From assembly GCA_021604005.1 (NCBI GenBank), contig BQIV01000030.1, forward strand, positions 1 to 62,733: a stretch of DNA of 62,733 nucleotides. Reading direction: 5' to 3'. Positions 1-62,733 of this stretch are shown here, in pieces (the first letter of the stretch is position 1; every line of letters starts with the position of its first letter). A program made the translations under genes and the position numbers. This DNA comes from Nitrospirales bacterium. Its GTDB lineage: Bacteria > Nitrospirota > Nitrospiria > Nitrospirales > UBA8639. The notes beneath the pieces are model-generated. The model saw only the letters and a list, made by a program, of their open reading frames with translations. It was not told the DNA's origin and searched no databases.

Positions 1-48
1 GGATGAGGTTTCGCTAGAGTCCGTTGAGTGAACGCCTCGCATGCTGGG

Positions 49-235
49 CGGGCTTGTTTGAGCGCAGCGAGTTAGCCCACCCCACCAACCAGGGTTCAGC
101 TCATCCGATAAGCCTGGCCTGGGCGTCAATGGTTTTGGGTCCTTTTGCCTTCACAACAAAGGATGCACCCTTCGGGATGCAACAAGCAATACATTTGGCC
201 GCCGGGACGAAACCCGGCAGAGAGTCAAAACTGAG
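49..235 (+). repeat. Dispersed repeat, left copy of terminal inverted pair
   Basis: The first 101 bp (49-149) match the reverse complement of 62633-62733 with about five mismatches. After a variable stretch of about 50 bases, similarity resumes in a conserved hairpin at 201-218 (arms GCCGGG and CCCGGC). The variable part holds its own small stem near 164-180, different in sequence from the one in the right copy. The opposite-strand translation of the arm ends in a short stereotyped tail that I recall at the end of many spurious Nitrospira ORFs. No gene is proposed here. The remaining bases up to the transposase gene hold nothing recognisable. Confidence 0.8.
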
Positions 236-495
236 ACGACAAAGACAATAGGCAATGAACGGTGGAGTGAGCCCTGGGCTCGAGCCACATGGCCTCTGAC
301 GCAATCGCATCCCCAAAGGCTATCGCGGAACCACAGAGCTTCCAGCCGAATCACCCCCACTCATACAGCGCGAGGACATACTTCGTACAGATGGAAGGGC
401 ATGGCACGGCTATACGTCATAGCCCCCTACCAAAACCCCGCAAATCCAAAGGATATTCAAAGACAGTACTGTATTCCACATACTGACGTACCGGC

Positions 496-1188
496 TTATT
501 CCCCTCCCAATCGTGGGCGGCCACGTGGAAGAGGCGACACGCGCCTACCCATTTTTTTTGCTAACTTATTTTTAAACCGTTCATGACCTAACACCCATGC
601 CTTATTGGTCGCTTCTCGAATTTCATCTAAGGTCTCCCCACTCAAATGATGACGAAATAAGGAACGATAGGCTTTTTGCCGCTCCTCAGCCGTCCGCCCC
701 AAGGCTCGATATAAGGCGTGAGGCGTCAAGAGCGTATCGCGCTTGCCGTTCGCATGGCCATGATAACTTGACCACAGGTAGTCTCGTGGATGCACGGCCA
801 TTTCCGCTCTGACGGGATTTAACTCAATATAGCGACAACAGGTTAGAAAATAAGCCTCGCCATCAATCAATGTGGCACGATAACGCCCTTCCCACAATGT
901 CCCAGTCCGCCGATACGTGGCATTCACATGCTGCACATATCGTCTTCCCAGCGATTGCAACGTCTTGGGCAAACTCTCTGGCTGCTCAGGCGTCAGGAGA
1001 AGATGCACGTGATTCGGCATCAACACATAGGCATGAATGGCACATCCATATCGAACGGCCGCCTCTTTTAAAAATTGCAGGTACTTTGGATAGTCGGGGC
1101 TACTGAAAAATATATCTCCCCGGTTATTCCCTCGCTGAATCACATGCAGAGAATAGCCGGAAGCGAAAAAACGAGGCAAGCGTGCCAT
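496..1188 (-). CDS. REP-associated tyrosine (Y1) transposase, RAYT/TnpA_REP family
   Basis: Predicted single-strand DNA transposase of the IS200/IS605-related RAYT group, which acts on short palindromic REP sequences and is usually domesticated. Family marks are visible: an early RGNNR motif, the HUH metal site as NHVHLL at about residues 55-60, a following Tyr-rich helix (RRYVQHVNATYRR) with the candidate nucleophile, LWEGRY, and the YIELNPVRA motif. I start at the ATG at 1188, preceded by GGAGAG. An in-frame extension to 1230 is open but has no better ribosome site. About 230 residues is normal for the family, so the gene looks intact. Upstream (1231-1262) lies a short sequence containing AAAAGTCGAGTCTGACCC that I recall near such genes in related genomes. 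No clear REP hairpin pair was found flanking it. Confidence 0.9.
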   Translation of the reverse strand: MARLPRFFASGYSLHVIQRGNNRGDIFFSSPDYPKYLQFLKEAAVRYGCAIHAYVLMPNHVHLLLTPEQPESLPKTLQSLGRRYVQHVNATYRRTGTLWEGRYRATLIDGEAYFLTCCRYIELNPVRAEMAVHPRDYLWSSYHGHANGKRDTLLTPHALYRALGRTAEERQKAYRSLFRHHLSGETLDEIREATNKAWVLGHERFKNKLAKKMGRRVSPLPRGRPRLGGE

Positions 1189-1325
1189 ACAAACATCTCT
1201 CCGGTTACAGCCATGACGACTGCATAACATAGTGCGTCTTAAAAGTCGAGTCTGACCCTATATATATTTGCACTCACCCTCTAAACCATGTAGTGTATGT
1301 GGGTCACAATTACCACCTTGTCTCA

Positions 1326-2204
1326 ATGGCCAAATCAAGTAAACGGAAAAAAGTAGACAGTCCAGGTCACGCATCGACCCTCGAGTCGAAATCGATTCCT
1401 CCGCTGAATATAGCCCTACTGGTACTCGCAGCGGCCGGAATCCTGTTGACCTCCTACCTCACGTATGTTGCATGGTTCGAAGACCATCCAGCCTTTTGCA
1501 GTGAAGGGTCTGGGTGTGATTTGGTCCAGGCCAGCCGCTGGTCGACGCTGCTCGGTATTCCAATGGCCTTCTATGGCCTGCTCACCTACATGCTCTTGGC
1601 CAATATCATCTGGAACGGCCGCACGAAATCAAGTTACGGACGTCCGGTTATATTTGTGTCCATTTGCGGGTTTGCCATCAGCGCCTACCTCACGATCGTA
1701 TCGGTGGTGGAGATTGAGGCAACCTGCCCCTACTGCCTCGCGTCATTTTCCATTATCACAACGATGATGATCCTGGCGATTGCACAGCGCCCGACTGACT
1801 GGATGACATCCATAAAGGAGGCCACTGTCGTTGCCCTGCTTATCGTTGGCGTGTTGCACTTACACTACAGTGGAGTATTTAGCTTGGCAGCAGGACCGGA
1901 AGACCCGCAACTACAAGCCCTGGCAACTCATCTCGATAAATCAGGAGCGAAGTTTTACGGTGCGTACTGGTGTCCTCGCTGTCAGGAGCAGAAAGAAGTA
2001 TTTGAGGCGTCGGCAACACGACTCCCCTACGTGGAATGCAGCTCTGGCGGACGCGGGAGTGCGTTGACCCCAGCGTGCGCCAAAGAAAAGATTCGAAGCT
2101 ACCCTACCTGGATTATCGGTGATCAACGCTACACCGGACTACAAACCCCGCGCTCACTTGCCGCAGCCTCCGGCTTCGCCTGGAAAGACGACTCGGGCGA
2201 CTAA
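1326..2204 (+). CDS. Vitamin K epoxide reductase (VKOR) fused to thioredoxin-like domain
   Basis: Membrane protein expected to oxidise quinone and drive disulphide bond formation in the periplasm, playing the part of DsbB with its own redox partner attached. The N-terminal half has four to five membrane segments and the VKOR signatures: a loop Cys pair (CSEGSGC), a Ser/Thr-rich turn (WSTLLGIPMAFYG) and the membrane CPYC redox motif. The C-terminal third (from about residue 195) is thioredoxin-like with a WCPRC active site and a YPTWII strand-loop holding the cis-proline. The fusion order is that known from cyanobacterial and other bacterial VKORs. I prefer the ATG at 1326. A GTG at 1293 is also possible, and neither has a convincing ribosome site. 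Confidence 0.93.
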   Translation: MAKSSKRKKVDSPGHASTLESKSIPPLNIALLVLAAAGILLTSYLTYVAWFEDHPAFCSEGSGCDLVQASRWSTLLGIPMAFYGLLTYMLLANIIWNGRTKSSYGRPVIFVSICGFAISAYLTIVSVVEIEATCPYCLASFSIITTMMILAIAQRPTDWMTSIKEATVVALLIVGVLHLHYSGVFSLAAGPEDPQLQALATHLDKSGAKFYGAYWCPRCQEQKEVFEASATRLPYVECSSGGRGSALTPACAKEKIRSYPTWIIGDQRYTGLQTPRSLAAASGFAWKDDSGD

Positions 2205-2242
2205 TAGAGGCATTTCAAACGAACGATTAGGGATAGCGTTGC

Positions 2243-2734
2243 TTAGGACTTGCTGCTCGGCCCGTTAATCCTTTTATCAACCACATAGGGCCGAAGGCTC
2301 CCGACCTTCGCCATCACTTCCTCAAATTCTTTTTCCAGCACCTTAAACTCTTTCAGCGTCGAGGCAATATGCATGGCCACGATATCAAATTCTTGGTCTG
2401 TAATCCCAAGACCTTCATGCGTTGTCTGCAATGGACGATTGATTTTCTTACAAGGTCCTCCGGTGTTAAAACATAAGAGATTTTTGTTCTTCTGCCGTAA
2501 TTGATTTCTCGTATCGGTACCCATCCCAATAAAGTATCGACCGACAATCGGATCATCCCAAATTTTCTCTAAAAACACATCCACGACAGCGGAAATGGCG
2601 TCATAACCGCCAAGCCGCTCATAGAGCGATTTTTCTTGATTGGCAACACTCGTAGCCTGAAACGCTCCGCCCAAGAGACACACCGCACTCAGGCCAACAA
2701 TCATTCCATACCGATGTAAAAAACGTCCGTGCAT
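2243..2734 (-). CDS. Truncated haemoglobin (group I-like) with N-terminal signal sequence
   Basis: Small haem protein likely to bind O2 or NO. The globin part starts near SLYERLGGYDAI and continues with the DPIVGRYF helix. The helix bearing AMHIASTLKEF supplies the probable proximal His. A loop of about 15 residues with two Cys (CFNTGGPCKK) is inserted before the E/F region. Unusually for a globin, the first 30 residues form a hydrophobic signal peptide ending near ATSVANQ, so the protein is probably periplasmic. The start at 2734 is set by AAGGAG seven bases upstream; the ATG two codons earlier is too close to that site. It lies 1.3 kb from nnrS, which fits a role around nitric oxide. Confidence 0.87.
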   Translation of the reverse strand: MHGRFLHRYGMIVGLSAVCLLGGAFQATSVANQEKSLYERLGGYDAISAVVDVFLEKIWDDPIVGRYFIGMGTDTRNQLRQKNKNLLCFNTGGPCKKINRPLQTTHEGLGITDQEFDIVAMHIASTLKEFKVLEKEFEEVMAKVGSLRPYVVDKRINGPSSKS

Positions 2735-3151
2735 ACACATTCTCCTTATGAGTAAATAGTGATCTCCGAATGTCATCGACTCTCGACTCTTGAGGTCAAA
2801 ATATCATGCGTACCATGCCTGAGCAAGCATGAAACCAGAACACCGCGCAGGTGGTATTCCGGCTCGCAATCATGAATATGTGATTCTACTGACAGTCTCG
2901 ATATGGAGGCACGCCACTCCCATCATCGTACCATACAGGTCATCGCAATTTTCGAATCTGTGGACATGCCTCAATTGCCTTACACCACCAAATCTCTGCC
3001 CGCTATCCGTGAATCGATGTAATGACTGAAGGCACCTATTAACCAGGCAATAAAATAGATATCTATACATTCCACTAACCATCAATGAAATGTGTGATTC
3101 TTTGAAGACAAAGGAATCCGAATTAATTGCCGGGTTAATAGATAACCTTAC
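2735..3151. other. Intergenic, no gene seen
   Basis: About 420 bases between the globin start and the miniature repeat. Open frames here overlap the repeat or have no ribosome site, and none resembles a known protein. It must contain the promoter of the minus-strand globin gene near 2740-2800. Confidence 0.5.
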
Positions 3152-3292
3152 GGGCACCTCTAACAACCAGGATTTTTTCGCGAGGGCAAGGAAGCCGCGC
3201 GCGCAAAACCGCAGTGTATAGAGGCATACATGAGGATTTGAGCACGCGACTGACGCCGCCATCGCGGAAAGGGACGGTTTTTAGAGGTGCCC
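3152..3292. repeat. Miniature inverted-repeat (MITE-like) element, complete copy
   Basis: A 141-bp element bounded by near-perfect 17-bp terminal inverted repeats (GGGCACCTCTAACAACC at the left; the right end read inward is GGGCACCTCTAAAAACC). It encodes nothing. Its right end abuts the stop codon of the minus-strand permease gene at 3293. A partial copy lies at 57713-57797, also just behind a stop codon, and a lone end-like motif lies at 25976-25991. I recall this sequence as abundant in Nitrospira, where it generates short spurious ORFs. Confidence 0.85.
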
Positions 3293-4000
3293 TTATGCTG
3301 TTCGTACCTTTGCGAACGTTAGGTACAACACCGCAGAAATCCCTGAAGACCCGAAAATCATGCACATAACCATGATTTGATATTTCGTGGCCACAAGCGG
3401 AGAGACACCGGAGAGGATTTGCCCGGTCATCATCCCCGGCAACGACACCAGGCCAACAGCCAATAACGAATTGATGACAGGAATCAGCGAAGAATGCAAG
3501 GCCGAATTTCTTGCCTCGATGTACGAACAGGCCTTCTCACATTCGGCTTCAAACCGTTCTGCAGCCAGGCTCACAGTATTCATGCTACTGGCAAAAATCA
3601 TCCCCGCAAGCGGTACGACGTAACGAGGGAAAAACCAGGGCTGCACCTCCAAGACCACCTGACTCACCAGTACAAGGGTCGAGACTCCGCCAATGGCAAT
3701 GGCACCCAGGGCATTTCGATACAAATGCGGCTGCTTCTTTTTGAGAGGACGCAAAGCTATCCAGCTGGCAGTACCCAACATCACTATCATCACGCACACA
3801 ATGATGCCGGCATGTTCGGCTTCGAAAATATATGTCAACACATAGCCAATCAGCAGCAATTGAATGAGCATTCGTGTCAAGGCATACACTGCCGTTCGTC
3901 CATCGACCGTCCATCGATAGAGGATAACAATCACAATACACGCCGGCACAAATGCCCACAGTAACCCAGAAAATGAAACAGCTTGAATGGAAGTATTCAT
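3293..4000 (-). CDS. FetB-like ABC transporter permease (UPF0014 family)
   Basis: Integral membrane protein of about 235 residues with seven hydrophobic segments. It matches the FetB/YbbM permease family, whose E. coli member works with the ATPase FetA in iron export under oxidative stress. Recognisable stretches are ALTRMLIQLLLIGYVL, the IALRPLKKK loop, VPLAGMIFASSMNTVSLA, and SLIPVINSLLAVGLVSLPGM near the C-terminus. The start at 4000 uses the ATG preceded by AAAGG. No FetA-like ATPase is next to it, so it either borrows one encoded elsewhere or works alone. It is transcribed divergently from nnrS, with 72 bases between the two starts. Substrate is not shown by the sequence. Confidence 0.85.
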   Translation of the reverse strand: MNTSIQAVSFSGLLWAFVPACIVIVILYRWTVDGRTAVYALTRMLIQLLLIGYVLTYIFEAEHAGIIVCVMIVMLGTASWIALRPLKKKQPHLYRNALGAIAIGGVSTLVLVSQVVLEVQPWFFPRYVVPLAGMIFASSMNTVSLAAERFEAECEKACSYIEARNSALHSSLIPVINSLLAVGLVSLPGMMTGQILSGVSPLVATKYQIMVMCMIFGSSGISAVLYLTFAKVRTA

Positions 4001-4072
4001 ATGTGTCATACCTTTATACATGAGGAAACGACATGATACATGACGAAACGTATGATTCCTTAATCTGAAACC

Positions 4073-5245
4073 ATGAACCACACCCCCACTTATCAGGGCA
4101 CGGCCTTGTTATCGTATGGATTTAGACCGTTCTTTTTCTGTACCGCCCTTTTTGCGGGACTCGCTATTCCAGTCTGGGCTCTCATTCTTTCCGGGGCAAC
4201 AGACATCGAATTTCTCTATCCATCTCGCGATTGGCACGTACATGAAATGGTCTTTGGATTTTTACCGTGCGTGATTACCGGATTTCTTCTCACAGCCATA
4301 CCCAACTGGACCGACCGGCCTCCGCTGAATGGCTATCCGCTCATGTTGCTCCTAAGCGTATGGCTCGCGGGACGTTTCGCAATGGGGACGACCTGGTTCA
4401 CACCTATTGTTGTGGCCATTATCGATGGAGCTTTTCTGATCATGGTGGCCGGAGTCGTGTGGCGCGAGATTGTGACGGCTCATGCCTGGGCTCGCCTCCC
4501 AATGGGAATCATCATCAGCGTATATGCCGGCGCAAATATTTTCTTTCATATACAAATTCTCAATCAAACCGATGCCGACCTTGCGGCACGAATTGCACTT
4601 GCGCTCATTATCATGCTGCTTACGCTCATTGGTGGACGCATCGTCCCGAACTTTACTGAAGACTTTCTTGACGAACACGGCCTGTCGAAACAGCCTGCAC
4701 CGTTTTCTTTTGTTGAGAACCTTTCGATCGCCCTTGCTGGAATCGCCACACTCTCATGGGTGCTCTCGCCTCAATCCCTGACAACCGGCATCGCATGTAT
4801 ATTCGCCGGGCTGAGCAATTTCGCCCGCCTGGTACGCTGGCAAGGATGGTTAACCTGGCCGGAACCACTCACCTTCATTTTTCACATTGGCTATGCATGG
4901 CTGGCATTCTCTCTGATGATCCTTGGTGGGGCAACCCTTGATATCGGCCTGTCGGCTGAAGACGCCCTCCATGCACTCACAACTGGAGCAGTTGGGGTCA
5001 TGACTTTGGCCGTCATGACCAGAGCCAGCTTAGGACATACGGGACGCCCCAAACATGCCAATACTCCAACCATCGTGATCTACCTGCTCATTAACATCGG
5101 CGCACTGTTACGCATATTCGGACCAAGCCTCCCACTACCGGACGACCTCCTACTCAATGTCGCTGCTGTCTTATGGAGTGGAGCATACCTGCTGTTTGCC
5201 ATCGTCTATGGCCCCATACTGTTTGGACCGAGCCTGGACGAATAG
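4073..5245 (+). CDS. nnrS: NnrS family membrane protein
   Basis: Polytopic membrane protein of 390 residues with about twelve hydrophobic segments. NnrS proteins are haem- and copper-binding and protect cells from nitrosative stress; they are often co-regulated with NO or nitrite metabolism. Family motifs visible: the N-terminal YGFRPFFF, WHVHEMVFGF with two conserved His, TAIPNWTDRPPL, GGRIVPNFTEDF, and near the C-terminus LAVMTRASLGHTGR. The length is typical. The start ATG at 4073 lies in a short divergent promoter region shared with the FetB-like gene. With the exported globin nearby it makes a plausible NO-handling neighbourhood for an organism living on nitrite. Confidence 0.93.
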   Translation: MNHTPTYQGTALLSYGFRPFFFCTALFAGLAIPVWALILSGATDIEFLYPSRDWHVHEMVFGFLPCVITGFLLTAIPNWTDRPPLNGYPLMLLLSVWLAGRFAMGTTWFTPIVVAIIDGAFLIMVAGVVWREIVTAHAWARLPMGIIISVYAGANIFFHIQILNQTDADLAARIALALIIMLLTLIGGRIVPNFTEDFLDEHGLSKQPAPFSFVENLSIALAGIATLSWVLSPQSLTTGIACIFAGLSNFARLVRWQGWLTWPEPLTFIFHIGYAWLAFSLMILGGATLDIGLSAEDALHALTTGAVGVMTLAVMTRASLGHTGRPKHANTPTIVIYLLINIGALLRIFGPSLPLPDDLLLNVAAVLWSGAYLLFAIVYGPILFGPSLDE

Positions 5246-5417
5246 TACTCCCATTTCCGATAATAGAGGAGTGGGTTCTTGAAAATACTGTGGAAAATGG
5301 CTACAAAAAGCATCGTCACTCACTACATTTACCATACGGAGAAAAGCTTCAAGTGGGGGAAGAACAGAGCGGCATCGCATGTTCACCCCCATTGCCTGAG
5401 CTTTGGGAGAACCGCCT

Positions 5418-6461
5418 ATGTTTGTCCCCTGCACATATTACGACGTTGCCTCAAGGGTTCTACAATTTCTTGCACTGCCCTTGGGTATGAGTTTGTTTCT
5501 TGGAGGAGGGAACGGCTTGGCCTTCACAATTCTTGAGCCTGCAAACTCCAGCACATTCCATTCAGGTCAAGAAATTACGGTACGGTTGGACCCACAGGAC
5601 CTCAGCAACCTCATCCGATCAAAATTTTATTGGTATCACGAACATGAAGATATGCTTCTGGAATCGATCGATGAAAATCTTGCTCGAGTCTCCACACAAT
5701 CAGACGACCCTCCGTTTGGAGGTACCATCAAGATACCAGAGACTGCCATTGGCCAACTGCGTCTCCTGGCTGTCGGGGAACGCGCAGGAGGACAATTTCA
5801 TGAGGAGAAATGGGCAATTTTTGATGAAGTCTTTTTGGCAATCGAGCCGGAAGCCGAATTAATTGAAATTGATTTCCAAACGAAGAAACCTCTTGCCTTT
5901 GGACGAGCCGCCGCCGCCACAGTCTACGATAAGGTTGACTTCCTTGGCACAATCGCCGAGCTTCCCGTTATTGGAATCTTTGCCGACGGCATTACACGCC
6001 CCATCCGTTCGCAATCCTCCGGCACAACGTACCAGTCTTCCAACGAGAAGGTTGTGCTGATTAACCCTGACGGCCTCATGCAATTGGTCGGAAATGGGGA
6101 AACAACCATTATGGTAAAAAATCGTGGGAAAAAAGCTTCACTTGCCGTCATCGTGGAAGTTCGGGACGAACCCAATGAATCTCCAGTGGCTGATCCGGGG
6201 AAGAATACTTCCGTTCAATCGGGTGCTCGCGTCCAACTTAATGCCCTACGCAGCTTTGACCCTGAGGGCGGATCGCTTCAGTACTATTGGTCACAAATTG
6301 GCGGAAGTAACGTGCCTCTTCTTGATCCGTATTCCGCCAAAGCCAGTTTTCTTGCGCCATATGTCGAAGAGACTCGAACGTTTCGGTTTAAACTTCGCGT
6401 GACGGACATTCAGGGAGCCGATAGCTTTCCGGCCTTTATCGATATTAACGTCGAACCATAA
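5418..6461 (+). CDS. Exported protein with bacterial Ig-like (BIG2-type) and PKD-like domains
   Basis: About 347 residues, function unknown. A hydrophobic N-terminus (around VLQFLALPLGMSLFLGGG) suggests export. The middle region resembles a BIG2-type fold (SSNEKVVLINPDGLMQLVGN followed by GETTIMV). The last 90 residues look like a PKD domain: ANPGK-type opening VADPGKNTSVQSGARVQLNA, then SFDPEGGSLQYYWSQ and FRFKLRVTDIQGADS. Such domains usually mediate adhesion or act as spacers at the cell surface. The start at 5418 is preceded by GGGAGA. It follows nnrS by 170 bases and could be cotranscribed, though no functional link is evident. Confidence 0.72.
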   Translation: MFVPCTYYDVASRVLQFLALPLGMSLFLGGGNGLAFTILEPANSSTFHSGQEITVRLDPQDLSNLIRSKFYWYHEHEDMLLESIDENLARVSTQSDDPPFGGTIKIPETAIGQLRLLAVGERAGGQFHEEKWAIFDEVFLAIEPEAELIEIDFQTKKPLAFGRAAAATVYDKVDFLGTIAELPVIGIFADGITRPIRSQSSGTTYQSSNEKVVLINPDGLMQLVGNGETTIMVKNRGKKASLAVIVEVRDEPNESPVADPGKNTSVQSGARVQLNALRSFDPEGGSLQYYWSQIGGSNVPLLDPYSAKASFLAPYVEETRTFRFKLRVTDIQGADSFPAFIDINVEP

Positions 6462-6820
6462 TGGGATATTCCAAAATGAGTGAATCCAGTGAGGCGAAAG
6501 TGAAAAGGCTTCCAGTAGCGTAGAAAAAGTAAGGACAGATTCGCGGCCCTTACTGCATAGACAGCTCAAAAAAAGAAGCACGGCCCCCGCGTATATGCAG
6601 GAGCCGTGCTGAAGATCTAGAACCGTTTCAATTATAGCGAAACCGTATAACATTCAGGTGAATTGACGGTACATACACAGCGCAGCCACACACGTCTGAC
6701 TGGTGAAAGCTCAAAGGTACAGCTATAACTTCCGCTGGGTGAAACATTGTACTGCGCTGAGTTTAGTGTATTTTCCTCCTGGGAACGTATTTGGATTCGC
6801 TATAGTAAAAGAGAACTGGA
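6462..6820. other. Intergenic with minus-strand terminator
   Basis: Convergent gap between the PKD-like protein and the FKBP isomerase. It holds a strong minus-strand terminator at 6568-6610. On the minus strand, between the FKBP stop and this hairpin, a Cys-rich frame is open for about 55 codons but lacks any usual start codon, so no gene is called. Confidence 0.6.
6568..6610 (-). terminator. Rho-independent terminator on minus strand
   Basis: Read on the minus strand, a 14-bp stem (arms AGCACGGCTCCTGC and GCGGGGGCCGTGCT, with two G-U pairs) encloses a six-base loop and is followed at once by TCTTTTTTT. It lies about 210 bases beyond the FKBP stop codon at 6821, so it probably ends that transcript and leaves a long 3' tail. 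Confidence 0.85.
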
Positions 6821-7363
6821 TTACGGCTTAGGTTCCGGCTCAACATCCACTATCTTCACATCAAAGTTAAGCGTTTTCCCCGCCAATGGATGATTGAAGT
6901 CTAAGACCACCACTTGCTCTTTCACTTCCTTCACGCGAGGATGCACAACACCGCCTTGGGCGTTTTTCCCTTGGAGCGTAGCCCCAACTTTTCTGGCCTC
7001 AGGTGGAATTTTATCGATAGGGACCTCTTGAATCGCTTCCGGCCTTGGCTCTCCATAGGCATCTTTCGCTTCAACCGTTACTTGCTTGCTTTCTCCTTTT
7101 TTCATACCTTCAAGAGCAGTTTCTAAGCCAGGAATAATTTGATGAGAACCCTGAGTAAACTTCAAGGGTTCTCTTCCAACATTCGTATCCACAATATCTT
7201 TATTTTCTAATGTTAACGTGTATTCCATCGAAACCGTTTTCCCATCAGAAACCGTCATCGCGGAACCATCGTCGGCTGTTTGGGCCTGGACCGATGTCGC
7301 GAATGTTCCGGCTATGAAAATGGAACAGCATGCGACCCGAAGGGCCAATGAATGCAATACCAT
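6821..7363 (-). CDS. FKBP-type peptidyl-prolyl cis-trans isomerase, exported
   Basis: Prolyl isomerase of 180 residues, likely helping protein folding in the periplasm. A signal peptide occupies residues 1-27 (ending SVQAQ). The FKBP domain follows: VSMEYTLTLENKDIVDTN, then GSHQIIPGLETALEGMKKGE (the family's GLE-ALxGM-GE signature). A SlyD-like inserted flap comes next (AYGEPRPEAIQEVPIDKIP), and the closing strands are VVLDFNHPLAGKTLNFDVKI. The HPLAGK and flap arrangement is that of SlyD-like FKBPs, but without the His-rich metal tail. The start at 7363 is preceded by GGAGG. It probably forms its own transcript ending at the 6568-6610 hairpin. Confidence 0.93.
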   Translation of the reverse strand: MVLHSLALRVACCSIFIAGTFATSVQAQTADDGSAMTVSDGKTVSMEYTLTLENKDIVDTNVGREPLKFTQGSHQIIPGLETALEGMKKGESKQVTVEAKDAYGEPRPEAIQEVPIDKIPPEARKVGATLQGKNAQGGVVHPRVKEVKEQVVVLDFNHPLAGKTLNFDVKIVDVEPEPKP

Positions 7364-7691
7364 GAGATGAATCCTCCGTATTAAAAGATGTGAACATCGC
7401 GTAGACTGGAAAGGATCGCGAACGAGGGAGAGGGGAGAAAGCGAACGGATCCAGACTAGGAACGAATAGATAGCATCAATCTATCAGATAATGGCAGGCA
7501 TAGCTATGTAGGCAAATGAGGTCACTAGGTGGAAACCCATGGAATCAGAATATCTTGGGTGCACAGTCTCTTCATGGCCTGTTGCATCGAAATGTACCTC
7601 AAAGACCTGTATCATCTGATAAGATGCTGAAATATGAGAATATTTCCCAAAAGCAGAATAGGGTGATTCATGATATGACAAGGACGCGACG
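7364..7691. other. Intergenic, promoters only
   Basis: Divergent gap of about 330 bases between the FKBP gene (minus) and the DUF457 gene (plus). It should hold both promoters. Its open frames are not supported by any ribosome site or similarity. Confidence 0.5.
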
Positions 7692-8732
7692 GTGGACTCT
7701 GTAACCCAACTCGCACTCGGCGCTGCGGTTGGCGAAGCGACGCTTGGACGAAAAGCCGGCAATAAGGCTATTGGGTGGGGGGCAATCTGCGGCACCATAC
7801 CCGACCTTGACGTCTTCATTCCGTTTGATGATCCCGTGACGTCTTTTATTTCACACCGGTCGTTTTCTCACTCCTTGTTCACCTTAGCCCTCCTCACACC
7901 CTGTGTGGTGTGGATCATTCGTCGACTCCACCCACAACTCGCCAACCATACACGAAGGTGGATGACTTTGGTCTACCTCGTTTTTGCCACGCATGCGCTA
8001 TTGGATAGCTTCACAGCCTACGGCACACAACTCTTCTGGCCGTTTTCCAATCATCCAATCATGTGGTCGACGATTTTTATCATTGATCCTGTCTATACAA
8101 CACCACTGCTACTTGGGGTGATCGGCGCACTCATCATGAGCCGGGAGAAAGGCCTTGGCCATACAGTCAATACGCTGGGATTAATACTCAGTACATTATA
8201 TTTATCGTGGACGGTCATCGCAAAATGGCATGTCACGCATTTTGCACAAGAGCAGTTAACCACACACCAGATTCACTACACGAAGATGCTTGTTCAGCCG
8301 ACCCCGATCAACACGCTTCTCTGGAGAATACTCATTATGAAGGAGGACGGCTATGCAGAAGGATTTTACTCGATTGCTCGCCCCTCCGCAGATCTTCACC
8401 TCACGCATTTTCCGAGTGACCGGTATGTCTTAGACACACTCACAACACATACACCCGTCGAAGGGCTGCGGTGGTTCACGCAAGGCTTCTGGGGAATCAA
8501 ACAGCAAGACAATTTTATTGTCATCTCCGATCTTCGCATGGGAATGGAACCACACTATGCGTTTAGTTTTAATATCGGGACCAATCAACAAGCGCGCATA
8601 GTACCAATAGCCGGAACAAGACGAGCCTCGACTACAAACTGGGGACACGTGCTCAGCTGGGTATGGAAACGAATATGGAATGCACCGGATACTCTAGGAT
8701 CTGATGGGACCACACAGCGTACACATGACTAA
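7692..8732 (+). CDS. Membrane-bound metal-dependent hydrolase, YdjM/DUF457 family
   Basis: Protein of 346 residues with an N-terminal DUF457 region: MDSVTQLALGAAVGEATLG, the acidic PDLDVF motif and the His-bearing ISHRSFSHS, together a likely metal site. Four to five membrane segments occupy roughly residues 60-180 (around LFTLALLTPCVVWII and TTPLLLGVIGALIM). The C-terminal half is soluble, with a length typical of bacterial members. The family is named for predicted hydrolase activity; substrate is unknown. The start is a GTG at 7692 behind AAGGA. Confidence 0.85.
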   Translation: MDSVTQLALGAAVGEATLGRKAGNKAIGWGAICGTIPDLDVFIPFDDPVTSFISHRSFSHSLFTLALLTPCVVWIIRRLHPQLANHTRRWMTLVYLVFATHALLDSFTAYGTQLFWPFSNHPIMWSTIFIIDPVYTTPLLLGVIGALIMSREKGLGHTVNTLGLILSTLYLSWTVIAKWHVTHFAQEQLTTHQIHYTKMLVQPTPINTLLWRILIMKEDGYAEGFYSIARPSADLHLTHFPSDRYVLDTLTTHTPVEGLRWFTQGFWGIKQQDNFIVISDLRMGMEPHYAFSFNIGTNQQARIVPIAGTRRASTTNWGHVLSWVWKRIWNAPDTLGSDGTTQRTHD

Positions 8733-8918
8733 CATACACATTGCATCATGACTGCAGCGGATTACGTCACGATGTCTTTTTTATTTGAGAACCATTTCTT
8801 CTCAAGCACACCGTATCGTTCGAGAGCTTGAAGAATCAGTCTCATCAACAAAGTTGACAGCAGCACATGATCCTGACATTTTAGATTGAACTCGAACATC
8901 ACCGAGAAGGAGAGCGTC

Positions 8919-9671
8919 ATGGGAAACAAACTTGAGGGAAAAGTTGCTGTCATCACGGGAGGAAACAGTGGCATTGGATTAGCCACCGCCAAACTCTTTC
9001 AGGCTGAATGCGCCACCGTCGTCATTACGGGACGCCGGCAAGAAGCCGTGGACACCGCCGTCAAAGATATCGGAGGAACCAGTGTCGGGTTTGTCTCAGA
9101 TGCCGGGAACATGAATGACATACACACGCTGTATGCCAATATCCACAAAGACATTGGGAAGATCGATGTGCTGTTTCTCAATGCAGGAGTGGCGACCTTT
9201 GGCCCCTTCATGTCAATGGATGAAGCTACATTCGATCACATGGTGAATGTCAACTTCAAAGGGCTGTTTTTTAATGTTCAACAAGCCTTGCCGCTCTTGA
9301 ATGAAGGCGCATCGGTCATTTTCAACACGTCGATTGCCGATCAAAAAGGGTTTCCCGCTACCAATGTCTATGCCGCCACCAAAGCCGCCGTACGCAGTCT
9401 CGCCAGAACCTTGGCGGGCGAACTCTATGAACACAAGATCAGAGTCAATGCCCTCGCTCCAGGACCAATCGATACGCCAATCTTTGAAAAAATCGGAATG
9501 CCCAAAGACGCCGTTGGTGGGGTAAAAGAAGGCTTTGCCCAAGAGAATCCCATGAAACGCATGGGCACCTCCGAGGAAATTGCCAAGGCCGCCTTGTTTC
9601 TGGCCTCGGACGACTCCTCTTATATCATGGGTGTCGACCTCACGGTCGACGGCGGGATGACGCAGCTCTAG
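8919..9671 (+). CDS. Short-chain dehydrogenase/reductase (classical SDR)
   Basis: NAD(P)-dependent oxidoreductase of 250 residues, FabG-like in layout. It has the cofactor motif TGGNSGIG near residue 14 and the NAG motif (LNAGVATFG). The catalytic Ser, Tyr and Lys lie in NTSIADQKG and VYAATKAA, and the closing motif is APGPIDTP with VDLTVDGGMTQL at the end. An Arg-rich GRRQ after the second strand suggests NADPH preference. The start at 8919 is fixed by AAGGAG six bases ahead; an upstream TTG at 8886 is less likely. Substrate is not evident. It is a single gene with no operon partner. Confidence 0.92.
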   Translation: MGNKLEGKVAVITGGNSGIGLATAKLFQAECATVVITGRRQEAVDTAVKDIGGTSVGFVSDAGNMNDIHTLYANIHKDIGKIDVLFLNAGVATFGPFMSMDEATFDHMVNVNFKGLFFNVQQALPLLNEGASVIFNTSIADQKGFPATNVYAATKAAVRSLARTLAGELYEHKIRVNALAPGPIDTPIFEKIGMPKDAVGGVKEGFAQENPMKRMGTSEEIAKAALFLASDDSSYIMGVDLTVDGGMTQL

Positions 9672-9896
9672 AGGAGAGAGGCAACATTGATTCTGCCGAA
9701 GTTTTTTAAATCAAATATGCGTTCAACTCTGCCTTTCATGGAACGCAGCTTACGATAGGCGCCACGAGCGCCCGCAAATTTCAACCCTCGACTAATTGTC
9801 GGTACACTCTCTTCCTCTGTAGCTTAAATTACATGGGTGAAGACGGCACAGGGAACGTGGAGCGTGATTTTTTTGTGTCTTGAAGTCACAGACAGA

Positions 9897-10151
9897 TCAG
9901 TAATGATAGCGAAGTTTGGCAATGAATACTGCATGGACTTCTATGCGATAGACCATACGATGTTCATCAGTGATGCGGCGAGACCAAAAGCCAGAGAGTG
10001 CATGCTTCAAAGGTTCGGGCTTACCTATACCAGCGAACGGTTCACGCTGTGTCTCACGGATCAGCTTGTTGATTCGTTCAATCATCCGTTTGTCTTGCTT
10101 CGGCCAGTAAAGATAGTCGTTCCATGCTTCGTCTGCAAAGATCAATTTCAC
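9897..10151 (-). CDS. yoeB: YoeB-family ribosome-dependent mRNA endonuclease toxin
   Basis: RelE-fold toxin of 84 residues that cleaves mRNA in the ribosomal A site when freed from its antitoxin. The family core is intact: NDYLYWPKQDKRMIERIN, then PEPLKHALSGFWSRRI with the catalytic Glu, TDEHRMVYRI with the Arg, and the C-terminal LRYHY with the catalytic His. Length equals E. coli YoeB. Its start overlaps the antitoxin stop by four bases (ATGA), giving tight translational coupling. Confidence 0.96.
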   Translation of the reverse strand: MKLIFADEAWNDYLYWPKQDKRMIERINKLIRETQREPFAGIGKPEPLKHALSGFWSRRITDEHRMVYRIEVHAVFIAKLRYHY

Positions 10152-10399
10152 TTTGTTAGTTTCCGCGTCACACCCTTTCCAGCGTTTAGTTGTTCAATAG
10201 CAGACAGCAGACGCTTGGCGTTAGTTGGGCTACGCAAGAGATAGGCGGTCTCCTCAAGCGCTTTGTAATCCTCCAAGGAAAGCATCACAACAGATTGCTC
10301 CCCATTGCGGGTGATAATCATAGGCTCGTGATCATCACAAACCCGGTCCATCGTACTAGCAAGATTGGCTCGAGCGGCTGAGTAGGTAATGGCATCCAT
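10148..10399 (-). CDS. yefM: YefM-family antitoxin
   Basis: Antitoxin of 83 residues, Phd/YefM fold, which binds operator DNA through its N-terminus and neutralises YoeB through its C-terminus. Seen: the DNA-binding start MDAITYSAARANLASTMD, the central IITRNGEQSVVMLSLEDYKA typical of the fold, and a tail with YLLRSPTNAKRLLSAI that matches the toxin-wrapping segment of YefM. First gene of the bicistron, with the ATG behind GAGGAG. Expected to be autorepressed through the palindromic site at 10422-10439. Confidence 0.96.
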   Translation of the reverse strand: MDAITYSAARANLASTMDRVCDDHEPMIITRNGEQSVVMLSLEDYKALEETAYLLRSPTNAKRLLSAIEQLNAGKGVTRKLTK

Positions 10400-10421
10400 A
10401 CAGTAACTCCTCGACTTTAGC

Positions 10422-10439
10422 TGTACGTAATATTGTACA
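10422..10439 (-). promoter_or_regulatory. YefM operator: paired TGTAC(A) palindromes
   Basis: Two hexamers, TGTACG at 10422-10427 and TGTACA at 10434-10439, lie 12 bp apart centre to centre, just ahead of yefM. The known E. coli yefM-yoeB operator uses TGTACA cores with the same spacing, so this is a well-supported autoregulatory site. Confidence 0.8.
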
Positions 10440-10655
10440 TCTATACATTCTACCTGTCCAGGTTCAGCTCAAAGAGGCAAAACCTCCACCGAACAAACTG
10501 CGACATTGTTTGATTCTGCACCGCATCAGTTAGGAATAGCTAGGATAATGTGACTTCAAGAAACGACCTCAAATCTGTCATTCTGTTCGACTTGCTTGAC
10601 ACCCTTCTAATAGCTGAGTACCGTTTCTCCAACTTTCTGAGAAAAGGGATTGTTG

Positions 10656-11407
10656 ATGATCATTGCAGATACCGAGACCGCTGACCTTTCCACCCAGACT
10701 GGTCCGATGCGCAGCTATATCTTTCGACCAGTGGCTGCAGGTCGGTATCCTGGTCTCGTATTGTATTCGGAGATTTATCAAGTCACCGGACCAATCCGAC
10801 GAATAGCAGCTTTCTTGGCTGGTCATGGATTTGTAGTGTTGGTCCCTGAGGTTTACCATGAGTTAGAGCCCGCGGGCACAGTTCTCAACTACGATAAACC
10901 TGACACTGACCGTGGCAATCAACACAAAATTACGAAGACGCTCTCAAGCTACGATAGTGACGCACGCGCGGCGTTGGACTACCTTCAGACATTTTCCCAT
11001 TGCACAGGAAAACTTGGAGTCATGGGGTCTGCCTGGGAGGCCAATTAGCGTTTCGCGCGGCCATGAACCAAGACGTGTTAGCCAGTGTGTGTTTCTATGC
11101 TACGGATATCCACACCAGAAGCTTAGGAAAAGGGAAAAATGATAATACCCTTGATCGCATTGGGGAAATTAAAGGAGAACTGCTCATGGGCTGGGGACGC
11201 CAAGACCCTCATATCCCCCTTAAAGGACGAGCGAAGATTTACAATGCCCTCACGGACAACGACGTGAACTTTCAATGGCATGAGTTCAATAATGCACATG
11301 CATTTCTTCGCGATGAAGGCTATCGGTATGATCCTGCATCGACCCAAATCAGTAATAGCATGATCCTGGAACTGTTTAACAGAAAACTAGGCAAGGGAGA
11401 CGCTTAG
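10656..11407 (+). pseudogene. Dienelactone hydrolase family protein, frameshifted
   Basis: Alpha/beta hydrolase of the DLH family that would be about 250 residues if intact. The first frame (start 10656, behind AAGGGA) runs through YSEIYQ and GFVVLVPEVYH to GKLGVMG and then stops. The second frame resumes at GVCLGGQLAFR with the nucleophile Cys and carries the Asp (GRQDPHIPL) and His (NNAHAFLRDEG) of the triad, ending at 11407. The break is at the GGGG run at 11024-11027: one more G restores GVMGVCLGG. All catalytic residues survive, so this is either a very recent mutation or a homopolymer sequencing error. Confidence 0.88.
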
Positions 11408-11784
11408 AACAGCTTGACTTCTGAAGGATAGAAATTGAATTCTTTACCGCCCCGCACTCTCAACAATTGGGTCATTGCTTGTTCTTGCACTTCATGAATA
11501 GAGATGGCTACGAAGATGGGAAATCAAGCAACGACCCTAATTGCAAGTATCCCTGCCACACTTCTCTAATTTCGTTAGTCAATTCGGTAGTCGGAATTAA
11601 TGATGCGTCTCTGTCAAACCAAAGGTATCAGAATGAAATGAGATAGTTTTTCTTTTTTGTAAAACTCCTTACAAAACTCTCGTCCCCACCCTCTATTTAG
11701 AGCGACAGTTGTTGATTTTTAAGCATGAATCACTAGAATCATTAGGAAACCTAGTTAACCTTTATTGGCGCCGACGGAGAGTAG
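11408..11784. other. Intergenic, AT-rich, no gene seen
   Basis: About 375 bases marking the left edge of a markedly more AT-rich segment. No open frame with a ribosome site or similarity was found. Confidence 0.5.
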
Positions 11785-12321
11785 ATGTTTTTGAATGAAA
11801 TATTCGACCATACGACTGTCTTGATAGTAGGAGGAGTTGCCGGTTCATTTCTAACATTTCTGAGTATTTGCATATATCGAAAATTTACGTGTCCTGAAAT
11901 TGTGGAAGATCCAGAATGTAATGAAACAAAATTTGATCAATTAAAATTACTTTTTGAATACACGAAGTTTCATATTGGACTTTATGCAACACTGATCACT
12001 GGATTGATAGCATTGATGAGTCTGGGGTATGTAGACTTTCGCCCCCACTTTAGAATTCCTATTTACATAACGGTCTTATTTTTTACCTTTGCCGGAGCGG
12101 CGGGTGGGGTCGTGGGAAGCAGTGCCTGTATGTATAAAGATTTGAAGGCGTTTCAAAATGCGAGGATCGGTTTCTGGGGCTTGCCAATGTTCAAAGGAAA
12201 GACCTGGGCTACTTTAGAGCATCTTTTCTTTTGGATTGGGTTAGCAAACGCCATTGGGGCAGTGATTATGGGAGAAAACTACCCTCTTAGTTGGAAATCA
12301 GAAGACAAGGTTTGGGTCTAA
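11785..12321 (+). CDS. Hypothetical four-helix membrane protein
   Basis: Unrecognised protein of 178 residues. Four hydrophobic segments are evident (about residues 12-32, 58-78, 90-113 and 150-166), two of them glycine-rich (VGGVAGSFLTF and FAGAAGGVVGSSACM). A short Cys- and acid-containing loop (CPEIVEDPECNE) follows the first helix. The start at 11785 is supported by GGAGAG. Base composition and codon choice are more AT-rich than in flanking core genes, consistent with acquisition by transfer. It could be a small transporter-like or effector membrane protein; nothing in the sequence decides. Confidence 0.6.
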   Translation: MFLNEIFDHTTVLIVGGVAGSFLTFLSICIYRKFTCPEIVEDPECNETKFDQLKLLFEYTKFHIGLYATLITGLIALMSLGYVDFRPHFRIPIYITVLFFTFAGAAGGVVGSSACMYKDLKAFQNARIGFWGLPMFKGKTWATLEHLFFWIGLANAIGAVIMGENYPLSWKSEDKVWV

Positions 12322-12597
12322 TGACTCACTTTTGGAGGTGAACCCGTTTTGGAAACTCTTGCGTTTTCCTCTATTTAAGAACCAAAGGTAAAGCAGAGAC
12401 AAGCTGAGGTTGCCCTAATATGCTGGTGTGAAGAATGCCTAATTAACTTATGTACCCATTAGTGATCTTCCCCCACAAAATCAGACACGGAGTTAAGCTG
12501 CCTGAACTTCCCTCGTTTCCGTGGACACTCACCCTGATACTTCCGAACACAAACAAAATAATCCTTATTATTTCCCAATTTTTTCTACAGATATGCT
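12322..12597. other. Intergenic, AT-rich
   Basis: About 275 bases. A 60-codon frame at 12450-12632 overlaps the next gene's start and has no ribosome site, so it is not called. Confidence 0.4.
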
Positions 12598-13506
12598 ATG
12601 CCAATAATTACCAAAGACCCCACAATTCGTGATGATGATGCTCTTCGGTTTGAGACTTATCGTAACTATTTATTCCGAATCTCTGAGCTTATTCGGGATA
12701 CACACACTAATTGGGGAAATTTTGCAGTCGCATGTGTAGACGCTACCCGCAGCCTACGTCCGATTCACGAACCAGATCTAAAATATTTACGGCGCTTTCT
12801 TGGCATTGCATGGAACACTGAGTCTCTTATTCAAGAACAACCTACTGACATTGAGTTGATTCGAATCAACAACGCTTGGTTGCCTGTTCAGGCATATTAT
12901 TCCATATACGCTGCTTCCGAGACTATTGCGTATGCTGTTGATGGCGCGTATGCCGGCAGTCACCAGAAAGCTTTGCGAAAAGCCACAGATTTTCTTGTTA
13001 AATTGCCGATTAAACCGTGGAATCTTGCGTATTCAGGTACATGTGGTCGCGACCAAAGGCAACACCAACCTAAGAACTTCCCCTTCGGAACTGTTCCAGC
13101 CCATAATCTCAGCGGCACTTCTGCTAGTCACCTAAATGTTATTGCCACCTGCTTAAAGGCAGAGCATTACAATAGGATAGATGCTGAATACAAGCGAAGT
13201 AAAAAGTTCAAGTATCAGTACGATCCTGGATACACTGGACTACTACACTTCTTGTATCGGCTTCGCATTCTCTCTAATTATCGAGGGGTTGAATTATTCA
13301 TTGTCGAGGGTAGTGACGACGACATTCGTTCCTTTAGTGACAGCCTCCGTTGGATTGTTGAATGGACACTTACTTATTTTGAGATCGTCTTACTAAGAAA
13401 ATTCCGTCGACGTGTTATAACTGATCTTGCCAAAGATTTCTTATCGCGAAATCCTCGAGCCTACAAACTTGAAGAACGCATTGATGGGTATCAGAAGCTA
13501 TACTGA
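12598..13506 (+). CDS. Hypothetical protein, possible HEPN-like helical domain
   Basis: Protein of 302 residues, AT-rich codons, no confident family. Residues about 85-125 (AWLPVQAYYSIYAASETIAY, then GSHQKALRKATDFL) are helical and resemble the AYYSxYxAxxAxAY core of HEPN/YaaC-like proteins, but a catalytic RxxxxH is not obvious. A basic, aromatic C-terminal half contains LLHFLYRLRILSNYRGVE. The start ATG at 12598 lacks a good ribosome site. It is convergent with the tcmP/DUF5131 genes and sits in the same accessory island. A role in defence or RNA metabolism would be only a guess from context. Confidence 0.55.
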   Translation: MPIITKDPTIRDDDALRFETYRNYLFRISELIRDTHTNWGNFAVACVDATRSLRPIHEPDLKYLRRFLGIAWNTESLIQEQPTDIELIRINNAWLPVQAYYSIYAASETIAYAVDGAYAGSHQKALRKATDFLVKLPIKPWNLAYSGTCGRDQRQHQPKNFPFGTVPAHNLSGTSASHLNVIATCLKAEHYNRIDAEYKRSKKFKYQYDPGYTGLLHFLYRLRILSNYRGVELFIVEGSDDDIRSFSDSLRWIVEWTLTYFEIVLLRKFRRRVITDLAKDFLSRNPRAYKLEERIDGYQKLY

Positions 13507-13904
13507 AACGATTCTCCTGACACTTACTTAATAAAACCGTCAGATTAATTCAATCGACATTTACTGCACAGACTTTTCTTTCAAAACTAGACGATTGTTC
13601 GCTCCATATTTCGGTACTCGTTGTCGATCTGCTAGACCTGCAAATTCCAACAACCCGCTTTCTTTCCATTCACGAAGCCACTTCTTTAAGTCACTTTCCC
13701 AAATAAGTGGAGCTGAAAGCGCCAAATCCCATATATCATCGTATCCAATATTTCCATGTATTCTAAGTTTTTCCAGAATACGTTCTTTGGTATGAGATAG
13801 ATAGTGATTTCGTAAATTGAGAAAATCTGATGTATCATATAGAGGTGGCTCTGTTTTTTTGAACAACTCATTGGTCGAAGACAAGTGGATCACTCCTGGT
13901 TGAA

Positions 13905-14732
13905 TTAAGCCGCTTGTAACTGCGGCAGTTGTTGAAAATAGACCTGATCCGGTGTCCGCTCTGCGAGGCTCGAATGCGGACGGCGACTGTTATAAAACTG
14001 GAAATAGCGATCGATCCCCGTTCGTGCCGCTGGCACGGACTCATAGGCATGCAAGTAGACTTCTTCGTATTTTACGGTGCGCCACAATCGTTCGACGAAG
14101 ATATTATCCCGCCACGCCCCTCGACCGTCCATACTGAGTCGAATCCCCTGAGCCTTGACCCACTCCGTAAAGCTGTGACTCGTAAACTGAGCACCTTGAT
14201 CCGTATTCAGGATGTCGGGGTTGCCATACCGACTCAGGGCCTCCTCAACGGCCTCCAGACAAAATTGGACGTCCATCGTGATGGACACGCGCCAAGCCAG
14301 CACACGCCGGGTATACCAATCCACCACCGCGACTAAATACACAAATCCTTTGGCCAAGGGGATGTAGGTGATATCCATGGCCCAGACCTGATTGGCACGG
14401 GTGATTGTTAGCCCTCGCAGCAGATACGGATACACTTGATGGCTGGGATGGCGCCTTGTAGTTGGAGGCTTTCGATACAGGGCTTCCAGCCCCATACGCT
14501 TCATCAGCGTACTCACATGCTTGCGACCAACCATGATACCTTCTTGCCGTAAGAGCGCACGGAGCATGCGCGCTCCTGCAAACGGGTACTCCAGGTGCAA
14601 CTGATCCATGCGGTTCATGAGGAACTGCTCCTCCTCAGAGACCGGCTTGGCTCGATAATAGCAACTGCCGCGACTCACGCCCAATACCTGCGCTTGTTTC
14701 GTGACGGCTAATTGGTGTGTGCGGTCGATCAT
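13905..14732 (-). CDS. IS3-family transposase OrfB, DDE integrase domain
   Basis: Catalytic half of the IS3 transposase, 275 residues. It has an HTH_21-like region (YPFAGARMLRALLRQEGI) and then the rve integrase core. The DDE residues lie in WAMDITYIPLAKG, NTDQGAQFTSHSF and DNIFVERLWRTVKYEE, with the expected DD(35)E spacing. The C-terminal YNSRRPHSSLAERTPDQVY is characteristic of the family. It overlaps orfA by four bases (ATGA), so it is probably expressed by reinitiation or frameshifting as in related elements. Confidence 0.97.
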   Translation of the reverse strand: MIDRTHQLAVTKQAQVLGVSRGSCYYRAKPVSEEEQFLMNRMDQLHLEYPFAGARMLRALLRQEGIMVGRKHVSTLMKRMGLEALYRKPPTTRRHPSHQVYPYLLRGLTITRANQVWAMDITYIPLAKGFVYLVAVVDWYTRRVLAWRVSITMDVQFCLEAVEEALSRYGNPDILNTDQGAQFTSHSFTEWVKAQGIRLSMDGRGAWRDNIFVERLWRTVKYEEVYLHAYESVPAARTGIDRYFQFYNSRRPHSSLAERTPDQVYFQQLPQLQAA

Positions 14733-15034
14733 CGTTTTGCGCTCAGCACGCCCGCTTTGGTGAGCGCACTTTCTAAAAAATCGTTTTCCAACGTCAACTC
14801 GCCAATCTTGGCATGAAGTTGTTTCACATCCACAGGAGACTGAGCTGGCTCGCCTCCTTCAAACACACTCGTGGCCCGTTCCAACAATAAGGTCTTCCAT
14901 TGCGTGATTTGATTCGGATGCACATCAAACTGTTGCGCCAGTTCCGCCACCGTCTGCTCGCCCTTGATGGCAGCCAGCGCCACTTTCGATTTAAAGACAG
15001 GAGAATGGTTCCGTCGAGGTCGTCGTTTCATCAT
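14729..15034 (-). CDS. IS3-family transposase OrfA, helix-turn-helix
   Basis: DNA-binding half of the transposase, 101 residues. It has a basic N-terminus (MMKRRPRRNHSPVFKSKVAL), an HTH_Tnp_1 domain around GEQTVAELAQQFDVHPNQIT, and a C-terminal leucine-zipper-like helix (KQLHAKIGELTLENDFLESA) used for multimerisation. Intact; first gene of the element. Confidence 0.96.
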   Translation of the reverse strand: MMKRRPRRNHSPVFKSKVALAAIKGEQTVAELAQQFDVHPNQITQWKTLLLERATSVFEGGEPAQSPVDVKQLHAKIGELTLENDFLESALTKAGVLSAKR

Positions 15035-16020
15035 ACGCTCCTTTCAGCAGTGGCCCTATCATGCCACGGTTAGCAGAGCGTATCCACTGATCTTGTTGTT
15101 CAGATTCTTGGGGCCACCTCTATATAATGCTGATCCACCAAACAGTTCTGTTTGGCCAGTTTTCTCTTCTCTTTTTCGTTGATGAGCGTCTCCTCTTGCC
15201 TCCTGCATTATGGACATTGCTTTCTTCTCCGTGTCTTTGAAGACCTGTACACCCTTTGGGTTTCTTGTAGCGTAGATCAAATTAAAATGCGTTCGATTCT
15301 CCACGGCATGAAGAACAATAGCGCAAGTTACGTATTTGAATCCCCCTGTCCGCCTTACGCTGTTGCCGTATTCTTGGACGATGGCATCTTCGCGATCTCG
15401 TTTATCCAACCCTTGGAGTCTTTTCTTAAACTCTCCAGATCCGAATAACCTTTTAAAGCTAGCTTGGGTTTCGTCCTGTGGTGATTCAATAAATCGAGAA
15501 ATGTGCTCAGTCATGAAGTTAATAAGAACTTCTCCTGGCTTCACCTGAAGAAGAGGGGCAATGATGTCCATTGCAAATCCGGACCAGCCGGTTGGATCGA
15601 CAAAAATAAAAGGAAAAGAGTTTTTTCCTCCTTTTTTAATAAAATCCAAAATAGCGGGGATTGAAACTTCTAGCTTTTCATTTAATATTTCAATTTCGAC
15701 ATCAGTAATGTCCTTCGTAAACAAACTGAGTTTATTGAAGGCTGACCGATTTTTTTCTAGGAAAAACGCACGTAACTTTAACCTGCGACCGGTTTGTCGC
15801 TGATGAATTTCACGCGCTTTTCTAAGCTGTTTTAAGGCAATAGCGAAGGAGCTGTCTTGAAAGTCATCAGACCGGACATTCCAAGGTCCAGAAAAGCAGT
15901 CTACGTAGGTAAGTGTATTGCGATGGGTTCCAACAATTATCGCAAAGCGTTCAAGATACTGTTGTAAAATGAAATGTTTGACAAGCGTTTGTTCTCGACC
16001 TAGATAGAGATCATTTTTGG

Positions 16021-16830
16021 TCAACGAGTCGCCTCAACTGGGTGGAACATCGCAACTGACTTTATTGCAGCATGACATTTTTCTCTGTCATTAACCGATG
16101 TATACATTCTCTGTGGGAACTCATCATAAGTTTTTCCTTCTAAAGTACGCCCTGTTTCTTTTTTGCGAACACCACCCCATTGTTTAAAGAAAAAAGGCAC
16201 TTTCGTCTTTCTACATTGATCACGGATGGAAAGCACCCAGTCTTTGTGTATTGGCCGCGCTCCGGGTCCACTTTCCCCACCAACGATAACCCACCCAATA
16301 CCTGCAAGGTTAATCTTCCCCAGTTCTTCAAGAAGCGGTTCAATTGAAAGAAATCTCATTTTTGCAGGTGCCTTACGAAGTTGGTCGATACGTGGAATCC
16401 CATGTTTCTTGTTTTCCACACTAACACCCCACCAAATATGTGGGTGTCTTGTCGCAAAATTTAGATGACTATTTAACAGTTCACTCATTCGCTCAGAACG
16501 TTTAGTGAGAACTTGGTAGGTATGCCAGTTTGCCTTTACCATTACCTGAACGACTTCTTGAATGTACTTGTCGGGGACATCTTCCTGAAATAAATCACTC
16601 ATGGAATTCACGAAAACCTTTTTGGGTGTCCGCCACCGTAGGGGCTCAGAGAGTTTCGCAGGAACGAGTCGTAGGTCAAATCCAAATTCATAAGGATGAC
16701 CAGGCACACCACGGAATCTTTCTGCAAATGTCTCTGCATAGCAATTTGCACATCCAGGACTCACCTTAGAACAACCCCGAACAGGGTTCCAGGTTGCATC
16801 AGTCCATTCTATTTTTGAATTATCACTCAT
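16021..16830 (-). CDS. Three-Cys-motif protein, DUF5131 (phage Gp37/Gp68-like)
   Basis: Protein of 269 residues and first gene of the pair with tcmP. The N-terminus carries WNPVRGCSKVSPGCANCYAE, the three-Cys motif (C-x6-C-x2-C), probably an iron-sulphur or metal site resembling radical SAM enzymes. Family blocks follow: VFVNSMSDLFQEDVPD, YQVLTKRSERM, WWGVSVEN, FLSIEPLLEELG, VGGESGPGARP and FFKQWGG. Length is typical. TcmP is named for being the partner of this family, and the ATGA overlap (16021-16024) supports one functional unit. Biochemical role unknown. The region is AT-rich, consistent with horizontal transfer. Confidence 0.93.
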   Translation of the reverse strand: MSDNSKIEWTDATWNPVRGCSKVSPGCANCYAETFAERFRGVPGHPYEFGFDLRLVPAKLSEPLRWRTPKKVFVNSMSDLFQEDVPDKYIQEVVQVMVKANWHTYQVLTKRSERMSELLNSHLNFATRHPHIWWGVSVENKKHGIPRIDQLRKAPAKMRFLSIEPLLEELGKINLAGIGWVIVGGESGPGARPIHKDWVLSIRDQCRKTKVPFFFKQWGGVRKKETGRTLEGKTYDEFPQRMYTSVNDREKCHAAIKSVAMFHPVEATR

Positions 16831-17057
16831 GGCTCAGCTTTACCTTTTTCGTACTTGGTATAACATATTCTATTCTTTTTTAATATTAATTCAAATGGGA
16901 GTACGGGGCGATACTCTGTCATATTTAAAGTGTTGATAGAGTTGGTCTGTGAAAAATAATTATTTTAGTTTTTTTCTATTCAACGTTTCTAATAAACAAG
17001 GGATAGGAATATTTTATCCAAGTAACTCAGTCTTTGATTGTTAGCCATAAAACTTTC

Positions 17058-18719
17058 CTATTTCTTCCCCTGTTCCCCCACCTGCACCAATGCAGGTGGG
17101 CGTTGAGCAGCAAGATCTGCATAAAAATCCTTGCCTTCGTGATTGACGACGATAAAGGCAGGAAAGTCTTCGACTTCGATTTTCCAGACAGCCTCCATGC
17201 CCAGGTCTTCGTATTCCAACACTTCGACTTTTTTGATGCTGTGTTCGGCGAGTCGTGCGGCGGGACCGCCGATGGAGCCTAAATAAAACCCGCCGTATTT
17301 CCCGCAAGCGTCTCGAACCTGTTTGGAGCGGTTGCCTTTGGCCAGCATAATCATGCTTCCGCCTGCGGCTTGAAATTGGTCCACGTAGGAATCCATACGT
17401 CCTGCAGTGGTGGGGCCGAATGAACCGGATGGCAAACCATCGGGTTTTTTGGCGGGACCGGCGTAATAAACTGCGTGATCTTTGATGTATTGGGGAAGGC
17501 CGTCTCCTGAATCCAACCGCTCTTTGAGCTTAGCATGGGCGATATCTCGTGCGACGACCAGTGGCCCAGTGAGCGATAGTCTCGTCGCCACCGGATATTT
17601 ACGGAGTTCGGCTAAAATTTCCGGCATGGATCGATTGAGATCGACCTTGACCATTTCTCTTTCTAAATCTTTTTCCATCACTTCAGGAAGGTATTGGGCT
17701 GGGTGGGTTTCAAGCTGCTCAAGAAACACTCCGTCTTTGCAAATCTTTCCTAGTATCTGTCGATCGGCTGAACATGACACCCCCAACCCTACAGGACACG
17801 AGGCACCATGCCGCGGGAGACGGATAACGCGCACGTCGTGGGCAAAATATTTTCCGCCAAATTGCGCACCAATGCCAGTCTCAGTACAGAGTTGTAAAAT
17901 CTCCTGTTCTAATTCGATATCTCGAAATGCACGGCCCTGGTTGTTCCCGGACGTGGGGAGATCGTCCAGATAATGACAACTGGCCAGCTTCACCGTCTTG
18001 AGGGTAAACTCCGCGGACATGCCGCCGATCACCAATGCCAAATGATAGGGTGGACAAGCCGAGGTCCCAATGGTACGAATTTTTTCGGCAACAAACTTCA
18101 TGAGAGACGTCGGATTTAACAGCGCTTTGGTTTCTTGATACAAAAAGGTTTTATTCGCGGAGCCGCCCCCTTTCGCGATAAACAAAAAGCGGTAGTTCGA
18201 ACCGGACTCGGCATAGAGATCAATCTGCGCCGGCAAGTTATTACCGGTATTTTTCTCGGTGTACATGTCAATCGGCGCCATCTGCGAATAGCGCAAATTC
18301 CGCTGGTCGTACGCTTCATAGATTCCACGACTGAGCGCTTCCGCATCATCGCCAGTTGTGAACACCTGCTGCCCTTTATATCCGAGCGCAATAGCTGTTC
18401 CCGTATCCTGACAGCCTGGGAGCACCCTCCCGGCAGCGATGTTGGCATTTTTGAGCAGCTCTAATGCCACAAACCGGTCATTGTCCGAGGCTTCAGGGTC
18501 ATCTAAAATTTTTGCTAATTGCTGCAAATGACTCGCGCGCAATAAATGCGAGACATCATCCATAGCCTCACGTGCCAAAAGAGTGAGGGCCTCAGGTTGC
18601 ACCCTTACGATCTCGTGACCGTCAAAGGTTGCCGTGGAAACATAGTCCGACGTCAATTTGCGATACTTGGTTTTATCAACCGCATGTTCAAAGATTTCTT
18701 GATAGTGGAATTCGGCCAT
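17058..18719 (-). CDS. fumA: Fumarate hydratase, class I ([4Fe-4S], single-chain)
   Basis: TCA-cycle enzyme of 553 residues that interconverts fumarate and malate. The N-terminal alpha domain and C-terminal beta domain are fused in one chain as in E. coli FumA/B. Likely cluster-binding cysteines are in [34 protein letters not shown] and [16 protein letters not shown]. The beta domain has [35 protein letters not shown] and the [12 protein letters not shown] loop. The start at 18719 follows GAAGGAG. Monocistronic. In a nitrite oxidiser it would serve the reductive or oxidative TCA cycle. Confidence 0.96.
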
Positions 18720-18808
18720 AATGTTGACTCCTTCAATAGACGTACAGATATGGGACTGCTGAGATTCTCTACGGTAATGGCTGCCCTACATTTTTGGCAA
18801 GGCGCGTC

Positions 18809-18880
18809 TGTTGAAAAAGTCGGTCGCCAACATTCTTAGCGCGTCGCTCGTTGCTCGTATTTCGTATCTCGCGAAAAGTA
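18809..18880 (+). repeat. Dispersed repeat, upstream copy
   Basis: Contains TGTTGAAAAAGTC followed by CTCGTTGCTCGTATTTCGTA. A related sequence in the same orientation lies at 19881-20014, so the hydrolase gene between them is flanked by diverged direct repeats. Both motifs are ones I recall as frequent intergenic repeats in Nitrospira. Confidence 0.6.
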
Positions 18881-18934
18881 TTTTTGTGCCAATTTTTGCC
18901 TGGCTGAACTTATCCTACATGTGTTTCGGGTAGA

Positions 18935-19867
18935 ATGAATGGATTCTCAGAATTATTTCGAGTTCTATTGTGCGCTAAATCTATGAAATACTTCAAAATC
19001 TTTTTATTAGGTTCTTTTCTGGTTATCCTCATACTACTTGCAGGAACGTATTGGACTGGAGTGTGGCTCACAACTCCTGCCCCGGCTACGATCGTTGCGC
19101 CCCCAACTTTTTTACCGGTTCAATCCATACATTTTCCTAATTCTAGAGGGAAACGTCTGGCTGGCTGGTACGTAGCAGGACGTTCCGATTGCGGTACCGT
19201 GATCCTGACGCATGCCATTCGTAACAACCGTGCGAGTATGACGGGTAGAGCGCCATTCTTACACAAGGCCGGGTATTCACTATTGTTGTTTGATTTTCAA
19301 GCTCACGGGGAAAGCGAGGGAGAAACTATCACGTTTGGAGACCTAGAAAAAGATGATGTCAGCGCGGCAATCCAATTTGCGTCACAACGAAAGCCATCGA
19401 ACCCTATCGGGCTTATAGGGTTTTCGTTAGGAGGTGTTGCAGCGGTCTTGAATGGTCCCGCCCTAAAGATAGATGCCCTGATTCTCGAAGCGGTGAATTC
19501 AAAACTTGCGCACACGGTGCTTAACCGCATTCGTCAGCGCGTTGGCCCGTTGGCGCCAATTCTTGCCTACCCCTTGCTTTTCCAGCTTCAGCTTCAATAT
19601 GGGATAGATCTCAAAGAGCTTCGCCCTATTGATTCAATTCGTTCTCTAGACATCCCTGTCTTCGTGATAGGAGGCACACGCGATCAACATACACTCCCGT
19701 CAGAAACGAAGGCCCTCTTTGCGGCGGCCAACTCTCCAAAAGAACTCTGGCTAGTAAAAGGAGCCCACCACCAAGACATACATCAGTTTGCACCGGCAGA
19801 CTATGAAACCCGGTTGCTGGCGTTCCTCAATGCGCATTTGGCCTGTGCCTCTCCCATGACTAAATAG
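18935..19867 (+). CDS. Alpha/beta hydrolase with N-terminal membrane anchor
   Basis: Serine hydrolase of 310 residues. An N-terminal hydrophobic helix (IFLLGSFLVILILLAGTYW) should anchor or export it. The fold motifs are present: the oxyanion strand VILTHAIRNNRASM, LLFDFQAHGESEGE, the nucleophile elbow GFSLGG, the Asp in GGTRDQHT and the His in GAHHQD. The overall pattern matches BAAT/DUF-type lipase-like hydrolases; substrate unknown. The start is either the ATG at 18935 or a later ATG at 18983 that would begin just before the anchor. The gene is bracketed by two related repeats. Confidence 0.85.
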   Translation: MNGFSELFRVLLCAKSMKYFKIFLLGSFLVILILLAGTYWTGVWLTTPAPATIVAPPTFLPVQSIHFPNSRGKRLAGWYVAGRSDCGTVILTHAIRNNRASMTGRAPFLHKAGYSLLLFDFQAHGESEGETITFGDLEKDDVSAAIQFASQRKPSNPIGLIGFSLGGVAAVLNGPALKIDALILEAVNSKLAHTVLNRIRQRVGPLAPILAYPLLFQLQLQYGIDLKELRPIDSIRSLDIPVFVIGGTRDQHTLPSETKALFAAANSPKELWLVKGAHHQDIHQFAPADYETRLLAFLNAHLACASPMTK

Positions 19868-19880
19868 CAAACCGAGGGAA

Positions 19881-20014
19881 TGTTGAAAAAGTCCTCCAGC
19901 GACGGTGCAGGTATGTCGTTCCTGAATTGTCACTCGTTGCTCATGAAGCGTATCTCGTGAAGAAAAGACAAAAGATTCTTCTTACGAAATACCAGATACG
20001 AACGACGAGATACG
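19881..20014 (+). repeat. Dispersed repeat with hairpin, downstream copy
   Basis: Begins TGTTGAAAAAGTCC and includes CTCGTTGCTCATGAAGCG. A perfect 10-bp inverted repeat (CGTATCTCGT at 19949-19958 and ACGAGATACG at 20005-20014) closes it, followed by a short T run. It may act as a weak terminator for the hydrolase gene. Confidence 0.6.
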
Positions 20015-20043
20015 TTTTTCACCTACAAGCTACACCTTTTCTT

Positions 20044-20517
20044 TCACTTGAAAGATATCCGAAGTGACTCATCAGCAAATGGGCGTGTAAATCCTTGAGC
20101 CACCACAACCGTACATTCCCGGCTGTACGTCAAAATGGACCATTTATGCACATCCACCTTGACGTCATATAATCCTGTCAGATCTGGATGCTGCTCTTTG
20201 ATATGTAACAGTGCTTTCTTGTAACTTCCATCCCCTGTCGCTCCTGAAACACTCAGGCGGTCTGTCGCGGAAAAGATGATGGGAATGGAGAGCCCATGCT
20301 GGCAACTATCACCCATAACTTCCCCCACTGAGACCGCATCGTCAGGCCTCTCATAGGACGTCAATGTTTGAAAGGACAGCGGTGCCTCAGAGTCATAATA
20401 CAACACGAATCCTCCGACAAAAATCAGGCCAGGGCGAGCCTCATACGCCGATCGTTGCAACGGGGAACATCCAGAGGCAAGCACACACAGAACCATCAGC
20501 ATGAAAACCATTTTCAT
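20044..20517 (-). CDS. TRL-like lipoprotein (second of pair)
   Basis: Exported lipoprotein of 157 residues. The lipobox LASGC lies about 15 residues from the chosen start. The body resembles the TRL-like domain of its neighbour: GEVMGDSCQHGLSIPI, then KKALLHIKEQHPDLTGLYDV and KVDVHKWSILTYSRECTVV. The start ATG at 20517 overlaps the stop of the upstream gene as ATGA, so the two are translationally coupled. Probably outer-membrane associated; function unknown. Confidence 0.8.
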   Translation of the reverse strand: MKMVFMLMVLCVLASGCSPLQRSAYEARPGLIFVGGFVLYYDSEAPLSFQTLTSYERPDDAVSVGEVMGDSCQHGLSIPIIFSATDRLSVSGATGDGSYKKALLHIKEQHPDLTGLYDVKVDVHKWSILTYSRECTVVVAQGFTRPFADESLRISFK

Positions 20518-20870
20518 ACGGAACCCACCTTGCCCGTCACGACTGTACATGTTTGAGTATATAAGCCAAAGACATAGGCCGTGGCTTTAACATCGACATG
20601 CACATCATAAAGAATGGACCCAGTGGGTTCGTTTGCCAATGCATTCTTGATAGCTCCCACATATCCGCCATTACCCCAGGCCACTAAAAATAACACGGCT
20701 CGATTACAACTTTCCCCAATCACCACGTTATCTGTGGCTTTGGCTTTTACATCGATCGGACTTGCCGAACGATAGGCTCTCGGCACCTGAATATCGGTGT
20801 ATAAACACCCGCTCAGCAACATCAATCCAACCAAGATGACCAGCATTGTCGTGAATTGTCGGTTCAGCAT
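20514..20870 (-). CDS. TRL-like lipoprotein (first of pair)
   Basis: Lipoprotein of 118 residues with a signal sequence ending in the lipobox LLSGC. It matches the TRL-like family (named from a gene near tRNA-Leu in Helicobacter/Campylobacter): VVIGESCNRAVLFLVAWGNG, a central GYVGAIKNAL, then DVHVDVKATAYVFGLYTQTC. Function unknown. The pair probably arose by duplication and both are probably anchored in the same membrane. Confidence 0.82.
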   Translation of the reverse strand: MLNRQFTTMLVILVGLMLLSGCLYTDIQVPRAYRSASPIDVKAKATDNVVIGESCNRAVLFLVAWGNGGYVGAIKNALANEPTGSILYDVHVDVKATAYVFGLYTQTCTVVTGKVGSV

Positions 20871-21237
20871 TCTCTTTCGCCTCCAAAATAAAAGAACGAT
20901 TCACAATCTAGACGATACCCTATATCCACGAATGAGTTCCAGGCACTCTTCAGCACAGCGCCACAACAATATGCGTAGCTTAATTGAGAAACGAGATTGA
21001 AGATAGACCCATTTCCGAAATCCTTCATCATGTATGCTGTCAGGTTATTGAGCAGAAACAAAGAGAGAATGGCGTTACATTATCGGCACTTGACTCCACA
21101 CACGTCTCATGTCACATTTGTCATTCCTTTTTGCAACGGGAAGGCGGCATGCCACGTTGCAAGCTGTTCGAGACATACAATCACTCACCTTGGAGAAAAC
21201 CCTGATCACACACAGGTACTCACAACTACTGACGCAC

Positions 21238-22578
21238 ATGACGAACAAGACTCAGCAATACTTGAACAAACGCACAGTGAATCGGGTAACCACCCAGTGG
21301 GCTCAACGCCTGGCGTTGAGCCTTGGCATGTGCTTGCTCATTGGAGGTCTCCTGCCTCACACGGGCACAAGTCAAACAACCAACACCAAAGGACAGGCTG
21401 AATCTGCAACACAGCCTCAACATCTTCATGTCACTCCTGAACCATCGTCCGCTCCTGAGCCTCATCCTCGTGGAACCTGTTACGAGAATATTCCCTGTTA
21501 CAAAAAGACATTAGAAACCGTCTTGAAAAAACTAGGAACAGAACAAGCCCTTCAAGTGATCGAAGAAATCGTCAAGAAGGATCACACGGCGTTACGCGAA
21601 GCCCATAATCTGACACATTATGTTGGGCGCATGTCCTACCATCACCTCAAGGACGTCACGGCTGTCATGTCGCAATGCACGCCTGCGCATCAATCAGGAT
21701 GTTATCACGGTGCGCTGGAAGCCTACCTCACGAGTAAACCGAAGATTCAACCAGATGATGTGGTCGCCATCTGTAACCCCAAGCTTGAAAAAGAAAAAGG
21801 AAGATTCGCGTATTTCAATTGTTTTCATGGATTAGGCCACGGCCTGACCATGCATCTCAATCATGACATCAAACAGGCATTAGCTCTCTGTGACACGTTA
21901 CACACAGAATGGGATCAACAGTCTTGTTATGGCGGAGTCTTCATGGAAGGTGTGGTCGCCGGCATCAACGGCTCGCAACAACACAGCGGGCATCATGGAA
22001 CGCACAGTCGTCATCACCAGGATATCAAACTTATCGAACCAACGAATCCCCTGTATCCATGCTCGGACCTTGATGAAAAATATTTGAGCGAATGTTATAT
22101 GATGCAAACATCGATTATTTTGCACTTAACGCAATATGACTTTGCCAAGGCCTTTCGCGAGTGCGATAAAGCCCCGGAGACCATGAGGCCGACTTGTTAC
22201 CAAAGTATGGGAAGAGACATATCTGGCCACACCTTACGTAACATTGAACAGTCGACCCACCTCTGTCAATTGGGAACAGCCACCCACCAAAACCGTTGTT
22301 TTATAGGTGTTGTGAAAAACTTTCTCAACGTGTCTGGTCGGGCGTCGGACAATGCTTTTGAATTTTGTCGACAGATACCCGAACAACATAAACGCGATTG
22401 TCATTATGCAATCGGAGAAGAACTGCTCACCCTTTACGCCGAACCGCAGCAACGCACTCAAGCCTGTGCTCGTTCGGAAACCGCATATACTCAAGATTGT
22501 CGTCAGGGAGCTCGCCTGGCTCTCGATCAATCGTCACTATCGATTATAGCGAATCCAAATAAGTTCCAGTTGAACTGA
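21238..22578 (+). CDS. Exported Cys-pair tandem-repeat protein, function unknown
   Basis: About 446 residues with a signal-like segment (RLALSLGMCLLIGGLLPHTG). From about 21676 to the end there are seven degenerate repeats of about 40 residues. Each has a Cys, a spacer and a second Cys followed by an aromatic or polar residue and often x-G: CTPAHQSGCYHG, then a longer-spaced one ending NCFHGLGHGL, CDTLHTEWDQQSCYGG, CDKAPETMRPTCYQS, CQLGTATHQNRCFIG, CRQIPEQHKRDCHYA and CARSETAYTQDCRQG. Four of the seven have exactly ten residues between the Cys. This looks like a helical solenoid pinned by disulphides, fitting a periplasmic location. A His-rich insert (HSGHHGTHSRHH) could bind metal. The start is uncertain; an ATG at 21109 is also open. 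Confidence 0.7.
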   Translation: MTNKTQQYLNKRTVNRVTTQWAQRLALSLGMCLLIGGLLPHTGTSQTTNTKGQAESATQPQHLHVTPEPSSAPEPHPRGTCYENIPCYKKTLETVLKKLGTEQALQVIEEIVKKDHTALREAHNLTHYVGRMSYHHLKDVTAVMSQCTPAHQSGCYHGALEAYLTSKPKIQPDDVVAICNPKLEKEKGRFAYFNCFHGLGHGLTMHLNHDIKQALALCDTLHTEWDQQSCYGGVFMEGVVAGINGSQQHSGHHGTHSRHHQDIKLIEPTNPLYPCSDLDEKYLSECYMMQTSIILHLTQYDFAKAFRECDKAPETMRPTCYQSMGRDISGHTLRNIEQSTHLCQLGTATHQNRCFIGVVKNFLNVSGRASDNAFEFCRQIPEQHKRDCHYAIGEELLTLYAEPQQRTQACARSETAYTQDCRQGARLALDQSSLSIIANPNKFQLN

Positions 22579-22657
22579 GTACGTTCTACGCGGTATCCTA
22601 CGCGTCAGGGGGTACGGAAGTTCCTTGAATCGGCTATAACCACGTGCCGCCTGTATC

Positions 22658-23320
22658 TTGAACGTCCTCTTCTATCCCTTTCATCACTGTCATGAACGGA
22701 CGCTTCAGCAACTCTTAGCTGAGTACCAACAGATCCACTTCCGCGAGTACATGGCCTTACAACTCTCGCCCATGATGGGAACGCTGGCATACCCAGACAG
22801 AATGGGTGATGACCACCCCGAATTGTTGAACACTGGCCGAATCGTGCAGGGACATTCAGTCAGCGGAGCCATGAGTCAGGACGTCATCACAGCCGTCAAC
22901 CGGGACTTAGCCGATCAACCCTGGCGATCGTATTTTCATGAGGCGTTACATCATCATCCGCAATTCCAACGTGGGCTCGTAACATTTGCCCAAGATCATT
23001 ACGGAAGAAGCACCAAGCCTGCCGATCCTATCGGTCTCATGACGTTACAACAGCCAAAATGGGAATTCGCACCATTTACCGTAGAAGAACTCAAGACCCT
23101 GAGTGGAAAACGGTTGCCTCAGAAAGAGAATGATCGCTATGAATATGGATTCGCTTTGCTCAAAACAGCTGCCTCTCTCGTGTATACGATACGGCTCTGC
23201 CAGCAATGGCATCTGGATGCGGCAACCGACTCAGCCTCACATCATCAATTGCTCACAAGAACATGCGAACGAGACAAGGTATCGCTCATAAATCGATACG
23301 TAACACGGAAAGGCTACTAG
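22658..23320 (+). CDS. Hypothetical protein
   Basis: Protein of up to 220 residues read from a TTG at 22658; no ATG lies between the upstream stop and conserved-looking sequence. It is not clearly assignable. His and acidic residues are frequent (NVLFYPFHHCHERT, FHEALHHHPQFQRG). Helices such as YEYGFALLKTAASLVYTIRL suggest a soluble, folded protein. It lies 80 bases after the Cys-pair protein and may be cotranscribed with it. A later start cannot be excluded. Confidence 0.55.
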   Translation: MNVLFYPFHHCHERTLQQLLAEYQQIHFREYMALQLSPMMGTLAYPDRMGDDHPELLNTGRIVQGHSVSGAMSQDVITAVNRDLADQPWRSYFHEALHHHPQFQRGLVTFAQDHYGRSTKPADPIGLMTLQQPKWEFAPFTVEELKTLSGKRLPQKENDRYEYGFALLKTAASLVYTIRLCQQWHLDAATDSASHHQLLTRTCERDKVSLINRYVTRKGY

Positions 23321-23345
23321 TCCCGGCAACCCTCAAAAATAATTT

Positions 23346-24242
23346 CTACTCAGGGTGTTCATTCCGTATTCTCAGAAATACCGGGAAACGGGGAACGCCG
23401 TATTTCGTCAACCCTTGGTAACGAAATGTAATTCGACTGTGCAGGGGCGGAGGGTTGCTTCTTTGTTCATTCGTTAACCCACTTCCAACATAGAAAACCA
23501 CTCCCTGATCGGTGCGAACTTTGAGTGACCCAACCTGACCGGCAAACTTCCCTTTTCCCGGTCTATATCCAATCACCGTGGCTTCGGCATCCAGAAACGG
23601 CTTCAATTTGAGCACATCGTGAGTTCGTCCACGTGCATATCGAGCCGCCTTGCGATGCAGAATGAGACCTTCACCACCTCGATCGAGCACATCTGCAAGC
23701 CGCCGCTGTAAGTCGTCTTCACTCGTCACCATCTGTTGTTCAATCATGGCAAGGTAAGAAGAATCCGCCTGCTTAATCATGCGCCGCATCACAACCACGC
23801 GCTGATCAAATGGACCTCCATGGTCCGGCAAATCAAACACCATCAAGCGGAGGCTTCGCCATCCTTCATGCGGTTGGTGTTTTCTCACTATCGAAGACGT
23901 TTCCTCATATCGCCCGCGCCCTAACCATAACTCGCCATCCAATGGAACTGCCGGAAAGCCTTCGGTAAACCACGCAGGAGCTGTAAACACATGTCCTCCT
24001 CGTGAAATGAGGTGTTGACCATCCCACCGGGCCCGGATGCCATCAAGTTTTTCACTTACCCAGTATTGGCTGACGTCAATGCCTTGCCGATACACTTCGG
24101 CCAACATCAGTGAAGGTTTGTCTTTGGCCTCGGCGATCGACCAGGACACACCACCAAGAAACATCAGCAGCAATGCCAGCCCGATGTAGCCGAACAACCG
24201 GTCACATCCCATGCATCTGGGCCTAGGCAACGAAACCATCAA
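23346..24242 (-). CDS. Minimal ATP-dependent DNA ligase with signal peptide (LigE-like)
   Basis: DNA ligase of 298 residues in the smallest bacterial class. The nucleotidyltransferase motifs are intact: motif I SEKLDGIRARW with the adenylated Lys, motif III LDGELWLGRG, then MVFDLP, motif IV GGEGLILH and motif V VLKLKPFLDAEATVIGY. The OB domain follows (GKFAGQVGSLKV and ITFRYQGLTKYGVPRFP, a LigE hallmark). An N-terminal hydrophobic leader (IGLALLLMFLGGVSWSIAEA) predicts a periplasmic enzyme, as proposed for LigE in Neisseria and others where it may join incoming DNA. Its start overlaps the aldo/keto reductase stop by four bases. Confidence 0.94.
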   Translation of the reverse strand: MMVSLPRPRCMGCDRLFGYIGLALLLMFLGGVSWSIAEAKDKPSLMLAEVYRQGIDVSQYWVSEKLDGIRARWDGQHLISRGGHVFTAPAWFTEGFPAVPLDGELWLGRGRYEETSSIVRKHQPHEGWRSLRLMVFDLPDHGGPFDQRVVVMRRMIKQADSSYLAMIEQQMVTSEDDLQRRLADVLDRGGEGLILHRKAARYARGRTHDVLKLKPFLDAEATVIGYRPGKGKFAGQVGSLKVRTDQGVVFYVGSGLTNEQRSNPPPLHSRITFRYQGLTKYGVPRFPVFLRIRNEHPE

Positions 24243-25081
24243 ATCGCAATCATTTCCATACTCTGCACCTCCTCAGGTGACAGGGAATATTCCTCGATTG
24301 CGAGATCCTCTTTCATATGTTGCGGATTCGTCGTCCCAGTCAACGGAAGCATGCCAACCTGCTGCGCAAAGCGAAAAATCACTTGTGCAGGGCCGATACG
24401 TAATCGCTCGGCGATGGTTCGAACCTGTGCATCGGCCCACAGATCCTGATTCGCGGTTAATAGCGAAAACCCTTGGTAAATGATTTTGTGCGTGGCACAC
24501 AATTCACGTATGTCCTTATCCCACCCCAAGACGGCATAGCAGCGATTCTGGACGAACATGGGCTTCATGGCTGCCTTCTCACAAAGCATACGAAGCTGTC
24601 CGGCGCTCACATTGCTCACGCCAATCGTTTTCGCTACACCTGATTGATAGAGACGTTCAATGGCCGCCCAGACTTCCCAGTCCTCCGCACCTAATCCGCC
24701 GCGGGAATAGGGTCCATGTAAGACATAGGAATCGATGTAATCGGTGTGAAGATGCTCAAGAGAACTCTGAAACGATTGCTCGACCTGCGTCGTGATATCG
24801 GCAGAGACATCGTAGGGAGTTCGATGATCTTGCCCATTCACAGGCGTAAACTTCGTTTGCAAAAACAGCGTCTCCCGCTTCACGCCTTGCTCGGCCAACG
24901 CCAACAAGGCGTCACCCACCAGCGCTTCCTGATAGTGAATAATCTGATTAGCAGTATCAATCGCTCGAAACCCCGATGTCACTGCCTGCTCGACAAGGTG
25001 GGCGGTTGCATCTTTTTTCCACGCGGTTCCGTACATGAACGATGGAACCGTGACGTCATTATACGTTGTGTACACGCTCAT
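24239..25081 (-). CDS. Aldo/keto reductase
   Basis: NADPH-dependent oxidoreductase of 280 residues, TIM-barrel AKR. Catalytic Asp lies in AIDTANQ, Lys in LQTKF, and His in YVLHGPYSRGG. The Tyr region reads IIHYQEALVG, two residues longer than the classical DTAxxYxNE form, which I associate with a recognised AKR subgroup. NVSAGQLRMLCE and PLTGTTNPQHMKEDL mark the cofactor end. The start at 25081 follows GGAGGATAT. It is upstream of, and translationally coupled to, the periplasmic ligase, although the two enzymes have no obvious common pathway. Confidence 0.92.
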   Translation of the reverse strand: MSVYTTYNDVTVPSFMYGTAWKKDATAHLVEQAVTSGFRAIDTANQIIHYQEALVGDALLALAEQGVKRETLFLQTKFTPVNGQDHRTPYDVSADITTQVEQSFQSSLEHLHTDYIDSYVLHGPYSRGGLGAEDWEVWAAIERLYQSGVAKTIGVSNVSAGQLRMLCEKAAMKPMFVQNRCYAVLGWDKDIRELCATHKIIYQGFSLLTANQDLWADAQVRTIAERLRIGPAQVIFRFAQQVGMLPLTGTTNPQHMKEDLAIEEYSLSPEEVQSMEMIAI

Positions 25082-25324
25082 ATATCCTCCATATGTGTTG
25101 ACGCACGACGAAAATATTCATCATGTTGTTACATCAACGGATGTGATTCCCAAATAGATGAGTTCGACCACGAGTATCTGATTTGTTGAGAGTCGAGGTC
25201 AAGCGAACGAACGGGGAAACATGTCGCGGGGCTTTGCAATTTCATATGATCATGGCACAATAGCATTCAATGTGTACGTAGGTATGGTCCATGACCTCAT
25301 TCGTTCAATCAAAGGAGAACTCCT

Positions 25325-25663
25325 ATGGCCATGAAACACCCCAAGTTCGAAGTGTTTAAGGGAAAGAATGGAAAAGCGTATTTTCGCTTAAAAGCTCGAA
25401 GTGGAGAAATTATCTTGGCAAGCCAAGGCTACCACTCTCCCTCGGGGTGCCGCCGAGCCATTGCATCAGTGAAGGCCAACGCAAAGCTTGCGAAACAGTA
25501 TGAAGAAAAGGTTGCGAAAAATGGGAAGCACTATTTTGTCTTGATTGCCAAGAACATGCAGCCGATCGGAAAGAGTGAAATGTATGCCTCCAAACCATCC
25601 ATGAAAAAGAGCATACAAGCCGTGATGACAGCCGCACCAGCCGCCGTCATTGAATCGGCTTAA
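25325..25663 (+). CDS. yegP: YegP family protein (tandem DUF1508)
   Basis: Cytoplasmic protein of 112 residues with two DUF1508 repeats. The first has FEVFKGKNGKAYFRLKARSG with SQGYHSP; the second has YEEKVAKNGKHYFVLIAKN with SEMYASK. The length equals E. coli YegP. Function unknown; the fold is a small beta-rich duplication. The start at 25325 has a strong AAGGAG. Monocistronic. Confidence 0.95.
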   Translation: MAMKHPKFEVFKGKNGKAYFRLKARSGEIILASQGYHSPSGCRRAIASVKANAKLAKQYEEKVAKNGKHYFVLIAKNMQPIGKSEMYASKPSMKKSIQAVMTAAPAAVIESA

Positions 25664-25734
25664 TGGTACACCAGATACATGAAGAGATGTCCGTCCCCTT
25701 TCACCATTGAAAGAAAGGGGATGGCAGCCTTTGC

Positions 25735-25956
25735 TTACCGTGCGCGTGAAAACGTAATGACCGCAGCCTCTCGCTCCCAAAATAACAACAATCGTTTTTT
25801 TTCGATCACCATAAAGGTGACCTCCCAACCTTGCCGACCAAGTTCATTCATTCGTTCTTCCATTTTTTCAATCGGCAGCTTACTTGCACCAAACAGTAAA
25901 CTGCCCAGCACACCCTCCGTAATCACCTCGACCTTGTATTCACGAGCGATGGCCAT
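25735..25956 (-). CDS. Small DUF4177-like protein
   Basis: Protein of 73 residues. The core REYKVEVI, then KMEERMNELGRQGWEVTFMV and a closing beta strand (REAAVITFSRAR), matches the layout of DUF4177 proteins (one strand, a helix ending in LN-LGxxGWE, two strands). Function unknown. It lies upstream of a lone copy of the miniature-element terminus at 25976-25991. Confidence 0.7.
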   Translation of the reverse strand: MAIAREYKVEVITEGVLGSLLFGASKLPIEKMEERMNELGRQGWEVTFMVIEKKRLLLFWEREAAVITFSRAR

Positions 25957-25975
25957 ATTGCCTGATGTTCCTTAT

Positions 25976-25991
25976 GGGCACCTCTACAACC
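25976..25991 (+). repeat. Solo terminal motif of the miniature element
   Basis: GGGCACCTCTACAACC matches the left terminal repeat of the 3152-3292 element at 15 of 16 positions. No partner end is seen within the following gene. It lies 22 bases beyond the stop of the RND exporter gene. Confidence 0.55.
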
Positions 25992-26013
25992 CTCAGCGTC
26001 CACGACCGAACAT

Positions 26014-28521
26014 TTAAACCTTAGCCGGCTCCGTGTTCTGTTCCGGTCCAAGCGGTTTAAAGACTAAGAGTAATGCGGCAAGTAATGTCAGATTGCTCAT
26101 GAGTGCCGTGAGCATAGCCACTCCTGTGAGGACGCCGAAGTAAATCGTGGGAATAAAACTTGACAGAGCCAAGATTGAAAATCCCGCGGTGATAATCAGT
26201 GACGTATAATACATGGCGATGCCGATACTGCCATGGCATGCCTGTATCGTGTCTCGATAGTTCCGGTAGGTGGGAAACTCCACTTGAAATCGATGTACAT
26301 AGTGAATCGTATCGTCGACGCCAATCCCAATGGCAATGGCGGCAATCGTGATCGTCATCATATCCAGCGGTATACCAAACCAACCCATAACCCCCAACAC
26401 GACTCCCGCCGCAAGGATATTCGGGATAATGGCAATGAACGAAATGGCGAGATTGCGAAAGGCAATCATAAACATCACTAAAATACTGATAAACACCACA
26501 CCCAATGTCAAAATCTGCGACGTATAGAGACTCTGAAGTAAATTATTGTAGAGCACGGCCATTCCTGTCAGGTGCACATGCTTTTCAGCAAACGGCATCT
26601 CATCGACAAGATAGGACCTGATCTGTTCAATCAATTCTTTTCGCTGCAGATTCGGCGCGGATTCGATAAGACGCATCGTGATCCGGACTTCATTTCCGTC
26701 GGAAGAAAGATACGGATTCATCAACGCGTTTTTGACGTCCTCCGGAGTCCACTTTCGCAGCACGGCTAATTCATAGTCTTCTGGAACCTTCTGGTCATTG
26801 AGTTGTTTAAAGACTTTCATGCCGGTTGCGATGGAAAGGACTTTCCCTACTTCAGGCAGTTGCTCTAGGTAATCGTGAATTTCTTCGACCACCGCTAACC
26901 GATCTCCATTAAACCAATAGGTGATCTCATCGGTGCTGCCTTCTTCGGCAAAAGGATCGTCAAAGGGATCGCCCTGCTCCTCCTCTTGTGATGCATAAAA
27001 GGCATCGTCTGCCTCAATAATGATATCAAGTGGAATTGTCCCGCCTAATTCCGAATCGATCAATTCCATGCCTTGGTAAATTTCCGTCGAACTTTTAAAA
27101 TGGTCGATGAATCGATTTTCGACATTCAGCTGCAAGATACCGGCAATGCTGACAACAACAAGCAGCACGCACCCCACAATCACCATCTTTGCATGCTTGA
27201 GCGTCCATGACGCAATGCCGGACGTGAATTGTCTCGTTAAATCCCGCCGGGCAATAATGCGTTCGGGATTGATGAGCGAGAGCACAGACGGAAAGTAGAG
27301 AAAATTGAGGACAAAGGCCAAGGCGATACCCATCGTCATCATCCACCCGAAATCAATCACGGGACGAATGCCACTGACAACCAGCGAACAAAACGCCACA
27401 ATCGTCGTCATCGCCGTAAAGAACGACGGCATCAGCATCGTATTCATCGTCTCGAAGACAATGGTTTGCTGATTCTCCTCCGGATGTTGTTCACGTAAAA
27501 TTCGGTACCGGACGATCAAATGAATCGTTAACGACATGGTGACAATGAGAAGCAACGAGGTAAAGTTTGACGAGATCACCGTGACGTGCCAGTCAAAAAA
27601 TCCCAGTAAGCCGACCATGAGACTGACGGAAATCAGGCACGAGGACATCGGAATCAGTACCCACCTGAGTTTTCGGAAAAAGAGCGCTAATGCACAGATC
27701 AAAAGACCAGTGACCCCCATACCAAATACGACGATATCGTGTTCAATGAAACGAATCATATCCGACGTGATCATCTGAACGCCGCCGAGATAGAGTTGAG
27801 CCGTATCTCGAAACGGCTCCATGATGTCCCGTATCTGCTGCACATTCGAACGTTGGTTTTCAATGACGCGCGTGTGGGCCTCTGAAAACTCCACAGCCAC
27901 TCGCTGTAAAGTAGCCTCCTCTTCTGCCGTCAGCCCCGTTTCTCTCTTCTTTTCTCGAAGCTGGTTTCTGACCTTTCGTAGAGCCTGATACGATTCTTCA
28001 GCTTTAAAATTGACTTGCAAGGCCGTGGTCCGACCATCGGGACTGACCAGATTGTTTTGATAAATCGGACTTTCTAAGAATTCCCGGCGAGCCAATTCGA
28101 CATCGACGCCTGGAGTTTCAAGTGTCCGGATCGGGGCTCCATCCGTCAGATCGGAAATCGTGACCTTCGGGCTGTTTAATAACGGAACGTCTAAGATCGT
28201 GACGACAGATTCAACACGTTCAAGTTTCGATATTTCGTCGCGCAGGGATCTGAGCGCCGAAAGCGACGCCGGGGAAAACATGTCGGCACGTGGTGAATAA
28301 GTGATGATTAAAAAGTCATCCGAACCATAGGTATCAAGCGTCGAGCGGTAATACTTCAGGTCTTGATCGTTTTCCAGCACGATCGATTCCGATGAGGCAT
28401 CAAGTTTGAGTTCTGTGCTGTAGGTGATGAAAAACGCGAACAGAAGAAAAATGAGTGTTAACGCAAACAGCGGCTTTTCGATAACAGTCTTTTTGTAGAA
28501 CTTGACGAACGAAGAAATCAT
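26014..28521 (-). CDS. RND superfamily exporter, MMPL/sterol-sensing-domain type
   Basis: Large inner-membrane transporter of 835 residues with the RND plan: one N-terminal helix, a large periplasmic domain, a block of five to six helices, then the same again. The second block has the proton-relay segment ITIAAIAIGIGVDDTIHYVH with the paired Asp typical of MMPL/HpnN-like exporters; the first has TMSLTIHLIVRY. An acidic insert (EEEQGDPFDDPFAEEGSTDE) lies in the second periplasmic loop. Probably moves a lipid or other hydrophobic substrate. No membrane-fusion protein or outer-membrane channel is adjacent, as is usual for this branch. Confidence 0.92.
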   Translation of the reverse strand: MISSFVKFYKKTVIEKPLFALTLIFLLFAFFITYSTELKLDASSESIVLENDQDLKYYRSTLDTYGSDDFLIITYSPRADMFSPASLSALRSLRDEISKLERVESVVTILDVPLLNSPKVTISDLTDGAPIRTLETPGVDVELARREFLESPIYQNNLVSPDGRTTALQVNFKAEESYQALRKVRNQLREKKRETGLTAEEEATLQRVAVEFSEAHTRVIENQRSNVQQIRDIMEPFRDTAQLYLGGVQMITSDMIRFIEHDIVVFGMGVTGLLICALALFFRKLRWVLIPMSSCLISVSLMVGLLGFFDWHVTVISSNFTSLLLIVTMSLTIHLIVRYRILREQHPEENQQTIVFETMNTMLMPSFFTAMTTIVAFCSLVVSGIRPVIDFGWMMTMGIALAFVLNFLYFPSVLSLINPERIIARRDLTRQFTSGIASWTLKHAKMVIVGCVLLVVVSIAGILQLNVENRFIDHFKSSTEIYQGMELIDSELGGTIPLDIIIEADDAFYASQEEEQGDPFDDPFAEEGSTDEITYWFNGDRLAVVEEIHDYLEQLPEVGKVLSIATGMKVFKQLNDQKVPEDYELAVLRKWTPEDVKNALMNPYLSSDGNEVRITMRLIESAPNLQRKELIEQIRSYLVDEMPFAEKHVHLTGMAVLYNNLLQSLYTSQILTLGVVFISILVMFMIAFRNLAISFIAIIPNILAAGVVLGVMGWFGIPLDMMTITIAAIAIGIGVDDTIHYVHRFQVEFPTYRNYRDTIQACHGSIGIAMYYTSLIITAGFSILALSSFIPTIYFGVLTGVAMLTALMSNLTLLAALLLVFKPLGPEQNTEPAKV

Positions 28522-28783
28522 ACAGAAACGAAAATTTTTACCCTATAGTTGAAGTCGATGAAGATTCAACGCGTCACCGCAAAACCACCGCGTTCATCCG
28601 CCGGCAACGCACGATGCCTGCAGTCACCCGCACCTTGCCGTTTTCAATGGTGAACAGACAAAAGAAACGATCGAAAGAAAAAACGCGCTACAGAACTTAC
28701 TGTAACAGAATATTTCTGGAAAGAGGGAGTTTTCGCATGAGCCGCGAAATAATTTTTTCGAACCCACGTCCACACGATTATAC

Positions 28784-29101
28784 CTAATACACGCTGACAG
28801 GCCCATGCTTGATAAAGACTTCTTTTCCTTCAATATAGGCACGATCAGATCCCCACCAGTATTGAAATCGTTTCCAGCCATGACTCTTCGGCATGGGAAT
28901 TTCGACCCGAATCTGAGCTTCATCTGTTGCAGCCAGAGTCGGCTTGAGCAGAATAAGCGCTAAATTTTGGTTCTCGGCAATATAGGCCTTGAATTGGCAT
29001 TCAGGTGGAGCAATGTGCACAGGCTTGTAATCAAACGCCGCCATGGTTGAACCGCCATAGAGATAGGCTGCGAATAAGCATGGAATAAGCGTGGAAAACA
29101 T
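28784..29101 (-). CDS. Small exported protein, hypothetical
   Basis: Protein of 105 residues with a signal peptide (MFSTLIPCLFAAYLYGGSTM). A beta-rich body follows, with IRVEIPMPKSHGWKRFQYWW. The start at 29101 is fixed by GGAGGGTCTC; six further codons upstream are open but poorly supported. No family recognised. Isolated gene about 260 bases upstream of the RND exporter. Confidence 0.65.
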   Translation of the reverse strand: MFSTLIPCLFAAYLYGGSTMAAFDYKPVHIAPPECQFKAYIAENQNLALILLKPTLAATDEAQIRVEIPMPKSHGWKRFQYWWGSDRAYIEGKEVFIKHGPVSVY

Positions 29102-29119
29102 GAGACCCTCCTCATGCAA

Positions 29120-29820
29120 TACGTGGATGATTCATGTCCTATCCTTCAGTCATATTGAAGTCCACGCGTGTCTAATTCTTTGCTACGCACACGGTCTTCT
29201 CATATCTGCCTTTCAAAATGCATAAAATGAACCACGGGCCTTCTCGTGATTGGCTCTTAAACTATTCGGCCATCCTCTACGTCGCATGTATTCTTATCGT
29301 ATACCAATCAAGCCATTGACCAAGATTGCTTCCCCTTCACAATGCGAAAAATAGCCATGCGCCACCCATGACGACCGTTGTATCGAATCGGATACAGTCC
29401 CGTATACCAAAAGATATGTCGTTGACTTGTGACAGTCAGTCCCTCCCCCCAAGCACAACAGGCTCACGTGAGAACGCTGATAAGCCGGGCTCTCCTTTCA
29501 TCAGATGGCACAAGCTCTTTGGCAGAAACGACAAGCCAAAACCGCCATGGTGTGTGCTGACACAGCCATCGCGTAACCCATCGAAATATGCAAGAAATTG
29601 CTTGTCACACGTGTGTATGGCATTTCAAGCCTTCCCCGAAGAGTCAGCGTAAAACCGAGGCTTGGGCCAACGCGAACCTGGCATGCTCCAGCACGGCAAT
29701 CCCCTGAACGTTTCCTGGCATACAGGTTGCTGTCTACATATTCATGAGTACAAATTTTGAGAGAGACAATACAGACCAAAACGAAGACCGGCATCTTCGT
29801 ACCACAGAAAGGACAGGATC
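29120..29820. other. Long intergenic, no supported gene
   Basis: About 700 bases. Overlapping frames on both strands reach about 100 codons (29326-29652 plus, 29501-29794 minus). They lack ribosome sites, have no hydrophobic core or similarity, and exclude each other. It may contain decayed sequence. Confidence 0.5.
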
Positions 29821-30336
29821 ATGTTACAGACACCTCAAAATCACAACTCCATATTACTGACTGGATTATTCTTAGGCGTTCTGTTGATCAGCCCACTCCT
29901 GGGAATGGAGTCTGCGCGTGCTGGTCCGGATGCAACATATGATCGCTCCAGTCAATGTGTCTGGGTTCAGACATCTGCCCCATCCCTGCAGACCTCAACG
30001 CCTCGCCACCCCTTACATCCGGAACCGGAAGAAGATTTGCTGGTCAACGAAGATGTGAATATCGTCACCGGCCTGTATACACGATCGTATTCGCGACATA
30101 AGGATGGAATCATCGACTACAAGACTGCCCGTCAGATTGTGATTTCAGAATACAATGAATATTGGAATACCGTGGTCGAGACCAAAGAGTTTCCCCTCTT
30201 ATACTGGGAAGATGGCGATCGTGATGGAGCGTTTGACATGTGGATTGATCAGCATGGTGAAGGGTCGCCCTGTGATATTGTTCCATATCATATTTATGAG
30301 TCGAATCAACTCGCTCAGTCGGCAGAATATCAATGA
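29821..30336 (+). CDS. Exported protein with possible Ca2+-binding loop
   Basis: Protein of 171 residues with a signal peptide (ILLTGLFLGVLLISPLLG, cleaved near SARAG). No family recognised. Near the C-terminus, DGDRDGAFDMW resembles an EF-hand or dockerin-type calcium loop, preceded by an aromatic helix (YNEYWNTVVETKEF). The start at 29821 follows AAAGGACAGG. Single gene. Confidence 0.65.
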   Translation: MLQTPQNHNSILLTGLFLGVLLISPLLGMESARAGPDATYDRSSQCVWVQTSAPSLQTSTPRHPLHPEPEEDLLVNEDVNIVTGLYTRSYSRHKDGIIDYKTARQIVISEYNEYWNTVVETKEFPLLYWEDGDRDGAFDMWIDQHGEGSPCDIVPYHIYESNQLAQSAEYQ

Positions 30337-30426
30337 TGCGCACAGCACAGTCGCCAACGGGATGGAAGGGGACCATGAATTCACAAAGAACTCGCGTGTC
30401 TTCATGCGAGAAACACAGGATGCCGT

Positions 30427-30735
30427 TCATGTCCCCTGCAGACGCAGGCTCCACCCTTTCTCTTGCAAGCAGCTCCTCACTTCATCTTTATAACGTGGGA
30501 TAAAGAAGACCAATATCTGCGCAGGATCGATAGGACTCTCCCCTCCCAATCCCAGGCTTTTCCGACATGCCGTTTCGTCTCGACTAAAATCCTCTTCTGT
30601 TCCACCAGGCTTATACAATCCAAAATCGACACTGGCACAACTGACACTGAACAGCAGTAGCACAAACGCAGGCCAAACCCACGGTGCCTCCCAGATGACT
30701 CGATGCGCGCGACAAGTCCTCACGATGACAATCAC
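30427..30735 (-). CDS. Small lipoprotein, hypothetical
   Basis: Protein of 102 residues with a hydrophobic segment and a lipobox-like VSCAS (FVLLLFSVSCAS). A mature part of about 65 residues contains two further Cys (TACRKSLG and VRSCLQEKGW) that could form a disulphide. The pattern DETACRK-SCLQEKGW is common in small bacterial envelope lipoproteins. The start is uncertain and may be later than 30735. Confidence 0.6.
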   Translation of the reverse strand: MIVIVRTCRAHRVIWEAPWVWPAFVLLLFSVSCASVDFGLYKPGGTEEDFSRDETACRKSLGLGGESPIDPAQILVFFIPRYKDEVRSCLQEKGWSLRLQGT

Positions 30736-31073
30736 AGATTCCCGAATTGAATCAGAGGAGCCGTTCTATTCATCTCGTCCTCCTATACATCTCCTCCTGA
30801 GAAGAGACAGCTGTACAACACCACGGCTCCGTCGTAAGAAGCGACGCGGTGCAGTTTTCCATGCGTAATAGAGTCCGCGGCTCAACAATCTGCTCAAAAC
30901 TTAGGCAGTATACCGTTCGAGAATGACGAAAGATGAACAAGCCTCCACTGATTTTCGTTTAGAAACACCTCGGAGATAATAGCCAAGCCCATGAAGAATA
31001 CAGTATATTTAAAGTAACACGTGGCCATTATTTTTCTTTCTTCATATCATACGAATTGTGATGAGCGCATCGG
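30736..31073. other. Intergenic, no gene seen
   Basis: About 340 bases of divergent spacer, containing the promoter region of the response regulator. No structure recognised. Confidence 0.4.
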
Positions 31074-31472
31074 ATGGTCCGTTCTACTGGCAAGAGAAAA
31101 AAACGCGTTCTCATCGTTGATGACGAACCAGCCGTGCGAAGGACTGTCAGAGCCGCATTAGAGTCCGCCGGGTATGATTGTGCAGAATCTGAAAACGGAG
31201 CTGCAGGCTTAGCCTGGATAGAAGAGAACCATGCCGACCTCATCATTGCCGATTACCACATGCCAGTTCTGAGCGGCTTACGACTCCTCGAACGAGTTGC
31301 TGGCTATCATAATGGTACAGCCCCACCGGTTATCATGCTTAGTGGAGTTCTGAAACACAAAGACAAGCAGAAAGCCATGGAACTCGGAGCCTATGCGATT
31401 GTTGACAAGCCGTGTAATTTTCGAGAGCTAGTTGTCACGGTTGGTGAAGCGATTGAGTCTTCACAGACCTGA
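31074..31472 (+). CDS. Single-domain response regulator (REC only)
   Basis: CheY-like receiver of 132 residues without an output domain. Key residues are present: the acidic pair in LIVDDEPAV, the phosphoacceptor Asp in IIADYHMPV, the Ser switch in MLSG and the Lys in VDKPCN. A basic N-terminal tail (RSTGKRKKRV) precedes the domain. No kinase is adjacent, so its partner is elsewhere. The start is the ATG at 31074. Confidence 0.92.
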   Translation: MVRSTGKRKKRVLIVDDEPAVRRTVRAALESAGYDCAESENGAAGLAWIEENHADLIIADYHMPVLSGLRLLERVAGYHNGTAPPVIMLSGVLKHKDKQKAMELGAYAIVDKPCNFRELVVTVGEAIESSQT

Positions 31473-31757
31473 CCGCCACCAATCGGTTTCTTGCCACGAC
31501 ACACGCCTGACATCTACCATCTCTTCACTCACCGCATCGCTGGACAATTTCCCGTAAACATATTATAAGTGGCCATTGCCGTTAAGTCTGTACGTAATCG
31601 TTGCACCCCTCTCGACTCACACAGCTAAAAAACGCGTACCACGTAATACCCGCAATACGAGAGCTTGCGTGTCAACCGCCAACGTTCACCAAAGACACAC
31701 AAGCCAGTGAGGCACGAATAACCTTCTGTATTTTTTCATAAACAGGTCATTCCTATC

Positions 31758-32732
31758 ATGCAATTTTTTTTGAAACATACGTGTCCAATCGGTTCCGTAG
31801 CGGTGTTATTCACCGTCGCACTCCTATCCCATAGCGTAGTCCACGCTGAAGCACCAGCGCCAAACGCGCATTGGGGTGGCCTCGCCTATCCCGACCAATA
31901 TCCGGTCTTGCAACTGGGTCTGACCTTAAACCGGTTTACCGAATTTAATGGCGAAGGGGAGCGATTCAACGACATCCGCGAAACCATTGGACTCAACGAG
32001 ATTACGTTGAGTTGGACCGAACATCTCGAACGCTGGAAAGGCTGGAGTACGAATCTCACCGTTGGAGCAGGACCAACACGCGATCAACCCACACGTTTTC
32101 TCCAAAACCAAGTCGTCCATGAAACATTGAAAGGTATCCCTAAGGTCCCGGTTCGAGAAAAGCGCCGGCAAACGGACTTTATGATCACTGGCACCTTGAA
32201 TCGATGGTTTTCGCTCGGCTCGATAGACAGAATTCTATTTGCCGGGTTGGGGGTCTCGTCTGGCAGTTTGTATCATGAAGTCTTCGGACGAATGGGCGTA
32301 CGCCGTTGGTCGCCGATCGAAATGATCTACGGCCCATCCGGCGAGGAGAAACCCTGGTGGGTGTCAGTTTTCGGCCCATTGCGTTTTTCAGGAATGTATC
32401 GATACTCAAGGGTATGGGAGGGCGCCGCACTTCGTGCGCTGGCACCGGAATCACACATTGCACAGGGGTCAGTCAGCTATGGTTGGATGCGAGAGGATCA
32501 CTTTCCACTCTTTGAGGTTGAAGTTGGCGTAACTCTTGATTCCGGTATATTTTTAGACGTCTTGGGCGATTCACTTGAAGAACGTTTTTACTCCGTGGCT
32601 ATACGGGCCCATCCCTTTACCCTTGAAACCTGGAACGATCAACTCAACAGCAAAGACTTCGGCCCGACATACGGCGCTCGCTTGATGATCGAGCTGTATA
32701 CCTTCCTCCCCGAGAGCTGGCAATGGCGCTAG
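31758..32732 (+). CDS. Exported protein, beta-barrel-like, hypothetical
   Basis: Protein of 324 residues with a signal peptide (VAVLFTVALLSHSVVHAEA). The mature part has alternating hydrophobic and aromatic strands separated by polar turns (LNRFTEFNGEGERFNDIRET, WSTNLTVGAGPT, GARLMIELYTFLPESWQWR at the C-terminus), suggesting an outer-membrane beta barrel or porin-like protein. Family not recognised. It converges on a DUF2490 gene that also looks like a barrel. Confidence 0.68.
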   Translation: MQFFLKHTCPIGSVAVLFTVALLSHSVVHAEAPAPNAHWGGLAYPDQYPVLQLGLTLNRFTEFNGEGERFNDIRETIGLNEITLSWTEHLERWKGWSTNLTVGAGPTRDQPTRFLQNQVVHETLKGIPKVPVREKRRQTDFMITGTLNRWFSLGSIDRILFAGLGVSSGSLYHEVFGRMGVRRWSPIEMIYGPSGEEKPWWVSVFGPLRFSGMYRYSRVWEGAALRALAPESHIAQGSVSYGWMREDHFPLFEVEVGVTLDSGIFLDVLGDSLEERFYSVAIRAHPFTLETWNDQLNSKDFGPTYGARLMIELYTFLPESWQWR

Positions 32733-32775
32733 ACACCCCAAATGAACACCCGTACGCGAGAGGAATCCCTGTGTC

Positions 32776-33492
32776 CTACTTGCCCCAATCGACAAACCAT
32801 TGCATCAAAATAATATGATTCATGGCATTCGGTCCTGTCTGTCTGTTAATGGCTTGATTTTGATAACCGAAGTCCACACTCAGTGAATCACTTAATTTAC
32901 GACTAATTCCAAGAAAGGCTCGATTTTGATCGAATCCGGATTCCGGTCCACCTTGAAGAGTATTGAGCCCCGCAAACACTTCATCATACACCACAAAACC
33001 CCAACGCTTCTCTGCTCCAAATGGGACATCCACCCGAACCATCTCTCGAGCTCTGAGCGCCGTTCCACGTGCATTCCGAATAAACCGTTCTTCTAAACGT
33101 GTTCGGCTCGAAATTCTGAAGTCCGTAAAGGCATGCCGAAAACTTAGCTGTTGGTACAATCGATGCTCATCACGAAACTGCGGTTCGTAATTGGTCACCC
33201 AGGCATAGCCTTGCCAGATAGAGAATGACTTGGAAAGTTTATAGCCAATCGCCGGCCGAAGCAGAAGTTGATCAATCTCCGAAACGTTGTCCCCGAACCG
33301 TGGATTGACTTCAACCCAGCCAAGAAAGTTTCCAGGCAAATGCAATCGATTGTAAATCGGAAACCAGAGCTGGCCATCATGATCAGTTTCTGCTCTGACA
33401 GTTTCAGTTCCGAGGCCGGCGAAAACAAAACACACCAGCAACATGGCTTGCCATTGAATCTTTAAGAAATTTCGATGAACCTTCAAGTGCAT
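32776..33492 (-). CDS. DUF2490 family exported protein
   Basis: Protein of 238 residues with a signal peptide (MLLVCFVFAGLGTETVRAET). It matches DUF2490, predicted outer-membrane barrels: GQLWFPIYNRLHLP, LLLRPAIGYKLSKSFSIWQG, RLYQQLSFRHAF, SSRTRLEERFI and a C-terminal HIILMQWFVDW ending in aromatic residues. Function unknown. The ATG is followed directly by a basic N-region, and GGAGG precedes it. Confidence 0.88.
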   Translation of the reverse strand: MHLKVHRNFLKIQWQAMLLVCFVFAGLGTETVRAETDHDGQLWFPIYNRLHLPGNFLGWVEVNPRFGDNVSEIDQLLLRPAIGYKLSKSFSIWQGYAWVTNYEPQFRDEHRLYQQLSFRHAFTDFRISSRTRLEERFIRNARGTALRAREMVRVDVPFGAEKRWGFVVYDEVFAGLNTLQGGPESGFDQNRAFLGISRKLSDSLSVDFGYQNQAINRQTGPNAMNHIILMQWFVDWGK

Positions 33493-34238
33493 CCTCCTTG
33501 GTTAACGCATGTCCTCGTCAATGCCGAGCAGCGGTCATTCAAACATTGTGCATCATCCGCCCTCGCACCACCTACACAACAATGAACACATCACAACATT
33601 TTCTACTTATCAGCTTTCCATGAGGGAAAATTATGATGCTTGAATAATAGGCACCAAAAACATGTAACACAGTCCGTTCGACATCAACGAGTTCTCATGT
33701 ACTCGTACGGCCAAAAAATGCAACGTACTTGGCCCCTATGTCGATAACAGAGAACGGAGTCATCTATGCTCATCGAAAAAGGATCCGATAACGTTGGACC
33801 ATTCATTGTTGAACGTTATATATCTCCTTTTGACGTTCTCATCAGTTACACTGTCATCGTGATAGGTCCACTGAGAGAGAAGAAAAATGCAGAAACGAAC
33901 TTTTGGCAATGTGCACACCGATCAGATACACATATTCATAACTGCGATCGACAATGACAGCGTTGCCCGACTCAATTTTTTCCATCTCTTTTGGTAGGCC
34001 AAGACGATTGTGAATGGAGTTCGGCCTCGCGCTGCATACGACAATTGAGGCGATGAGATATCGAACCGTTGAAGACGATAAGTGACAGAGAATAAAGGAG
34101 CTGACAAACAATACGGATAATGCCGTGACCGCGGCATTGTCCGTGAGACGGTTTCTCAAGGGGAGCAAGGAAATGCTCGACGGCACGAAACACATTGCGA
34201 TACTGCCGCCAACCTGACGCAACAACGAGTCAAGTGAC
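33493..34238. other. Long intergenic, no supported gene
   Basis: About 745 bases. A 63-codon frame at 33766-33957 (plus) has a weak GGAG site, and a 128-codon frame at 33854-34240 (minus) has several hydrophobic stretches. They overlap each other and resemble nothing known. Either could be a small orphan gene, but I would not call one. Confidence 0.45.
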
Positions 34239-34595
34239 ATGAGCCAATTTGTTGAATATCTTAAGGAAGTGTTCGTCCACTTTGGACCTATTCACGCGCG
34301 AAAAATGTTCGGAGGGTACGGGGTCTACTTCCGAAAAACGATGTTTGGACTTGTAGCAGATGATGTTCTGTATCTAAAAGTTGATGCCGAATTAGCTAAA
34401 GACTTTGAGGCACGGGGGTTAGGTCCATTTGAATACTGCAAGGGCGACAACGTCGTAAAAATGTCCTACTACATGGCTCCAGAGGAAATACTTGATGATC
34501 CTGACGAAGCTGCGGCATGGGCCAAACGTTCCTATGATGCCGCGCTTCGATCAACCTCAAAGAAACGGGGAAAATCCAAGAAGCGCTTGCCCTAA
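34239..34595 (+). CDS. TfoX/Sxy N-terminal domain protein
   Basis: Protein of 118 residues matching the TfoX N-domain. The family core is HARKMFGGYGVYFRKTMFGL, then DDVLYLKVD and the C-terminal YYMAPEEILDDPDEAAAWAK. It lacks the TfoX C-terminal domain, as most such short proteins do. Sxy/TfoX promotes competence gene expression in gammaproteobacteria; for the short forms no role is proved. Ends in a Lys-rich tail. Confidence 0.93.
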   Translation: MSQFVEYLKEVFVHFGPIHARKMFGGYGVYFRKTMFGLVADDVLYLKVDAELAKDFEARGLGPFEYCKGDNVVKMSYYMAPEEILDDPDEAAAWAKRSYDAALRSTSKKRGKSKKRLP

Positions 34596-34677
34596 CCTTA
34601 TCATAAAATACTTCCGACACATTCATGTGGCAATCACGGACCGTTTGTCGTTGTCCATGACTTTTCCTTGGAACTTG

Positions 34678-35214
34678 TCAATTTTTTTCTGCCAGTAATC
34701 GCTGAATTTCCTTTTCAGTGGCTTCATAGGCACCTTCGCCTATTCGGGTATACTGAATAATACCCTTCTTATCAATTAAATAAAGCGTTGGCCAATAACG
34801 ATTCCGAAATAGACGCCACGTTGTAAAATCATTATCAATCGGCACAGCATAGGGCAATTGCTTCTTCTTGATATAGTCTTCAACTCGACTCACATCGTGT
34901 TCATATTGAAACTCTGGAGAATGGATCGCAATTACGACTAACCCCTCCGCTGCATATTTTTCATGCCAAGCCTTCACATAGGGTTCGATATTGCGGCAAT
35001 TCCAACATCCAAATGTCCAAAACTCCACCATCACAACCTTCCCACGAAGGTCGGCCAAGCGAAGCGGTTGCGAATTCAGCCACGTGTCATTGGTAATCTC
35101 AGGAGCTTGAGTTCCAACTCGAGCATGCGCTGGAGGACTATTGAACCACAACGTCAACACACAAACCCAGCACGCAATCATCCCCCCCGATATCGCTAAT
35201 GATGGAATTCGCAT
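34678..35214 (-). CDS. TlpA-like thioredoxin-fold protein, exported
   Basis: Redox or thioredoxin-fold protein of about 178 residues. A signal sequence (MIACWVCVLTLWFNSPPAHA) is followed by an AhpC/TlpA-like domain: GTQAPEITNDTWLNSQPLRL, then VEFWTFGCWNCRNIEPYV with the CWNC active site, and the cis-Pro loop RYWPTLYLIDKKG. The active-site variant and long insert (SRVEDYIKKKQLPYAVPIDN) resemble the DipZ/TlpA group. The start at 35214 follows AAGGAG. It probably handles disulphides in the periplasm alongside the VKOR fusion at 1.3 kb. Confidence 0.92.
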   Translation of the reverse strand: MRIPSLAISGGMIACWVCVLTLWFNSPPAHARVGTQAPEITNDTWLNSQPLRLADLRGKVVMVEFWTFGCWNCRNIEPYVKAWHEKYAAEGLVVIAIHSPEFQYEHDVSRVEDYIKKKQLPYAVPIDNDFTTWRLFRNRYWPTLYLIDKKGIIQYTRIGEGAYEATEKEIQRLLAEKN

Positions 35215-35850
35215 TACACGCTCCTTTCGTACCTTCCAATCATGTCGCACTTCTCCCGCTGCCAGAAAACAGTATCTCGCTTGTTCAAATACCTGCCACC
35301 AACTAAGAACCTAACCTGAGAGTATGGTCATGAAATCGGAAAATATATTACAGATTGGCTGAATTTTCCGATTGTGCCAATTGAGGGCTCCTCATGCCTA
35401 TCTATTGTAGCCTTTGTAATAAATACTTATATGTACGTACAAGCAATCAGACGGGTACGTAATTTCAGTGTCTGCAAATCCATCCAAAGTATGTTTTTGG
35501 TGAAGGGAAATCGCTCACAGGCTTTCAACGACAAGCCCAAGCCACGACACTATATGTCGTAGGATTTATTCGCTTTTCAAGCAATATCATCACAATATTC
35601 GTTTTCCCAACCATGGTACCTAAATTGCTTTTCCGAGTGATAACGGCAATTGCAATCTTCTTCCTTAACGCTTCTGTACGACAGCATATATTCATTGTAC
35701 ATACAACCTGGATTGCATAGGGGGCTCTCACCTACAAATTCTCCAAGCCGTGAATCAAAAAATGATAACGACTCATCACATGCCTCAACCAAATGGTGGC
35801 CTGTTCTCTGATCCGCATGTACTACATTTCATTCAGGGGGTTTGTTATTC
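35215..35850. other. Long intergenic before glycan cluster
   Basis: About 635 bases, AT-rich, with only overlapping unsupported frames of about 70 codons. It should hold the promoter of the cluster that begins at 35851. No terminator or riboswitch was recognised. Confidence 0.5.
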
Positions 35851-38448
35851 ATGCTGTTTCATGATCCAATTTTATCATTTCGCTTTGACCAAGATGACGT
35901 TCCTTTATCTACATCGACTAATGTAGGACGCCCACGAATCCATGGGAAGTTTTTGTATAGAGGCCAGGAGAAGTTGTGGATTCGAGGAATTACCTATGGC
36001 ACGTTTCGGCCAAATGTCGAAGGAGACTTGTTCCCGAATCCCATCGCAGTCGAACAAGATTTCATCCGCATCGCCTCGCATGGGTTCAATGCCATTCGCA
36101 CCTATACATTGCCGCCACGCTGGCTTCTCGATCTTGCGTTTCACCATGGGCTCCTGGTCCTCGTAGGACTGTGGTGGGACCAGTTTGTCACCTTTTTAGA
36201 TGATAAAGTACTAGTCCAGTCCATCAAGCATCGTGTCCGGGAATCAATCCAACGCTGCGCCGAACACCCTGCAGTGTTGGCCTATTCGTTGGCAAACGAA
36301 ATACCGGGCCCAATCGTTCGCTGGTATGGACAACAAAAAATCGAACGCTTTCTTGAGCAACTCTACACCATCGTCAAAACCGAAGATCCACAGGGACTGG
36401 TCACGTATGTCAACTACCCCACAACGGAATATTTACACCTTCCCTTCCTTGATTTTATCTGCTTTAACGTGTACCTCGAACAACAAGACGCGCTCATCGC
36501 CTACCTCGCACGCCTGCAGAATATTGCCGGAGAGCGTCCTCTGGTCCTTGCTGAAATAGGGTTAGACAGTCTCCGGAATGGTCAGGACCGACAAGCCGAT
36601 GTCCTTGATTGGCAAATTCGCACCGTCGGGGCTGCCGGAGGTGCCGGAGCGTTTGCCTTTGCTTGGACTGACGAATGGTATTGTGGCGGCCAAGAAATAG
36701 AAGATTGGGACTTTGGGTTAACTGACCGCTCACGACGGCCCAAACCAGCTCTATCAGCGGTTGAAGCCGCGTTTCAAGATTTCCCGATTCGTCCACAACA
36801 AGAATGGCCACACATTTCTGTCGTCGTGTGTAGCTACAATGGATCGCGAACCATCCGTGATTGTCTCGAAGCCCTTCAGCAACTTGCCTATCCACAGTAT
36901 GAAGTGATTGTCGTCAACGACGGTTCAACCGACAATACAGAAGACATCGCAAGAGAGTATCCTTGCCGTGTGATCAGTACGACCAATCAGGGATTGAGTA
37001 ATGCTCGAAACACGGGAATGCGAGCTGCCTCGGGTGACATCGTGGCCTATACCGACGACGATGCGTACCCCGATCCACACTGGCTGACGTATCTTGCGCA
37101 TATGTTCCTGACCACCTCTCACGCGGCGATCGGAGGCCCCAACCTGCCACCCAAAGATGACGGATGGATTGCGGAATGCGTCGCCCATGCTCCAGGTGGC
37201 CCCATTCATGTTCTGCTTGACGATCAACTTGCAGAACATATTCCAGGGTGTAATATGGCCTTCCGGAAGCGTCACCTTCAAGCCATAGGCGGATTCGATC
37301 CACAATACCGAGCTGCAGGCGATGACGTCGATATTTGTTGGCGATTACAAGAACGAGGGTGGACAATCGGGTTTCACGCCTCCGCTCAGGTCTGGCATCA
37401 TCGACGAAATTCCATTCGAACTTATTGGAAACAACAACGTGGATACGGCCGAGCCGAAGCGTTGTTAGAAAAAAAATGGCCACAAAAGTACAACGTCGCT
37501 GGGCATCTGTCTTGGAAGGGCCGGCTTTATGGCAAGGGCAGCACCAACGCTTGCGCGTGGAGAACGTCACGCGTGTACCACGGCGTGTGGGGCAGCGCTC
37601 CATTTCAGTTGATGTACCAAGGAAACCCCTCAAGGGCTCTCTCCATTTCACAGATGCCTGAGTGGAACTTAGCTATCAGCATACTGACTGTCCTCACGAT
37701 CCTGGGGGGCATATGGTCTCCACTCCTCATCACGCTTCCTCTTCTGATCGGTGCACTTGGTACAGGCGTGTTCGTTGCGCTACGGCAAGCCCATCGATGT
37801 CCGTTCGACGTACCCAAGACTCCATTGCTTCGGACCCGATCGAAACTGGTCACGGCAGGACTCCACCTTCTTCAGCCCATTGCACGATTGACGGGACGCA
37901 TGTCTTTAGGCCTGACTCCTTGGCGAACTGACCTTTCAGAAACGATGCTTCTCCCATCGACTCACACATTTACGGCTTGGAGCGAGCAGTGGCAAGCTCC
38001 AACCGATCGATTGGAAACAATCGAACGCACGATTCACGGCAAAAGGATGACGGCAGACCGTGGGGGTAATTTTGATCGATGGGATTTACACGTCAAGTCT
38101 GGAGTACTCGGGGGAAGCCTCGTTCGTATGGTGAGTGAAGAACACGGGCAGGGCAAACAGCTCATTCGTTGCCGCACATGGCCAACATTTTCGAAGGGTG
38201 CAATCACATGCGTGGCGATCCTCGGAATATTGGGTGCTTGGGCACTGATCGACCAGGCCTGGGTGCTCGGGACGATCTTGACGGGTTCTTCCTTACTACT
38301 TTTATTGAGAACACTGCAAGAGCATTCTTCCGCCACGGTTGCCATTAAAGAAGGCCTGATGGCCAGCGTCGAGTGCACCACACCACTGGATGAACCAGCT
38401 TGTGAGGAGGAAGCTTTATTTCCTGAACCTGCAGTCGTCACAGACTAG
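35851..38448 (+). CDS. Glycoside hydrolase (TIM-barrel) fused to GT2 glycosyltransferase
   Basis: Bifunctional protein of about 865 residues. The first 300 look like a glycoside hydrolase barrel of the GH2/GH5 type: IRGITYGTFRPN, GFNAIRTYTLPP, AYSLANEIPG with the probable acid/base Glu, FNVYLEQQ, and LVLAEIGLDS with the probable nucleophile Glu. Residues about 320-600 are a GT-A family 2 transferase: VVVCSYNGSRTI, VIVVNDGSTDNT, the DxD-like YTDDDAYPDP, then PGCNMAFRK and GEDVD-like AGDDVDICWRLQERGW. Hydrophobic segments follow at about 625-670 and 775-810, so the C-terminus is membrane anchored. The start at 35851 is preceded by AGGGGG. First gene of a same-strand cluster; product unknown. 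Confidence 0.87.
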   Translation: MLFHDPILSFRFDQDDVPLSTSTNVGRPRIHGKFLYRGQEKLWIRGITYGTFRPNVEGDLFPNPIAVEQDFIRIASHGFNAIRTYTLPPRWLLDLAFHHGLLVLVGLWWDQFVTFLDDKVLVQSIKHRVRESIQRCAEHPAVLAYSLANEIPGPIVRWYGQQKIERFLEQLYTIVKTEDPQGLVTYVNYPTTEYLHLPFLDFICFNVYLEQQDALIAYLARLQNIAGERPLVLAEIGLDSLRNGQDRQADVLDWQIRTVGAAGGAGAFAFAWTDEWYCGGQEIEDWDFGLTDRSRRPKPALSAVEAAFQDFPIRPQQEWPHISVVVCSYNGSRTIRDCLEALQQLAYPQYEVIVVNDGSTDNTEDIAREYPCRVISTTNQGLSNARNTGMRAASGDIVAYTDDDAYPDPHWLTYLAHMFLTTSHAAIGGPNLPPKDDGWIAECVAHAPGGPIHVLLDDQLAEHIPGCNMAFRKRHLQAIGGFDPQYRAAGDDVDICWRLQERGWTIGFHASAQVWHHRRNSIRTYWKQQRGYGRAEALLEKKWPQKYNVAGHLSWKGRLYGKGSTNACAWRTSRVYHGVWGSAPFQLMYQGNPSRALSISQMPEWNLAISILTVLTILGGIWSPLLITLPLLIGALGTGVFVALRQAHRCPFDVPKTPLLRTRSKLVTAGLHLLQPIARLTGRMSLGLTPWRTDLSETMLLPSTHTFTAWSEQWQAPTDRLETIERTIHGKRMTADRGGNFDRWDLHVKSGVLGGSLVRMVSEEHGQGKQLIRCRTWPTFSKGAITCVAILGILGAWALIDQAWVLGTILTGSSLLLLLRTLQEHSSATVAIKEGLMASVECTTPLDEPACEEEALFPEPAVVTD

Positions 38449-38545
38449 CTGTCGTGTATTCTGTCTGAGTGACAGGGTCGCACACCTTGCAAACCTCTTT
38501 GCACCTAAGAGTCGAACATGATCACATTCTGATATTCATGCGCAT

Positions 38546-40420
38546 ATGACTAGACAAGACACGCGCCACATCTCACAACATCTTAGTACGTGCACACTCT
38601 CCGTCTGGCTTCTTCGTCTGTGCGGCAAGGGCGAAGGAATGATGATCGTTTGGGGAGTAACCCTTCTCCTCGGTGGCTCAGCATTCGCGCTTCTTCAACC
38701 CTGGCCGTTGAAACTTGTCGTTGATACGGTGCTCGGAAGCCATGAGGTTCCGGTAGCCATGGCAGACCTGATGATGTGGGTTTCACAGTTCGTGCCGCCG
38801 GTGCTTGCTGACGAAAAAACCCTTCTCTTGCTGATTCTCTGTACTGGCATTTTGTTGATTCAGCTCTTCATGGGAGGGTTGACCGTTCTTAGCACCTATA
38901 TTCTCGTCGCGATCGGTCTTCGCATGGTGTTCAGGTTGCGGTGCCGTCTCTTTCACCACCTCCAAAGACTTTCCCTCGCCTTCCATGATACCACCACGGT
39001 TGGGGACTCCCTGTATCGCGTGACCTGGGACACCTATTGCGTTCAGGCCCTGTTTAACAGCGGGCTTATTCCTGCGTTGATAGCTTCGTTCACGCTCCTG
39101 GGCATAGCCGGCATTATGCTCTTTGTCGATTGGGTACTGACGCTGGTGGCCTTAGCCATCGGCATACCGCTCTTGCTCTTAATCCGAAAACTTGATCGCC
39201 CCATGCGAGATCGGTCTCTACGCGCAGCTGAACGCGATAGCGACATCAGCACTCGAGTCCAGGAAACGTTGTCATCGATCCGTGCCGTGCAAGCGTTTGG
39301 GCGTGAAGCTGAGGAGAGTCAACGATTCGGCCGCCACGCGGATGCAAGTCTTCATGCCACGTTACGATTGACGGTGTTACAGAGTGGATCACAAGCTATC
39401 GTGGGTGTGTTGCTGGCTGCCGGGACTGCTGCCGTGGTGGGAATTGGGGCGTGGCGAGTTCTACAAGGCGTACTGACCGTCGGCGACATCGTCCTCCTGG
39501 TCTCCTATTTAGCAATGTTGTACAAACCACTAGAAACCTTGGCATACACAGCCGCAACAATTCAGAACGCCGCCGCAAGCGCAGGTCGAGTCTTGAGTAT
39601 TTTAGATCGGACACCGGAAGTCAGAGATAATGCGAATGCGGTCCCTTTGGCCTCAAAAACCTCAGGTCCTATTATCTTTGATCATGTGAGCTTTGCGTAC
39701 GACAAGGAGAAACACGTCCTGAAGGACGTCTGCCTAGAAATTCCTGCAGGACAGACAGTCGCACTCGTCGGGCATTCGGGCGCAGGGAAAACCACATTAG
39801 TGAACCTCGTCATGCGTTTCTACGATCCGACAGATGGTCATCTACGACTCAACAACAACCGCCTTCAAAGCCTGACATTGGAGTCCTTGCGGAAAAACAT
39901 GGCGTTGGTCCTGCAAGAGCCGGTGTTATTCTGCTCAAGCATTCGTGAAAACATCGCTTACGGTCGTCCCGAAGCCACCAATGATGAAATCGAGGAAGCG
40001 GCCCGAGCAGCTGGCGCGCATGATTTTATTCAGTCGCTCGCGAGTGGGTATGACACGCAGATCGGAGAGCGCGGCGTCGCCCTTTCCGGTGGGCAACGGC
40101 AACGACTTTCGATCGCCCGCGCATTCCTCAAGGATGCGCCCATCTTGATTTTAGATGAACCAACCAGTGCCTTAGATTCAACGACCGAACGCCAGGTGTT
40201 AGACGCACTTCGTCGGCTCATGAACAATCGAACGACGTTGATTATCGCTCACCGGCTGTCAACCGTGCGCGATGCAGATCAGATCGTGGTGCTCGACAAT
40301 GGAAGAATCGTTGAACAGGGAACACACCAAGATCTTGTCAAGTTAGAAGGGCAGTATGCCCGACTGTATTGCACACAGGTCGGGGACCAACCCTCATCTC
40401 TGCGTGAAGTGCGCACCTGA
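38546..40420 (+). CDS. ABC transporter, fused permease-ATPase (MsbA-like)
   Basis: Half-transporter of 624 residues: about six membrane helices in the first 330, then an ATPase. ATPase motifs are complete: Walker A GHSGAGKTT near residue 410, signature LSGGQRQRLS near 515, Walker B ILILDEPTSALD and the switch His in IIAHRLST. The arrangement is that of lipid or glycan exporters that work as homodimers. It is the second gene of the glycan cluster, 97 bases after the hydrolase/glycosyltransferase, and likely exports or flips its product. No substrate can be read from the sequence. Confidence 0.94.
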   Translation: MTRQDTRHISQHLSTCTLSVWLLRLCGKGEGMMIVWGVTLLLGGSAFALLQPWPLKLVVDTVLGSHEVPVAMADLMMWVSQFVPPVLADEKTLLLLILCTGILLIQLFMGGLTVLSTYILVAIGLRMVFRLRCRLFHHLQRLSLAFHDTTTVGDSLYRVTWDTYCVQALFNSGLIPALIASFTLLGIAGIMLFVDWVLTLVALAIGIPLLLLIRKLDRPMRDRSLRAAERDSDISTRVQETLSSIRAVQAFGREAEESQRFGRHADASLHATLRLTVLQSGSQAIVGVLLAAGTAAVVGIGAWRVLQGVLTVGDIVLLVSYLAMLYKPLETLAYTAATIQNAAASAGRVLSILDRTPEVRDNANAVPLASKTSGPIIFDHVSFAYDKEKHVLKDVCLEIPAGQTVALVGHSGAGKTTLVNLVMRFYDPTDGHLRLNNNRLQSLTLESLRKNMALVLQEPVLFCSSIRENIAYGRPEATNDEIEEAARAAGAHDFIQSLASGYDTQIGERGVALSGGQRQRLSIARAFLKDAPILILDEPTSALDSTTERQVLDALRRLMNNRTTLIIAHRLSTVRDADQIVVLDNGRIVEQGTHQDLVKLEGQYARLYCTQVGDQPSSLREVRT

Positions 40421-40500
40421 ATCCCGACCTACAGGGACTCGGGAAAACAGGCAATAAAAAATGGATTGCCCACACTGATGAATCGACTCATGAGACATCT

Positions 40501-41715
40501 ATGACGCAACAGCTTCGCATCATCGTCGCCGGCCTGGCAGGCCTCTATCCGATCGGAGGCGTTGCCTGGGACTATCTGCAATACGTGATTGGGCTGTCAC
40601 GATTAGGACACGACATCTATTATTACGAAGATTCATGTTGCTGGCCCTATCACCCCATTAAAAAAACACGTGTGCCCGAATCAACCTATTCGGTAGAGTT
40701 TCTCAGCCGGTTCCTTCAGCAATATGCTCCCCACCTGGAAGCGCGATGGCATTACCGACACCTACGCGAGACGAGTTTTGGGATCAGTCCACACGCGTTT
40801 GATGAGGTCGCAAGAACGGCCGATCTCTTCCTGAACGTGAGCGGCGCCTGCACGATTCCTGACAACCTTTCTTCACAGTGCACAAAGATCTTTCTTGATA
40901 CCGATCCCGGGTACAACCAAATCGTCATGAGTGAACGCCCGGAATGGTCCGAAAATGTCGAACAGTGGGGCGCAACCGTCAAGGCTCATGACAGGCATTT
41001 TACGCTAGCGGAGAATATCCATTCTCATGACTGCCTCATACCCAAGATGGGGTATCAATGGCACACAACACGCGTGCCGATCGTCGTAGATTTATGGGGC
41101 CACTTGCTTCAAGGCCTTCTGCCCGGATCAGCATCCTGGACTACGGTCATGACGTGGAATCCGTTTAAAGGAAAGCTCATATACAACGACATTGAATACG
41201 AAGGTAAAGGAGCTGAATTTGAAAAGGTGTTCGAGCTACCTCAACGTACAGGCATACCATTCACCGTGGCAGTAGGTGGCGGCAATGCACCGACAGAACG
41301 GTTACAGAAGCATGGATGGCACGTCGTCGAAGGAGAACGAGTGAGTCTCACACCGAACGCATACCAGGAATTCATCGCCGCATCTCCTGGCGAATTTTCT
41401 CCGGCGAAACACGTCTACGTCGCCATGCGCAGCGGCTGGTTTAGTAGCCGTAGCGCTTGTTATCTCGCGGCCGGCAGGCCCGTGGTCACCCAAGATACGG
41501 CATTCTCTTCGGTTCTCCCGGTCGGGAAGGGGCTCTTATCTTACACAAATCTCGAAGAAGCGGTGCAGGCCATACGCGAGGTCAACGCAGATTACTCACG
41601 ACATGCGAAGGCTGCTCGCGTGATTGCCGAAGAACACTTTGATTCAGACAAGGTGCTTAGCCAACTGCTTGAGAAGGCATGTAGCAGTGCTGATTTAGCA
41701 GATAACCGAATCTGA
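40501..41715 (+). CDS. Glycosyltransferase, CgeB-like / family 4-type
   Basis: Protein of 404 residues with a GT-B-like layout. An N-terminal Rossmann half opens RIIVAGLAGLYPIGGVAWDY. The second half has VAVGGGNAPTERL and the C-terminal GEFSPAKHVYVAMRSGWFSS with CYLAAGRPVVTQDTAFSSVL, the acceptor/donor-site region typical of CgeB- or group 1-like transferases. Probably adds a sugar in the pathway started by the GT2 fusion. The start ATG at 40501 has a weak ribosome site. Same strand as its neighbours, 80 bases after the ABC transporter. Confidence 0.85.
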   Translation: MTQQLRIIVAGLAGLYPIGGVAWDYLQYVIGLSRLGHDIYYYEDSCCWPYHPIKKTRVPESTYSVEFLSRFLQQYAPHLEARWHYRHLRETSFGISPHAFDEVARTADLFLNVSGACTIPDNLSSQCTKIFLDTDPGYNQIVMSERPEWSENVEQWGATVKAHDRHFTLAENIHSHDCLIPKMGYQWHTTRVPIVVDLWGHLLQGLLPGSASWTTVMTWNPFKGKLIYNDIEYEGKGAEFEKVFELPQRTGIPFTVAVGGGNAPTERLQKHGWHVVEGERVSLTPNAYQEFIAASPGEFSPAKHVYVAMRSGWFSSRSACYLAAGRPVVTQDTAFSSVLPVGKGLLSYTNLEEAVQAIREVNADYSRHAKAARVIAEEHFDSDKVLSQLLEKACSSADLADNRI

Positions 41716-41784
41716 TCTCTTTCGAAGACCTTAGACTACAGCAAATTTGAGTAACTTCAACCGTTTGATCGACGGAGGAACGCG

Positions 41785-42645
41785 ATGGTGAAACTGTTAC
41801 CCGACCAAGTCAAAGAATTGTGGCAGCGTGTTGATCAACAACATCTTACTTCAAAAGATTGTTACATCGAGCAAGAACGATTGCTGGATACGTACCGACA
41901 GATATGGAACGAGGCTTTGTGCCTGGATAATCAGCGCAATCTTCAAGACAGCATACTTTGGGAACTTGGACGATACCTGCAATGCGAAGACATGGCGGAG
42001 ATTCGAAGCCGTTGCCAACTTGCCCTGCCGACTCTCAAAACCGAATGGCAACACAAAGTCGGCGCAGGCGATCGAAAGTCTGTCGAGCAATTCTATGATG
42101 AGAGTCACACGACCCTCTACGAGTTAATGTGGTGGCATACCTTAGCCGAAGATTCTTCCCCCCTCGCGTATGTCACGGCTTTGGAGTTTGCCCGGCAACA
42201 CGGCTGCCGTCACTACTTGGACTTTGGAGCAGGAGTCGGCTCCGGCGGCATTCTTTTCGCTGGCAATGGCCTACACGTGACGCTGGCCGACATCAGCTCA
42301 CCCCTTCAACGCTTCAGCCAATGGCGTCTTGAGATGCGAAAACTGCCAGTGCAATTCATCGACCTCAAAACGGGGGCGCTGCCGAGCCACGCGTTCGATA
42401 TGGTGACAGCCTTGGACGTCTTTGAACACTTAGTCGATCCAGTGGAGACGATTGATCAACTCTCAGATGCCCTAAAGCCCGGTGGATTCTTTTTTGCCCG
42501 CCTGGCTTCAGAAATCGATGAAGACCGCCCTCAACACATCGTGCAAGATTTCAGACCAACGTTCGAACGTTTAACGCGTCACGGTTTTGTTCAAGTGTGG
42601 GAGGATGACTGGCTCTGGGGACATGTTGTCTTCCAAAAACCTTGA
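41785..42645 (+). CDS. Class I SAM-dependent methyltransferase
   Basis: Protein of 286 residues. The Rossmann-fold SAM-binding motif is YLDFGAGVGSGGILF near residue 155, with the acidic strand-2 end in VTLADIS. Motif post-I and the VTALDVFEHLVDPVETI block follow (a BioC/UbiG-like DxxEH arrangement), then LKPGGFFFARL. An N-terminal helical region of about 120 residues (QERLLDTYRQIWNEAL) is separate and could recognise the acceptor. The start at 41785 is well supported by GGAGG. Likely modifies the cluster's glycan or lipid. Confidence 0.9.
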   Translation: MVKLLPDQVKELWQRVDQQHLTSKDCYIEQERLLDTYRQIWNEALCLDNQRNLQDSILWELGRYLQCEDMAEIRSRCQLALPTLKTEWQHKVGAGDRKSVEQFYDESHTTLYELMWWHTLAEDSSPLAYVTALEFARQHGCRHYLDFGAGVGSGGILFAGNGLHVTLADISSPLQRFSQWRLEMRKLPVQFIDLKTGALPSHAFDMVTALDVFEHLVDPVETIDQLSDALKPGGFFFARLASEIDEDRPQHIVQDFRPTFERLTRHGFVQVWEDDWLWGHVVFQKP

Positions 42646-42824
42646 GTATCAAACCATGCAAACGATCATGGCATCCGAAATCTCTAGAACTTCGCACCGC
42701 TGAAGGCATTCTCTTAATCAATCAACGAACTCTCACCCTATCAACCAGCCGGGTGGTACTTTCAAGACAGGCACACACTCAACAGAATGAGAAAAACCGT
42801 TGAATTCTGTGAGACAGCAGACAT

Positions 42825-43946
42825 ATGCAACCAACACAACAGCCACATAGTCAGTATAGACCTCAACTCGATTCGCTGCGTGCCATTGCCGTCCTCGCCG
42901 TACTGGTTCATCACTATTATCCAGGGAGCGAATTTTTAGGATTGGGGTATTATGGAGTGCGACTGTTCTTTGTGTTGAGTGGATTCTTGATCACCGGCAT
43001 TCTCCTTGATTCGCGATACCGATCTGAGCAAGCAGGACAAGGAAAAAAAGTGGCCTTTTATCAGTTTTACGCTCGACGCATGCTCAGGATTTTACCGGTC
43101 TATTATTGCGCGCTGTTCCTGACGTGGCTTGCGGGGAATCCAGACGTCCTGTCCGGCGCATGGTGGTATGCGACATACACATCAAACCTCCTCTTTATGA
43201 CGCTTGGGTTTTTTCCCTTGACGACCGCACACCTGTGGTCATTATCTGTGGAGGCTCACTTCTATCTTTTCTGGCCGTGTGTCATTTTTTTTGTGTCCAA
43301 ACAATACATCCATTGGTCCATTCTTTTGACAATTCTCGCTGGGCCAGCCTATCGATTATTTTCGATTGTGGAGTCACATGATCACGTTGAATTTTATACA
43401 TCGACACTCTCCTCAATCGATAGTTTAGGCTGGGGAGCGCTTTTAGCTTGGCTGATTCACACGAATAGGGGAATGCCTGTACTCCAAAATACCGGCCGTA
43501 GGATTTTTCTGTTTCTTCCGATTATGACGCCCTTATTGATGAACGAACGCTATTTCTACGTGGTGGACACGACGCTGCTTTCCATCGCCTTTGTCTGGTT
43601 GGTGGAGGGGGCAGCCAAAGGCTTTCGTAGACCTGTCGGTGCCCTTATGAATTGGAAGCCTCTTCTGTATATTGGGCAAATCAGTTACGGCATCTATCTG
43701 TATCACCTCTTCATTCCCTGGGTCCTCTACGAGTTTGGCGGATTCTCACAACCGGCACACGTGCTGATCAATACTCTACTTTTGATGACCTCCACAATAC
43801 TTCTCGCATCTCTATCCTGGCATTTTTTCGAAAGACCGGTGATGAGTCTCAAGAAATATTTTTCGCCTTCAGGTGCAATACCTGCACACAAAGAGCCTCA
43901 CTCAACACCTCGAGACCAGGAATTTAGGTTTTCAGCAAAACACTAG
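42825..43946 (+). CDS. Acyltransferase 3 family (OafA-like) membrane O-acyltransferase
   Basis: Integral membrane protein of 373 residues with ten or so helices. The family signature opens the protein: YRPQLDSLRAIAVLAVLVHH with the catalytic His, GVRLFFVLSGFLITGILL, FYARRMLRILPVYY and TAHLWSLSVEAHFYLFWP. It lacks an SGNH domain, so it is the simple form. Such enzymes add acetyl or other acyl groups to surface sugars, macrolides or lipids. Last obvious enzyme of the glycan cluster. Confidence 0.95.
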   Translation: MQPTQQPHSQYRPQLDSLRAIAVLAVLVHHYYPGSEFLGLGYYGVRLFFVLSGFLITGILLDSRYRSEQAGQGKKVAFYQFYARRMLRILPVYYCALFLTWLAGNPDVLSGAWWYATYTSNLLFMTLGFFPLTTAHLWSLSVEAHFYLFWPCVIFFVSKQYIHWSILLTILAGPAYRLFSIVESHDHVEFYTSTLSSIDSLGWGALLAWLIHTNRGMPVLQNTGRRIFLFLPIMTPLLMNERYFYVVDTTLLSIAFVWLVEGAAKGFRRPVGALMNWKPLLYIGQISYGIYLYHLFIPWVLYEFGGFSQPAHVLINTLLLMTSTILLASLSWHFFERPVMSLKKYFSPSGAIPAHKEPHSTPRDQEFRFSAKH

Positions 43947-44103
43947 GCCCAACAATCATCGTTACCCAATGACTTTGACATATAAATGAACATGTCTTAC
44001 GAGTTATAGTAACGCGGTGTCAGCGAAGACTCACCTCGTCTGAGACTACGAGCCGTTCGTATTGTATCATGTTCTGAGGAGTACACACTCAGCTTCGTCA
44101 CCT

Positions 44104-45285
44104 ATGCTCAGACTTTTTGCGGACCTTCACTCTCGACAAAACATCAGTATGCTCTGCACACTTATTGTCATGATGACAACAGTCTGTGTAATTGGCCACG
44201 CTTCGACAAGCCATGCACGTGTTGATTCAGAAAATGTGTGTCCGCCTTTTGACTGGAAGACAGTACCAACGAATACATGGATCAACGTACCGACGTGTGG
44301 CGACTCACCTAAAAAAGTCTTTCACGGAGCTTCCGCCCTCGCATCAGATCAACGATTCGTTTTTTTCTTTGGAGCCGATACGCACGAAACAGATTACGAC
44401 AACAGCGTGTACCGCCTCAGTCTCACGAACCTCCGCTGGAGTCAGGATTATGCCCCTGACTCACTAGACAGCTATCGCGTTACCCCTCAAGGCTATCCGA
44501 TCACCACAACCAATCGCCCATGGGCAATGCATACGTTTGATGGATGGGATTATGATCCGACTGGAAAAACGCTCGTGCTTGTTGGATTTCCCAAACATGC
44601 GACACAGGCCATGCAACAGTTACAAGATAAGGGGAAACTCCGGCAACCCCTCAAATCTGCGACATGGCATTACAACCCTCAGACACGCTCATGGAAGTTG
44701 ATCCAAACACCAACACCTCAGTTATTTGCAGGAGGATTCGCTTGGAATCCACAAGGAAAGCGTTTTATCGGACATGATGGAAAACGTACATATCATTACG
44801 ACCCCCAATCCTACACATGGACAACGTACTTGGCTTCATCGATACCAGGCTATCATCTCCGTCTGACATACGATACGTTCGCCAACACCTTGTTATCACT
44901 GGGCAACAACGCTAATAGCCATGAATTGTGGAGTTACTCCTCACAGGCCACGCAATGGAAGCACGTCAATGTCGCTCAACCGCCTCTTCCCGGCAATGGA
45001 GCCGCCGTTGCCTATGGAACCCGTCACCACGTCCTGTTGTATTTGGCAAACGACTCACCAACGCCATACGAAAATTCATCAGGGAAAAGCGCAACGTTTC
45101 TGTATAAAAGCCAAGAACAACAGTGGGTAAAACTTCCCGTACAGAGTCCGCCGTTATTCGGCATGAACTATCTCACACAATACGACCCCGAAACCGGAGT
45201 CTTCCTGCATTTTGAAAAACCCACAATCTCCGACGAATACATGGCGGTGTGGGCATTTCGGTATCGTCCTCCGCCACCCAGCTAA
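44104..45285 (+). CDS. Exported Kelch-like beta-propeller protein
   Basis: About 394 residues with a hydrophobic export signal (MLCTLIVMMTTVCVIGHAST). The mature part has repeated beta units of the kind found in Kelch/galactose-oxidase-like propellers: ALASDQRFVFFFGADTHETD, DPTGKTLVLVGFPK, SATWHYNPQTRSWKLIQTP, HYDPQSYTWTTY and AVAYGTRHHVLLYL. It probably binds a ligand in the periplasm or on the surface; no catalytic residues recognised. The start could be 44062, 44104 or 44149; the signal fits the last two. Position after the acyltransferase suggests a role with the same surface product. Confidence 0.75.
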   Translation: MLRLFADLHSRQNISMLCTLIVMMTTVCVIGHASTSHARVDSENVCPPFDWKTVPTNTWINVPTCGDSPKKVFHGASALASDQRFVFFFGADTHETDYDNSVYRLSLTNLRWSQDYAPDSLDSYRVTPQGYPITTTNRPWAMHTFDGWDYDPTGKTLVLVGFPKHATQAMQQLQDKGKLRQPLKSATWHYNPQTRSWKLIQTPTPQLFAGGFAWNPQGKRFIGHDGKRTYHYDPQSYTWTTYLASSIPGYHLRLTYDTFANTLLSLGNNANSHELWSYSSQATQWKHVNVAQPPLPGNGAAVAYGTRHHVLLYLANDSPTPYENSSGKSATFLYKSQEQQWVKLPVQSPPLFGMNYLTQYDPETGVFLHFEKPTISDEYMAVWAFRYRPPPPS

Positions 45286-45518
45286 GCACAAGCCTGTCCA
45301 CGTAACAACTTCGCCTGACTTCGCCGATCGCCCCATTACGCGGGCTCCCCAATGAATACGCCATCTCACCGTTCGGCTTTTGCGGTAAGGCTTATCAGGG
45401 AAATGTCAAGACGTCCTCTTGATTTACCCGGCGTAAGTATGGAACGATCCTCTTTACCCCCTAAAACTTCAACTGACCCCATTGACCGACATACAGACTT
45501 CACGGCCTTTCCGTTTTG

Positions 45519-46085
45519 ATGAGTATCTGCAAAACCTTTTTCATAACATTCGCATTCAGTATGCTCTACGTTTCGTCGGCAACCGCTGTGCCCATGAGCA
45601 TCGAGACGACAGGCTCAGACTTATCCACTACGACTGAGGCTCAGTTCGCTCATGACAACTTTTCAGAAATCCCACTAACGACACAATCTGTATCTATAGA
45701 ACCGGCAAAAGACTTCGACCTTGAACCACCCTCACTTCATACCGCTACACATTTTTTCCGCACACTCTTGTCATCGCTCACATATGAAATAAAGTTTACA
45801 CCCCTCGGCCGTCTGTATACGGCGACCCCACACGCGCTCCAGTCACAGGACCATCCCCTTTTATCCTCTCGATTACTGCCCCACCCGGAAATGCCTCAGT
45901 CAACGGCCCTCGTACACAACACACATTTCGGTATCGAGCGGAACACAAAGGCCGTCTCCCCAACAAAACAGGAAACCGACAGATTCCCCACGGCATTGTG
46001 GTTCACCATACTATTCCTCCTGCTCGTAGCAGCTGTCGTCGCCATCATGTGGCAAACCAGAACAATCATCATTCTGCGCATCTGA
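45519..46085 (+). CDS. Exported protein with C-terminal membrane anchor, hypothetical
   Basis: Protein of about 188 residues with a signal peptide (FFITFAFSMLYVSSATAVPM), a low-complexity Ser/Thr/Pro-rich mature part and one C-terminal helix (LWFTILFLLLVAAVVAIMW) followed by a short tail. No family recognised. The layout is that of a surface-anchored spacer or sorting-type protein. The start uses the ATG at 45519; a TTG at 45516 is immediately before it. Confidence 0.6.
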   Translation: MSICKTFFITFAFSMLYVSSATAVPMSIETTGSDLSTTTEAQFAHDNFSEIPLTTQSVSIEPAKDFDLEPPSLHTATHFFRTLLSSLTYEIKFTPLGRLYTATPHALQSQDHPLLSSRLLPHPEMPQSTALVHNTHFGIERNTKAVSPTKQETDRFPTALWFTILFLLLVAAVVAIMWQTRTIIILRI

Positions 46086-46299
46086 CAGCGTTGTCGCTCA
46101 CATTATCTTAGACAAATTCGTTGATTCGCCTATTACGACATCATCCTTTGTTTTTTCTGGTTCACTGCTGGCGTCCTTCTTCTCCGGCTTAGGAAAATTT
46201 CTCTTTGACCGACATGTTCTATAGTGATGAACGCGAGTCAGCTTTTCAGAACCGCCCTGATTTTCACCATGCGATGGCCGCAGACGTGAGGAGTCCGGC

Positions 46300-47109
46300 A
46301 TGACATCTTTCGTGTCCTCACTCGCATCACCCCCTCTCTCACCACTCCTGCGTCTGCGTTCAACCTATTATCGATGTTGGTATGAAATTTCCCGTGGCTT
46401 CACATGGATTCGCCGTGAATATCACGAACAACCTGCTCGTGCTCTTCCTGAAACACTGACACCCTACCAGCGCCATCGAATCAAGACGCTGCAACTGACG
46501 TATGGAGTACACTTTGAAGATCAGCTTCATATTTCGACAACATTGGAAAACTATGAATACCTCGACTTACTGGATCAAACCAAGGAAAAGCTTGGCTGGG
46601 AGCCAGACCGGAACAAAGAGCTAGTGGATGTGGGATCACTGAACTTCTACTATGCTCCAGCCCTCCATGCCTTTTTTCACCCACACACACTCCAGGGCAT
46701 TGAACTCGAAGGGTATCGAGTGTACACCAATTTCTACAGTCGCTTTGACTACGCGCAATGTTATATCCGCCCCTTCGCAAATACTTCCTACACCGTCATG
46801 GACTTCTGTAACTTTACCGGTTCCGCCGATGGGATTACCTGCTTTTACCCTTTTGTGAAGCCTGAGCCCTTGGTGGCCTGGAGATTGCCCCTCAAAGTCT
46901 TTCAACCGCAACGGATGTTTGAGCGGATGGCACACAGCCTCAGACCGGAAGGCTTCGTCCTGATGATGAATCATGGAGAAGATGAGGCTCAGTGGGCCTG
47001 CACATTTGCTCAACAAAACGGCCTTCAACTGAAGAGCCAACCTCAACCGATTCCACCACTTTTCCCACGGGCTGACGTTCCTATTATTAGCGTCTGGAAT
47101 AGAGCCTGA
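46300..47109 (+). CDS. Methyltransferase-like protein, SAM site degenerate
   Basis: Protein of 269 residues. The overall order resembles class I methyltransferases: KELVDVGSLNFYYAPALHAF where the glycine-rich SAM loop would be, EGYRVYTNFYSR, ITCFYPFVKPEPLVAWRLPL, then MFERMAHSLRPEGFVLMMNH as the typical LRPGG-type strand. The usual GxGxG is absent (VGSLNFYYA). It may not bind SAM or may use a variant site. Start at 46300. It precedes ubiE by 136 bases on the same strand. Confidence 0.65.
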   Translation: MTSFVSSLASPPLSPLLRLRSTYYRCWYEISRGFTWIRREYHEQPARALPETLTPYQRHRIKTLQLTYGVHFEDQLHISTTLENYEYLDLLDQTKEKLGWEPDRNKELVDVGSLNFYYAPALHAFFHPHTLQGIELEGYRVYTNFYSRFDYAQCYIRPFANTSYTVMDFCNFTGSADGITCFYPFVKPEPLVAWRLPLKVFQPQRMFERMAHSLRPEGFVLMMNHGEDEAQWACTFAQQNGLQLKSQPQPIPPLFPRADVPIISVWNRA

Positions 47110-47245
47110 AAAGACCGATTTATAAGCCTTCCACTATGAAATATGTTGCACGAACAACAAGTTAGGAGAACGATGTGTTCAACTTTTTGCAATGTGTTTC
47201 CAATCATCCTTGACAAACCTCGAAAGCCAGTGCTACCTCCTGTGA

Positions 47246-48013
47246 ATGATTCCAACACTTGAACAATCCCCTAAGCCCGAGACTCCAGAATCGGTTTCAA
47301 CCTGGACGGGGCAGGCTCGCGAACAGGCCGTTCAACGTATGTTTACGGCTATCGCGGGGTTTTATGACCTGAATAACTCGTTACTGAGCTTTGGCCTCCA
47401 TCATCGCTGGAAAAAACGAGCGATGCAGCACATTTCGAGCGTCAAAGGCGGCCGAGCCTTGGACCTTGGTGCCGGCACTGGAGACTTAGCCATCCTCCTC
47501 GATCAGCAACTGGGACAGACAGGACAGGTCGTGGCCGCCGATCTCAACGAAGCCATGCTTCGAGTCGGTCTCGATAAGGTCCAGAAGAATGGGCTAGCTC
47601 ACCGCATTTCCTGCTTTCAAATGAATGCAGAACATCTGACGTTTCAGGATACAAGCTTCGACACGGTCACAGCCGGGTTTTGCATTAGAAATGTCGGAAA
47701 TCGCTCACAAGCCTTTACCGAAATTCGACGGGTCCTCAAGCCGGGCGGACAATTTGTCTGTCTCGAATTTTCTCAGCCAACCACAGCAGTCCTCCGTAAA
47801 CTCTACGATTTTTACTCGTTTCGACTTCTACCGTGGATTGGAACAGTCGTGGCCCGTGACGGTACCGGGGTCTATGAATACCTCCCTGCGTCGATCAGGA
47901 CATTTCCCGACCAAGAGCGGCTTCGGGAACTGTTGCTGAAAGCCGGCTTTCAACGAGTCGATTACCACAATCTCAGCGGCGGCATCGTGGCCATTCACAT
48001 TGCTGTGAAATAA
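47246..48013 (+). CDS. ubiE: UbiE/MenG demethylmenaquinone (or benzoquinol) C-methyltransferase
   Basis: Quinone-biosynthesis methyltransferase of 255 residues. Motifs: RMFTAIAGFYDLNNSLLSFG, HHRWKKRAMQ, SAM loop ALDLGAGTGDLAILL, VTAGFCIRNVGNRSQAF and RRVLKPGGQFVCLEFSQP, all hallmarks of UbiE/MenG. The C-terminal GGIVAIHIAVK closes the family's LTGGIxxIH motif. It might instead act on the product of the adjacent cluster, because the quinone pathway genes are not nearby. It ends five bases before the next gene, so the two are probably cotranscribed. Confidence 0.9.
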   Translation: MIPTLEQSPKPETPESVSTWTGQAREQAVQRMFTAIAGFYDLNNSLLSFGLHHRWKKRAMQHISSVKGGRALDLGAGTGDLAILLDQQLGQTGQVVAADLNEAMLRVGLDKVQKNGLAHRISCFQMNAEHLTFQDTSFDTVTAGFCIRNVGNRSQAFTEIRRVLKPGGQFVCLEFSQPTTAVLRKLYDFYSFRLLPWIGTVVARDGTGVYEYLPASIRTFPDQERLRELLLKAGFQRVDYHNLSGGIVAIHIAVK

Positions 48014-48018
48014 CCTCT

Positions 48019-49653
48019 ATGAATTCAGTTCTCTACGTCTTTCTTCCCTGTAAAAAAGTCTATCCGACGGGGATTACCTATCTTGCAGACTTTATCCACC
48101 GGCGGCGACCCGAGGTACGGCAACATATCCTCGATCTCTCCTTATATCCGCTAAACGAACGGCAACAGATATTGCACGATGTTACGACGTCATTTCAGCC
48201 AGAACTTGTCTGCTTTTCCTGGCGTGACATTCAAATTTTTTCACCGCACGAAGGCGATGCCTCGCTGGAACATGCCTTCAACTTTTACTACGCCAGCAAT
48301 CCGTTCAAACGAATCGTGGCATCCTTTCAAGGACTGCACAACCTCTATCGCTATTACATGGATATTCGGAGCAACTTATCCTACCCCTGGCTGATCAGCA
48401 AAAAATTTCCTTCCTTGCAGATCATGATCGGCGGTGGAGCGTTTACGGCATTTGCCGACCAGCTCATCGGGAAATTACCTGAAGGCACCATTGGGATTCT
48501 CGGCGAAGGAGAAGACGCGATTCTGAAGGTCCTGAATGGGGAATCCTTGAGTGAAGAACGGTTTATCGTCAAAGAAAACGGCGTGGTAACCAAAGGGACA
48601 AAGAATACTCCGGCCATGCTGGATTCCCTGACCGTCGATATCCCGTATCTCACGACAATTTTCCCGCAGCACAAAGAATATATCGGCGAGTCGATCGGGG
48701 TACAGAGCAAACGCGGCTGCCCCTACGACTGTGCGTTCTGTCTGTATCCTTACATTGAGGGCAAACGCGTCCGCTACCGGCCAGCTGAAAACGTCGTCAA
48801 AGATATTTCGCAGTACTACCACCAATGGGGCGCCCGACGGTTTTGGTTCACGGATGCGCAGTTTATTCCCGGGAAGGATGCCTACCCACAATGCACCGAA
48901 ATTTTGGAACGGATCATTCAAGAGAAATTGGAAATTGAATGGTCAGGGTACGTGCGTACCTCGATGATCCATGCCAATCTAGCCAAACTCATGGTCCAGT
49001 CGGGCGTCGGCGATTTGGAAGTCGCTATCACGGCGGGATCGCAAAAAGTCCTCAATAGCCTCCACATGGGCTTCAAGCTTGAACATCTCTATGACGGATG
49101 TCGGTATTTGAAAGAGGCCGGGTTTCAGGGAAGAGTCATCCTGAACTATTCATTAAATTCGCCTGAAGAAACCGAAGAGACTCTGCTTCAAAGCATTGAA
49201 TCGTACAAAACTGTGGCCTCGATTCTTGGAGAAGACCGTGTATTCCCGCTCATGTTTTTCTTGGGCGTGCAACCCAACACCGATCTGGAAGCACGGTTAC
49301 TCTCCGACGGATATCTCTCAGCGGGCTATAACCCGCTGAGTCTCACGCCATGGAATATCAAGAAGCTTCTCTACAATCCCGCGCCTCTGAATAAGCTTAT
49401 CGCCAAAGCCTGCCTCTCGGCATGGAATCGCAAACATGGGTCACGCGACCCGCGAGAATGGTCAGGCAGCCTCAGCCAACAAAGTGCCACGCAACAACAT
49501 GGCCACACCTACGCCGACTCCAGTCTTTCCAAAGGCTTTGAAACCAACTCCGGCCGGGACGCGCTCCTGACGCTCGAAGAAATTCTGCGGACTCGGAAGC
49601 GGAAAGACTCCAAACGGTCTACGCCATCTCCAGCACCAACACCTTCCTCCTAA
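48019..49653 (+). CDS. Radical SAM protein with N-terminal B12-binding-like domain
   Basis: Protein of 544 residues. The first 190 have the Rossmann-like fold seen in B12-binding radical SAM proteins (PTGITYLADFIHRR, ELVCFSWRDI, MIGGGAFTAF, GILGEGEDAI), but the His motif DxHxxG is not seen. The radical SAM domain follows with the cluster site RGCPYDCAFCLYP (C-x3-C-x2-C), WFTDAQFIPGKDAYP, and SGYVRTSMIHANLAKLMVQS. The C-terminus has a Ser/Gln-rich tail (SLSQQSATQQHGHTYADSSL) and a basic end. It may catalyse a methylation or rearrangement; substrate unknown. Starts five bases after ubiE. Confidence 0.88.
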   Translation: MNSVLYVFLPCKKVYPTGITYLADFIHRRRPEVRQHILDLSLYPLNERQQILHDVTTSFQPELVCFSWRDIQIFSPHEGDASLEHAFNFYYASNPFKRIVASFQGLHNLYRYYMDIRSNLSYPWLISKKFPSLQIMIGGGAFTAFADQLIGKLPEGTIGILGEGEDAILKVLNGESLSEERFIVKENGVVTKGTKNTPAMLDSLTVDIPYLTTIFPQHKEYIGESIGVQSKRGCPYDCAFCLYPYIEGKRVRYRPAENVVKDISQYYHQWGARRFWFTDAQFIPGKDAYPQCTEILERIIQEKLEIEWSGYVRTSMIHANLAKLMVQSGVGDLEVAITAGSQKVLNSLHMGFKLEHLYDGCRYLKEAGFQGRVILNYSLNSPEETEETLLQSIESYKTVASILGEDRVFPLMFFLGVQPNTDLEARLLSDGYLSAGYNPLSLTPWNIKKLLYNPAPLNKLIAKACLSAWNRKHGSRDPREWSGSLSQQSATQQHGHTYADSSLSKGFETNSGRDALLTLEEILRTRKRKDSKRSTPSPAPTPSS

Positions 49654-49819
49654 TATCTCATACAACGATAGTTTTCTTACTCCAAAATCTGCAGATCGAT
49701 GTTTGAAGCAGGGTATGACCTGCTATCTTTTGTTAAAATATAGAGCATAGTAAAAATTGGCCTTCACGTCAGCCTTGTTATATGGTTTAACGACATATAC
49801 AACAGGACTTCAGAACTAT

Positions 49820-50158
49820 ATGGCAACACACGACCTGTACCTAGACATTCTCCCATCTCCCCAACGCCGGTTATGGGATGACCTGGTTAATCTACCAGGC
49901 TCATTTACCCTCTATGGTGGAACCGCCATTGCCTTACAAATCGGACATCGTCCTTCCATAGATTTTGACTTCTTTGCCTTCTGCAGCGTGACAGACTATT
50001 GATTAGCCTTAGAGGCAATAACGCTATATCAGTTAGGTGACTGGCCTCATCTGAAAACGTGGCAAGCTTAAAGACGATTTTAGGCAGTCATTTTTATGTT
50101 TTTACGCAGCCTGGACCAAGAGCAGTCATTCGGATTCGCTACTGGACTGACCCTTAAG
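49820..50158 (+). pseudogene. AbiEii/AbiGii-type nucleotidyltransferase, remnant
   Basis: The N-terminal 60 residues retain the AbiEii family start and nucleotidyltransferase site, SFTLYGGTAIALQIGHRPSI then DFDFF. A TGA follows at about 50000, and past it the same frame reads LALEAITLYQLGDWPHLK, resembling the family's C-terminal DYLDLxAL block. This suggests an internal deletion plus a stop. A further frame up to about 50158 reads YVFTQPGPRAVIRIR, possibly more of the same wreck. The intact family is about 200 residues or more and forms the toxin of type IV abortive infection systems. No AbiEi antitoxin is adjacent. Confidence 0.75.
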
Positions 50159-50483
50159 TAGAGCCAGTTCCTTTGCCAAGTGGTGCATTGTTGATCCGGC
50201 TAAGGTCCTCCATGATGTCAAACACGTGGTCTGTAATTTCGGTTATTCCGATAGCGTTTAAGCGCTCGATGTGCATCGCCTTGTAGATCTCAAGATGTTC
50301 CTGGTCTATAAATAGATATGTCGACCCATAATGATTGGTGCCTTCTTCATGGGTCCAAATTTTCCAAATCACACCAGGTTCTTGCGCGATGCTTTCAGCA
50401 AGTCCTTTCGTATGCGCCAAAAACTCATCGGACACAAGTCCATCATAGACCATATGAAGGTCCCAAATTTTTTGTGTGCTCAT
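50154..50483 (-). CDS. YdhR-family putative monooxygenase
   Basis: Small protein of 109 residues of the ferredoxin-like dimeric alpha/beta barrel type. It follows E. coli YdhR closely: LAESIAQEPGVIWKIWTHEE, GSTYLFIDQEHLEIYKAMH, RLNAIGITEITDHVFDIMED and LSRINNAPLG at the end. The family is only putatively oxidative. I start at the ATG at 50483 behind GGGGAACTAGG; an open extension to 50636 overlaps the upstream gene and is unlikely. Confidence 0.92.
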   Translation of the reverse strand: MSTQKIWDLHMVYDGLVSDEFLAHTKGLAESIAQEPGVIWKIWTHEEGTNHYGSTYLFIDQEHLEIYKAMHIERLNAIGITEITDHVFDIMEDLSRINNAPLGKGTGST

Positions 50484-50502
50484 TCCTAGTTCCCCTTTAG
50501 TG

Positions 50503-50895
50503 TCACTTGGTAGATGATGCGTCAATTTTCCTGATCTGGAGGAAGCACAAGATCGACAACAAGGCGAAAAACGCGGGGTCCGACCAACCGAAACCCACAA
50601 AAATACCTCTGATGCAGGCATACAGAGTAATGACAACGCCCAATAGGTTCGTCGACAGTAACCCCAGCATTACCTTGTAGCCAATCTCGCTGTTTGCTTC
50701 GGCATTACGAAAAAGCCAACTCACAATGGCTATCCCACCAAGAAAAATGCTGTTGTGTTGGGAAAGAAAACGCGCATAGCGGTCGTTTATTTCAAGACCG
50801 TAAAACGGTCACATGTAATCCGGAAGGAAAAAAAGTAGCAAAGCAAACAACGCGTAGACCGCCGCATGGACAGTTATTAGCACCGTGCTATTCAT
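50503..50895 (-). pseudogene. Small four-helix membrane protein with in-frame TGA
   Basis: From the ATG at 50895 the frame gives a first helix (ITVHAAVYALFALLLFFLPD), hits TGA at 50811-50809, and continues in the same frame through PFYGLEINDRYARFLSQHNS. Three further helices follow (IFLGGIAIVSWLF, VMLGLLSTNLLGVVITL and DPAFFALLSILCFL) to the stop at 50503, 130 codons in all. Everything on both sides of the TGA reads as one hydrophobic protein, so this is a nonsense mutation in a formerly intact gene, or readthrough. An internal GTG at 50724 could still give a shorter product. Family unrecognised. It lies 19 bases upstream of the YdhR-like gene and in the same orientation. Confidence 0.75.
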
Positions 50896-51425
50896 CGGAT
50901 ATGTATCCCCTAATTGGTTCTAAATAGCAGTCTGGGCAAGTGTAATCAACCTTCCAAGTGGTAGTCGGGCATCGATTGTAGGCAATCGCCAGTACGGTGT
51001 CGAAGCAACCCTGTTGGAAGTGGCCACTTCGGGTCGCGTCCTGCCAATCCTCAAACTTAGTACTTTGGGCTAGAAGCAAACGAATTACTAACTATCTTCT
51101 TCGAGCGGGAACAGCATCTCGTTGCCATCAGGCTCTTTGATGACGATTACCGAATACCTCCAATGCTGATTTCTGCGTTTTGACATAAGCGCGTGACTCA
51201 CGCTTCCATCGTGGCCCTTCCATGTCATCCAAAGCCATTCCCCTGCAGATCACCCCTGTGCCCTAGGAAGAATGATTTGGCATGACTCCATTCGGGGTAA
51301 GACAGTTGGCATAAAACATGGCATCAATGGCATCAAGTATGGCGTCATCTGCTAGAGACATTCTTTTCTTTGATCTCTATCATTCTATGTATCAATCATT
51401 ATTCATACAAAAATAGGAGGTCAAC
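50896..51425. other. Decayed or sparse stretch with short fragments
   Basis: Minus-strand remains only. A 63-codon frame ending at 50888 is Cys-containing (CPTTTWKVDYTCPDC, a possible zinc-ribbon pair). A 32-residue piece at 51088-51186 reads VIVIKEPDGNEMLFPLE, like the end of a VOC/glyoxalase-fold protein. Another 32-codon frame near 51266-51361 begins MSLADDAILDAIDAMFYAN. None is a whole known gene. The region should also hold the promoter of the plus-strand SDR gene. Confidence 0.5.
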
Positions 51426-52262
51426 ATGTCTTTAAAAGTTTCAGATAAGAAAGTGACTCTGGTTACCGGCGCGTCTTCTGGGATGGGGAAAGATTTCGCG
51501 AAAGCATTGCTCTTAGAAGGGATGACCGTTTACACCGCCGCTCGGCGAGTTGAGCAAATGGACGATTTGAAAGAGCTTGGTGCTCTTCCTCTTAAAATGG
51601 ATATCACCAAGGAGGAAGATGTCCAAGCGGTGGTCACGACAATAGAAAAAGATCACGGTGGTGTGGATGTGCTCATTAATAACGCGGGATTTGGCATGTA
51701 CGGCGCGATGGAAGATACGAGTATTGAGGACGCCCGTTATCAATTTGAAGTCAACGTATTTGGCATGGCGAGAGTGACGCAACTGGTATTGCCGTCTATG
51801 AGAGAGAAAAAATCTGGAAAGATCATCAATATTTCTTCTATGGGCGGAAAAATATATACCCCCTTAGGAAGCTGGTATCATGCCGCAAAACATGCGGTCG
51901 AGGGTTGGTCTGACTGCCTGCGTCTTGAGCTTAAAAATTTCAATATTGATGTCGTGATCATCGAACCCGGTATCATCAACACCGAGTTTGGGACGGTCCT
52001 CCTTGATCCTATGCTCAAGCGTTCAGGTCAAGGCCCTTACAGTAAAATGGCAAACGCTGTGGCCAACGCCACAAGAGACTCTTCTAAAAAAGGACAGTCC
52101 TCCGATCCTCAAGTCATCACCGATCTCATCATCAAAGCCGTAACAGCCAGCAAACCCAAAACTCGATACGCGGCCGGCAAGTTTGCTAAACCGATGATGT
52201 TTATCCGTACATGGTTTGGCGACAGGGTCTTCGATAAAATGGTGTTATCCACCGTGAAGTAG
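51426..52262 (+). CDS. Short-chain dehydrogenase/reductase
   Basis: Classical SDR of 278 residues. Cofactor motif TGASSGMGKDF, NNAGFGMYG, catalytic Ser in INISSMGGK and Tyr/Lys in WYHAAKHAVEG, then VIIEPGIINTEFG. AARRVE after strand two suggests NADPH. The C-terminal 80 residues extend beyond the usual core with a Lys-rich loop and a closing hydrophobic helix, as in retinol- or 17-beta-HSD-like members. Very good ribosome site (AGGAGG). It is twelve bases upstream of an AraC-type regulator, so the two form one transcript. Confidence 0.93.
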   Translation: MSLKVSDKKVTLVTGASSGMGKDFAKALLLEGMTVYTAARRVEQMDDLKELGALPLKMDITKEEDVQAVVTTIEKDHGGVDVLINNAGFGMYGAMEDTSIEDARYQFEVNVFGMARVTQLVLPSMREKKSGKIINISSMGGKIYTPLGSWYHAAKHAVEGWSDCLRLELKNFNIDVVIIEPGIINTEFGTVLLDPMLKRSGQGPYSKMANAVANATRDSSKKGQSSDPQVITDLIIKAVTASKPKTRYAAGKFAKPMMFIRTWFGDRVFDKMVLSTVK

Positions 52263-52274
52263 AAGGGACAACAT

Positions 52275-53270
52275 ATGAATCACGCACTATATTTTAGTGT
52301 CCAGCCAGGTTGGAAAATACTGATATCCGATATCGGTCTTAATCCGGCTGATGTCCTTACTTTAGCTGGCTTGCCGACTGATCTGTTTTCAAGAAAACAT
52401 GCCACGCTGAGTGCAAAGGAATATTTTGACCTCTGGAAGGGCCTCGAACAGGCTGCAGGGAAAACAGAGCTCCCGTTAAAAATCGGTCAGGCCATTTCCA
52501 CCGAAGCCTTTGATCCTCCAATTTTTGCAAGCCTGTGCAGTCCGAATTTCAACACCGCGTTACAACGGCTCAGTCAGTTCAAAAAACTCATCGGACCGCT
52601 CACGCTAGAAGTGGAGATGAAAAAAGAGCATACCAAAGCGACCATAGATTGTTACGGGCATAACGGCCACATACCACGATCTCTAGGAGTCAGTGAGTTG
52701 GTATTCTTGACGAAATTAGCGCGTCTGGGAACACGAGAGCCTGTCATTCCAGCCAAAGTGATACTCGCTGAGTTCCCAGAACATCGTCATCTTTACACAG
52801 AGTATTTTGGGACGTCTCTTCAAGCAGGAAAAAAGAACCAAATTGCATTCTCAGCAACGGATGGAGCTCGCCCTTTCCTGACTGAAAACGCCGCAATGTG
52901 GGATTTTTTTGAACCGACATTACAGCAAAAACTGATTGATTTAGAAATGGAAGCGAGTACGGCTGATAGGGTAAAAAGCGCCTTGTTAGAAATGCTCCCA
53001 AGTGGACTAAGTTCCCTAGAAGAGGTCGCCAATCGATTGGCCATCAGTAAACGGTCTATGCAGCGCCGTCTGAACGCTGAAGGGTTCAACTACCAAACAG
53101 TTCTTAACTCCACCCGAGAAGAATTGGCTCAACACTATTTATCCAAATCCTCTTTTTCACAAGGGGAGATTTCTTTTCTTCTTGGGTTTCAGGATACAAA
53201 CTCATTTACCCGCGCTTTTAGTAGCTGGACTGGGAAAACACCGGGGCAGTATAGGGAGACTCTGCAATAA
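52275..53270 (+). CDS. AraC-family transcriptional regulator (AraC-type ligand domain)
   Basis: DNA-binding regulator of 331 residues. The N-terminal 190 match the arabinose-binding-like domain found in OruR/virulence-type AraC proteins (PF12625): DVLTLAGLPTDLFSRK, YFDLWKGLEQAAG, and SLCSPNFNTALQRLSQFKKL. The C-terminal AraC HTH pair is intact (LEEVANRLAISKRSMQRRL and FSQGEISFLLGFQDTNSFTR, ending TPGQYRE). It is cotranscribed with the SDR and probably controls that operon or a similar one. Confidence 0.95.
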   Translation: MNHALYFSVQPGWKILISDIGLNPADVLTLAGLPTDLFSRKHATLSAKEYFDLWKGLEQAAGKTELPLKIGQAISTEAFDPPIFASLCSPNFNTALQRLSQFKKLIGPLTLEVEMKKEHTKATIDCYGHNGHIPRSLGVSELVFLTKLARLGTREPVIPAKVILAEFPEHRHLYTEYFGTSLQAGKKNQIAFSATDGARPFLTENAAMWDFFEPTLQQKLIDLEMEASTADRVKSALLEMLPSGLSSLEEVANRLAISKRSMQRRLNAEGFNYQTVLNSTREELAQHYLSKSSFSQGEISFLLGFQDTNSFTRAFSSWTGKTPGQYRETLQ

Positions 53271-53423
53271 TTAGGGATACGAAGGACTACTGGAGATTCT
53301 CATAAATTTTCATTGTGGCTTAAATGATATGTCCGCTTAGAGTCGAATGGCCCCTTCAACAGGTTCTCTAATACTTTCTCGCCCTGGCAAAAAGGCCTTT
53401 GGAAACTCCTCTTCCTGAAGTGA

Positions 53424-54302
53424 CTATTGCTGTCCCTCTTCTTGGCTATGTGCTCTTAGAAAATCAAGAATGCTGTCAGCCCACTCAGTGGGGTTTTCAA
53501 GATGCGCAAAATGGCCACATTTTTCTAATACTTTGATGCGAATATTCTTCCCCTCTGCGATATCCGGAACCGGAAAGCGCATATCGTGTTGTCCGTGGAG
53601 AACAAGAACCGGGAAATCCTGCCCCATCAGCCAGGGCATGTAATTCGTGTGATCGGGTTCGAGTAACCCGGATTGCAAGGCCATTCCCCACTCGAAGGAG
53701 AAGTCCACGGTTTGCACGATCTTTTCAATCTCACTGACTTTTTCCAGATCATACACATCCAGGGGCAGTTGTTTGATCGCCAGTGTTTTCGTTTTTTCAG
53801 CTGGAGAGAGATCTGACCTGACGAACACATCCTGCATTGAGGGGATGCTGTCCAGTCGAACCTGATGCTCGGGTACTATCGCTATTTCTCTTTTCGGTGG
53901 ATCTGCGAGGAGGGTTGAAGCGAGGACCATGGCCTTCACTCTGTGCGGATACTTTTTCGCAAAACGCAGCAGGATCCTTCCCCCGAATGAAAATCCCAGT
54001 AACCACGCCTTCGAAATACCTTCTTTATCGAGGAGTTGGACGACATCTTCAACAGCCTGATCACTGCTATATTTTTCCGGAATACCGAATCTGGTTGACC
54101 CCCCGCAACCTCGGATATCAAACAACAGCACGGGATACTGATCGGCAATTATTTCAAACGGAGGGATCAGATAAGTATGATCCCAATCGGGTCCGCCGTG
54201 AATGACCAGCAAAGGGTTGTTACCGTTCCCCAGTCTCCGCACCAACAGTTCTACTTCATCGAGCTGGACTTTCTCACTCCCATTGGTTTTTCCAGTGCTC
54301 AT
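53424..54302 (-). CDS. Alpha/beta hydrolase, proline-iminopeptidase-like
   Basis: Serine hydrolase of 292 residues. Oxyanion strand LLVIHGGPDWDHTYLIPP, LFDIRGCGGSTRFG, nucleophile LLGFSFGGRIL, the Asp in VLHGQHDMRFP and the His in EKCGHFAHLENP complete the triad. The HGGPD start is shared by prolyl aminopeptidases and related C-C or ester hydrolases; substrate not decidable. No recognised signal peptide, so cytoplasmic. Single gene, convergent with the araC gene. Confidence 0.92.
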   Translation of the reverse strand: MSTGKTNGSEKVQLDEVELLVRRLGNGNNPLLVIHGGPDWDHTYLIPPFEIIADQYPVLLFDIRGCGGSTRFGIPEKYSSDQAVEDVVQLLDKEGISKAWLLGFSFGGRILLRFAKKYPHRVKAMVLASTLLADPPKREIAIVPEHQVRLDSIPSMQDVFVRSDLSPAEKTKTLAIKQLPLDVYDLEKVSEIEKIVQTVDFSFEWGMALQSGLLEPDHTNYMPWLMGQDFPVLVLHGQHDMRFPVPDIAEGKNIRIKVLEKCGHFAHLENPTEWADSILDFLRAHSQEEGQQ

Positions 54303-55172
54303 AATTGTTCGATCATAAGTTCGGGACTATATAACCAATGTGAACGCCAACGTAGATCTTCTCCCGTGCCTACAGGTCCTCCCCAGCTATGTAAAAACAA
54401 ATCGTTCAGATTCGTTTGCACGAGACAGGACTACTGTTCTCCGTTATTTTCCAGAAAGCTCAAGGAAAGGTGGCATGGTTGCGTGGACACCTAGATTAGG
54501 ACATAAAAATACAGGGTTTGGGTTTTTAGTCAAGCTTTGATAGAACTGAGTCATTTCAAGAAATTCCCCAGAATAACTCGACTCATCTTCATCACGCCTG
54601 ATTCATTTAACCAGCATCCCTTTTCTTGTCCCATTCCATTCAACCTAGTAGAATGGACCTACAATTGATCCATAGTTATGACAATATGCGCCAGTAAATC
54701 TTTCAAGAAGGCACCTGACTGCTTACTGTCAAGCCTTCGTAAACACGTTGCGAACCCATACCGATCATTACAAGGAGAAGTCTTGGCTATTAACGAAGTG
54801 AGTGTGAAAAATCCCACACTACTCACGCCTTCTCAGGTTCTGGCTCAAGTACGGCTATTAGGACTCAAAACCCCCTCGAGAAGCCGTGACGATTATTCGC
54901 AAAACCAGAGAGGCTCGTTGACTTTGTTGATGCTTCTTCAGGAGAGGTTGTTTCGTTTATAAAATCTGATGCTGTTGCGATGCTAGGGTTGACCGAGCCT
55001 GTAAAAACTTATCGTCATTAACCCATACAGCCGAGTGTGAACAAAGCATGCAGCCAAACTAGCCCGACTCCCCGATAGAGTGCAAAACATTATCTCCAGT
55101 TGCGCTCATGTCTTAAATTCCGTATCGTAACGTCTTTTTGTTTACCGCAAAACTCGAAACCACACGCTTTCA
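54303..55172. other. Long intergenic with one decayed ORF
   Basis: About 870 bases. The only coding trace is at 54678-55021. The rest has short frames without ribosome sites. It holds the promoters for the hydrolase (minus) and the helicase (plus). Confidence 0.5.
54678..55021 (+). pseudogene. Multiply frameshifted small ORF
   Basis: One frame reads PTLLTPSQVLAQVRLLGLKT, a second continues REAVTIIRKTREAR, and a third reads VDFVDASSGEVVSFIKSDAV then LGLTEPVKTYRH before a stop. Together they look like one protein of about 100 residues broken by at least two frameshifts. Family not recognised. The frames might instead be unrelated, so this is a weak call. Confidence 0.4.
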
Positions 55173-56825
55173 ATGCCGCAAGCTTTACGTCCTTGGACAT
55201 CTCCGTTACGCCCCTGGCAAGAGGAGGCGTTCCAGGCGGTTTCATCGCACGCCACAGAGAACTTTCTCGCTGTTGCCACGCCAGGCGCAGGAAAAACCCG
55301 ATTGGCATTACGTGTCGCACACGATGGGCTGACCAGTGGAAGGGCTCATCGAATCGTTGTCGTCTGCCCGACGACACATTTACGCGAACAGTGGGCCAAA
55401 GCCGCCCATCTTGAAGGTCTTCACCTTGATCCCGCATCCTCCAACCAACAAGAAAAAGAAGCGACGGACTTTCATGGACTGGCCACTACCTATCAACAAG
55501 TCTGTCTCGAACCAAAACGCTATCGAGCTCAATCGCTTCGAAGCAAAACCCTGGTAATTTTTGATGAGATTCATCATGCCGGAGAAGGTAAGGAATGGGG
55601 AGAGGCCCTGCAGGTTGCCTTTGATTCGGCCGTGCAGCGGCTCTTACTCTCCGGCACACCATTTCGCACCGACGATAACCCTATCCCATACGTCCGTTAC
55701 GACAAGGATCGCCGCAGTATTGCAGACTTTCAATATGGCTATCCTGAAGCTCTTCGAGATAGCGTCTGCCGGCCGGTGATTTTTCCGTCGTATGAGGGAG
55801 AACTGGCCTGGACATCCCGCGGAGAAACGGTCCATGCCACATTCAAAGACGGCGTCAAAAAACCATGGCGTCGCGAACGGCTCCGGACGGCATTACTTCA
55901 AGAAAGTTGGCTGGGAGAAGTGATCCAGGATGCCAACGACCGCCTTACCTCTGTCCGCACGGCGGGCCATGACAATGCCGGAGGTCTCATTGTGGCGATG
56001 ACGCAAAATCATGCACGGGATATCGCCGCCCTGGTTCAACGTATTACAGGAGAGCGGGCCCAGGTCGCAGTGTCCGACGATCCGGCAGCCAACCGAACTA
56101 TTCAACGGTTTGCACACGGCCGGCAACGATGGTTAGTTGCCGTGAACATGGTCAGTGAAGGGGTGGATATTCCCCGATTGCGAGTCGGGGTCTATGCCAC
56201 CAATGTCTTGACGGAGATGTACTTTCGCCAAGTCGTGGGACGATTTGTTCGAGTGAACGAAGATGGAGGCCAGGATAGTAAGTCGTATCTGTATATTTCC
56301 CAGGATCCGACTATCGTGAACTTTGCAAAGCAAATTACCACAGAGCGAAGCCATACCTTAAAAGAGCAATCTTCGCTCTTTGACGTGCCTCCTCTCGCTC
56401 CATCGAACAGAAAAGACAATCAAGAAGACGACTTTGAGCCATTAGGAGGCGTCGCTCATGCGGATGAGTGGATTGGAGGGGCTTTTTTCTTAACCCACCC
56501 TGAGGTCCCTGAGTCTCAGCAACACTTCTTCCGGCCAGCCCCACCACCATCTGAAAATAAAGAAAATGAATCAGTTGACGTCGTAGCACCTGAACCTGAA
56601 CTGACCCTCTATGAACAAAAAAATGTCCTACGTGACCGACACAAACAACTGGTATCCCAATTAACTCGCCGTGATCGGCTTGACCATTGGCAAGTCAACG
56701 CGGCATTGAAAGAGGCAACCGGAACGGCGATTAACCAAGCAACGGTCAGCCAACTCAAGAAACGGCTACAACTGCTTGAACGGTGGGTAGAACATGGGTT
56801 TAAGAAAGGACGACGAAAAAGCTAA
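55173..56825 (+). CDS. DEAD/DEAH-box superfamily 2 helicase
   Basis: ATP-dependent nucleic-acid translocase of 550 residues. Helicase motifs: Q-like LRPWQEEAFQAV, motif I ATPGAGKTRLA at about residue 35, Ia VVVCPTTHLREQW, motif II IFDEIHHAG at 130, III LLLSGTPFRT, then the second RecA domain with AVNMVSEGVDIPRLRVG and motif VI YFRQVVGRFVRV. An acidic linker and a C-terminal helical region (RDRHKQLVSQLTRRDRLDHW, KKRLQLLERWVEHGFKK) follow. It resembles the helicases of restriction-like or type III systems but has no nuclease or methylase next to it. GTG/TTG alternatives for the start are possible; the ATG at 55173 is taken. Confidence 0.92.
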   Translation: MPQALRPWTSPLRPWQEEAFQAVSSHATENFLAVATPGAGKTRLALRVAHDGLTSGRAHRIVVVCPTTHLREQWAKAAHLEGLHLDPASSNQQEKEATDFHGLATTYQQVCLEPKRYRAQSLRSKTLVIFDEIHHAGEGKEWGEALQVAFDSAVQRLLLSGTPFRTDDNPIPYVRYDKDRRSIADFQYGYPEALRDSVCRPVIFPSYEGELAWTSRGETVHATFKDGVKKPWRRERLRTALLQESWLGEVIQDANDRLTSVRTAGHDNAGGLIVAMTQNHARDIAALVQRITGERAQVAVSDDPAANRTIQRFAHGRQRWLVAVNMVSEGVDIPRLRVGVYATNVLTEMYFRQVVGRFVRVNEDGGQDSKSYLYISQDPTIVNFAKQITTERSHTLKEQSSLFDVPPLAPSNRKDNQEDDFEPLGGVAHADEWIGGAFFLTHPEVPESQQHFFRPAPPPSENKENESVDVVAPEPELTLYEQKNVLRDRHKQLVSQLTRRDRLDHWQVNAALKEATGTAINQATVSQLKKRLQLLERWVEHGFKKGRRKS

Positions 56826-56857
56826 ACCGGCGAAAAATATACCGAAATGAATCCGTT

Positions 56858-57487
56858 CTACTCGCTAATCGTGAAGGTCATCGTTCCCATGACATTCACG
56901 GCATGCAACGCTTGTCCGGGACTTCCATAGTAAATATTGACAAGATACCGTCCAGGATCCCACTTCTCTTTTGGTGGAGAAATGATGAAGTACCCATATC
57001 GTTGATTCATTTCCAATTCAATTATATCTTGTCCCAATGGCTCTTCACCATGAGGAACTCCATTGACGAGCGGATACCATGCCGCAGCAAACTGCCCTGG
57101 TGCATCAAGTGGCTGTCCTTCGAAGACGATAAAAATTTCTGGTGTGTCTGGGGGAAACGTTGAAACTCCTGGATCAACGGGCTCAACATAGGCATCATCG
57201 GTTAGCCACCCTGGCCGGCCATGTGAATCCCATGGGGTTTGATAGCCACGCGCCATGGTAATCCAGGAAAAGACTCCTTGTGGCCGTTTCCAATTTTTTT
57301 GATCAAAGGCCAGGTCTGGAGAATCCCGCGTCATATCTTGAGAAGGCGTCACAGGCCCAAAGGGATCTTCGGCTAACGCATGCTGGCTGAGCAACATGAT
57401 ACCAACCAAGGCCACCAGAAACGTGCCTACAGTCCAGGGCCTCGACGGACGGTTATGACCTATGTGATGTGTGGACAAGAAACCCAT
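56858..57487 (-). CDS. Exported protein, hypothetical
   Basis: Protein of about 209 residues with a signal peptide (FLVALVGIMLLSQHALAEDP). The mature part includes WKRPQGVFSWITMARGYQTP, a beta-rich middle with DTPEIFIVFEGQPLDAPGQF, and PGRYLVNIYYGSPGQALHAV with a closing strand, suggesting an Ig-like or cupredoxin-like sandwich. Family not recognised. The start at 57487 follows GGAGG. Confidence 0.72.
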   Translation of the reverse strand: MGFLSTHHIGHNRPSRPWTVGTFLVALVGIMLLSQHALAEDPFGPVTPSQDMTRDSPDLAFDQKNWKRPQGVFSWITMARGYQTPWDSHGRPGWLTDDAYVEPVDPGVSTFPPDTPEIFIVFEGQPLDAPGQFAAAWYPLVNGVPHGEEPLGQDIIELEMNQRYGYFIISPPKEKWDPGRYLVNIYYGSPGQALHAVNVMGTMTFTISE

Positions 57488-57712
57488 ATCGCACCTCCCG
57501 ACCCTCATAGAAGAAGAGAAGGTCTGAATAATTTCTTCTTGCTTCTCCTATGTTACCTCAATAGTCACAGACAATACGAGGATATAGCGAATCCACATGT
57601 ACTCCAAACAGGAAAAGCCCTCGAACTCCGCGCCGGACAAATTCTCAACTCGCGCAAGTGACATAAGTCGGCTATCACACCCGTCGGATATCGCTCACAC
57701 GATAGAAATGTT

Positions 57713-57797
57713 CGCAGTATTCACGATTGATACATGAGAATTTGAGCACACGGCTGACGCCGCCATCGCAGAAAAGGACGGTTTTTTTGAGGTGCCC
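57713..57797 (-). repeat. Miniature element, partial copy
   Basis: About 85 bp matching the right-hand part of the 3152-3292 element, with the shared core TGACGCCGCCATCGC and the terminal GAGGTGCCC. The left terminal repeat is missing. It ends 9 bp before the stop of the HAD gene at 57807, in the same position and orientation relative to its gene as the complete copy. Confidence 0.8.
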
Positions 57798-57806
57798 ATA
57801 ACAGGA

Positions 57807-58685
57807 TTACGGCGTTGGTGCAGCAACACGGGCTTTCTCCACCCCTTGCCGGCGTTCTTCAAGAACTCCGTTCGCAATTTCCTTGACATGCTGTTCCAGG
57901 ATTAGCCGCAAATGACTGCCCGCCCGGTAATCCGCCGGCGCCATAAAATGCACTCGCTCGGCATGGTGAGCCAATTGATAGCATTTCTCAAACGAACGTC
58001 GCGAGTCATCTTCCGCATTATAGACGGCAACGGCGAATCCTCCGTTTTTTTTCATGAGCGTAAAACACGGAACGTCCGTCGGTCCATCCCCGACATATAT
58101 CATATGACGAAACGGCACACGCCGCATCTCTTCAGGCATATGGTCGTTGACATCCTGGTCCAAATCCAACAGGCCCTTGTTGACTCGAAACAGAAATTGC
58201 GTCTTCTGCGTGTGACTAATCGTGCGCTTTGGAAAACTAATATGCCCATTATCTTCGTCAAACTCACATCCAAAAATGGCCTTCACATATGTGGCAATGT
58301 CACTCCCATCGAGAATGGCCTTCAGTCCTGAACTCACCACATAATGCTCTAATCGAATCCCGAGTTCCTCGTACTCCTGCGGAGTAAAAAGGGCATTCAG
58401 CTCTTCAAAACATTCCGGCACTCCAGGGAAGAATGTCAGATCGGCGCCCATGGCTTTCAGATCCTGGTTCGACAGCTTCCGAATGGATTCATGTTCAAGC
58501 AACCGCTTCATATAGGCCAATTCTTGATCATAGCCCTTTTCTTTAATCAACGCCGTACAACTGGGCCAGAACTCTGCCGGATCGATCCCGGCATGCCGAA
58601 AAATCGTGTGGTCCTGCATGTAGTGAGGGCTCAGCGTATGGTCGAAATCATAGACAATGGCGATAATGTTGTGTGGATGCGTCAT
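57807..58685 (-). CDS. HAD-superfamily phosphatase-like hydrolase
   Basis: Protein of 292 residues with the HAD motifs: I AIVYDFDHTLSP with the nucleophile Asp and acid Asp, II HYVVSSGLKAIL, and IV YVGDGPTDVPCFTLMKKNGG. A helical cap of about 90 residues after motif I (CTALIKEKGYDQELAYMKRL) resembles phosphoserine-phosphatase-like members. Probably a cytoplasmic small-molecule phosphatase; substrate unknown. The start at 58685 follows AAAGGAG. A partial miniature repeat lies just beyond its stop. Confidence 0.92.
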   Translation of the reverse strand: MTHPHNIIAIVYDFDHTLSPHYMQDHTIFRHAGIDPAEFWPSCTALIKEKGYDQELAYMKRLLEHESIRKLSNQDLKAMGADLTFFPGVPECFEELNALFTPQEYEELGIRLEHYVVSSGLKAILDGSDIATYVKAIFGCEFDEDNGHISFPKRTISHTQKTQFLFRVNKGLLDLDQDVNDHMPEEMRRVPFRHMIYVGDGPTDVPCFTLMKKNGGFAVAVYNAEDDSRRSFEKCYQLAHHAERVHFMAPADYRAGSHLRLILEQHVKEIANGVLEERRQGVEKARVAAPTP

Positions 58686-58890
58686 CGAAACTCCTTTGTC
58701 ACCGTCCTGGAATTTGAGTGTAAGTTGAGAAGTAAAATGGTGTCAATGTGAGAAAGTCGAGTTGTTGAAAGGGAGTCTAAAGATTCAAGTCTCAAGGTAA
58801 CGCGTGGGATGCAGAAACTTCTTGTAACATGCAACGTAAGACTTCCAGGTATGGGAAAAAGTAGCGGACTATTGGCGGGTTCGAGGAGCC

Positions 58891-59229
58891 TTAAGAAGAA
58901 TACCGCATTCGTGTCCCGTGTTGAAACGAGAGAAGAATTTCATCCGGGCTGAGGTCTTGGGGAAAGTATGTTCCAGAAATATGTGCGCCGTTGATACTCG
59001 CGCCTTCTAACTGCGCTTCGGAGAGATCGACCCCGCGAAGATCGGCCTGCCGAAAATAGGACCCGCGCAAGTCGAGTCCCTTCGCATCCAAGCCCCGCAA
59101 ATCAACGTTTCGAAAATCACAGTTCGTCAAATCAACGCTATCTCCAAGCGCCCGCCGGTCATTAAAATCTTTCACCTTCCCTTCACGAAGTAACTGGTAC
59201 ATCGGGTCATTCAATATTTTCGGGATCAT
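58891..59229 (-). CDS. Pentapeptide-repeat protein
   Basis: Small protein of about 112 residues. Residues about 40-85 form a pentapeptide helix of A(D/N)LxX units: LTNCDFRNVDLRGLDAKGLD then RGSYFRQADLRGVDLSEAQL, about nine units. A helix-forming N-terminal 30 residues precede it. The start is taken at 59229 behind GGAG; starts at 59235 or 59262 are possible. Role unknown. Not the length of gyrase-protecting Qnr proteins, which are about twice as long. Confidence 0.85.
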   Translation of the reverse strand: MIPKILNDPMYQLLREGKVKDFNDRRALGDSVDLTNCDFRNVDLRGLDAKGLDLRGSYFRQADLRGVDLSEAQLEGASINGAHISGTYFPQDLSPDEILLSFQHGTRMRYSS

Positions 59230-59531
59230 GGGCATGCTCCATTGAATTACGTGGCTTGACAATTGTCCCTCTCTTTCTTGTCGGCGTGTTGGAAGATAAC
59301 ATTAAAGACTACACAGGGAGGACTAGAGCGAATCCACATAAAAAAATGCTTGAAAATACTCAAGATCTTGACATGGACTCTGCAGGCAGGTACATATTAT
59401 GGCAACTGATCGAAAAGTTCTTTAGGAAGCAGCAGATGCAACCGACAAGCACTTAAGAATGCACCCGATTCATCACTGGTGGACAGAAGTATGAGAGATC
59501 TGCCCCGCCGAGTGTTCACTGGTGATGTCCC

Positions 59532-59843
59532 GTGGAATATTTCCTCACTACAGAAAATAACCGCACGACCATTACTCTCTGGGGTCGGTTTGACTCAAGA
59601 AGACGCCAAGAATTTCTTACAGCATTTCAACAAGCCTTAAAAGAGAGCACGAATGAAATCGTGATCGATTTACAGAAGGTGTCATTTATTGATAGTACCG
59701 CCGTTGGCCTCTTGATGGTCGCCCACCAGAAATGTGCAAGTCCTCAAAAAGGCTTAAGCCTCTGTGTTGCCAACGGCCCTGTGAAGCAGACATTAGACTA
59801 CCTGAAAGTCTCGGACATCCTTCCAGTGAACACATCACAATAA
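59532..59843 (+). CDS. STAS-domain protein (anti-sigma factor antagonist type)
   Basis: Protein of 103 residues, SpoIIAA/RsbV-like. The phosphoacceptor Ser lies in VSFIDSTAVGLLMV, preceded by NEIVIDLQKV and an N-terminal strand TTITLWGRFDSR. It reads from a GTG at 59532. It would normally be controlled by an anti-sigma kinase and phosphatase, but none is nearby. Convergent with the two-component genes. Confidence 0.9.
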   Translation: MEYFLTTENNRTTITLWGRFDSRRRQEFLTAFQQALKESTNEIVIDLQKVSFIDSTAVGLLMVAHQKCASPQKGLSLCVANGPVKQTLDYLKVSDILPVNTSQ

Positions 59844-59921
59844 GCTCCCTCTACCGTGGGTCTCCGCCATCTGACAGAATGCTCACGCTGACCAACACGG
59901 ATACGACAAACCACCGTACCT

Positions 59922-60680
59922 TTACGGATTGGGGGTCGTTTCGTTGAGAAGATCCTGAAGCTTAAAGCGAAGATTGGCAAGCTCTTTGGATCGGAAACTC
60001 CCCTTGGTCTGTTGCAACACTTGAATGGCTTCATAAATACCTTCACGTAATTGAAAGTAATCTGACAGCAGTGTAGCGTGAGAATCCGTCGATTGAGGCT
60101 GCCCGGCAGAGACCGACTGGATCTTTAAATACTTTACAACCTCCTGAAGCTGCTCTTGCAGTTTCGAGATACACGATTCGTCAACCATCGTATCCGTTGA
60201 ATGCACCTCGTCAATATTCTTAAATGTCAACAGCGCATGCTCAATGTCTGCCAACTCATCCAATCGTTGTCGCGCGACGGCACGGACGGAGCGGATCGCT
60301 TCTAATTGACGCTTGAACATAATGCCTTTTCGAACCGATTGCAGTAAGTATGGATAGTCAACCGGCTTCACAATATACTCGAGAACGTTCAAACGCACGG
60401 AGTCCACGGCTGAAGCCAGAGAAGGAAAACCGGTCACGACAATGACCGGGAGAATCTTTGAACGAGCTTGAATCTCATTAACCACTTCCATGACGCGATT
60501 TCCAGGCATCTTGAGATCTGTAATAAGCAGATCATAGGGATTCTCATCCAACGCCAACGACAGTTCCCGTACGTCTCCGACGATATCACACTGAAACCCT
60601 TCATCCAGGAGGAGTGTTTTCGTGGCCTTTGCAAACGTCTCCTCATCGTCTGCCAGTAGTATCGTGCCTTCCATGTCCAT
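59922..60680 (-). CDS. Response regulator, REC plus unique C-terminal helical domain
   Basis: About 252 residues. The receiver has acidic pair ILLADDEETF, phosphoacceptor Asp in LLITDLKMPG, Thr in VVTGFPS and Lys in YIVKPVDYPY. After it come about 130 residues of helix with coiled-coil character (AIRSVRAVARQRLDELADIE, ISKLQEQLQEVVKYLKIQ) and no recognised DNA-binding motif. Start at 60680 behind AAGGAG; an open extension to 60758 overlaps the kinase gene. It follows the broken sensor kinase by 17 bases and is clearly its former partner. Confidence 0.9.
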   Translation of the reverse strand: MDMEGTILLADDEETFAKATKTLLLDEGFQCDIVGDVRELSLALDENPYDLLITDLKMPGNRVMEVVNEIQARSKILPVIVVTGFPSLASAVDSVRLNVLEYIVKPVDYPYLLQSVRKGIMFKRQLEAIRSVRAVARQRLDELADIEHALLTFKNIDEVHSTDTMVDESCISKLQEQLQEVVKYLKIQSVSAGQPQSTDSHATLLSDYFQLREGIYEAIQVLQQTKGSFRSKELANLRFKLQDLLNETTPNP

Positions 60681-60697
60681 GACGACTCTCCTTTGAC

Positions 60698-62316
60698 TCA
60701 GTGCACAAGCGGTAACGTCACCGTAAATATGCTTCCCTTCGTTCCATTCGATGTACAATCCAGCTCCCCGCCCATCGACTCAATCAAACTCCGGGAGACT
60801 GACAACCCCAACCCTAATCCGAAACTTTGGCCTTCCTGATTGCCCTTCGTCGTAAAAAACGGTTCAAAGATATGAGAGACAACATCTGGGGGGATGCCTG
60901 CCCCCTGATCCGAGACAGACAGCACCAGCGACGTTTCATTCACCGTGGTGCACACCATCACAACTTGCTCAGGCGCAGAGGCATCCACAGCATTGTGGAT
61001 CAAATTACAAAGTACCTGTACCAGTTCAGTCGAAAGGCATTCAACAGTAATCATGCGATGCGGGAGCCGAGCCTTCAGAGATACCTGACAATTCTCTGCA
61101 ACTGGCAGCATAATATTAATGGCCGTGCGCACGATTGGCACAATATTCTGCGGCACCAGGTGCGACTGTTGGGGACGGTACAAATCATACATATGCCGGA
61201 CGATACTGGCCATCCGATTGACGCATTCATCAATACGTCCGGTGTACTCAAAATACGGATGCGCCGGATCGACGGCCTGCTTCACCAAGAGCATCGCTTG
61301 TCCAATAGAGCGGTGAATACGTCACAAACATATATCTCATACCTATTCGCGCAAGGTTAACCCACGACTCGTAGGACACTTTGTTTCCAGCTAGTGCCGC
61401 ATCGAATTTTGCCTTGACCGTTCTCGCGAACATTTCTTCTCCAAGAATTATTCGAACCATTGTCCCTTCAATGTCACGACGAGAAACACCATACATGTAT
61501 TCATAGGCAGGATTCACTCGTTGATAACGATACTGTGAATCAACAATGGCAACGAGATCCGGCAAACACTCAAAGATACGTTGCATCAACCAAAGATCTT
61601 CATTCATAACCTGTTGATCAGTCTGATCAATGCCAACAGTCAGTACGCAGGGCTTTGCCATCATGTGGCATGGCTGCTTTACGAAATCCATAATACGCAG
61701 TCCATGGGCAACGGTCGAAACCTGTTCGCTTAAGAGTTCTTGACTTTTGAGGGTAGTCAGCACTTCTTGGTTCAACTGCTCATATTTTTCTCCAGCAACC
61801 GGACTATCCCATATGGCTACAGAATCTTTCTGTCATTAATTGCTCAACGGTGGTCTGGCATGAATCCGCCATGGCTTGATTGGCAAACAGAATCTGTCCA
61901 TTCGACGACTGCAGAAACACCCACTGCGGAATCATGTCGACGATCTGCCTGAGCAACGATCGTTCTTCAACGAGATGACGTGCGCTATTCTTCCATTGGA
62001 TCATCAAGACAGCGGTCACCCAGATGACATAGACCGAGAGCATTCTATTCACAATAACAGTCCAACGCTCTCCCCCTTTGGATGAAAAGAGATAGCCCAA
62101 AACTATCATGCACGTACAGACAATCGCCGCTCCAAGAGTCGCATGCGTGCCCTGAAACCATACGGTGACTAACACAACGGTGACATACAACACCCCTCCA
62201 GCCACACCAAGTGGAAACGACACATCTAGTAAAAAGAATACGATTGTCAGCATCACGAGAATTCCAACAAGAAATCCTTGCGAGACTGGTATTCGGGGAA
62301 ACGCTATCGTCTGCAT
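60698..62316 (-). pseudogene. Sensor histidine kinase (membrane, PAS-PAS-HATPase), broken in at least two places
   Basis: From 62316 (behind GAGGTG) the first frame gives about four membrane helices (GFLVGILVMLTIVFFLLDV and on) and the start of a PAS domain. It shifts frame near the AAAG run at 61824-61830, then stops. The second frame resumes DSPVAGEKYEQLNQEV and covers a second PAS (LPDLVAIVDSQYRYQRVNPA, then TYSPLYW). Between about 61320 and 61295 it gives way to a third frame reading SIGQAMLLVKQAVDPAHPY and the ATPase (NLIHNAVDAS, DQGAGIPPDV, GLGLGLSVSR). The H-box His that should precede SIGQAMLL is absent, so a deletion there is likely. Upstream of the intact response regulator. Confidence 0.85.
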
Positions 62317-62574
62317 CGTACTCACCTCATGTTCGTAGCAAAAAACATACAATTGCCTGGAGAAACGAAACTGTATCAAGTTTAAATATTCGCCACAAAT
62401 TGAGTAGGCAGAAAGATCAAGAAGGACAAGGATTGGCTGAAAACAAAGAAATTGTCTTCAGACCTATAGTTTTTTAACTTTTCATGAAGACCTATTCATC
62501 TGGGAAGTCGTGGTGTCAGAAGAGCTTTTGCTCAAGAACCTTACTCATTCCCTTATTCGTATGCATTTCTTATG

Positions 62575-62733
62575 GTCCTAGGTTTTTGCATTCTGCCGGG
62601 GTTCGTCCCGGCGGCCGAGGCCCTTGTGTTTCGGCAAAAGGACCCAAAACCATGAACGCCCAGGCCAGGCTCATCGGATGAGCTGAACCCCGGTTGGTGG
62701 GGCGGGCTAACTCGCTGCGCTCAAACAAGCCCG
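62575..62733 (-). repeat. Dispersed repeat, right copy of terminal inverted pair
   Basis: Reverse-complement counterpart of the left repeat. The conserved arm is 62633-62733 and the conserved hairpin is at 62595-62612 (arms GCCGGG and CCCGGC). A variable stem (GGCC...GGCC) lies between them. The sequence runs to the last base of the window, so its outer end is not seen. Confidence 0.8.

Follow-up and report, generated by a model that had tools for sequence, protein, structure and literature searches.

Which role does an exported protein play whose cysteines recur in pairs at regular distances, as encoded by a gene at positions 21238–22578 (forward strand) of the 62,733-nucleotide stretch of Nitrospirales DNA analysed here as a whole (the window)? 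The gene specifies 446 residues from the ATG at 21238, in a reading frame open from 21109 (21109–22578). This ATG, corresponding to M44 of the frame, is judged from the sequence the most likely start because the similarity of the relatives begins there and because the N-terminus is then short and contains a single hydrophobic segment; all residue numbers are counted from it. The segment (residues 22–46; 21301–21375) presumably serves export, which is strongly supported at the sequence level, as 140 of the 145 relatives with upstream sequence carry a hydrophobic stretch at the N-terminus, and a stricter threshold retains it in 83% of the relatives vs 16% of control frames. It is followed by the conserved family domain, predicted as an all-helical solenoid (21487–22518; HMM match in its own genome at E = 1.5e-127; AlphaFold2 pLDDT 91.8). 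The neighbours within the genus (lipoproteins, a hydrolase and a DNA ligase) are syntenic and not informative. Two small lipoprotein-like genes lie next to the solenoid gene on the minus strand (20514–20870 and 20044–20550), the former matching the TRL-like family PF13146 (7.4e-10).

A sequence-only reading had described seven tandem Cys-pair repeats of about 40 residues, four of them with a spacer of exactly ten. The frame and its paired cysteines are indeed present, but the pairs number eight between C147 and C421 (21676–22502), with spacers of 7, 15, 11, 10, 10, 10, 10 and 10 residues; the exact ten-residue spacing thereby holds for five of eight pairs, compared to 0.73 expected when the mature sequence is shuffled (p ~3e-4). 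The repeat length had to be revised: the first Cys recurs in the core repeats with periods of 34, 34, 34 and 33 residues, the first units are longer and an insert separates units 4 and 5. The supposed rule that an aromatic residue and a glycine usually follow the second Cys describes most pairs, Tyr or Phe being found in six of eight and Gly at position +3 in five of eight.

AlphaFold2 calculations on an alignment of 75 sequences (A2) yielded an all-helical solenoid with a pLDDT of 91.8 and a pTM of 0.88, in line with the fold previously guessed from the periodicity; the half bearing the conserved histidines described below, modelled alone, likewise reached a pLDDT of 91.8. In the predicted secondary structure each core repeat comprises two helices connected by a loop of 4–5 residues: helix A is short (about 8 residues) and terminates at the first Cys, and helix B is long (about 18 residues) and bears the second Cys within its second turn. 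On the basis of this model the window protein appears to be an α-solenoid, though not demonstrably a known one.

The pairing of the cysteines was analysed by their joint loss in 96 sequences with less than 80% identity to each other. C147 and C155 (21676–21702; spacer of seven) are both present in 47 sequences and both absent in 49, i.e. concordant in 96/96 (phi 1.00), with seven changes on the tree that are the same in both columns. C122 and C151 occur together in 57 sequences and are jointly missing in 36 (concordant in 93/93), and C309 and C320 (22162–22197; spacer of ten) are co-lost with a phi of 0.81. No other combination of Cys columns in the 96-sequence set reached p<1e-3. The pair 122–151 occurs alone in 48 sequences, the pair 147–155 alone in 38, including the window protein, and both in nine, leaving one odd row. 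An independent-pairs sign test could be based on just two pairs on supported branches, both in the same direction, and is underpowered; in a close relative (L004/L015), represented in the reduced set by the row of the window protein, C147 alone is lost. Disulphide pairing is thus well supported for three pairs by sequence covariation. The other pairs, namely 179–195 (21772–21822; spacer of 15), 218–230 (21889–21927; spacer of 11) and 275–286 (22060–22095), each with both Cys present in 96/96 sequences, 343–354 (22264–22299; 93/95 each), 377–388 (22366–22401; 91/91 each) and 410–421 (22465–22500; 57/57 and 54/54 in the sequences possessing the C-terminal repeat), the last four with spacers of ten, are invariant and therefore silent on pairing by co-loss; for them disulphides are suggested by analogy and by their predicted placement on the helices. 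Helix placement and partner co-loss over the 96 relatives together argue for one disulphide per repeat, as the sequence-only reading had proposed.

Comparable architectures are known. The Helicobacter cysteine-rich, Sel1-like proteins HcpB and HcpC are likewise exported α-solenoids in which disulphides tie helical repeats (PMC3851747), and co-loss together with the modelled helix placement suggests the same manner of tying here, although the repeats comprise 33–34 residues in the window family vs 36–38 in Sel1. Pfam and NCBIfam scans of the window protein and ten relatives gave no family match, so that membership in the Sel1 (PF08238) and TPR families was rejected (nothing at E<=1) and a match to such a family with reduced cysteines did not turn up. 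Against the PDB, phmmer provided one hit at E = 2.4 and a profile search none at E<=10. Foldseek and VIA searches of the PDB with the whole model and with its His-bearing half, which also served as comparison with the SLR superhelix, returned generic helical solenoids, none of them significant; the matches listed included no structure of Hcp or of COA7 (see below). The best look-alikes are TPR, HEAT and PPR solenoids; HEAT/TPR proteins such as LGN, importins and proteasome subunits share the general helical-repeat arrangement but remain within the chance range for helical repeats (Foldseek E>0.03, TM ~0.2; VIA Z<8). The earlier impression that no described repeat family obeys this pattern is thus borne out by sequence searches of Pfam, NCBIfam and the PDB, and a literature search retrieved no published description of the family, which is not proof of absence.

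These structural relations could be taken to indicate a disulphide-stapled, Sel1/TPR-like protein-binding scaffold, whose helical-hairpin repeats of ~34 residues are fixed as in the Hcp proteins (PMC3851747) and whose histidines would be structural or zinc-binding. We regard this explanation as quite improbable, given the missing Pfam TPR and Sel1 matches and the poor Foldseek values quoted above; moreover, His, Cys and Gly are the most conserved residues, and the copper-domain fusions of the relatives (see below) would be left unexplained.

The most conserved histidines are located in the long helices of the first three repeats. H123 and H127, separated by three residues (21604–21618), are invariant in repeat 1 (145/145 and 148/148 relatives, counted here and below over those with a residue at the respective column), H157 of a C-Y-H-G motif (21706–21708) in repeat 2 (148/148) and H197 and H201 of an HGxGH motif (21826–21840) in repeat 3 (148/148). 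All five are also invariant in 56 non-redundant members which had not been picked through peptide patterns. The histidines of helices B2 and B3 follow the helix-B Cys by two or six residues, and those of helix B1 by one and five residues in members with C122. The long helix of repeat 4 contributes the near-invariant M236 and E237 of a GVFME motif (21943–21948; 88/94 and 83/94) as candidate further ligands. To our knowledge, neither an invariant five-His set nor copper-domain fusions are known for Hcp. The sequence-only reading had placed a possible metal site elsewhere, in a His-rich insert. This insert exists as the loop HSGHHGTHSRHH between repeats 4 and 5 (21982–22017), but is variable in length and sequence; loops of at least 30 residues contain 11.7% His vs 3.6% elsewhere in the domain, and in Gemmatimonadota the loop is rich in His and Met, e.g. 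GHDHGGMDHGAMGHGGMDHD in L083. The presumed metal site is accordingly better assigned to the five invariant histidines, which had escaped notice, and this relocation is supported by fusions of relatives to copper-handling and electron-transfer domains. The family hence displays conserved potential ligands as expected for a copper-handling protein, with five invariant His and a near-invariant Met236.

The fusions involve cupredoxins in 13 genes (unique frames), CopC plus a membrane segment in four and cytochrome c in one; on the tree, the fusion state changed at least ten times, its deep branches being weak. In the Actinomycetota loci L160–L163 a CopC domain (PF04234; E = 4.6e-15 in L161 and 1e-13 in L163), which by eye retains the N-terminal His and the DxH motif, is followed by a hydrophobic CopD-like segment without a match to Pfam CopD and then by the family domain. 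The latter thereby occupies the place of YtkA in YcnJ, a copper importer composed of CopC, CopD and YtkA (PMC12362106). The analogy is limited in that the window family is an all-helical solenoid in the model, the window copy stands alone and the membrane segment lacks a Pfam CopD match. Cupredoxin_1 domains (PF13473; up to 9.8e-9) are fused in Patescibacteria and Actinomycetota, in L115 at the C-terminus. By eye, they seemingly lack the usual type-1 Cys ligand and show HDH instead, which counts against a copper role and leaves their own metal putative. The fused cytochrome c domain (L159; PF13442, 6.6e-9) has an intact CxxCH motif. Stand-alone cupredoxin genes lie beside the family domain in L078, L112 and L127, the last also having a CopC gene, and a ZIP-family transporter gene adjoins the family gene in L088.

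Linkage to copper domains (CopC, Cupredoxin_1) is thus evident for the family, but outside the lineage of the window. No copper gene is a constant neighbour in Nitrospirales, Nitrospira, Binatota or Gemmatimonadota, which also argues against copper. The family gene is accompanied by genes for glutamyl/glutaminyl-tRNA synthetase and DUF6941 in Nitrospira, for methylmalonyl-CoA mutase, MeaB and MoaE in Binatia and for PriA and PRAI in Gemmatimonadota, i.e. by housekeeping genes, and no partner gene is shared across the three neighbourhoods. The fusions found elsewhere suggest that copper may also be transferred in the window's own lineage.

The two different types of fused electron carriers, together with the invariant His and Gly and the near-invariant Met around the site, would also suit a metal-dependent redox enzyme in which copper or iron at the His site performs catalysis and the fused carrier, cupredoxin or cytochrome c, is the electron partner. 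This alternative appears rather unlikely to us, as a CopC domain fused together with a CopD-like segment typically points to copper uptake rather than to catalysis, and a conserved metabolic gene was not found among the neighbours. Redox or heme roles, at the expense of copper, are also compatible with the cytochrome c fusion and with an arrangement in L136 (2463–5061), where a DsbA-family gene and a CcdA/DsbD-like membrane gene lie directly upstream of the family gene, with an overlap of 4 bp; the two might possibly constitute a dedicated disulphide supply.

In this context COA7, the mitochondrial cytochrome c oxidase assembly factor, has to be considered. This heme-binding protein, whose helix-turn-helix repeats are tethered by disulphides, resides in an oxidising compartment and has the copper chaperones SCO1/SCO2 as targets (PMC9163361, PMC12114033). 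By analogy, heme might be bound by the His pairs of the window family, while its Cys pairs might target the disulphides of copper chaperones; the DsbA-family gene of L136 and the cytochrome c fusion of L159 would fit this picture. We nevertheless consider such an assembly factor improbable. Kinship to COA7 was rejected on the basis of a profile comparison (hhalign probability 0.1%, 14 columns), and the COA7 sequence printed in PMC12114033 is devoid of the HGxGH motif. Furthermore, most cysteines are invariant or lost pairwise, as fits structural rather than catalytic disulphides. The likeness to Hcp and COA7 is thus one of architecture, while sequence tests do not relate the family to Sel1, TPR or COA7.

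Relatives were found at 176 loci of the genome collection, of which 80 were kept, and are spread over Nitrospirota, Binatota, Gemmatimonadota, Actinomycetota and Patescibacteria; the viral collection contained none. The closest named ones belong to the Nitrospirales MAGs NPIRA01, NPIRA04 and OFTM51 (85, 77 and 71% identity). The family is present in 12 of the 40 nearest genomes, in 20/198 Nitrospirota genomes and, among genomes sampled around a centre, in 41/150 for Gemmatimonadota, 14/287 for Saccharibacteria, 11/246 for Actinomycetota (two of the 11 marginal) and 3/194 for Woesearchaeota (two of the three partial), as well as in 1/241 sampled around the genome of L081. The taxon labels of some MAG contigs (L020, L070, L081) may be binning errors. 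Patescibacteria possess paralogue arrays, some having 7–8 copies in a genome of 1 Mb. In L125 (1–13192; G233:C49), L134 (G411:C24) and L135 (G414:C1) divergent paralogues, strikingly numerous for Patescibacteria-type genomes of ~1 Mb, are mixed with stand-alone cupredoxin-like genes, and the array of L125 starts with a large protein containing a long (YYYGQA/YYYAQA)n repeat (7–3462). A protein from an archaeal phylum (L140:1423–3273, minus strand) combines an N-terminal multi-pass membrane part with C-terminal Cys-pair repeats and has no His half, so that the Cys-pair repeat may also occur independently of the metal site. Two equally scoring copies near both ends of one chromosome record (G226:C1:93996–95015 and C1:5147959–5148978) probably reflect a terminal duplication left unresolved in the assembly.

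The export segment, the helices stapled by disulphides, the five unchanging histidines and the recurrent association with domains for copper handling and electron transfer lead us to favour, with some reserve, an extracytoplasmic metal module, i.e. an exported, disulphide-pinned α-solenoid carrying a transition-metal site, the presumed metal being most probably copper. The invariant histidines and the fused domains of the relatives indicate that the family is probably an undescribed metal-binding one, with copper as the most likely metal. We propose the following scenario: neighbouring B helices would bring the five histidines, with Met236 and/or Glu237, onto one face, where one or two copper ions might be coordinated. 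Stiffened by its disulphides, the extracytoplasmic solenoid would hold the metal site in a preformed state, while the variable His-rich loop may gather metal. The module could then pass copper or electrons to or from the fused or accompanying domain, be it CopC plus membrane segment, cupredoxin or cytochrome c, and the stand-alone Nitrospirales copy of the window would have separate copper proteins of the periplasm as partners. More tentatively, an undescribed, phylum-spanning copper family is a reasonable possibility, in which a multi-His centre on the inner helices of the stapled solenoid relays copper or electrons between CopC/CopD-type importers, cupredoxins and cytochromes.

The joint loss of paired cysteines provides a natural record of disulphide pairing in a family which is unnamed in Pfam and NCBIfam and yet occurs in nitrite-oxidising Nitrospira, Gemmatimonadota, Binatota, Actinomycetota and the reduced-genome Patescibacteria. 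If copper is bound, an α-solenoid would be added to the extracytoplasmic copper inventory, a repeated gene family of Patescibacteria would gain a function and a test protein would become available for metal handling in nitrifiers.
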